Part shown: positions 1 to 29,489 of the stretch, in pieces
How the letters are laid out: each line of letters opens with the position of its first letter
How positions within the stretch are numbered: position 1 is the stretch's first letter
IMG/VR virus record: IMGVR_UViG_3300028383_000157
Span: 1-29,489 of that record
DNA: 29,489 nucleotides
Origin: a virus
Strand: one strand, 5' to 3'
Notes under the pieces: generated by a model
Database searches by the model: none
Told to the model about the DNA's origin: nothing
What the model saw: only the letters and a program-made list of their open reading frames with translations
Position numbers and translations under genes: made by a program

Positions 1-1
1 G

Positions 2-46
2 GGCGATGACCCAGAGGACTACGCCACCATGCGTCGTTCCAACTGA
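2..46 (+). CDS. C-terminal end of an upstream gene (partial)
   Basis: A reading frame open from the window edge ends at a TGA at 44-46 and gives a 14-residue tail ending in MRRSN. It lies directly upstream of a promoter, which fits the end of a previous transcription unit. Too little is present to identify the product, and the frame could be chance. Confidence 0.3.
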   Translation, partial: GDDPEDYATMRRSN

Positions 47-92
47 TTCCTGACAGGAACGGAGTTTGTTTCCAAACGGATCAAATAAACCA

Positions 93-121
93 TTTACATG
101 GTCGATCCACCATTATATAAT
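93..121 (+). promoter_or_regulatory. Sigma70-type promoter P1
   Basis: TTTACA at 93-98, a 17-nt spacer and a perfect TATAAT at 116-121. The 16-mer AATAAACCATTTACAT around the -35 box recurs at the 2170 promoter, and TATAATAGACT recurs at the 4701 promoter. It lies 37 nt upstream of the ATG at 158, so transcription should begin near 128 and read the three small genes that follow. It is probably used by unmodified host RNA polymerase in early or middle infection. Confidence 0.75.
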
Positions 122-157
122 AGACTCAACAGTTAAGGAAAGGAAGGAACGCAAATC

Positions 158-397
158 ATGAAGGCACTTATCAGCTACGTCGACTTCATCAACCTTCGTC
201 GTAGCCTCTTCGGTCAGGATCCTCTTGACCTGTACAACGACTACGCCGAGGTTCGTGCAAAGATCGAGAACCTGGGCTCTCCGGAGCTTCTGTCCGGTAA
301 CGGCGAGTATCCTCTGGAAGAGAGCCGTCGTCGGACCGATAAGTGGCTCGACGCCATGGCCGAACTCGATAACATTGAGAAGGAGCTTGTAGCATGA
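158..397 (+). CDS. Small hypothetical protein (79 aa), first gene after promoter P1
   Basis: A 79-residue soluble, charged protein rich in Leu, Glu and Arg, probably mostly helical, with no membrane segment and no motif I recognise. A purine-rich AAGGAAAGGAAGGAA stretch upstream of the ATG can serve as the ribosome binding site. It is the first gene after promoter P1, and its TGA overlaps the ATG of the next gene by 4 nt, so the two are translationally coupled. Position in a sigma70-type unit next to tRNA genes suggests an early accessory or host-takeover product, but this is inference from context only. Confidence 0.7.
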   Translation: MKALISYVDFINLRRSLFGQDPLDLYNDYAEVRAKIENLGSPELLSGNGEYPLEESRRRTDKWLDAMAELDNIEKELVA

Positions 398-585
398 AGT
401 CGCTCGAGTATCGCAAGGGATTCTCATCGGACGGAGTTCGCGACCTTCTGAAGTCGCGGATCAACTCGAAGGGCCAGGTAGTCCTTCGTGAGAAGGATGT
501 GAACGAGCTCATGGCGATGGTCGACTACCACGTCGATCGTTCGTTCGAGCTCATGCGGTCGACAATGATCAAGGAGAATGCATAA
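394..585 (+). CDS. Small hypothetical protein (63 aa)
   Basis: A 63-residue, highly charged protein starting at the ATGA that overlaps the previous stop codon. It has no cysteines or hydrophobic segments. The C-terminal half (VNELMAMVDYHVDRSFELM) looks like an amphipathic helix. I do not recognise the family. Its stop TAA shares one base with the next ATG (TAATG), so the three genes 158-902 form a tightly coupled operon. Spacing and codon use match the neighbours, which supports it being real. Confidence 0.65.
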   Translation: MKSLEYRKGFSSDGVRDLLKSRINSKGQVVLREKDVNELMAMVDYHVDRSFELMRSTMIKENA

Positions 586-902
586 TGAGTAGCAATGTGG
601 AAGAACTCGAGGAGCAGCGTGACGTACTGATGGATGCGATTCATCAGAAGTATCTCGAGCATCTGCGCGAGGGTGTCTGTCGCATCACCTTCACCAAGAA
701 GGACGGAACCGAACGTAACATGACCTGCACGCTCGACATGGATCGTGTACCCGAGGATCATATGCCAAAGACCGACGGTAATCGTAAGGAAGAGGGTGTC
801 GTCCCCGAGTCGGTTCGTGTCTACGATCTCGAAAAGCAGGGCTGGCGTTCGTTTCGTATGGACTCGGTGACGGTGTTCGAGCCGCCTAAGTCCCTTGTAT
901 AA
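585..902 (+). CDS. SH3-like beta-barrel protein (DUF2693-type), 105 aa
   Basis: Residues 1-28 form a Glu-rich helix. From about residue 31 there is the pattern G-V-C-R-I-x-F-x-KKDGTER-x-M-x-CTL, then a Pro/Lys-rich loop and VRVYDLEKQGWRSFRMDSV. This KKDGTER ... VYDLE..GWRSF pattern is what I recall for the small phage SH3-fold family annotated DUF2693, which is common in early regions of T4-like phages. Its molecular role is unknown. It is the last gene of the P1 operon, and its stop codon lies inside the TATAAATA late-promoter-like octamer at 898-905. The family call is from memory of the motif. Confidence 0.65.
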   Translation: MSSNVEELEEQRDVLMDAIHQKYLEHLREGVCRITFTKKDGTERNMTCTLDMDRVPEDHMPKTDGNRKEEGVVPESVRVYDLEKQGWRSFRMDSVTVFEPPKSLV

Positions 903-905
903 ATA
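898..905 (+). promoter_or_regulatory. T4-like late promoter octamer before the tRNA island
   Basis: Exact TATAAATA, the T4 late-promoter consensus read by gp55-directed polymerase. It overlaps the stop of the preceding gene and lies 10 nt before tRNA-Asn. By T4 geometry initiation would fall near 911, just ahead of the tRNA 5' end, so the tRNA island could be transcribed late as well as by read-through from P1. Confidence 0.5.
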
Positions 906-914
906 ACCCGCAAT

Positions 915-989
915 TGCCCGATAGCTCAGCGGCAGAGCAGGTGACTGTTAATCACCGGGTCGTAGGTTCGAATCCTACTCGGGCAGCCA
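915..989 (+). tRNA. tRNA-Asn(GTT)
   Basis: Complete cloverleaf. The acceptor TGCCCGA pairs with TCGGGCA at 979-985, with discriminator G986 and encoded CCA at 987-989. The D stem is GCTC/GAGC. The anticodon stem GGTGA/TCACC encloses CTGTTAA, giving anticodon GTT at 947-949. The T arm contains GGTTCGAATCC. It reads AAC and AAU. Confidence 0.95.
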
Positions 990-1013
990 TACAACGCTAC
1001 GATGAGGTACGAT

Positions 1014-1127
1014 ATGTTTAAGCGAATCACAGAGGCACTCAAGCCAACTGCGAAGACAAAAGAGGATCGTGACGACAGGTCGGAACATCGTAAGTACACG
1101 ACTCGCTACGAGGATCTTTGTCAGTAA
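1014..1127 (+). CDS. 37-aa basic mini-protein between tRNA genes
   Basis: ATG at 1014 preceded by GAGG at 1004-1007 (6-nt spacing) opens a 37-codon frame ending TAA at 1125-1127. The product begins MFKRITEALKPTAKTKEDR and ends RYEDLCQ. It is strongly charged, has no hydrophobic segment and contains one cysteine at the penultimate position. It sits between tRNA-Asn and the first tRNA-Thr. An in-frame ATG at 1002 would add four residues. I do not recognise it. The good ribosome site and absence of another explanation for the gap favour a real gene, but short frames can be chance. Confidence 0.5.
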   Translation: MFKRITEALKPTAKTKEDRDDRSEHRKYTTRYEDLCQ

Positions 1128-1141
1128 ACACTAGTATCATC

Positions 1142-1217
1142 GCCGGAGTAACTCAACTGGTAGAGTAGCGTCCTTGTAAGTCGAAGGTTAGGGGTTCGAG
1201 TCCTCTCTCCGGCACCA
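1142..1217 (+). tRNA. tRNA-Thr(TGT), weak anticodon stem
   Basis: The acceptor GCCGGAG pairs with CTCCGGC at 1207-1213, with A1214 as discriminator and CCA encoded at 1215-1217. The D stem ACTC/GAGT and T stem AGGGG/CCTCT are sound, and the T loop is TTCGAGT. The loop CTTGTAA gives anticodon TGT at 1175-1177 (Thr, ACA). The anticodon stem GCGTC/GTCGA has two non-pairs, G27 with A43 and T30 with T40, so this stem is unusually weak. Confidence 0.85.
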
Positions 1218-1227
1218 GTCACAATAC

Positions 1228-1304
1228 GGTCCCTTAGCTCAGTTGGTCAGAGCGCCGCCCTGTCACGGCGGAGGTCGCAAGTTCGAGACTTGTAGGGACC
1301 GCCA
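1228..1304 (+). tRNA. tRNA-Asp(GTC)
   Basis: The acceptor GGTCCCT pairs with AGGGACC at 1294-1300, with discriminator G1301 and CCA at 1302-1304. The anticodon stem CCGCC/GGCGG is fully paired around CTGTCAC, giving anticodon GTC at 1262-1264. The T arm is CAAGTTCGAGACTTG. Reads GAC and GAU. Confidence 0.95.
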
Positions 1305-1312
1305 TACAACCT

Positions 1313-1387
1313 GGGAGTATAGCTCAATTGGCAGAGCGTGACATTGTACGTCACAGGTTTCGGGTTCGAGTCCTGATGCTCCCACCA
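1313..1387 (+). tRNA. tRNA-Thr(TGT), second copy of this anticodon
   Basis: The acceptor GGGAGTA pairs with TGCTCCC at 1377-1383 (one G-T pair), with A1384 as discriminator and CCA at 1385-1387. The anticodon stem GTGAC/GTCAC is perfect around the loop ATTGTAC, so by position the anticodon is TGT at 1345-1347. A at position 32 is unusual because 32 is normally a pyrimidine. The body is unrelated to the other TGT tRNA at 1142. The identity rests on anticodon position only, so a scanner might score it lower. Confidence 0.8.
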
Positions 1388-1393
1388 ACAATT

Positions 1394-1469
1394 GGGTCGT
1401 TAGCTCAGCAGGAAGAGCATCGGACTTTTAATCCGCTGGTCGCAGGTTCGAATCCTGCACGACCCACCA
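1394..1469 (+). tRNA. tRNA-Lys(TTT)
   Basis: The acceptor GGGTCGT pairs with ACGACCC at 1459-1465, with CCA at 1467-1469. The loop CTTTTAA gives anticodon TTT at 1427-1429. The acceptor, D-stem start and T arm (GCAGGTTCGAATCCTGC) match the E. coli-type tRNA-Lys as I remember it, while the anticodon stem differs. This suggests a proteobacterial source for the gene. Confidence 0.95.
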
Positions 1470-1673
1470 GGCAAAAGGTAGCGCAGATCCGGTGAAAGCG
1501 CCCGTCCTCCACGATAAGTGGTCCGCACCCCAGAGTGGGATAACCAAGAGACTCCGGAATTCAACAGAACCGAGCCGCCTCTGCACCGTCAAGCGCAACT
1601 GCTGATCCGAATGAACGGATATCGCCGAGGGGATACCTTCGGAGTCGGTCACTTTATTCTTATGGAGACAACG
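1470..1673 (+). other. Spacer without a recognisable gene
   Basis: About 200 nt between tRNA-Lys and the phosphatase gene. A frame upstream of the phosphatase is open here, but only from a GTG and without a ribosome site. D-arm-like and small hairpin pieces occur (GCGC ... GCGC near 1490-1500, CCAC/GTGG near 1509-1521), but no cloverleaf with a T arm and CCA can be assembled. It may be a decayed tRNA or an mRNA leader. I see no gene in it. Confidence 0.4.
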
Positions 1674-2093
1674 ATGCCAAAGATTGAGAACTGTTCATGG
1701 GCAGACTTTCGCAAGGGTAACCATCGTCTGTCTCCGATCAATACCGTCGCAATACAGATCACCGATCCGGGTGACGTACCTCCAGAACCGGCGGAGGACG
1801 TCTTTGCCCAGCGGCACTCGTTTCAGTTTCTTGATGCGGAGGAACCCACTCGGTTCTTTCCTGAAGAGAAGCTCATATCTGACGAGCAGGCAGAGTCCAT
1901 CGCGTCGGTACTGATTCATGCGCTTGAAAACGATCAAGACGTCTTGGTTCACTGTGTCGTCGGTGTATGCCGATCGGGTGCGGTCGTTGAGGTCGCCGAG
2001 ATGATCGGCTTCGACGAGTGCTTTCGTTACAGACATCCGAACGTTCGCGTCAAGCGCAAACTCATGGAACAGTTCGATTTACTGCCCCGGTAG
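1674..2093 (+). CDS. Small dual-specificity/tyrosine-phosphatase-type protein (139 aa)
   Basis: Residues 93-102 carry the cysteine-phosphatase P-loop HCxxGxxRSG (H93, C94, G97, R100, S101), which forms the catalytic thiolate and phosphate cradle of protein tyrosine and dual-specificity phosphatases. D54 in the FLDAEEP segment is the best visible candidate for the general acid. At 139 residues this is a minimal domain. The start at 1674 was chosen for GGAG at 1664-1667 with good spacing. An in-frame ATG at 1662 is possible. The substrate is unknown: it could dephosphorylate host proteins, RNA ends or nucleotides. The last codons overlap tRNA-Arg, whose T8-A9-G10 supplies the TAG stop. Confidence 0.75.
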   Translation: MPKIENCSWADFRKGNHRLSPINTVAIQITDPGDVPPEPAEDVFAQRHSFQFLDAEEPTRFFPEEKLISDEQAESIASVLIHALENDQDVLVHCVVGVCRSGAVVEVAEMIGFDECFRYRHPNVRVKRKLMEQFDLLPR

Positions 2094-2161
2094 CTCAGCA
2101 GGATTAGAGCAACGGATTTCTACTCCGTCGGTCGAGGGTTCGAATCCTTCCCGGGGCGCCA
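2084..2161 (+). tRNA. tRNA-Arg(TCT)
   Basis: The acceptor GCCCCGG pairs with CCGGGGC at 2151-2157, with discriminator G2158 and CCA at 2159-2161. The anticodon stem ACGGA/TCCGT encloses TTTCTAC, giving anticodon TCT at 2119-2121 (AGA/AGG). The T arm is GAGGGTTCGAATCCTTC. The first 10 nt also encode the end of the phosphatase, and its TAG stop is positions 8-10 of this tRNA. Confidence 0.95.
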
Positions 2162-2169
2162 ATAAACCA

Positions 2170-2198
2170 TTTACATACGACACCAACTATGGTATTAT
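2170..2198 (+). promoter_or_regulatory. Sigma70-type promoter P2
   Basis: TTTACA at 2170-2175, a 17-nt spacer and TATTAT at 2193-2198. The upstream context AATAAACCATTTACAT is identical to P1. It drives the gene starting at 2228 after a leader of about 25 nt. The -10 box lies inside an inverted repeat (2186-2209), so it may be repressible. Confidence 0.7.
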
Positions 2199-2209
2199 AC
2201 CACCATAGT
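2186..2209 (+). repeat. Inverted repeat over the P2 -10 box (candidate operator)
   Basis: ACTATGG at 2186-2192 is repeated inverted as CCATAGT at 2203-2209. Nested within is TGGTA-TTA-TACCA at 2190-2202. The -10 hexamer at 2193-2198 is therefore at the centre of a dyad about 24 bp long, the size of a site for a dimeric repressor. It could also form a hairpin near the transcript start. There is no direct evidence for a bound protein. Confidence 0.45.
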
Positions 2210-2227
2210 CTGAAGAAAGGAGTACGT

Positions 2228-3382
2228 ATGGCTCAGGGTAACCTGCTTAAGAAGAAACCGACCACACCCAAGAAGAAGGCCGTTCCCAAGCGTCCTAAGA
2301 CCGGTCTGAAGGCCTGTCCTCTGGATCGTGGATTCGGCATGTGTCGTCGATTCTTCTACGACGAGATCGATCAGAAGGACGTGTCCAAGCTCTGTAAGGA
2401 GTACGTTCGCAAGAACTTCTCTAAGAAGGACGCACAGGCCATTCTTGCGAATCCCGAGTATCACTTCGCAATGTACAACGGTCGCGGCGCGGCCATCTTC
2501 TGGCTCAACCACGATCTTGAGTTCGAGGAGCCCTTTCAGGAGTATCCTAAGCGAGTACACCAGGCCTTCAAGGAACTGATCGAACCCGGTCAAAAGATTC
2601 TTGACGCCAAGAAGCAGTCCGACGAGGCCAAGGCTCAGCGCAAAGTTCTGACTCCGCAGGAGCTCATGCAGCGCAAGGTCAACGACACGGTCGGATACGA
2701 GCTCGACTATCTCGAGGACGAGTGGATCGAGGGTAAGAAGACCAATGTGGATCTGTACACTCTGTTTCAGAAACACGAGCTCAAGGGTGCGTCCGCTCCG
2801 TATCTCAAACCTCGTGTCGAGTTCATGCGTAACGAGTTCTACGACGCGTATCACAAGAAGGATACGAACGCGGTCGAGGGATACGATCATCTGACTAAGA
2901 AGGAGCTGAAGCGTCGTCTTGATGTCTGTGAGCGCATGCTGACGGATCTCGACAAGATCCAGGCCGCGGCCAAGGCGACACGCAAGAAGCGTACACCGAA
3001 GGCTCGTACGGCCGACAAGCAGATCAAGTACTTCAAGTTCCTGAAGGAGGACAAGACTCAGTACAAGCTGGTGTCGGTGGATCCTCTGTCGGTACCCGGT
3101 GCCTTTCGTCTGTACACGTTCAACGTCAAGAATCGTGAGCTCTGCGAGTACGTCACCACGTCGGCAAACGGATTCGAGATCAAGGGTACCACCATTCAGA
3201 ACTTTGATCCGGAGCAGTCGCGCAAGACTCGACTGCGTAAGCCCGACGACTTCCTTCCGATCGTACTCAAGAAGACACCGAATCAGATCGACAAGGAGTG
3301 GAAGAAACTCTCCACTAAGACCAACGAACCGTCCGGTCGAATCAATGCGGACACCATCCTGCTACGAGTGGAGAACAAGTAA
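2228..3382 (+). CDS. Lysine-rich phage protein of unknown function (384 aa)
   Basis: The start at 2228 has AAAGGAG at 2216-2222 upstream. The frame is open further upstream, but that part would contain the promoter. Residues 1-28 are a basic Lys/Pro tail (KKKPTTPKKKAVPKRPK) that could bind nucleic acid. The centre is helical and charged, with HLTKKELKRRLDVCERM near the middle, followed by a KATRKKRTPKART basic linker and a C-terminal beta-rich segment of about 110 residues. I recall proteins with a similar helical core from other large phages, all uncharacterised. It is the first gene of the P2 unit that continues to the cell-wall hydrolase, gp33 and gp59. Confidence 0.75.
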   Translation: MAQGNLLKKKPTTPKKKAVPKRPKTGLKACPLDRGFGMCRRFFYDEIDQKDVSKLCKEYVRKNFSKKDAQAILANPEYHFAMYNGRGAAIFWLNHDLEFEEPFQEYPKRVHQAFKELIEPGQKILDAKKQSDEAKAQRKVLTPQELMQRKVNDTVGYELDYLEDEWIEGKKTNVDLYTLFQKHELKGASAPYLKPRVEFMRNEFYDAYHKKDTNAVEGYDHLTKKELKRRLDVCERMLTDLDKIQAAAKATRKKRTPKARTADKQIKYFKFLKEDKTQYKLVSVDPLSVPGAFRLYTFNVKNRELCEYVTTSANGFEIKGTTIQNFDPEQSRKTRLRKPDDFLPIVLKKTPNQIDKEWKKLSTKTNEPSGRINADTILLRVENK

Positions 3383-3384
3383 CG

Positions 3385-3861
3385 ATGGTCGCGGAGGGTA
3401 TGGCCGCCGTGGTACTCACGTTCATGATGTCGGAGATTCCCGAGTCCGAACGTGAGTGCCTGGCTCTGAACGCGTATCACGAGGCACGCGATCAGTCCCA
3501 GTTGGGTATGATCGGTGTATCCCAGGTAGTACTGAATCGAGTCGAGGACGATCGTTTTCCGAATACGATATGCGACGTCGTACATCAGCAGCGATTCAAT
3601 GATCCACCGAACGCACCCATTCGTATCGGACGGTGTCAGTTCTCTTGGTACTGCGATGGGAAGAGCGACGCTCCTCGCGACGAGTACGCGTACGACACGG
3701 CGATGCAGACCGCCGCACACGCCTACTATCTGTACGATACCGGATACGATATCACCGAGGGCTCGACGCACTATCATGCGACTTCGGTGACTCCGAGCTG
3801 GGCATCAAGTAAACAACACGTGGTCGATATCGACGACCATCGATTCTATAGGTGGGAGTGA
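3385..3861 (+). CDS. SleB/CwlJ-type cell wall hydrolase, likely endolysin (158 aa)
   Basis: The product matches the Hydrolase_2 (SleB) pattern. YHEARDQSQLG at 31-41 holds the presumed catalytic Glu33. VSQVVLNRV and FPNTICDVVHQ follow, then CQFSWYCDG and the C-terminal THYHATSVTPSWASS motif. The family cleaves peptidoglycan glycan strands (lytic transglycosylase/amidase-like activity). The start at 3385 is two bases after the previous stop. ATGs at 3400 and 3424 are alternatives, and the weak hydrophobic N-terminus (AAVVLTFMM) is too short for a clear signal-anchor. No holin is visible nearby, so how it reaches the wall is unresolved. Confidence 0.8.
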   Translation: MVAEGMAAVVLTFMMSEIPESERECLALNAYHEARDQSQLGMIGVSQVVLNRVEDDRFPNTICDVVHQQRFNDPPNAPIRIGRCQFSWYCDGKSDAPRDEYAYDTAMQTAAHAYYLYDTGYDITEGSTHYHATSVTPSWASSKQHVVDIDDHRFYRWE

Positions 3862-4113
3862 ATGGAAGAAAACGAAGACAGGATCGAGGAGGTCGCACTC
3901 ACGAAGAAGCGGTTCTCACGAATGGTCGAGGAGTACGTCGGCGATCATCCCGACTCAAGTTATATGGACGCGGTACTACAGATCTGCGAGGAACGTGCGA
4001 TCGATCCGTCCGACGTAGGTAAGCTCGTCTCTCCCGTCATTCGCGAGAAGATCGAGGCCGAGGCAATGGGAGCCAATCTCGTCAAAGGAGGAGGCAACAG
4101 TCTGCCGATATGA
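3862..4113 (+). CDS. 33: gp33-like late transcription co-activator (83 aa)
   Basis: The sequence TKKRFSRMVEEYVGDHPDSS, then YMDAVLQICEE and the DPSDVGKLVSPVIREKIEAEA block, match gp33 of T4-like marine phages. In T4, gp33 bridges RNA polymerase and the gp45 sliding clamp and activates transcription from TATAAATA promoters with gp55. It is shorter than T4 gp33 (about 112 aa), as in other marine relatives. A GGTGGGAG ribosome site precedes it. Its stop overlaps the gp59 start by 4 nt, preserving the T4 order 33-59-32. The TATAAATA octamers in this window are its expected targets. Confidence 0.85.
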   Translation: MEENEDRIEEVALTKKRFSRMVEEYVGDHPDSSYMDAVLQICEERAIDPSDVGKLVSPVIREKIEAEAMGANLVKGGGNSLPI

Positions 4114-4712
4114 GAGCGATGGAACCATACGACGTATTCAAGTACTACATGGCTATGAAACTCCATTTTGAGTCGGAATCGTACGAGGCGCCGAAGTACA
4201 ACTACAAGACGTCGGCTAAGCCACAGTCGTTCTTTAAGCGAAGGGACAAGTATCACTTCGCCAAACTGGGGCGACGATTCGACGATCCTCGAGAGCTGAT
4301 CGACTTCTTCACGGCTCAGTTCACGGCGTCCGACAAGACATGGGTCGGCGACATGCTACAGGACGAGGAGAAGTACACCGACTGGCAGCGTCGTCAGCAG
4401 TCCCTGACCTATAACTTTGAGCAGGATATAAATACACTGGCAGAGGAGGCAGAGAGCTTCGACAAGATCTTTGAGATCCCAGACGGTAGTAACTATCCGC
4501 CGGTAATCGAGAAGTATCTACAGGAGGAGATCTCACTCGAGACCGTGGTGATACTCGATCGTCTTACGAGTTTTATGAGACGAGTCGACAAACAAATCAC
4601 CGAGACGATCGTATGGCCGGACGTCTCGAAACGAATTCGCAAGTACGGCCTATTGCTTCGATTCAATCAGGATCGTATGCGGAGGGTGGTACTGCGAGTG
4701 TTTACATCATGA
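4110..4712 (+). CDS. 59: gp59-like loader of the gp41 helicase (200 aa)
   Basis: The N-terminus PYDVFKYYMAMKLHFESESY, followed by FKRRDKYHFAKLGRRF, is diagnostic of gp59, which recruits the gp41 replicative helicase onto gp32-coated fork DNA. The length (200 aa) is close to T4 gp59 (217 aa) and the protein is basic and helical as expected. ATG at 4110 overlaps the gp33 stop; an in-frame ATG at 4119 is an alternative. It sits immediately upstream of gp32, its physical partner. The 3' end contains the -35 box of promoter P3 and a TATAAATA at 4427. Confidence 0.88.
   Translation: MRAMEPYDVFKYYMAMKLHFESESYEAPKYNYKTSAKPQSFFKRRDKYHFAKLGRRFDDPRELIDFFTAQFTASDKTWVGDMLQDEEKYTDWQRRQQSLTYNFEQDINTLAEEAESFDKIFEIPDGSNYPPVIEKYLQEEISLETVVILDRLTSFMRRVDKQITETIVWPDVSKRIRKYGLLLRFNQDRMRRVVLRVFTS
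4427..4434 (+). promoter_or_regulatory. Late-promoter octamer inside gp59
   Basis: Exact TATAAATA inside the gp59 coding region, 365 nt before gp32. It could give late transcription of gp32 across the 3' half of gp59, or it may simply encode the local codons. Lower confidence than the intergenic copies. Confidence 0.3.
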
Positions 4713-4729
4713 GAGACTTTTGATATAAT
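4701..4729 (+). promoter_or_regulatory. Sigma70-type promoter P3 for gp32
   Basis: TTTACA at 4701-4706, 17-nt spacer, TATAAT at 4724-4729, with TATAATAGACTATG resembling P1 downstream. The -35 box lies within the last codons of gp59. Expected initiation near 4736 gives a leader of about 63 nt before gp32, so gp32 can be made independently of gp33-gp59. Confidence 0.75.
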
Positions 4730-4737
4730 AGACTATG

Positions 4738-4755
4738 TTGAATTGGATAATTCAG
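4738..4755 (+). promoter_or_regulatory. Hairpin at the 5' end of the gp32 leader
   Basis: TTGAATT at 4738-4744 pairs with AATTCAG at 4749-4755 (six Watson-Crick pairs plus one wobble) around a GGAT loop. It sits at the predicted 5' end of the transcript, followed by about 44 A/C-rich, weakly structured nucleotides up to the AGGAG site at 4785-4789. T4 gp32 represses its own translation by binding cooperatively from a 5' pseudoknot. This arrangement is analogous, but no pseudoknot partner for the loop is evident. Confidence 0.4.
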
Positions 4756-4798
4756 CAAAACGATACATACTGCAGCAATATTACAGGAGATACGAAGT

Positions 4799-5734
4799 AT
4801 GTCTTTTTCCAATCTTAAGAAGAACCGTGGCCGCAATATCGATAAGCTCGTTCAGGAGGCCGAAAAGATCAACACCGGCGGAGGTGGTGGCAACAAGTAC
4901 GTCGACGAGCGCATCTGGAAGCCCACCGTCGATAAGTCCGGTAACGGTTACGCGGTGATTCGTTTCCTTCCTGCTCCGGACGGCGAGGAACTTCCCTGGG
5001 TTCGTTACTGGGATCATGGGTTCAAAGGTCCGACGGGTCTCTGGTACATCGAGAAGTCGCTGACCACCATCGGTCAGAACGATCCGGTCTCCGAGGCAAA
5101 CTCGCGTCTCTGGAACTCCGGTCGTGACGAGGATAAGCAGACCGCTCGCGATCGTAAGCGTCGTCTTCACTACGTGTCCAACATCTACGTCGTCAAGGAT
5201 CCGTCCAATCCTGAGAACGAGGGTAAGGTCTTTCTGTATCAGTACGGCAAGAAGATCTTCGACAAGATCATGGACATGATGCAGCCACAGTTTCAGGACG
5301 AGGAACCGGTCGATCCGTTCGACTTCTGGGACGGAGCGGACTTCAAGCTCAAGATTCGTCAGGTCGAGGGTTATCGTAACTACGACAAGTCCGAGTTCGC
5401 CGCACCCTCCGCACTTCTTGGTGGGGACGACGAGGAGCTCGAGGGTGTGTACAATCGCATGTACTCACTCAAGGAGTACGTCGATCCGAAGAACTTCAAG
5501 TCGTACGAGGAACTGAAGGCTAAGTTGCATCGTGTGCTCGGCGAGGGTTCAGAGGAGACACTGTCGACGGCCGAGTCGATCTCGTTGGATGAGACCTCCA
5601 GTGGCCCGTCGTTCAAGTCCTCGGAGGCATCGACAGAGTCGTCCGCACCCAGTGAGCCGATGTCGAGTAACGACGACGATGATGATGACGACGATACTCT
5701 GAGTTATTTTGCTAAGCTGGCGGCTCAGGACTGA
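4799..5734 (+). CDS. 32: gp32-like single-stranded DNA-binding protein (311 aa)
   Basis: The basic N-terminus (FSNLKKNRGRNIDKL) corresponds to the cooperativity segment. The OB core contains LPWVRYWDHGFKGPTGLWYI, then SNIYVVKDPSNPENEGKVF at 127-145 and GKKIFDKIMDMMQP, all hallmark gp32 segments. The protein has no cysteine, so the His/Cys zinc site of T4 gp32 is absent. The C-terminus is Ser-rich, has eight consecutive Asp at 292-299 and ends LSYFAKLAAQD, corresponding to the acidic tail that contacts gp59 and other replication proteins. AGGAG at 4785-4789 is the ribosome site. It is followed by an intrinsic terminator. Confidence 0.93.
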   Translation: MSFSNLKKNRGRNIDKLVQEAEKINTGGGGGNKYVDERIWKPTVDKSGNGYAVIRFLPAPDGEELPWVRYWDHGFKGPTGLWYIEKSLTTIGQNDPVSEANSRLWNSGRDEDKQTARDRKRRLHYVSNIYVVKDPSNPENEGKVFLYQYGKKIFDKIMDMMQPQFQDEEPVDPFDFWDGADFKLKIRQVEGYRNYDKSEFAAPSALLGGDDEELEGVYNRMYSLKEYVDPKNFKSYEELKAKLHRVLGEGSEETLSTAESISLDETSSGPSFKSSEASTESSAPSEPMSSNDDDDDDDDTLSYFAKLAAQD

Positions 5735-5785
5735 TCACTCCCACCATATAACAACTACAACAAAAACAACAATAAATCTTATGGT

Positions 5786-5811
5786 ACCCCTCTGCAACGG
5801 AGGGGTTTTTT
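5786..5811 (+). terminator. Intrinsic terminator after gp32
   Basis: ACCCCTC at 5786-5792 pairs with GAGGGGT at 5800-5806 around a 7-nt loop, followed by six T (5806-5811). It is 51 nt downstream of the gp32 stop and directly abuts a TATAAATA octamer, cleanly separating the early/middle unit from a late unit. Confidence 0.85.
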
Positions 5812-5818
5812 ATAAATA
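5811..5818 (+). promoter_or_regulatory. T4-like late promoter octamer
   Basis: Exact TATAAATA immediately after the terminator T-run. By T4 geometry initiation is near 5824, giving a leader of about 90 nt before the ATG at 5913. The stretch 5735-5912 holds no gene other than this control region. Confidence 0.6.
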
Positions 5819-5912
5819 CAATCGGCAAGATTCGTTCTGGACCTGGCACCTGGGAAAGACAGGGGCGCTCGCCTTAAAAAGCATCGTTGACATTAAGATA
5901 AAGGAGAGAAGT

Positions 5913-6080
5913 ATGATCGCACTCGATTCGTGTGGTCGTGTCTTGATGGAAGCGGTGTCAATCAGTCCTCAAAGACCGAAAGATTCTGCTCTCGATATCT
6001 GGACACGAGTAGAGTATAAGAAGGACCAGTCCTACGCCCGGCGCGAGTTAAAGTCAGGTAGACTACCTCGGATGGTGTGA
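5913..6080 (+). CDS. Small hypothetical protein (55 aa) in its own late unit
   Basis: ATG at 5913 with AAGGAGAG at 5901-5908, the best ribosome site of the neighbourhood. The product begins MIALDSCGRVLMEAVSISPQ and ends SGRLPRMV. It is a basic, soluble protein with DIWTRVEYKKDQSYARREL in the second half. I recognise no family. It is isolated between the gp32 terminator plus late promoter and a two-sided terminator, so it appears to be a monocistronic late gene. An open frame extends upstream but runs through the terminator and has no ribosome site. Confidence 0.6.
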   Translation: MIALDSCGRVLMEAVSISPQRPKDSALDIWTRVEYKKDQSYARRELKSGRLPRMV

Positions 6081-6095
6081 GATTCCTCATGAACC

Positions 6096-6122
6096 AAGGG
6101 CCTCTCTACACGGGAGGCCCTT
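6096..6122. terminator. Two-sided terminator between convergent units
   Basis: AAGGGCCTC at 6096-6104 and GAGGCCCTT at 6114-6122 form a perfect 9-bp stem with a 9-nt loop. A short T-rich tract follows on the plus strand (TTTCTATTAT). It lies between the plus-strand 55-aa gene and the 3' end of the minus-strand tape-measure gene, so it probably stops both. The minus-side U-tract is poor. Confidence 0.7.
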
Positions 6123-6126
6123 TCTA

Positions 6127-7890
6127 TTATGGGTTCATCCCATAGGCGGACATCATGGTATCCGACGCGTTGTCCGGAACGGACGATGCCGGAGGTCTCT
6201 GCTGGAACGTGGTGTTCGAACTGTTCATAACGTTGGTGGATACGTTTGTGTCACCGCCTCCTCCTTGAGTACCACGCGCTCCTACCTGCGCCTGAACCTG
6301 AGAATCACGAAGAGCCTCACCCTCTCGCTGGAGGGCCGATCCACTCTGTACGTTGCCGCTCGGCGTCTCGGGTGTCTCAAGAACCTCACCGGTGTCTGGA
6401 TTCAGACCCGCGAACTCGTACACCGAATCGGGTATGGCCTTGGCGACGTATCCTCGAGGATCCAGAAGACCGTAGTCCTTTGCGGGATCGGGCAGTACGG
6501 ATCTTAGGATGGACTTGATGAAGTTCTCTGCGGCGTTAAGTGCGCCGGATAACATATCTCCTGGGGAGAATCCCTTAAAGGCGTCAACAAGAAAGTCCTT
6601 TGCGGAGGTAAACAACCCAAAGATCGAGTCGACGATCGATCTATAGAACTCAGCGAAGCTAAAGGATGATAGACTCTCAGACAGATTTTCAAAACCCAAC
6701 TTACTGAGTATCCAAGACACGCTTGAACGAAGTAGATCGAGTGGAGCCGTTATGATACCGGTTACTATGGTTGTAGGACTTGGGATACCCTCTCCGTTAA
6801 AACCCAGCTGTGACAGAACAAAATCTTTTGCACTCTTAAGAAGATCGAATGGAGCACTTACGATATCGGATATGACGTTCGTAAAGCTGAATGAACGAAG
6901 TGCTTTGGCCACACTTTCCATTCCAAGCTTGTCTGCAATCCACGCTGCGGCACTCTTAAGAAGGTCGAGAGGTATACCGACCAGCCCGTTCAGAAATCCT
7001 GTGATGGCACCCTGAAGACCTCCGAGTATGCCACCCTCCTTGAATCCCTCGATCGACTCACGAATGGTCTGAAACCCGATAAAGATAATGTTTAGTGGTG
7101 CAAACAGTCGACCAACCACACGAGAGACCGATCCGACCGTCCGACCAAAGTTCGTCATAGAGCTCGCGATACCGCTAAAGCTACTCGTCGCCGTACGAAA
7201 GATGGAAGTGAACTGAGATATCGCACTCGAAAAGACGTTCACGACGGGCTGCAGAACCGTTCGTACGGAGTTCACCGCAGATGTAAGACGCGCACCGATC
7301 GACTGAAAGAATCCCGTGAGGCGCTGTATCGTTGGTGTAAGTGAGCTCATAAGACCGCGAGGTGATAGTACCGATGCGACTCTTGCGCCAAAGCCACGAA
7401 ACGTATTGATGATACCGGAAAACGTCTTTTCAAGATTCACGACGCCACGAGTCATGAAAGATACCATTCTCGACAAGGACGAACCGATCGCTCTTAGACT
7501 ATCGACGTATCCTCTAAGAACGCCGGTAATCGAACCAAGAGTGACCGCAACCGGACCCATTACCAGTCCCAGATTCGTAACGTTCTCAAGAAGATCGGAG
7601 AACGATCCCTCGGTCTCTTCCTCCTGCTCGCGTCGCGTCTCCATCTTTTCGCTAAGACTCTCAAGAGCGGCCAGCATCTGTTCCTGCTGAACGGTCTGCT
7701 CTCGACGATTCTCAAGTTGATCCATCGAGTCACCACTCATGAACTCGATAAGACGATCGATATCCGTCGTAAACGTTGACGATACGTTCTCGAGCGCCTG
7801 ACCCGTCGCCTCGGTATTGGCGGCGATGTCGAGCGTGAACTCGTTGTTCGTATTCAGTTGGTCGACTACATCGGCAAATGACTGTGCCAT
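6127..7890 (-). CDS. 29: Tape-measure-like tail/baseplate hub protein (gp29 position), 587 aa
   Basis: The length equals T4 gp29 (about 590 aa), the tape measure that sets tail length from the baseplate hub, and it lies directly downstream of gp26/gp51 in the operon. Residues 30-95 are a Glu/Gln-rich coiled coil. Residues 100-300 alternate Ser-rich helices with hydrophobic Gly/Ala stretches (for example GPVAVTLGSITGVL). Residues 307-442 contain four helical repeats in an A-B-A-B pattern. The C-terminus is Gly/Asn/Gln-rich and low complexity. No catalytic motif is seen. The assignment rests on size, composition and gene order rather than a specific motif. The ATG follows the gp51 stop by 12 nt. 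Confidence 0.65.
   Translation of the reverse strand: MAQSFADVVDQLNTNNEFTLDIAANTEATGQALENVSSTFTTDIDRLIEFMSGDSMDQLENRREQTVQQEQMLAALESLSEKMETRREQEEETEGSFSDLLENVTNLGLVMGPVAVTLGSITGVLRGYVDSLRAIGSSLSRMVSFMTRGVVNLEKTFSGIINTFRGFGARVASVLSPRGLMSSLTPTIQRLTGFFQSIGARLTSAVNSVRTVLQPVVNVFSSAISQFTSIFRTATSSFSGIASSMTNFGRTVGSVSRVVGRLFAPLNIIFIGFQTIRESIEGFKEGGILGGLQGAITGFLNGLVGIPLDLLKSAAAWIADKLGMESVAKALRSFSFTNVISDIVSAPFDLLKSAKDFVLSQLGFNGEGIPSPTTIVTGIITAPLDLLRSSVSWILSKLGFENLSESLSSFSFAEFYRSIVDSIFGLFTSAKDFLVDAFKGFSPGDMLSGALNAAENFIKSILRSVLPDPAKDYGLLDPRGYVAKAIPDSVYEFAGLNPDTGEVLETPETPSGNVQSGSALQREGEALRDSQVQAQVGARGTQGGGGDTNVSTNVMNSSNTTFQQRPPASSVPDNASDTMMSAYGMNP
6565..6972 (-). repeat. Four alternating helical repeats within the tape-measure protein
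   Basis: Coding repeat, residues 307-442. Units start PLDLLKSAAAW (307), PFDLLKSAKDF (347), PLDLLRSSVSW (383) and IFGLFTSAKDF (423), with spacings of 40, 36 and 40 residues. Units 1 and 3 also share KLG ... SFSF, and units 2 and 4 share SAKDF, so the structure is a duplicated pair with a period of 76 residues. Confidence 0.75.
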
Positions 7891-7902
7891 AACTCTTCTA
7901 CT

Positions 7903-8097
7903 CTATTGATGAGAATGCGACTTCATTCTTTCGTTTTCCTTCTGTATGTGATCGATTAACATCGCCACATATATCTCCCTTTCCCACGGTATCATCGTCT
8001 CGAGCTCACTCAGACTGTAGTTGTGATGCTGCATCATCGAGAAGTTGACTCGATAGTGATTCAGCAGATTGTCATGGGAAAGGGCTAGCTGAAAAAA
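7903..8097 (-). CDS. 51: gp51-like extension, expressed by -1 frameshift from gp26
   Basis: A frame lying -1 to gp26 is open from 8097 to the TAG at 7903-7905 and encodes FFQLALSHDNLLNHYRVNFS, then MMQHHNYSLSELETMIPWE, REIYVAMLIDHIQKE and a short tail. The HHNYSL..LE.MIPWEREIYV pattern is that of gp51, the baseplate-hub assembly factor of T4-like marine phages. There is no in-frame start codon before the ATGs at about 8037, inside the conserved part. The frame joins gp26 exactly at a TTTTTTC slippery heptamer, so the product is probably a gp26-gp51 fusion of about 298 aa. It lies 12 nt before the tape-measure ATG. Confidence 0.75.
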   Translation of the reverse strand, partial: FFQLALSHDNLLNHYRVNFSMMQHHNYSLSELETMIPWEREIYVAMLIDHIQKENERMKSHSHQ

Positions 8098-8798
8098 TTA
8101 CCAAGCCCCTTGACCTCGAACGAGTTATCGTGGCCGCACGAGACGCACTTAAACGATAGATCGATCGAGGCCGCCGGTATCGTCTCTGCGAACTGTCTGA
8201 ACTCGTTGAACTGTTTTGTGCTAAGCGACTCGATGAAATCCTTGAGTTCCTTTTCGGATTGATCGGCTGCGTCAAACACCTCTTCCTGTGTATGAATCGA
8301 ATCGATACAGGCAACGATCAGATCAAAGATTCTCTCGACGTCACTCTTGTTTGCGTTGCCCTGCGCTTTGACCATGGCGCTCACGGACGGATATCGAAGA
8401 GTCACACCGATTGAGTCGGTCAGGCGAATCGTCTTGTCGTCGTTATCGGGTACATCAACGTGGACGTCCTCGAGGTTTACGTCCACCTCGTTCTTAACCT
8501 CGCACTCTCGGCACTTGACTCCGACCGTGGTGGACTCGCCAACGGACTTTGCTCTGAGCTGCGTGAAGATGTACTCGATGTCAAAGAGAGCAAGGTTCTC
8601 GACGTCAAACCCCTCGGTCTCTATGCAGGATACGATCACGTCCTTGACTGCTCGAATCATTTGATTCGTATCGTCCGACTCCATGGCCATCATAAGGATC
8701 TTCTCCTCCTTGACCAGATATGGACGATACTCGATTCGCTCACCGGATGACGGTACGGTTAGTTCAAACTTCGGTGATTCTACTTTTGGAAGAGGCAT
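8085..8798 (-). CDS. 26: gp26-like baseplate hub protein with two CxxC pairs (237 aa)
   Basis: The N-terminus PLPKVESPKFELTVPSSGER followed by YRPYLVKEEKILMMAME is characteristic of the T4_baseplate (gp26) family, which acts in assembly of the central hub. Two CxxC knuckles (C96/C99 and C218/C221) suggest a zinc ribbon joining two distant parts of the chain. The zero frame ends with TAG at 8085-8087, five codons after the last Gly-Leu-Gly, right after the slippery heptamer. The unshifted 237-aa form and a frameshifted gp26-gp51 form are both expected, as for tail assembly chaperones. GGAG lies about 11 nt upstream of the ATG. Confidence 0.82.
   Translation of the reverse strand: MPLPKVESPKFELTVPSSGERIEYRPYLVKEEKILMMAMESDDTNQMIRAVKDVIVSCIETEGFDVENLALFDIEYIFTQLRAKSVGESTTVGVKCRECEVKNEVDVNLEDVHVDVPDNDDKTIRLTDSIGVTLRYPSVSAMVKAQGNANKSDVERIFDLIVACIDSIHTQEEVFDAADQSEKELKDFIESLSTKQFNEFRQFAETIPAASIDLSFKCVSCGHDNSFEVKGLGNFFS
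8091..8097 (-). promoter_or_regulatory. Programmed -1 frameshift heptamer T TTT TTC
   Basis: Minus strand 8097-8091 reads T TTT TTC with TTT and TTC as gp26 codons, the canonical X XXY YYZ form. Slipping one base back makes both codons TTT, and translation continues CAG CTA GCC into the gp51 frame, avoiding the gp26 TAG two codons later. Downstream, GCTGAA (8065-8060) is complementary to TTCAGC (8093-8088), a possible stimulatory stem. Confidence 0.7.
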
Positions 8799-8823
8799 AA
8801 TTCAATTCACTCCAATTCTTTTC

Positions 8824-9333
8824 TTATGAAACAATTTCCCAGTTATCGTACGAGAACTCTGACGATACTCGAACGATCTCGTTCTCGGACTCATTACTCA
8901 ACTCGATTGTATTTAGCGATGTAGGATAGACGTTCTTAAGAACGACCTCCTTGGTCACATCGTTCTCCGTACTCAGATGTTGAATACGAATGTTGTTACG
9001 CGCGTAGTCCGACTTATAGTTTACGGTATAACCCTCAAGACCACCGATGTTTCCAATGACTCTTCCCATCCAATCGTTGAGATAGTCCCATGTATACCAG
9101 TCGTTACGCATAAGAAACGAGATCTCGATGTCCTCCTGACCGAATGCATACGCGACCTTTGTGGCCTTCATGTCAACGAATCGTTCGTTGGTAAAGATCT
9201 GCCGGCCGGGCCATACGATCGAGTCGCAGAGCACGTTGAGCTCGCCATCACCGTCAGGAAAGAACACGCGATATCGATTCGAGCGCGCGAATCCGGATAC
9301 TGCCGCCGCCTTAAGTTCGTCGATCGAGCTCAT
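8824..9333 (-). CDS. Tail-tube-fold protein, gp19/gp54 family (169 aa)
   Basis: ATG at 9333 overlaps the upstream stop by 4 nt (ATGA), which is why it was preferred to a longer frame. The product has FARSNRYRVFF, then LCDSIVWPGRQIF, and FGQEDIEISFLMRNDWYTWDYLNDWM, the beta-rich pattern shared by T4 tail-tube gp19 and the tube initiator gp54. The size (169 aa) matches gp19 (163 aa) better than T4 gp54 (320 aa). Its position next to gp26/51 and the tape measure, far from where the sheath and major tube genes would normally lie, suggests a tube-initiator role. I cannot decide between the two. Confidence 0.7.
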   Translation of the reverse strand: MSSIDELKAAAVSGFARSNRYRVFFPDGDGELNVLCDSIVWPGRQIFTNERFVDMKATKVAYAFGQEDIEISFLMRNDWYTWDYLNDWMGRVIGNIGGLEGYTVNYKSDYARNNIRIQHLSTENDVTKEVVLKNVYPTSLNTIELSNESENEIVRVSSEFSYDNWEIVS

Positions 9334-9911
9334 ATCATCTTCCTTGAGTCGGACCAGACCTTGCGCGTCGATGCCTTGCGGAACGACTCGGTCGGTAGGA
9401 ACATCGCGATGGGCCACTCCGGTGCATCGATCTCAACGACCTTTGACTTAACGTAACCTGAGAGGTAGTGCTTAAACGTCGGCTGAAAGGCTGAGTACTT
9501 TGACGTACTCTTAAGAAGTGAGTAGTTGATCTTGAGCTTCGTCGAGTCATTGAACTTCTTGTTGTTGGCCGTCTCCAGCAGAGCGTCGAACAGCCGAGCA
9601 CGCGCGGCCGGCGGAAGGTAGTGCATATTGAGGCCGTAGAAGCCTCCTGGCGCCGTCTCGACGAAAAGGATCAGCGGAAACGTATCGTAGTACGGCAACT
9701 GCTTCTTAGTCTTTGGATCGTAGAAGAACATGTACATCTTACCGGCGGACGGCGCGTTCTTTTGCGTCAGACGATCATCGGAGATCAGATCCATCTTATT
9801 GACGTCGGTCAGACTCTGAGCCTTCTTACGAAACCATTCACGCGCCTTCTTAGTACGCGGATTCAGTCCCTCGCGAAACGCCGCGGCCTGTAGTTCTGTA
9901 AAGAGTGACAT
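9330..9911 (-). CDS. Conserved T4-like morphogenesis protein (193 aa), function uncertain
   Basis: The product contains RTKKAREWFRKKAQSL, GKMYMFFYDPKTKKQLPYYD, and PGGFYGLNMHYLPPAARARL, a pattern I recall from a conserved structural-module protein of marine T4-like phages found next to gp4. Some annotations equate it with gp2 (DNA end protector), but I cannot confirm that from the sequence. It is basic and soluble. GAGG precedes the ATG, and a TATAAATA late promoter lies 26 nt upstream on the same strand (9937-9944). It is coupled to the tube-fold gene by a 4-nt overlap. Confidence 0.6.
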   Translation of the reverse strand: MSLFTELQAAAFREGLNPRTKKAREWFRKKAQSLTDVNKMDLISDDRLTQKNAPSAGKMYMFFYDPKTKKQLPYYDTFPLILFVETAPGGFYGLNMHYLPPAARARLFDALLETANNKKFNDSTKLKINYSLLKSTSKYSAFQPTFKHYLSGYVKSKVVEIDAPEWPIAMFLPTESFRKASTRKVWSDSRKMI

Positions 9912-9936
9912 CTGCTACCTCAAGTAATTCTAAGAG

Positions 9937-9944
9937 TATTTATA
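9937..9944 (-). promoter_or_regulatory. T4-like late promoter octamer (minus strand)
   Basis: The plus strand reads TATTTATA, that is TATAAATA on the minus strand, in the 39-nt gap between gp4 and the 193-aa gene. By T4 geometry initiation is near 9931, giving a 20-nt leader with GAGG before the ATG at 9911. It allows the hub operon to be transcribed without gp4. Confidence 0.7.
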
Positions 9945-9950
9945 TGGTTA

Positions 9951-10394
9951 TCACTTAAGTATCTTGATTCCTAGCTTTTTAAGTGTATCCTCGGTCCAGA
10001 CCTCGAAGTGCCATCCACGATCGAGCGCAAACTCCGACGCGGCCTTCCACTTTGACTGATTCTTTACGTATGTGAGTGATTCCTTGATGTACCGTCGAGT
10101 CTTACGTTTCGGAGTCTTTGGCGGTTGAGTCTGACTCTTCGGTTTGATCTCTATGATGTAGGTATCACCACTCTTTGTCTCGAACCAAAGATCCATGAAG
10201 TAACGATGGACCTTCTTGTCCGTCTCGCAGACATATGTTATCACTAACTCCTCGCTGTTCCAAGCTTTAATCGAACTATTTTGATCGATCCAACGAAAGG
10301 TGTTACGTTCCCAGAGAGAACGATACACAATGTTCTTAACGTCGCCCACGTACTTCTGTGGATTCTTTGGTGTGAATTTACCCTTGTAAGCCAT
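9951..10394 (-). CDS. 4: gp4-like head completion protein (147 aa)
   Basis: The N-terminus MAYKGKFTPKNPQKYVGDVK, followed by IVYRSLWERNTFRWID, matches T4 gp4 (150 aa), which is needed to complete DNA-filled heads before tail joining. The later stretch HRYFMDLWFET ... TYIIEIKPKSQ has the D...ExK arrangement of a PD-(D/E)XK nuclease-like core, as reported for this family. It is first in the minus-strand operon. There is no clear ribosome site at the ATG (10392-10394), and this start codon overlaps the opposite-strand late promoter. Confidence 0.9.
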   Translation of the reverse strand: MAYKGKFTPKNPQKYVGDVKNIVYRSLWERNTFRWIDQNSSIKAWNSEELVITYVCETDKKVHRYFMDLWFETKSGDTYIIEIKPKSQTQPPKTPKRKTRRYIKESLTYVKNQSKWKAASEFALDRGWHFEVWTEDTLKKLGIKILK

Positions 10395-10401
10395 ATAAAT
10401 A
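10394..10401 (+). promoter_or_regulatory. T4-like late promoter for the gp48-gp53-gp27-gp5 operon
   Basis: Exact TATAAATA sharing a base with the gp4 start codon on the opposite strand. Predicted initiation near 10407 leaves a leader of about 37 nt before gp48 at 10444. Confidence 0.7.
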
Positions 10402-10431
10402 ATGTTAGATATCTAGTAACTACGACCGAAG

Positions 10432-10439
10432 TATTTATC
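10432..10439 (-). promoter_or_regulatory. Variant late promoter (GATAAATA) for gp4
   Basis: The plus strand reads TATTTATC, that is GATAAATA on the minus strand, one mismatch to the T4 late consensus at its first base. It lies 38 nt upstream of the gp4 ATG and ends four bases before the gp48 ATG, mirroring the plus-strand octamer at 10394. Confidence 0.5.
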
Positions 10440-10443
10440 CGCT

Positions 10444-11172
10444 ATGGCTAATCTACGTTTTCCAGAGAATCTTGACGGGTCGACCTCACCGTGGATTCTG
10501 TTCGCCGCACGGAGGCCGTCGTACAATCGACGCGGAGGTAGTGTAAGTGTGTCACCAACGGGAGACTCGGTCGGGCTGTACTTTCCCACCGGTCACTCGG
10601 TATCCGATGCACTCAACTACGACAGCGCCGAGGCCGGTGCACTCGGTGAGTTGATCAACCGTATGGAGAACAGTGGTCAGAAAGTAACCACCGGTGACGT
10701 TCTTGGTGCGGCGACAGCAGCGGGCCGCAATCGTCTTAGAGGTCTGGCGGACACTGCCGGTGCTCAGGAGGCCTTTAATCGAATCAATCGTTCGGTACGA
10801 AATCCTCAGGAGTTCATGCTCTTTAACTCGCCGGGAATTCGTGAGTTCTCGTTCTCGTTCTCATTTCTTCCGCAGTCCGAGACCGAGGCACAGACCGTAC
10901 CGCGAATCATTCAGTTCTTTCGTAAGTCGGCGTATCCGGTCGAACAGGATCTGGACTATCGCTTTCCCGACACGTTCTCGATCGCCTTTCAGCAGTCATC
11001 GGACGACGTCATTCGTATGCCGGAGGTCGCGTGTACCGGAATCAACGTCTCGTACAACCCGAACTCCATGTCGTACTTTCGTAACGGCAATCAGCCGGTA
11101 GAGACCGAGCTCGAGCTCTCCTTCACGGAGCTGCGGCCGATCTCTCGCGGTCTGGTCGAACAGGGATTCTAG
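10444..11172 (+). CDS. 48: gp48-like baseplate tail-tube cap (242 aa)
   Basis: The product begins with a FPENLDGSTSPWILFAARRP segment. A central Ala/Gly-rich helical part (residues about 60-115) follows, then NPQEFMLFNSPGIREFSFSF and FFRKSAYPVEQDLDYRFPDTF, and near the C-terminus a VETELELSFTE strand. This tube-like fold with an inserted helical segment is that of T4 gp48, which caps the hub and templates the tail tube. It is shorter than T4 gp48 (about 364 aa). It is the first gene of the long plus-strand late operon and lies just upstream of gp53. Confidence 0.72.
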   Translation: MANLRFPENLDGSTSPWILFAARRPSYNRRGGSVSVSPTGDSVGLYFPTGHSVSDALNYDSAEAGALGELINRMENSGQKVTTGDVLGAATAAGRNRLRGLADTAGAQEAFNRINRSVRNPQEFMLFNSPGIREFSFSFSFLPQSETEAQTVPRIIQFFRKSAYPVEQDLDYRFPDTFSIAFQQSSDDVIRMPEVACTGINVSYNPNSMSYFRNGNQPVETELELSFTELRPISRGLVEQGF

Positions 11173-11178
11173 ATCATC

Positions 11179-11916
11179 ATGGCCTACTTTACACAGTTTC
11201 AAAAGAGCGACTACATTCTGTCGGATCGAGTCGTCAAGAACGTTACGAATCTGTCGCACTACGCAGAGATCTTTTCGAGAGTCGCGGACAACATTTCGTT
11301 CTATACGATCTACAGTGCAAGACCCGACGAGAGACTCGACACGATCTCGAACTCGCTCTACGGAACGGTCGACTACTACTGGACGATACCGATCCTGAAC
11401 GACTCGATCATCAACACCTGGAACGATCTTCCAAAGTCGACCAACGAGATCGTCGAGTACATGAGCAGAAAGCATCCCGGTGTGGCGTTTACGATTCGAG
11501 ACGATCAGTCCCTCGCCGGTAAGTTTGAGATCGGCGAGAGTCTGATATACAACTCGACCGAGAGAGCAACGATCCTGAACAAGTATCCGTCCCTCGGATT
11601 CATCGAGGCGCAGATCGAATCGAGCTCGTCCTTTCCGCTGAATACTGAGATGACTCTGACGGGTGAGACGTCCGGTGACTCGATCGTCGTGACCGGATAC
11701 ACCGAGGCGTACAATGCTCCGGTACGATACGTCGACGCGAACGGCAACACGGTTCTGTTCGATACGAGCAATGCGACGGTGGTCAGCCGGCTCGACGAGG
11801 AGCGTGAGAGAAACGACGAGCTTGCACGTATCAAGGTCATTCGACCCGAATACATATCCGATGTGGTCAAACAGTTCGAGCGCGAGATGAAGCGTCGACG
11901 TCAGCGTGTTGTATGA
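11179..11916 (+). CDS. 53: gp53-like baseplate wedge protein (245 aa)
   Basis: The diagnostic block is PDERLDTISNSLYGTVDYYW followed by TIPILNDSIINTWNDLP, shared with T4 gp53, the wedge subunit that binds gp6/gp7 and allows wedges to assemble around the hub. The N-terminus MAYFTQFQKSDYILSDRVVK is also typical. It is longer than T4 gp53 (196 aa), with an inserted beta segment around residues 110-200 and a basic C-terminus (EREMKRRRQRVV). The stop overlaps the next ATG (ATGA). Confidence 0.85.
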   Translation: MAYFTQFQKSDYILSDRVVKNVTNLSHYAEIFSRVADNISFYTIYSARPDERLDTISNSLYGTVDYYWTIPILNDSIINTWNDLPKSTNEIVEYMSRKHPGVAFTIRDDQSLAGKFEIGESLIYNSTERATILNKYPSLGFIEAQIESSSSFPLNTEMTLTGETSGDSIVVTGYTEAYNAPVRYVDANGNTVLFDTSNATVVSRLDEERERNDELARIKVIRPEYISDVVKQFEREMKRRRQRVV

Positions 11917-13250
11917 GTGACGAGCAGAAACTTCTATCGGTAATACCGAACGGCATTCAGAGTCTTCGCATTCAGGTGGAGACTCACGACAAGCGTCTGT
12001 TTGATATCTCGGGTAACATACTTGAGATGTCGCTGTACGAGTCGATCTACTACTCGTACATGCACGGCGAGCTGTATCTGATGGACAACTCGGCGATGCT
12101 GTCGGACTTTCCGTTCATCGGCCAGGAGAAGCTACTCGTTGAGTGGGATCGCGACGAGGAGACGACGACGCGAGAGTTCTTTATCACAAAGGTGTCCAAC
12201 ATCTCTCGCAATCGGGATGGGTACGGTGTCTATGAGTTGACCATCACGTCCGAGAGACAGATGCGTAACGCCACGTCCCTCTTCTCACGCGCGTATCGCG
12301 GACGCGGGGACGAGATCATCTCCGACGTGTTCTCCGACTATCTGAATACAGACGTTCGCACCGAGGTCAACACGAAGTCGACGCACTCGGTCGTGTTTCC
12401 GTATATGAAGCCTCTTCAGGCGATCGACATGATTCGTAAGAACACACTCGCTCTGGACAACACACCGCTGTTCGTCTACGACTCGCTGTACGATAACGTC
12501 GTTCGTCTCGACTCACTGGCGCGAATGTACTCGCAGGATCCGATCACTACGATCGCACCAAAGAAACCGTCGAACACGAATTCAGACGGCGTGGCCACCG
12601 AGGAGTACACCGACGAGCGATCAACGGTATACAACAACTCGATCAGTCGCGCGTACAACACGTACGATCAGATCAACAAGGGTGCCTACGGTTCGTACGT
12701 GACCATCGTGGATCCGTCGATTCGTCAGTATCGAAGAGCGGACTTTGACTTTAAGAAACTGGCGCCGACGGTCGCAGAGGACTGGATCACCGACGACTTT
12801 ACTCTTGGCGGAACCAGAGTCAACGAGCTGTACGATACAAAGAACTACTACCTGCATCGTAACAAGTACGCGTTCAATTCGGAACCGCCGAATCTGAGCT
12901 CGATCGATGATCTCGATCTCTCGATTCTAAACTCGTACCTGCATCGTCATGCGACCTCACTCGTCAAGGTGTACATGGACTCGATCGCATACACACGCGA
13001 GACCAAGGAGGCCTTCGGCGTCGGTAAGACCGTCGAGTACCATGTTCCAACGTACGAACCAAAGCTGTCACAGGACGATCGACGAGACGATGAGGTCAAC
13101 TCGGGCAAGTACATCATCTCGGCAATTCGTCACTACATTAAGAACAACGAGTACACGATGTCGGTCGAGCTCATTCGTGACGGAATCGGTGAGGACGCCG
13201 AGCTCGAGTCGAGCGTCCTCTCAAGATCGAATATACTTTCGGAGTTCTGA
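11913..13250 (+). CDS. 27: gp27-like central baseplate hub protein (445 aa)
   Basis: The two-barrel hub pattern is visible. An N-terminal region has GIQSLRIQVETHDKR and YYSYMHGELYLMDNSAMLSD, then ISRNRDGYGVYELTITSERQ, then MKPLQAIDMIRKNTL, and near the C-terminus GKTVEYHVPTYEP and GKYIISAIRHYIKNNEYTMS. T4 gp27 (391 aa) forms the trimeric torus that holds the gp5 needle, and this gene is immediately upstream of gp5, the usual partner arrangement. Residues about 205-235 form a Thr/Ser-rich low-complexity insertion. Related proteins in marine phages are sometimes labelled VrlC. No enzymatic motif is seen. Confidence 0.72.
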   Translation: MSDEQKLLSVIPNGIQSLRIQVETHDKRLFDISGNILEMSLYESIYYSYMHGELYLMDNSAMLSDFPFIGQEKLLVEWDRDEETTTREFFITKVSNISRNRDGYGVYELTITSERQMRNATSLFSRAYRGRGDEIISDVFSDYLNTDVRTEVNTKSTHSVVFPYMKPLQAIDMIRKNTLALDNTPLFVYDSLYDNVVRLDSLARMYSQDPITTIAPKKPSNTNSDGVATEEYTDERSTVYNNSISRAYNTYDQINKGAYGSYVTIVDPSIRQYRRADFDFKKLAPTVAEDWITDDFTLGGTRVNELYDTKNYYLHRNKYAFNSEPPNLSSIDDLDLSILNSYLHRHATSLVKVYMDSIAYTRETKEAFGVGKTVEYHVPTYEPKLSQDDRRDDEVNSGKYIISAIRHYIKNNEYTMSVELIRDGIGEDAELESSVLSRSNILSEF

Positions 13251-13256
13251 TAGATT

Positions 13257-14534
13257 ATGATGGGTCAGTTATACATCGGTGTCGTGGAGGATCGCAACGA
13301 TCCACTTAAGATGGGTCGCGTCCGCGTTCGTGTGATCAACGTTCACTCCGAGGATCGAAGAGTCGACGTACCTATCGAGTCGCTTCCCTGGTCGTACGTC
13401 ATGCAGCCGGCGAACGTGTCGACATCCGGTGCGACCGTCTCTCAGCTCGTCGAGGGTACCTGGGTCGTTGTCATGTACATGGATCCGAATCTGCAGGATC
13501 CGCTGGTGATCGGTTCGATTCCGAGTACCGACGAGCAGAGACCCAACTACGAGATCGGATTCTCGGATCCGTTCGGTGTCAATCCTCGATGGACCGGATC
13601 CGGAGAAAAGGCCGACTCGAACGTATCGCTGGTCGCGGACGAGGATCGATGGCAGGAGCATCCGACGTACGAGACTCGAGCCGACAATCGTGTGACGGAT
13701 GTACCGCGAGCCAAGAAGTACGCGGTACCGACGGTATCGGCCACGACGCCGGACTCGGAGTTCGAGAGATCGACATTCGATGAGCTCGACCTTCGTGGAT
13801 CGCAGTCGTCCCAGTATCCCTACAACTCGATTCGTGAGTTCGAAGCGGGGATGCTCGAGGAGTACGACTCGACGACCGACAACACTCGAGTCACGGAGTC
13901 CCATCAGTCCGGTTCGTATCGCGAGATCCTGCACGACGGTACGACGACCGTAAAGATTGTGGGTGACGGTTACAGTCTGACACTGCGCGATCAGAACATG
14001 TACGTTCAGGGCGATCTGAACGTGACCGTCGAGGGTAACATGCGACACATGGTCGAGGGCGACTATACTCTTGAGGTCGGTGGCTCGATGTTTACCTACG
14101 TCGATAAGAATCGTGAGACCAAGATCAACGGATCGGACGTCAAGGAGATCACCGTCGACGAATCAACCAACATTCTTGAGAAGAGATCGGTGCATGTGAC
14201 CGGTGATCAGCGCGTACTGATCGACGGTAACGAGACTCGAGTCGTCGGCAAGAAGTCGGATACATCGATCAAGGGCGATCACTCGCAGACCGTACTTGCG
14301 AACTCGACGCGTGTCGTGGCCGGCAACGAGTCGCTTCTTACCGTTGGTCAAAGACTGATCACCACCGAGGGTAAGCATCGATTCGAGTCGGTCGCGAACA
14401 TTGAGTTTGATACGGATTCAGACATGCTAGAGACCATCGGTGGTCTACAGGATACTCAGATCGGTTCAACTCTTGATATCAATGCTGGCGGAAATATCAC
14501 AATCGTTGGTCCACGGATCGACTTGAACCCATGA
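13257..14534 (+). CDS. 5: gp5-like baseplate spike without lysozyme domain (425 aa)
   Basis: Residues 4-90 are an OB-fold (YIGVVEDRNDPLKMGRVRVR ... MDPNLQDPLVIGSIP) as in T4 gp5. Residues about 220-420 are the triple beta-helix with eight-residue Val-x-Gly spacing (QGDLNVTVEGN, VVAGNESLLTVGQ) ending NITIVGPRIDLNP. T4 gp5 carries a T4-lysozyme domain (174-342) between these parts. Here only a polar linker of about 130 residues is present with no lysozyme catalytic pattern, so this is a mechanical piercing spike. The second ATG at 13260 is an alternative start. The stop overlaps the next ATG by 4 nt, and the PAAR tip is encoded three genes on. Confidence 0.85.
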   Translation: MMGQLYIGVVEDRNDPLKMGRVRVRVINVHSEDRRVDVPIESLPWSYVMQPANVSTSGATVSQLVEGTWVVVMYMDPNLQDPLVIGSIPSTDEQRPNYEIGFSDPFGVNPRWTGSGEKADSNVSLVADEDRWQEHPTYETRADNRVTDVPRAKKYAVPTVSATTPDSEFERSTFDELDLRGSQSSQYPYNSIREFEAGMLEEYDSTTDNTRVTESHQSGSYREILHDGTTTVKIVGDGYSLTLRDQNMYVQGDLNVTVEGNMRHMVEGDYTLEVGGSMFTYVDKNRETKINGSDVKEITVDESTNILEKRSVHVTGDQRVLIDGNETRVVGKKSDTSIKGDHSQTVLANSTRVVAGNESLLTVGQRLITTEGKHRFESVANIEFDTDSDMLETIGGLQDTQIGSTLDINAGGNITIVGPRIDLNP

Positions 14535-14731
14535 TTAAGGGCGTGTTTCAGGTCTTGATTGGTAATGAACTAAAGACGTATTATGATTACGATGATATTC
14601 CCGATGAGTTTGATAACGTCATACGGTTCGAACCACAGATTCCTGAAGGTCCGCACACAGACGAGGAGCATGAGTGGATTGAATCACTGCCGCAGTATAT
14701 GGCAGATCTGATGAAGCGTGAGCAGAAATGA
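14531..14731 (+). CDS. Small acidic hypothetical protein (66 aa)
   Basis: Starts in an ATGA overlap with gp5 and ends in an ATGA overlap with the next gene. The 66-residue product is strongly acidic (YYDYDDIPDEFDNVIRF, then HTDEEHEWIESLP) with a basic end (MKREQK). I recall short acidic proteins at this position after gp5 in other marine T4-like phages, but no function is known to me. A role as a small chaperone or adaptor at the spike is only inference from position. It is the first gene of an AT-richer block. Confidence 0.6.
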   Translation: MIKGVFQVLIGNELKTYYDYDDIPDEFDNVIRFEPQIPEGPHTDEEHEWIESLPQYMADLMKREQK

Positions 14732-15240
14732 CAATAGAATTTTCTACAACTACTGTATCATCGTTTTCGGGTAACGAGATTGAAGGTTCTTTTACTCGTG
14801 GTGTCGAATTTACTCAGTCAGTTATCGTATCGGTGCCATCAACAGAAACAGAGGATTTTACAATCACTAGTATATCTGTCGTGCTGATAGGTGAACAGGA
14901 TCCAATTACTATCGCTGTAGACGAACCAACAATTAATTTTGAGGGAACGTATCTGTCCGGATGGGATGATGTTTTTACTTACGTTCCACCTGGTGAAAGC
15001 AATAAAACGACCACGCCGACAAATGCAACTATTGACGAGCTTCCCGATGGTCAGGATCTTTATAATCTTAACCAGGATCAAAAACAGTTTATTGCAAGAA
15101 ACTATGACGTCACTGCCACTTATATTGGTAGCGTCAGTCAGGAAGAAATAACTGAGACAGAAACCTTGACACATGAAGTGTTTAATGATATTGAATCAAT
15201 CAGATCCTTTATGGCAAATTACGATTACGGAGAAGGATAA
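14728..15240 (+). CDS. Beta-rich hypothetical tail-tip protein (170 aa)
   Basis: A Thr/Ser/Val-rich, acidic protein with alternating strands (SFTRGVEFTQSVIVSVPS, DFTITSISVVLIG) resembling an Ig/fibronectin-like beta sandwich, then a Thr/Asn linker and an acidic C-terminus (MANYDYGEG). I recognise no family. It lies between a gp5-coupled gene and the PAAR tip, with 4-nt and 1-nt overlaps, so it is probably a virion component at or near the spike tip. Base composition and codon choice are clearly more AT-rich than in the genes on either side, consistent with exchange. Confidence 0.6.
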   Translation: MTIEFSTTTVSSFSGNEIEGSFTRGVEFTQSVIVSVPSTETEDFTITSISVVLIGEQDPITIAVDEPTINFEGTYLSGWDDVFTYVPPGESNKTTTPTNATIDELPDGQDLYNLNQDQKQFIARNYDVTATYIGSVSQEEITETETLTHEVFNDIESIRSFMANYDYGEG

Positions 15241-15524
15241 TGCCAGCGGTTACAAGAATAGGAGACGCTGAGGTTGCTCACTGTTCGGGCATGGTTCGAG
15301 CACAAGGCTCTGGTAATGTATTTGCAAACGGCATTGCTGTTTCAAGACAGGGTGACAGCAATACGGTTCACTTACTGCCAGGATCACCTTGTCCGGCACA
15401 CTCAACAGTAATCTCGGCTGGATCCTCCACTGTTTATGTAAACGGCAAGCAGATAGGGAGAGTGGGAGATCCGACTTGTACCAGCGTTGCTGCCGGCTCA
15501 TCTAATGTATTCGCAGGTGGATAA
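15240..15524 (+). CDS. 5.4: PAAR-repeat spike-tip protein (gp5.4-like), 94 aa
   Basis: Three PAAR-type repeats are visible: VTRIGD ... SGNVFANGIAVSRQGD, then PCPAHSTVISAGSSTVYVNG with KQIGRVGDPT, and AAGSSNVFAGG at the end. PAAR proteins form the sharp conical tip that caps gp5 or VgrG spikes and usually bind a metal through His/Cys residues. His14, Cys15 and His44 (by my count), along with later cysteines, are candidates. The length is near T4 gp5.4 (97 aa). The ATG shares one base with the preceding TAA. It has no C-terminal toxin extension, so its role is piercing only. Confidence 0.88.
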   Translation: MPAVTRIGDAEVAHCSGMVRAQGSGNVFANGIAVSRQGDSNTVHLLPGSPCPAHSTVISAGSSTVYVNGKQIGRVGDPTCTSVAAGSSNVFAGG

Positions 15525-15529
15525 CAGAC

Positions 15530-16144
15530 ATGGCTGATATCTTTGATACACTCTGCGGCGAGTCGGGTGTAGTTAATCAGATCAACGATGCACAGGATCA
15601 GATACGTGAGGTCGTGACCGCCGGTAAGAACGCGATCAACTCGGTCAAGCAGTTCGCGAACGATCTCGAGACACTGCAGGGCGCGATCGAGAATCAATCC
15701 GGTGTCGTGACGCGTCGACTGCAGGAGGACATCAAGAACATTCTTTCCGACGAGGCTCTTGCGAATCCCAGCGGTACGATCGCACAGCTTCTTGAGATTC
15801 GTGCGGCGTATCAGGCAGCAGGACCCGCGATCGATCGTATCATCGAGAACGTACAGCGATTTATCGAGGATCCACTGAACACGCCTCTGAGTCTCTGCGA
15901 GGACATACCGAACGTCGTCAAGGTCGGTGAGGAGGTCCTTGAGCTCTCTCAACCGTCGGTCGTACCCGATAAACCGCCCGAGCGAGAAGAGAAGGACGAC
16001 TTTACCAAGAACATCGGTGTGTCGGACTTTGAGACGATTCCAAGATTTCCGACGCGATCCATTCAGGAGGCAATCGAGGTCGCCGGTCGATACACCGGTG
16101 ACGTTGGTCCGGGTGCCGCAAACGAGGCCGCGATAGGTCGGTAA
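15530..16144 (+). CDS. Conserved hypothetical structural protein (204 aa)
   Basis: Mostly helical and acidic. Residues 1-110 form long helices (IREVVTAGKNAINSVKQFAN, then LETLQGAIEN) likely to make a coiled coil. The C-terminal third has a Pro/Glu-rich linker (DKPPEREEKDDF) followed by SIQEAIEVAGRYTGDVGPG. I do not recognise a named family, although proteins of this kind occur between gp5/PAAR and gp25 in marine T4-like phages. Composition returns to the GC-richer norm of the genome here. A structural or assembly role in the baseplate is inferred from position. Confidence 0.6.
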   Translation: MADIFDTLCGESGVVNQINDAQDQIREVVTAGKNAINSVKQFANDLETLQGAIENQSGVVTRRLQEDIKNILSDEALANPSGTIAQLLEIRAAYQAAGPAIDRIIENVQRFIEDPLNTPLSLCEDIPNVVKVGEEVLELSQPSVVPDKPPEREEKDDFTKNIGVSDFETIPRFPTRSIQEAIEVAGRYTGDVGPGAANEAAIGR

Positions 16145-16149
16145 ACCAT

Positions 16150-16157
16150 TATAAATA
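16150..16157 (+). promoter_or_regulatory. T4-like late promoter octamer directly at gp25
   Basis: Exact TATAAATA six nucleotides before the gp25 ATG at 16163. With the T4 late-promoter geometry (octamer from about -13 to -6) the first transcribed base would be the A of the ATG, so the transcript would be leaderless. No Shine-Dalgarno sequence is present. Confidence 0.65.
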
Positions 16158-16162
16158 AAAGT

Positions 16163-16579
16163 ATGGCAACCGATGAATCAACAATCAGAGCGCGTTCAAG
16201 GGACTACTCGGACGTCGACTTCGGCTTTCGTGCGAATCCGGTAACGGGCGACGTGAGTATCAAGCGAGGCACCGAGGCGATCAAGCAGTCGGTTCGTAAC
16301 ATACTCTTGACGAACAAGGGTGAGCGACCCTTTGATCCGGAGTTCGGTTCGAACATTCGATCACAGTTGTTTGAGAACTTTGATCCGATCACCGAGACAC
16401 TTCTGGCAGAAGAGATTCGTACCGCACTGCGAACGTACGAGCCTCGCGTTCGTGTACTCGACGTGGTGGTCGATGGTGCACCTGATCGTAACGCGATGAG
16501 TGTGACGCTGAACTACGAGATTCAGTCGCCCGAACAGACAGCAGACAGCCTAACGTTTTCAGTAGAGAGACTGAGATAA
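16163..16579 (+). CDS. 25: gp25-like baseplate wedge protein (138 aa)
   Basis: A full-length GPW/gp25-family protein (T4 gp25 is 132 aa). Hallmarks are SIKRGTEAIKQSVRNILLT, GERPFDPEFGSNIRSQLFE and the conserved EPR motif in TYEPRVRVLDV, which contacts the sheath at the baseplate rim. The C-terminus is a two-strand hairpin ending SLTFSVERLR. There is no ribosome site between the late promoter and ATG. The stop shares a base with the gp6 ATG (TAATG), the usual 25-6 coupling. Confidence 0.93.
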   Translation: MATDESTIRARSRDYSDVDFGFRANPVTGDVSIKRGTEAIKQSVRNILLTNKGERPFDPEFGSNIRSQLFENFDPITETLLAEEIRTALRTYEPRVRVLDVVVDGAPDRNAMSVTLNYEIQSPEQTADSLTFSVERLR

Positions 16580-17505
16580 TGAGAAACACTCAAAGACTCA
16601 ACGTCTCGGACATCGACTTCGAGTCCATTCGTGAGAATCTAAAGACGTATCTTCAGTCGCAGGACGCGCTTCGCGACTACGACTTTGAGGGATCGGCCAT
16701 TACGTCGATCATCGATGTTCTTGCGTACGCCACGCACTACAACGCGGTCAATGCAAACATTGGTCTGAACGAGACGTTTCTCGATACGGCTCAGTTTCGT
16801 GGGTCGGTCGTAGGACACGCTCGTCAGCTCGGATACACACCGCGGTCCTCGGTCGCGCCGGTCGCGTATCTCGACGTCGTTGTGAACGATCCGAGCTCAC
16901 AGTCGCTGACGATTCCTCGCGGACATCGATTTAAGACGACGATCGACAATACGACCTATGAGTTCGTAACGGATCAAGAGTACGACACGACCGACGCGAC
17001 GTTCACGAACGTTAAGATTCTTCAGGGTCGAGTTCGTACGGCCGAGTTTGTCTACGACGTCGCGTCCAACGAGAAGTACACGATTCCCGACGTTGATGTC
17101 GATACCGATACACTTCGCGTGGAGGTATACGACTCGGTGAACTCGTCGACCTTTCGAGTCTTTACCGAGGCGACGAAGCTGACGTCGGTGACCGAGGAGA
17201 GTGAGATCTACTTTCTGTCGGAAAATCCCGACGGACTCTTTGAGATCACCTTCGGCGACGATGTGATCGGTCGTGCACTCGAGAACGGTAATCTCATTCG
17301 CATCGAGTACGTCGTCACGAACAAGACCGCGGCCAACGGTGCATCGATCTTTACGTCGATCGACTCGGTTCAGGGTAACAGCAATCTGTCGATCACGACG
17401 GCTCAGGTCGCAAGAGGCGGTGACGAGCGAGAGGATCTCGATTCGATTCGATACAACGCTCCTCTGTCAGATTCTGTCCGATGCAGAAAAGACGCAGATT
17501 CTTGA
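16579..17505 (+). pseudogene. 6: gp6-like baseplate wedge protein, N-terminal part before a frame break
   Basis: The first 297 residues follow gp6: DFEGSAITSIIDVLAYATHY, NANIGLNETFLDTAQFRGSV, the LENGNLIRIEYVV strand region, and GGDEREDLDSIRYNAPLS. gp6 forms the wedge dimer ring that triggers sheath contraction and is essential in T4. After NAPLS the frame runs into unrelated residues and stops at 17503-17505, while homology resumes in the +1 frame at 17471. The segment that normally follows in gp6 (I recall a RAVT..DY motif and a VWGGE...P..YGKV motif, together about 55 residues) is found in neither frame. Either the gene is damaged, or the sequence has an assembly error here. Confidence 0.75.
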
Positions 17506-18238
17506 GACCATCGTTCGACCGAAGTCCGTCGTGACCGTCACACCGGAGATCATCGATCCCTCGTTTACATACATCTCGCTCGACGTGTTCTTTAAGTACG
17601 ATACGACTCAGACGGCGATGACTCAGACTCAGCTACAGACCGCTGTACAGAACGCGATCCTGACGTACGACGAGAACAATCTCAATCGATTCAATCGAGT
17701 CTTTCGTCACTCCGAACTTCTGTCGGTCATTGATGATACCTCGGACGCAGTGCTGAACTCAACGGCTCGAGTATACGTCAAGAAGAGGTTCGAGCCGACG
17801 CTGAATCGGGCAAGAAAGTACGAGATCGACTTCTCGGCCGATCTATACAACTCGCGATCCAAGGAGAACATCATCACGACGACCTCACTGTTCACGTACG
17901 ACGGCCGAAGCTGTCGTCTGAAGGATCGTCTTACGACCGACGGAAATCGAATCGTGCAGATCGTGTCCGGTGAGGGTGTGAACGAGATCACGGTCGTATC
18001 GAACATCGGCAGAATCGAGGGATCAAAGATCGTTCTTGAGAACTTCTCGCCGTCGGGATTCCAGGGTAGCTTCATTGAGATCGAGGCAATTCCCGACTCA
18101 CTCGATATCGCACCTCGTCGGAACAACATTCTGGTGATTGACGAGAACGACGTCTCCGTCGTCGGTGAGGTCGATACTATCGTTGCCGGACAGGACTTCT
18201 CTGGTGTAACCTACAGCACAACTCCACGTCATGCGTAA
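17471..18238 (+). pseudogene. 6: gp6-like baseplate wedge protein, C-terminal part in the +1 frame
   Basis: From ILSDAEKTQILETIVRPKSV the +1 frame encodes the rest of gp6: IDPSFTYISLDVFFKYD, NRVFRHSELLSVIDD, RVYVKKRFEPTLN and a beta-rich C-terminus ending TTPRHA. This is the part of gp6 that forms the inter-wedge dimer. There is no plausible start codon or ribosome site at the beginning of this segment, so it would need fusion to the N-terminal part. Removing 10 nt at the junction would give one protein of about 549 aa, shorter than T4 gp6 (660 aa). The stop overlaps the next ATG by 8 nt. Confidence 0.75.
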
Positions 18239-19646
18239 GGATCTGTCACCACACGTCTCGTCGCTGCTCGAGAAGTTCGTGCCCGAGCACATTCGGTCGA
18301 ACTATCCTCAGTTCATTGACTTTATTCGAGCATACTTTGACTATCTCGAGGAGTCCAACGAGTCGGCCTACTATCAGAACACTCTTCCGCAGCAGCGCGA
18401 CATTCGTACGCAGGAGCAGGAGTTCCTCGCTCTTATTCAGAAGGAGATCGGACTCTTCGTTCCCTCGGAGTACGCCGCCGATCCAAAGATCTTCTACGAT
18501 CGCATCTCGGACCTCTGGAGATCAAAGGGATCACAGGAGGCGATCGAGACCTTCTTTCGGTTGTTCCTCGATGACGTCGTAGAGATCGAGTATCCCTGGA
18601 ATCGTGTTCTGATTCCATCGGACGGTCGTTGGATCGTCGAGGACAAACTTCGCGTCTCGATGATCTCCGGCGATGCGAACGACTTTGCCGGCAAGGTGGT
18701 TCAGCAGGTCGGGTCGGACGCGCAGGCTCGTGTGGATCGAGTCGAGCGTCGCGTGTACTCGGACGGCGTGATCTTTGAACTGACACTGGTCAAGGGAACT
18801 CAGATCGCCGAGTTTGATCCGCGAGCGCGTATCGTGTCGACCGACGGTCTCGAGGCAGAGATATACAAGTCGGTATCCGGACTAAGCATCACGAGCGTTG
18901 GCACAAACTATCAGCGCGGAGACCGTATTCGTGTCAAGGGGTTCGAGGGATTCACGTTTACCGCATTCGTCTCTGGTATCGACGAGAACGGTGGTATCAC
19001 AGACGTTCGGTTCTCGAACTACGGTGCCGGTAACACACCGAATCACGTCAAGGCGTCAAACACCTCGGAGTTGTATTATTTTGAGGATTTCTTGCTGTAT
19101 CGTTACTCCGACGATACACAGGTCGGACCCTCGGTGGTCGAATACGAGATCGATACGGATTCCGGATCGGGTGCGGACTTTGATCTTCGATTCGATGCAG
19201 TCGTCACTACTCCCGGCGAGTACCGAGGTGTTCGTGGCCAACTCGATGAATCGATCGTTCTGCAGGACTCGGACTTTTACCAGAAGTTCTCGTACGAGGT
19301 GTCGACCAGTTACTCGACACGCCGTTGGATCGATGCGCTAAAACGTACCGTTCATCCGGGTGGCATGGCCGTATTCGGTAACGTACGAATCAACGAGACG
19401 CTCGACAATACGGTCGCTAGTTCGGTCATCTACACGGCCATCACCGAACCACCTAAATATGTACTACTCGAGAGACCACGATTCGTCTCGAATCCTCTGG
19501 GTTTTGCTCAGGACTACACGATTCCCGAGCAGGTATATTTCGCCGAGGCGTACGTCGGTGAGGAGTTCTTTAATCAGGAACTCGAGGTTACCACCGAGAC
19601 ATCAACAGAATCATTCACGAACGACGTCTTTGTGACACAGGATTAA
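18231..19646 (+). CDS. 7: Compact gp7-like baseplate wedge protein (471 aa)
   Basis: The N-terminal 130 residues (RSNYPQFIDFIRAYFDYLEE, KIFYDRISDLWRSKGSQEAI, ETFFRLFLDDVVEIEYPWN) match the part of T4 gp7 that begins about residue 680 (SNFEAFCEAYIQYL ... FYSTKGIEASYKFLFKVL). Later YQKFSYEVSTSYSTRRWIDA and KRTVHPGGMAVFGNV match the end of that T4 region. So this protein corresponds to the C-terminal half of gp7 (T4: 1032 aa) and lacks the long N-terminal arm. Residues about 150-330 are beta-rich. Its position directly after gp6 and before gp8 is the T4 order 6-7-8. Confidence 0.7.
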   Translation: MRKDLSPHVSSLLEKFVPEHIRSNYPQFIDFIRAYFDYLEESNESAYYQNTLPQQRDIRTQEQEFLALIQKEIGLFVPSEYAADPKIFYDRISDLWRSKGSQEAIETFFRLFLDDVVEIEYPWNRVLIPSDGRWIVEDKLRVSMISGDANDFAGKVVQQVGSDAQARVDRVERRVYSDGVIFELTLVKGTQIAEFDPRARIVSTDGLEAEIYKSVSGLSITSVGTNYQRGDRIRVKGFEGFTFTAFVSGIDENGGITDVRFSNYGAGNTPNHVKASNTSELYYFEDFLLYRYSDDTQVGPSVVEYEIDTDSGSGADFDLRFDAVVTTPGEYRGVRGQLDESIVLQDSDFYQKFSYEVSTSYSTRRWIDALKRTVHPGGMAVFGNVRINETLDNTVASSVIYTAITEPPKYVLLERPRFVSNPLGFAQDYTIPEQVYFAEAYVGEEFFNQELEVTTETSTESFTNDVFVTQD

Positions 19647-19652
19647 ACGATC

Positions 19653-21206
19653 ATGCCGTCAGCACTGTCAACTAAATTCGCATTTCGAAATGCTCGTGAT
19701 CTGGTCAGAACGATACAGGACTCGGACTCGAGTTTCTATATCTTCTACGGTCGCACGATGCCATGGCCCGACGAACAGGCTCCGCCGTCGCCCACCAATA
19801 CTCTGGCGTCCGAGTACGATGCATGGCACGACATGACGGCACTCAAGAAGGTCGACTTTCAGGACACACGTCTTGGGTTTAAGCGAGTCGACTGGACGTC
19901 CGGTACGGTGTACGACGAGTATCGAGACGATGTCGATCTCACAACGCTCAACTACTACGTGTACACCGACGATCAGAACGTGTACAAGTGCATCTCCAAT
20001 AATAACGGTGCGCCGTCGACCGTCAAGCCGACTCATACCACGAACAACATCACCGCCGAGACCGACGGATACAAGTGGAAGTACATGTTCGGCCTGACGG
20101 ACTCGCTGCTTCGCAAGTTCTTTGTCCCCGGATTCCTTCCGATCAATGAGGACGAGGTTGTTGTCAATAACGCGGAGGTTGGTTCGATCGAGAATGCGAC
20201 CGTCGTCTCGAGCGGTTCGGGATACGCCGCGTCCTCGATGATTCCGGTGTTCATTGGCGGGGATGGTGACGAGAACGCAACGGCCGAGGTCGATATTACG
20301 GTCGACAACGGTGCGGTCATCGGCGCGACCGTCACTTCCGGTGGTTCCGATTATCCCTACGCGCCTGAGAGCAACATCCCCGTGGCCATTCGTCAGATCG
20401 GAACGAGTGGTGCCGTGCAGACCGCATACGGACTCGCGAATACGAATCCCGACGGCGAGATCTCTTCGGTCACTCCGGTCATCGGCGGCTCGGGATACTC
20501 AGCCGGTACCGCATACGTCGTGCAGTCGTCGGCACAGGGTGAGGCAACGACCAACGTGAATGGTGAAATCACGTCCGTCGATATTCCTACAGGTAAGGCA
20601 GGGAAGAACTTCCGAAAGGCATCATCTACGGTCGTTGGTACCTCGACCACTCCCGCCGAGGTTCGACCGGTCATTTCACCCTTCGATGGTCATGGTGCCG
20701 ACCCGGCTCGTGAACTCCTTGCTCGGTACGCGCTGATCAATCTACGATTCGCGTACGACGAGGGTGAGGGTGACTTTACGATCGAGAACGACTTTCGCAC
20801 GATCGGACTGATTCAGGAGCCACTCGAATATGGTTCGTTCTCGTCCTTTGCCGATGCTCAGACACTTGATGCTAAATATAGACTAACACTCGATCAGAAT
20901 AATGCCGGTTTCACAGAGGACGACACGATCGTTGGTCAGAACTCCGGTGCCATCGGACTTCAGGTCGATCTGTACGAGGACAACATTCTTCGTGTTATTC
21001 GAGACGACGAGATCTCAAACTCCATCGAGTTCGAGGTCGGTGAGACGATTCGAGGTCTTTCCTCCGGTGCGACGGCCGCTATCACAGCGATTGATCCACC
21101 CGAGGTCGAACCCTACTCCGGTGACATTTTGTTTATAAATAACCGTGAATCCATTGATCGACGAGACGATCAGATCGAGTCAATCACATTGGTGATGGAA
21201 TACTAA
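19653..21206 (+). CDS. 8: gp8-like baseplate wedge protein (517 aa)
   Basis: The first 170 residues match gp8: KFAFRNARDLVRTIQDSDSS, FYIFYGRTMPWPDE, LNYYVYTDDQNVYKCISNNN, and DGYKWKYMFGLTDSLLRKFF. T4 gp8 (334 aa) is a wedge dimer joining gp7 and gp10. Here an insertion of about 170 residues (roughly 180-350) has Gly/Ser-rich repeats of the form VTSGGSDYPYA and VIGGSGYSAGTAYVV, typical of surface beta domains. The C-terminal part closes the fold. The end of the gene contains the late promoter for the next gene. Confidence 0.8.
   Translation: MPSALSTKFAFRNARDLVRTIQDSDSSFYIFYGRTMPWPDEQAPPSPTNTLASEYDAWHDMTALKKVDFQDTRLGFKRVDWTSGTVYDEYRDDVDLTTLNYYVYTDDQNVYKCISNNNGAPSTVKPTHTTNNITAETDGYKWKYMFGLTDSLLRKFFVPGFLPINEDEVVVNNAEVGSIENATVVSSGSGYAASSMIPVFIGGDGDENATAEVDITVDNGAVIGATVTSGGSDYPYAPESNIPVAIRQIGTSGAVQTAYGLANTNPDGEISSVTPVIGGSGYSAGTAYVVQSSAQGEATTNVNGEITSVDIPTGKAGKNFRKASSTVVGTSTTPAEVRPVISPFDGHGADPARELLARYALINLRFAYDEGEGDFTIENDFRTIGLIQEPLEYGSFSSFADAQTLDAKYRLTLDQNNAGFTEDDTIVGQNSGAIGLQVDLYEDNILRVIRDDEISNSIEFEVGETIRGLSSGATAAITAIDPPEVEPYSGDILFINNRESIDRRDDQIESITLVMEY
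21134..21141 (+). promoter_or_regulatory. T4-like late promoter for the giant DUF4815 gene
   Basis: Exact TATAAATA inside the last codons of gp8, 79 nt before the ATG at 21220. Predicted initiation is near 21147. It gives the 6.4-kb gene and the genes behind it their own late transcript. Confidence 0.6.
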
Positions 21207-21219
21207 TACAGAGGAATCC

Positions 21220-24200
21220 ATGGCAGACTTTAATACCGCACCATACTTTGACGATTTCGACGAAGCGAAGAAGTTCCTCAAGATTCTCTTTCGTCCGGGT
21301 TATGCCGTTCAGACACGTGAGCTGAATCAGGCACAGACCATTCTTCAGGATCAGGTCACGAAGTTTGGTAAGCACATCTTCAAGGAAGGCTCGGTCGTCA
21401 TCCCCGGTGAATTGTCGGTTCTTCGTAAACCGTACATCAAGGTCGATCCGATCATTCAGCGCATCGAGACCGTCGGTGGCGTCGAGCAGTCTGCCACCGA
21501 TATCAACCCCGGATCCGACACCGAGACTGCCGCAAAAGAGATTCTTGGCAAGACTCTGACCGGTATCGGCACGGACGGATCCGCTACGTCGACTCATGGT
21601 GTGACCGCACTGGCACAACTGTGGCAGAAGCGCGACATCGACAACTCGATCCCCCAGGGCTTTATCATTGACTATCAGTCTGCGGCCAATGATACAGAAA
21701 AGGAAAAGTTCGAGGCGGCAGAGCGAATTCGCGTCAAGGTTTCCGAGACCGATGCCGACAACTTTGTCGAGTACCAGCTTACGGTTCTCCCCGAAGCGGA
21801 CGATCCGATCGGCCTTGGTACCACTGCCGAACTTCAGCGCGGCATATATTTTCTGCGTGGATTCTTTACGCTCGTCGATTCCGACGCAATCATTGTCGAT
21901 GCGTACTCGACTCAGACACCGGCGTCGGTCGGCTTTACGATCGACGAGAACTTCGTCACGCCGGAGCAGGACGAGAGTCTCAACGACAATGCGAACGGCA
22001 CCTTTAACTTTGCCGCTCCCGGTGCACATCGATACCAGATTCAGACCGTACTGACGTCTCGTCAGCTCACGTTCACGACGGACTCCGACGGCAACGAGGT
22101 CGTCGAACCTATTCGTGATCCGAACTACGTCGAGGTCACACAGTTTCAGAACGGTGTCGAGCAGGAACACGTCGTCAACACCGAATACTCCGAACTCGAA
22201 AAGGCACTGGCTCGTCGCACGTTCGATGAGTCGGGCAACTACTCGGTTCGTCCGTTCCGCGTTCAGGTCAAGGAGAAGCGCTCTAACAATCGTGGTGAGT
22301 GGACACAGGGCCGATACTATCTTCAGGGTGACATCGTAACATCGGGCGGTAACACGTACGTTGCACAGCGGTCGGGTACGGCTGGTCCGAACTCACCCGC
22401 TTCGGTCGTCGGTACTGGTGTCCCAGATGGAGCCGACGGCTCGCTCAATTCCAACGTCGTGTGGTCGTACGAACCGAATCCTCAGTACAACGGTGGCGAC
22501 ACCGCCGACCTTGATCAGACGCAGGAACAGGCAGAGCAGCAGGAATCACAGCTCACGATCATCGTCGAGCCGGGTAAGGGATACGTTCGAGGCTATGAGG
22601 TCGAAAAGATCTCGCCGGATCGTATCGATATTCAGAAGGCTCGTACATCCGACATCGTCAAGAACGATTCACTCGGATCGCGCCTCGGCAACTACGTTCG
22701 TGTTAATAATATCAACGGTGTTCCGGACATCCAGTCACTCGCATCGGTGACGCTTCGTGATGTGGTGGTAGCTGATAATGGATCGGGTAACGACGTCGGC
22801 ACGGCACGGATTCGTGGTCTCGAGCAGGTCGGTGATGAGTACCGTCTGTATCTGTTCGACGTGAATCTTGGCTCGACCAATTCCTTTGCTGATTCCGTCA
22901 AGCAGATTCGAAATTCTGACTTTAGCGCCGATGTCGTTAACGCCAATGAGTCGGACAATCAGGGTTCGGTCTCGTCATCGGGTACGACCTTTACCGGTGT
23001 GGGGACTCGCTTTGCCGCCGCATTCGTTGTCGGCGACTACCTTGAGGTGAACGGCGAGTTTTATCGAATCACGGCGATTAATTCGGACATCGAACTCGAG
23101 GTTGGAAGTGCGCCGTCCGCCGACTTTTCTGGTGAGGCGTATCGCAGAGTTCGGACTCGCATTAACGATCCGAGAGACCAGCTCACACTCTATCCGATGT
23201 TCTATGACGCGATCAAGACCGTCAAGGACGAGGAGGACGTGTCCGAGGTCGAGTACACGGTCGTGCAGAAGTTCGAGAACATCGTCTCGACGGGTGGCGT
23301 GGCGACGGTATCCAGAACATCTGCGGCAGACTCCGGCGGTTCCGGCATCGGTACGCGATTCTCGACATCGGTCCTTCCGCAGGAGATTCTGGTCACTCAG
23401 GACTCGAGTGGTATCACGCAACTCGACGGTTCACCTGCATCGCTCGGATCCGTCACGACCGATTCGATCACGATCAACGGGCTACCCGATGGGACATACA
23501 CGGTCTTTGCTCCGGTAATCAAGGAGGACGCACAGCGGTCCAAGGAAAAGAGCAAGACTCTCGAGACCGGTCAGGTCGATGTTACGAATCTGGACGATCT
23601 GAACAATCGAGTAATCTCGCTCGGTAAGGCAGACATTCTTCGCGTCGTTCGTATCTCAATGTCCTCGACCGCGACGGGTACCTCGTACGATCCGACCGGT
23701 GAAACTGACATCACCGAGTGGTTCACGCTCGACGATGGTCAGCGCGACACACACTATGCACTCGGCTCGATCGTTCGAAAGCCCGAGTACTCGGCACCGA
23801 CCGGATACATTCGCATCGACTTTGAATACTTCTCTCACGGGGCGACGGGCGACTACTTCTCGATCGACTCGTACTCGATTCCCGATGAGGATATTCCGGT
23901 GTACGAGACCGAGGTCGGTGTCATCCCGCTTCGCAACGCACTCGATTTCCGTCCGGTGATCGATGATGCGGGTGGTTCTTTTACCGGCACCGGTGGTTCG
24001 GTATCCCTGCCGCCGAAGCCGGGTACCGAGCTTACCGCGACGTATCAGTACTTCAAGGGACGTAACGATCGTATTGCGATCAACTCGAAGGGTGATGTGA
24101 TCGACGTGACGGGCACACCGTCGCTGACACCCTCGCTTCCCGAGCCGGTGTCCGAGACCATGGACGTCGTGACACTTGAGATTCCGCCATACACGTACTC

Positions 24201-27200
24201 GCCGGATGATGTAAACGTTAGTAAGGTCGATAATCGTCGGTATACGATGCGCGATATCGGTGACCTTGAGCGTCGAATCGATCGGCTGGAGTACTACACA
24301 TCCCTGAATCTTCTCGAGCAGAAGGCCGCGTCGATCGAGATTCCGGACGACGAGGATCCACGGTTCAACCGATTCAAGAACGGCTTTATCGTCGATAACT
24401 TTGCCGGACACAGCACCGGTGATACCAGTGCGCCGGATTATCGTGCGTCGATCGACATGGAGCGTCAGGAGCTGCGTCCGACCGTATACTCCGACAACGT
24501 CGAGTTGGTCGAGTCGGTGTCCCGTGATTCTGATCGGGCGGCTGCCGGCTATCAGGTGACCGGCGATGTGATCACTCTACCGTACACACAGACCACGTAC
24601 ATCAATCAGCCGTTCGCGACCAACGTCGAGAACATCAACCCGTACGCCGTCTTTACTTTCATCGGCGCGGTGTCGCTGAATCCGTTCTCGGATCAGTGGT
24701 TCGAGACCGAGTCGCTTCCGGCGATCATCAATGACGTCGAGGGCAACTTCAATGCGGTGCGCGATCGTGCCGCCGAGGCCGGTGTTCTTGGCACGGTCTG
24801 GAACAACTGGCAGACGCAGTGGACGGGTACACGAACTACGACATCCGGATTCATTGCCGGTCGCGGCCGTCGCCGTCAGACGGAGCAGCTCACACGAGAG
24901 GCTCGTACTCGTGCTCGTTCGGTCGCATTCCTTGCTCGGAACCTAAAACTCGGCACACGAATCTTTCCGTACTTTGACGGTACCGACGTGTCCGAGTACG
25001 TGACTCCGGCTTCCCGTCTCGAATACACAGAGATCTCGGGTTCTTCCTCGATCTTTGACTTTGAGACCAACGCCGGTGCGAATGCCGATGAGATTGCACG
25101 AAGAATTGGTGGTGATACCGAGACTCATCTCAACTCCGGCGATGTCGTATTCGTCTCGCAGCGTGGATCGACCTCGTATGCAACACCGGAGGCATCACCC
25201 TGCACCGCTGTTGTTCAATTGCAGGAAGTGCAGCCGGGTGGTGAAGAGCGATCGATCCTCGTGCTCAATGCGTCGGGCAATTTCCAGCCGGGGGATGAGA
25301 TCACCGGCACGATCTCTGGTGCCAAGGGTACGGTAACCACATGGACTCCGCGTCAGCAGGGTGATCCTCTGGTCACGAACTTTGGTGGCGATGTTGCCGG
25401 TGTCTTTGCGATTCCGAACAACAATGAGATTCAGTTCCGCACCGGTGAGCGCGAGTTTAAGCTTCTTGATAACGTCAACAATAACGACTTTGAGGCTACC
25501 ACACGCGGCCGCGCCACATACGAGGCCGAGGGAACTCTTCGCAGAACTCAACAGACGATCAACTCGGTGCGCAACGGCGAGATCGTCGAGCAGCGAGTTA
25601 ACGACAACCGTACACGGTCTGAGGTAACACGGACGACGTGGTTCGATCCGATCGCACAGACCTTCTTGGTCGAGGAATCGGGCGGACTGTTCCTTACCTC
25701 GCTCGATCTATACTTTGCATCGGTCGATCCGACCATTCCGGTTCGTCTTCAGATTCGAGACACCGTGAACGGCTATCCCGGAGCCAACGTGCTGCCGTTC
25801 GGTGAGGTCGTACTGACACCGTATGAAATGCGTGACGGACAGGCAACCGGGTTCGGTCTGTCTTCTCGGACGGTTGATCTGTCGAATGTCGACGGTGCAC
25901 CGATCTCCATTGGTCTGGCGCCCGATTCTCCGGTACGATTCAACTTCAAGGCTCCGGTGTACTTGCAGGAGGGTGAGGAATACTGCTTTGTACTCCTGTC
26001 CGACTCGAACAACTACCACGTATGGGTTTCGGATCTTGGTGGTATCGACGCGTTCTCCACTCAGGGTGAACAGAATCAGGTATCCGAGCAGCCGTACCTC
26101 GGTTCGTTCTTCAAGTCACAGAACGCGTCGACTTGGACACCGGATCAGAACCGTGACATGAAGTTCCGTCTCAATCGTGCGAAGTTCCAGAACCTGACGA
26201 ACACGATCACCGGAGCGGACGGTCGCGAGGAGTCGATCAATACCACGGCGCTGACGCCGGGCGGCATCGCGACATTCAACAACGTGAGGCTCGATACGGC
26301 CGATCTTGAACGTGATCCGCTGTTCGCACGGTTCGGATCTCAGTACGTTCGAGTCCTTCATCGAAACCATGGGTTTACGATCTCAAACTCGCAGGTCACA
26401 CTGTCCGGATTCGAACCGGGTGTGTATGCCGGTATCAATGCGTCGGAGTTGAATAAGACTCATGATATCGTACACGTCACGCACGATTCGTATGTGATCA
26501 AGCTACCGACCACCGCCAACGAGACGACCCGTACGGGTGGAACCGGTGTACGAGCAACACGAAACGTACAGTTCGATGGTGTGCAGCCAATCGTACCGGT
26601 ACAGTCTTTCCCACAGACTCGAGTCGATTACATCGCACGAACCGTATCCGGACAGACGGTGTTTGGTTCAGAGACCCCGTACATTCGCGATTCTGTCGGC
26701 GTCGAACTGAACGAGAATGAGAACAACTTCTTTGACTCACCACGGCTGATCGCGTCGGACGACAATGAGATCGTACAGGGCGGTGACGCGATCAAGTCCT
26801 TCGATCTTGATGTTCGGTTGTTCTCGACTCGTGATAACCTGTCGCCCGTCATTGATACATCAAGGCTGTCACTGATCACATTCAACAATCGGGTCTCGAA
26901 TCCGACACTCTCGAACTCAACGTACGTTCCGACCGATACTTCCGAGCAGCAGGCCGATGGGACGGTGTTCGACAAGGTCGGTGTCGTGGCCAACGATTCA
27001 TCGAATCTGACGTTCACCGATGATCAGATTCAGACGAGCAACTCGTCCGTACAGGGTCTGTTCCGCGATCTTCAGGCAGGACAGATTCTCGAGGTCTCAA
27101 ATGCGGCGAACGACTCGAACGATGGTCAGTACACGATCACATCGGTCGAGAGTGACGGTTCGGCCATCACGGTCACACCGGCGTTCTCTGCAACCGAGGA

Positions 27201-27618
27201 CCCCGCTGGTGATACCGGCGGTGTGAATCTGGCGGTTTACAACAACTATGTCGAGGAGATCGCGCCGTCCGCCGGTACGACTGCCGCTAAATACATGACA
27301 CGGCGAGTCGATTTGTCCGAGGCCGCGGCCAACTCGACCGGACTGGATATTCGATTCGCCGCCGATGTTCCGACCGGAGCCGCAGTCGATGTATACTACA
27401 AGACTAAGCTGTCGGCCAACGATACGAACTACTCGGATATCATCTGGACTCTTGCGGGTACCGTATCCTCGACCAACGTCGACGGATTCTCCGATCAGGA
27501 GTTTAATGTGAGCAACATTCCGACGTTCGACGTGGCGGCGGTTAAGCTCGTCATGCGGTCGGACTCCTCGGTCAACGTCCCTCTCGTCAAGGATCTGATA
27601 GTGATCGCCAATGCATAA
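21220..27618 (+). CDS. Giant virion structural protein with DUF4815 N-terminus (2132 aa)
   Basis: The N-terminus FNTAPYFDDFDEAKKFLKIL, then FRPGYAVQTRELNQAQTILQ and HIFKEGSVVIPG, is the DUF4815 signature of large baseplate or fibre-network proteins in marine T4-like phages. Residues about 355-425 contain a W-Y-G-V-Y pattern (GRYYLQGDIVTSGGNTYVAQ) resembling small carbohydrate-binding modules. The middle has an Arg-rich helix (RGRRRQTEQLTREARTRARS) and the rest is beta-rich domains. The C-terminal domain starts KYMTRRVDLSEAA and ends KDLIVIANA. It probably replaces the T4 gp9-gp12 connector/fibre set, but which contacts it makes is unknown. AGAGG precedes the ATG. Confidence 0.8.
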   Translation: MADFNTAPYFDDFDEAKKFLKILFRPGYAVQTRELNQAQTILQDQVTKFGKHIFKEGSVVIPGELSVLRKPYIKVDPIIQRIETVGGVEQSATDINPGSDTETAAKEILGKTLTGIGTDGSATSTHGVTALAQLWQKRDIDNSIPQGFIIDYQSAANDTEKEKFEAAERIRVKVSETDADNFVEYQLTVLPEADDPIGLGTTAELQRGIYFLRGFFTLVDSDAIIVDAYSTQTPASVGFTIDENFVTPEQDESLNDNANGTFNFAAPGAHRYQIQTVLTSRQLTFTTDSDGNEVVEPIRDPNYVEVTQFQNGVEQEHVVNTEYSELEKALARRTFDESGNYSVRPFRVQVKEKRSNNRGEWTQGRYYLQGDIVTSGGNTYVAQRSGTAGPNSPASVVGTGVPDGADGSLNSNVVWSYEPNPQYNGGDTADLDQTQEQAEQQESQLTIIVEPGKGYVRGYEVEKISPDRIDIQKARTSDIVKNDSLGSRLGNYVRVNNINGVPDIQSLASVTLRDVVVADNGSGNDVGTARIRGLEQVGDEYRLYLFDVNLGSTNSFADSVKQIRNSDFSADVVNANESDNQGSVSSSGTTFTGVGTRFAAAFVVGDYLEVNGEFYRITAINSDIELEVGSAPSADFSGEAYRRVRTRINDPRDQLTLYPMFYDAIKTVKDEEDVSEVEYTVVQKFENIVSTGGVATVSRTSAADSGGSGIGTRFSTSVLPQEILVTQDSSGITQLDGSPASLGSVTTDSITINGLPDGTYTVFAPVIKEDAQRSKEKSKTLETGQVDVTNLDDLNNRVISLGKADILRVVRISMSSTATGTSYDPTGETDITEWFTLDDGQRDTHYALGSIVRKPEYSAPTGYIRIDFEYFSHGATGDYFSIDSYSIPDEDIPVYETEVGVIPLRNALDFRPVIDDAGGSFTGTGGSVSLPPKPGTELTATYQYFKGRNDRIAINSKGDVIDVTGTPSLTPSLPEPVSETMDVVTLEIPPYTYSPDDVNVSKVDNRRYTMRDIGDLERRIDRLEYYTSLNLLEQKAASIEIPDDEDPRFNRFKNGFIVDNFAGHSTGDTSAPDYRASIDMERQELRPTVYSDNVELVESVSRDSDRAAAGYQVTGDVITLPYTQTTYINQPFATNVENINPYAVFTFIGAVSLNPFSDQWFETESLPAIINDVEGNFNAVRDRAAEAGVLGTVWNNWQTQWTGTRTTTSGFIAGRGRRRQTEQLTREARTRARSVAFLARNLKLGTRIFPYFDGTDVSEYVTPASRLEYTEISGSSSIFDFETNAGANADEIARRIGGDTETHLNSGDVVFVSQRGSTSYATPEASPCTAVVQLQEVQPGGEERSILVLNASGNFQPGDEITGTISGAKGTVTTWTPRQQGDPLVTNFGGDVAGVFAIPNNNEIQFRTGEREFKLLDNVNNNDFEATTRGRATYEAEGTLRRTQQTINSVRNGEIVEQRVNDNRTRSEVTRTTWFDPIAQTFLVEESGGLFLTSLDLYFASVDPTIPVRLQIRDTVNGYPGANVLPFGEVVLTPYEMRDGQATGFGLSSRTVDLSNVDGAPISIGLAPDSPVRFNFKAPVYLQEGEEYCFVLLSDSNNYHVWVSDLGGIDAFSTQGEQNQVSEQPYLGSFFKSQNASTWTPDQNRDMKFRLNRAKFQNLTNTITGADGREESINTTALTPGGIATFNNVRLDTADLERDPLFARFGSQYVRVLHRNHGFTISNSQVTLSGFEPGVYAGINASELNKTHDIVHVTHDSYVIKLPTTANETTRTGGTGVRATRNVQFDGVQPIVPVQSFPQTRVDYIARTVSGQTVFGSETPYIRDSVGVELNENENNFFDSPRLIASDDNEIVQGGDAIKSFDLDVRLFSTRDNLSPVIDTSRLSLITFNNRVSNPTLSNSTYVPTDTSEQQADGTVFDKVGVVANDSSNLTFTDDQIQTSNSSVQGLFRDLQAGQILEVSNAANDSNDGQYTITSVESDGSAITVTPAFSATEDPAGDTGGVNLAVYNNYVEEIAPSAGTTAAKYMTRRVDLSEAAANSTGLDIRFAADVPTGAAVDVYYKTKLSANDTNYSDIIWTLAGTVSSTNVDGFSDQEFNVSNIPTFDVAAVKLVMRSDSSVNVPLVKDLIVIANA

Positions 27619-27835
27619 CAAAGTCTTTACACGAATCGAGAACGAGCCGCACTTGAGGAAGGACCCTACTTCGGGTGCGGTCGTGAATGTTTCCGCCGAT
27701 AACTATAATAAATACTTACAGAAAAAACAGATGGCTCGCAGACACAACGAGCGGCTCGATAATCTTGAGTCGGAACTTCAAGAGGTCAAGGGGCTACTTC
27801 GCTCGGTCGTCGATAGGTTAGGCGCAGATGATTGA
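27611..27835 (+). CDS. Small coiled-coil structural protein (74 aa)
   Basis: ATG lies 8 nt inside the end of the giant gene. The product begins with FTRIENEPHLRKDPTSGAVV and NVSADNYNKYLQKKQMARRH, followed by a leucine-heptad helix (LDNLESELQEVKGLLRSVVD). I recall this R-D-P-x-S/T-x-A-V ... Y-x-K-x-K/R-Q pattern in small virion-associated proteins of T4-like marine phages, all without assigned function. The coiled coil suggests oligomerisation or binding to a neighbouring fibre protein. Its stop overlaps the next gene by 8 nt. Confidence 0.65.
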   Translation: MHNKVFTRIENEPHLRKDPTSGAVVNVSADNYNKYLQKKQMARRHNERLDNLESELQEVKGLLRSVVDRLGADD

Positions 27836-28268
27836 TACACAGATCGGTATTCGTGGTGACGTGGAGATTCGACTCTACTCGGCCGATGACGAACTCCTAC
27901 ACGAGCAGGAAGTGCGGAATCTGGTGACCGACGCGGGGAAGGCTCTTCTGACAAGAAAGCTGATCGGCGACACCGAGGCGATTCAGTCCATCGGTATCGG
28001 CAGCGGAAGTACTCCGGCGACCGGATCGGATACAGAACTCGAGAGTGAGGTCGCAGAGGTCGACGTTCGCTTTCAGTCGACAGAGAACAACATCGCGTCG
28101 TTCATCGCCACCTTCGAGGAGAACGTCCCATCGAGCGACACGACGGTCAGAGAAGTCGGACTCTTTTCGGATCAGGATCTACTGATCTGCCGCACGGTTC
28201 TCGATTCGTCCTTCGTCAAGGCAACGACCGACTACCTAGTGATCAACTGGAAACTACAGATCGGATGA
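27828..28268 (+). CDS. Tail-fibre-associated beta protein (146 aa)
   Basis: The pattern DVEIRLYSADDELLHEQEVR, NLVTDAGKALLTRKLIGD, IQSIGIGSGSTPATGSDTEL, and TTVREVGLFSDQDLLICRTV is typical of a small beta-sandwich family found beside tail fibres in many phages, where an N-L-V-T-x-A-G stretch is followed by G-x-G-x-x-P-x-x-x-D-T-x-L. The C-terminus ends with the strand DYLVINWKLQI. Its role is unproven; a connector between baseplate and fibre is inferred from position. It is translationally coupled to the preceding gene. Confidence 0.65.
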   Translation: MIDTQIGIRGDVEIRLYSADDELLHEQEVRNLVTDAGKALLTRKLIGDTEAIQSIGIGSGSTPATGSDTELESEVAEVDVRFQSTENNIASFIATFEENVPSSDTTVREVGLFSDQDLLICRTVLDSSFVKATTDYLVINWKLQIG

Positions 28269-28277
28269 TAAGTTTCA

Positions 28278-29489
28278 ATGAGTAGTATCAAGTACAGACA
28301 AAATCAGTCCGACTTCGAGTCCAACATTCGGATCGAAAAACTCGGAGGCGAGACGTTCAAGGGTGCACCGCTCTCAAACAATGAGTTGGACACGAACCTT
28401 GCGAATCTGAACATCGGCAAGGTCGAGAACGACGGCTCGATTCCGATGTCGGGGAATCTGACGACACCCGGCATCGATGCATCCCTTGCCGCCGAGGGAT
28501 TTCGTCTGTACAACGAGGCGGGGGATCTGGTACTTACCGCCGGTAAAGACAACTCGATCGATGTTATCTTCGAGGGTAATATCGACGTCGGCGATCAGGG
28601 TTCGGTGGATGTCAACCTCGGTGGCGGTGACATCACGGCCAACAACATATTCCTGAACGGTCGTCTGATCGATCAGGCGCTGTCCGAGCGGTTCAATGTA
28701 TCCAACGTTGGTGACGTACTTCGCGCCGTCACGATCGATTCTCCGACTCTCACGGTCGACGGTACGGTCGCATCCGGCGAGACCGACGTGACGTTCGACT
28801 CGGTTGCCAATGTATTCGTCGGTGATGCAATCGCAAGTTCAAGCACCGAGATTCCCGTCGAGACCACCGTCAGCGCGATCAACGGTAATACCATCACGTT
28901 GTCGAATCCTCTGAATTCCGAGCTGACGGACGGATCATCGGTCATTATCAACTCAGAGAAGACACTGCTGAAGTTCACGACGATCGTTCGTCTGGTAAAC
29001 GTCGCTGGTGAGTTCGGTGTCGGTCAGACCGTTCGTGGTAATACGACGGGATTCAACGGCACGATTCATCGCATCGAGGGTAATAATCTGTATGTGATCA
29101 TGCAGAACGACGACGAGGAGTTTCAGGGATCGGAGCTTCTTCAGCAGATCGTAAACGGCACACCGTCCTCATCGATTCAGGGCACGGTCACCGAGGTCAT
29201 CAACACCGATACGATCAAGGTGGGTCATAAACTCAAGGTGTTCGGTGTTCAGAATACCGATCCCGCCGCCAATCAGAACGAGGCTCAGACCACACCGGTA
29301 CTAAACTCGACCAAGAACGGCACGACCGACACACAGCTCGACACACAGAACTACTACTACTGGTCGGCACAGTTTCGATTCGATAACGGCAAGATCGGTG
29401 CCGCCGCCGGTCCCACGACTGTCATCGATCATAACACTCCTGAGTATTTCGACACCGATCGGTACATCTCGTTGTCACTCGCCAGATCG
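28278..29489 (+). CDS. Fibre-like virion structural protein (N-terminal 404 aa, runs off the window)
   Basis: The ATG at 28278 begins a frame open to the window end. The start is MSSIKYRQNQSDFESNIRIE, followed by a short helix (SNNELDTNLANLNIGKVEND), then a GSIPMSGNLTTPGI motif common to tail-fibre N-termini that present a trimeric beta structure. The rest is beta-rich, with repeated two-strand units such as ETTVSAINGNTITLSNPL and SIQGTVTEVINTDTIKVGHKL. Expected to be a long fibre or baseplate-rim protein. The receptor-binding end is outside the window. The ribosome site is weak. Confidence 0.7.
   Translation, partial: MSSIKYRQNQSDFESNIRIEKLGGETFKGAPLSNNELDTNLANLNIGKVENDGSIPMSGNLTTPGIDASLAAEGFRLYNEAGDLVLTAGKDNSIDVIFEGNIDVGDQGSVDVNLGGGDITANNIFLNGRLIDQALSERFNVSNVGDVLRAVTIDSPTLTVDGTVASGETDVTFDSVANVFVGDAIASSSTEIPVETTVSAINGNTITLSNPLNSELTDGSSVIINSEKTLLKFTTIVRLVNVAGEFGVGQTVRGNTTGFNGTIHRIEGNNLYVIMQNDDEEFQGSELLQQIVNGTPSSSIQGTVTEVINTDTIKVGHKLKVFGVQNTDPAANQNEAQTTPVLNSTKNGTTDTQLDTQNYYYWSAQFRFDNGKIGAAAGPTTVIDHNTPEYFDTDRYISLSLARS

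Follow-up and report, generated by a model that had tools for sequence, protein, structure and literature searches.

The gp26 gene of a T4-like virus appears to encode two products: the short gp26 protein itself and, through a programmed -1 ribosomal frameshift at the end of the gene, a longer protein in which gp26 is fused to a gp51-like C-terminal domain. The sequence concerned is an IMG/VR virus record of 29,489 bases that carries T4-like genes and was analysed at its full length, and to which we refer as the window. We propose that the two proteins constitute a tail assembly chaperone pair comparable to gpG and gpGT of phage lambda, and that T4 has split the same device into two genes; to this explanation as a whole we assign a probability of roughly 0.87. 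In mechanistic terms, most ribosomes translating gp26 would terminate at its own stop codon (8087..8085) and release a 237-aa protein, while a minority, aided by a Shine-Dalgarno (SD)-like element ~8 nt upstream, would slip back one base on the heptamer T TTT TTC as tRNA-Phe re-pairs with UUU, and would read on in the -1 frame to yield a gp26-gp51 fusion of ~298 aa. The gp26 protein would form a coat on the tape measure protein, and the gp51 C-terminal domain, carried by a few of the copies, would bring in tail or hub subunits. In T4 and its closest relatives, gene 26 would supply the short product and a separate gene, 51, the long one.

The minus strand of the window encodes, in order, a head closure protein (gp4-like), a DNA end protector (gp2-like), a tail-tube-like protein, gp26, the -1-frame gp51 part and the tape measure protein (Table 1). 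The -1-frame peptide is without a Pfam match, searches of PDB sequences returned chance or coiled-coil-like matches only, and a BLASTP comparison of the window's tape measure protein with T4 gp29 gave no match. Elsewhere, the left end of the window (915-2161) carries six tRNA genes (Asn, Thr, Asp, Thr, Lys, Arg), and an open reading frame at 1518-2093 holds the motif HCVVGVCRSG, which by eye is typical of dual-specificity protein phosphatases.

Table 1. Features of the gp26/gp51 region of the window, all on the minus strand
Feature	Position	Strand	Evidence
gp26 ORF, 237 aa, short "G-like" product	8085..8798	-	Pfam T4_baseplate PF12322 (E 1.7e-64), PHROG 150 (E 4e-68)
Slippery heptamer T TTT TTC, in the gp26 frame	8091..8097	-	sequence, conservation
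gp26 (0-frame) stop codon TAG, one codon past the heptamer	8085..8087	-	
Shine-Dalgarno-like AAGGGG, 8 nt upstream of the heptamer; probable frameshift stimulator	8106..8111	-	anti-SD energy
-1 reading frame: FF + 62 codons + TAG; gp51-like C-terminal domain	7903..8097	-	PHROG 634 (E 2.2e-27)
First -1-frame start codons (ATG ATG), within the conserved domain	8032..8037	-	
Tape measure protein ORF, 587 aa, 12 nt past the -1 stop	6127..7890	-	several tape-measure PHROGs, best E 2e-8
Tail tube / tube-initiator-like gene, immediately preceding gp26	8824..9333	-	PHROG 45 tail tube (E 4e-29)

An earlier note, made from the letters of this DNA, had read the end of gp26 as GGT AAT TTT TTC AGC TAG with an in-frame slippery heptamer at 8097..8091 on the minus strand, and had described a -1 frame that remains open for 62 more codons, directly upstream of the tape measure gene; coordinates and sequence bear out both descriptions. 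The -1 frame of the window translates as FFQLALSHDNLLNHYRVNFSMMQHHNYSLSELETMIPWEREIYVAMLIDHIQKENERMKSHSHQ and, 62 codons past FF, stops at TAG 7905..7903; a predicted junction peptide of the fusion would span GLGNFFQLALSHDNLLNHYR. A -1-frame stop codon (the TAA of GG TAA TTT) directly precedes the heptamer, so the gp51 part has no upstream start and cannot be entered from upstream. The further statement that no start codon lies ahead of the conserved part needs amendment, since the paired ATGs at 8037..8032 directly precede QHHNYSL. These first -1-frame ATGs (8037, 8034) nevertheless lie well inside the conserved domain: conservation begins at the heptamer, the ~17 codons before the ATGs are under purifying selection, and no start exists upstream of the heptamer. 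The heptamer by itself is not rare, with 2 occurrences in the window against 2.08 expected, and the evidence that exceeds chance is therefore its conservation.

Conservation was assessed among 247 loci gathered by gp26 similarity and from annotated phage records, some of them reached via the gp51 peptide. At 235 of these gp26/gp51 junctions an in-frame T TTT TTN (N being C, T, G or A) stands at the same place, 0-8 codons from the gp26 stop, and leads into a gp51-like -1 frame, in agreement with the conservation of heptamer and frame that the note's reading implied. With the T4 type and three distant phages set aside (LIS04, K493 and Kuja), every one of the 78 clusters (80% identity) that have an adjacent -1-frame gp51 carries the heptamer. 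Its six T's are invariant across these clusters and its second codon is TTC in 47, TTT in 27, TTG in 3 and TTA in 1, which is to say that the X and Y bases of the heptamer are fixed and Z varies; the residue before it is S, D, N or A in every cluster, specified without exception by a codon that ends in T. The probability of such synonymous choices by chance is ~10^-38 for the 78 clusters and ~10^-19 for 35 clusters formed at 60% identity, both values ignoring tree structure and shared ancestry. Heptamer-bearing loci span the Kyanoviridae, Straboviridae, Pootjesviridae and Busanvirus, and while the distance from the gp26 stop to the heptamer varies (0, 1 or 8 codons), the place of the heptamer is constant in both proteins. 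All sites are homopolymeric runs of T6 or T7, and no heptamer of the A AAA AAG or G GGA AAG type occurs among the loci. The 12 loci that lack the heptamer comprise eight gp26 genes accompanied by a separate gp51 gene on the opposite strand, one gp51 gene itself and the three distant phages; the opposite-strand arrangement is found in T4, Meroveus, PSTRCR_127, phiAS4 and IMG/VR copies. These heptamer-less loci support the frameshift reading.

The -1 frame also bears the mark of selection as a coding sequence. In 31 of the 78 clusters no ATG, GTG or TTG occurs before -1-frame codon 16, and in 19 of the 78 a -1-frame stop directly precedes the heptamer. Within the 31 start-less clusters, codons 3-19 of the -1 frame have a pN/pS of 0.28, whereas the two remaining frames of this stretch give 1.3 and 1.6, and the -1-frame value in the window's own group is 0.21. 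Purifying selection upstream of any possible start implies that this stretch is translated in the -1 frame.

Averaged over the family, the anti-SD pairing energy passes through a sharp minimum 6-10 nt upstream of the heptamer, with -6.4 kcal/mol observed compared with -4.95 on synonymous resampling that leaves the protein unchanged (Wilcoxon p 2e-9) and -1.4 kcal/mol at random gp26 positions; the best value in the window is -6.8 kcal/mol, with AAGGGG at 8111..8106. Downstream, the stimulatory stem that the earlier note envisaged between TTCAGC and GCTGAA does not hold up: the repeat is present, but shares bases with the slip site, does not appear in the predicted fold, and has a comparable counterpart in only 4 of the 78 clusters. 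The folding tool detected no significant downstream structure in the window (z -0.81), and our own shuffling of a shorter segment gave -2.8; a 14-bp stem in the window starts ~24 nt past the heptamer. Clear downstream structure is limited to the S-PM2-like group, in which a 12-bp hairpin begins 9 nt past the heptamer, with 93.8% of cells paired and one pair changed on both sides, and this hairpin looks real. In S-PM2-like phages it is strong and AU-rich (locus L083, 2501-2560), with the annotated gp51 ATG at its 5' edge, and it might also hinder separate initiation of gp51.

Two accounts would dispense with ribosomal frameshifting. According to one, gp51 is synthesised on its own, by termination-reinitiation or by internal initiation at a -1-frame ATG, and the T-run is incidental. 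A separate gp51 is indeed annotated in S-PM2, P-SSM2, phi-ST2 and phiM9, where an ATG lies at or just past the gp26 stop; about a third of the clusters (26/78) have an ATG at -1-frame codons 3-5, from which a separate gp51 could also start, and the window has its own ATG pair. Against this stand the selection acting on codons 3-19 in clusters that are start-less before codon 16, the retention of the heptamer in the ATG-bearing phages too, the position of the SD-like element ~17-23 nt from those ATGs, too distant to serve them, and the structure of T4 gp51, which runs on from its gp26-like domain unbroken; we regard this account as very improbable. The other account has RNA polymerase, not the ribosome, slip on the T6-T7 run, so that out-of-register mRNAs give the fusion. 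The homopolymeric nature of every site would suit it, but six T's are short for efficient slippage, described cases having ~9 A/T (PMC5009743), and the in-frame X XXY YYZ phase, the free Z base and the upstream SD-like element are ribosomal features, which leaves polymerase slippage with hardly any probability. Ribosomal frameshifting at the heptamer is, on these sequence grounds, very probable.

T4 itself is organised differently. The earlier note had extended the device to gp26/gp51 of T4-like phages in general, and this calls for refinement: in T4 itself, gene 26 and gene 51 occupy opposite strands and there is no frameshift. At the corresponding place the T4-type gp26 genes lack the heptamer and have GAG TTC TTT (GAG TTC TTT GAG in T4). 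A profile of the predicted fusions nevertheless aligns with T4-type gp51 (249 aa in T4) collinearly and over its full length, with 99.6% probability and an E value of 2.9e-24, and the alignment runs through the shift point ungapped; taken singly, the -1 part matches at E 1.6e-9 and the gp26 part at E 2.2e-15. Searched against the six-frame translation of the T4 genome, a profile of the -1 peptide built with no T4 sequence in it finds the C-terminus of gene 51 only (E 5.8e-6), and the gp26 profile has just two hits in that genome, gene 26 (6e-48) and gene 51 (9e-5). Both T4 proteins are covered by PHROG 150 and Pfam PF12322. In AlphaFold2 models of the window's gp26 (pLDDT 93.7) and of T4-type gp51 (pLDDT 88.5) the order of secondary structure elements is closely similar, with gp51 adding three C-terminal helices. 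Taken with the comparison of loci above, these results show that the shift site, the frame and the C-terminal domain are conserved and that the predicted fusion is the equivalent of T4 gp51. The proposed programmed -1 fusion ahead of the tape measure gene that the note had likened to lambda G/GT draws support from four sides: the conserved heptamer, selection in the -1 frame, the SD-like element and the collinear match with T4 gp51.

That T4 gp51 would be the frameshift product in the form of an ordinary single-ORF protein, a gp26-like domain followed by a gp51 tail, is well supported by the profile matches, and T4 appears to make its short (26) and long (51) products from two separate genes. 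Two groups within the family to which T4 belongs, Schizotequatrovirus and Chrysonvirus, retain the heptamer, and the split two-gene state is therefore most simply viewed as derived. A phylogenetic tree joins T4 gp26 with T4 gp51 but flags long branches, and is merely consistent with a duplication in the T4 branch. We think it likely that T4 is no exception to the G/GT rule, an ancestral gene 26 frameshift having been replaced by duplication in its branch, with gp26 corresponding to G and the "assembly catalyst" gp51 to GT. As a separate observation, PHROG 1140, the gp28 family, matches T4 gp26 (E 9e-4), and T4 gp28 (locus L082, 5849-6382) may be a third gp26 relative.

Several lineages depart from the common pattern, and others are incompletely annotated. 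In Listeria phage LIS04 (locus L087, ~3165-3420) a gp26 homologue that has the tail tube gene on one side and the tape measure gene on the other ends in GAG TTT TTT AGT ACC and is followed, in the +1 frame and with no annotated gene, by the gp51-like sequence ESMAVFERTELYSRLL, which suggests that this lineage uses a +1 or -2 shift. Vibrio phages K493 (L093) and Kuja (L097) have a gp51-like -1 frame after gp26 at a non-canonical site, A CTT TTC or C CTT TTT, and K493 has an overlapping ATG. The records of S-SSM6b, S-H9-1, ACG-2014d, S-PRM1, S-CAM1 and avDM12-TAAL (L101, L260, L261, L262, L263 and L091) leave a gap of ~175-270 nt that holds the -1 frame unannotated, and those of Mosig and Melnitz (L098, L099) annotate gp51 from an internal ATG, without its conserved first 20 residues; gp26 of Mosig extends 8 codons beyond the heptamer. 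No joined CDS was found in the annotated regions inspected.

The functional part of the proposal starts from position. A long open reading frame begins within 60 nt downstream in 54 of 70 loci, and in the window the gap to the tape measure gene is 12 nt. We reason that the gp26/fusion pair behaves like gpG/gpGT because of this position, because of the short/long pairing, and because T4 gp51 is required yet absent from the particle (PMC3004832). Both gp26 and gp51 have been listed as hub assembly chaperones (PMC3004832). The idea of a chaperone function has already been voiced in the GenBank record of Acinetobacter phage Meroveus, where "tape measure protein assembly chaperone" is the label of gp26, gp51 and gp28. 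Foldseek searches with the gp26 and T4 gp51 models returned no significant PDB fold match; similarity to the HK97 gp13 chaperone fold was sub-threshold (2ob9, E 0.8; 3fgx, E 1.1), and no known tail assembly chaperone was among the best 50 matches of the T4 gp51 model. A fusion might exist and yet act, together with gp26, on the baseplate hub (gp27/gp5/gp29) and not as a tape-measure chaperone of the lambda kind. The naming of T4 gp26 and gp51 for hub assembly (PMC3004832), genetic work that in part places gp26 in the hub, and the lack of a significant match to a solved tail assembly chaperone fold would all accord with such a role; a tube-like gene upstream, a tape measure directly downstream, a short/long pair related by frameshifting and the absence of T4 gp51 from the particle match G/GT instead, and because the T4 tape measure protein gp29 is itself a hub component, the two readings overlap. 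We consider action on the hub unlikely, and a lambda-like chaperone role for the gp26/fusion pair probable.

A 2016 review of frameshifting described G-T frameshifting as widely conserved in long-tailed phages "except T4" (PMC5009743). Our results suggest that T4-like phages do use the frameshift device and that T4 converted it to two genes. The device should be present in the window phage and in almost all of the relatives examined outside T4's branch, with a slip predicted for some ribosomes. Our search of the open-access literature turned up no mention of the frameshift, and none of an equivalence between the fusion and gp51. A two-gene state would explain the apparent exception of T4, would give a concrete and testable role to the essential but functionally uncharacterised T4 protein gp51, and would provide a natural case in which frameshifting was replaced by gene duplication; at a practical level, the gp51 part is absent or shortened in several public cyanophage annotations.

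Tail chaperones produced by lambda-type -1 frameshifting also occur in HK97, in P2 (E/E') and in many other phages. With lambda gpG/gpGT the present system shares, at the level of sequence arrangement, a short protein and a minor -1 frameshift extension encoded directly upstream of the tape measure, and the lambda proteins are described as absent from virions, as is T4 gp51. It differs in that our profile searches reveal no sequence link and the fold similarity to HK97 gp13 is sub-threshold (E 0.8), and in that the G-like part is here a 237-aa protein with Zn-ribbon-like motifs and the site is T TTT TTN. T4 gp26 and gp51, assigned to baseplate hub assembly, correspond to the short product by homology and to the predicted fusion end to end, respectively, but are encoded by two opposite-strand genes with no heptamer and no frameshift. 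The "gp26" and "gp51" of S-PM2 and P-SSM2 agree in genes, order and heptamer, the S-PM2 group adding a strong hairpin past the site; they differ in being annotated as two genes, with gp51 beginning at an ATG that may also permit its separate synthesis. The E. coli dnaX cassette likewise combines a slippery heptamer with an upstream internal SD that acts as a stimulator and that the SD-like element here resembles, but its heptamer is A AAA AAG in place of T TTT TTN, the window's group has no conserved downstream stem, and the shift proposed here would yield a longer product, not a shorter one.
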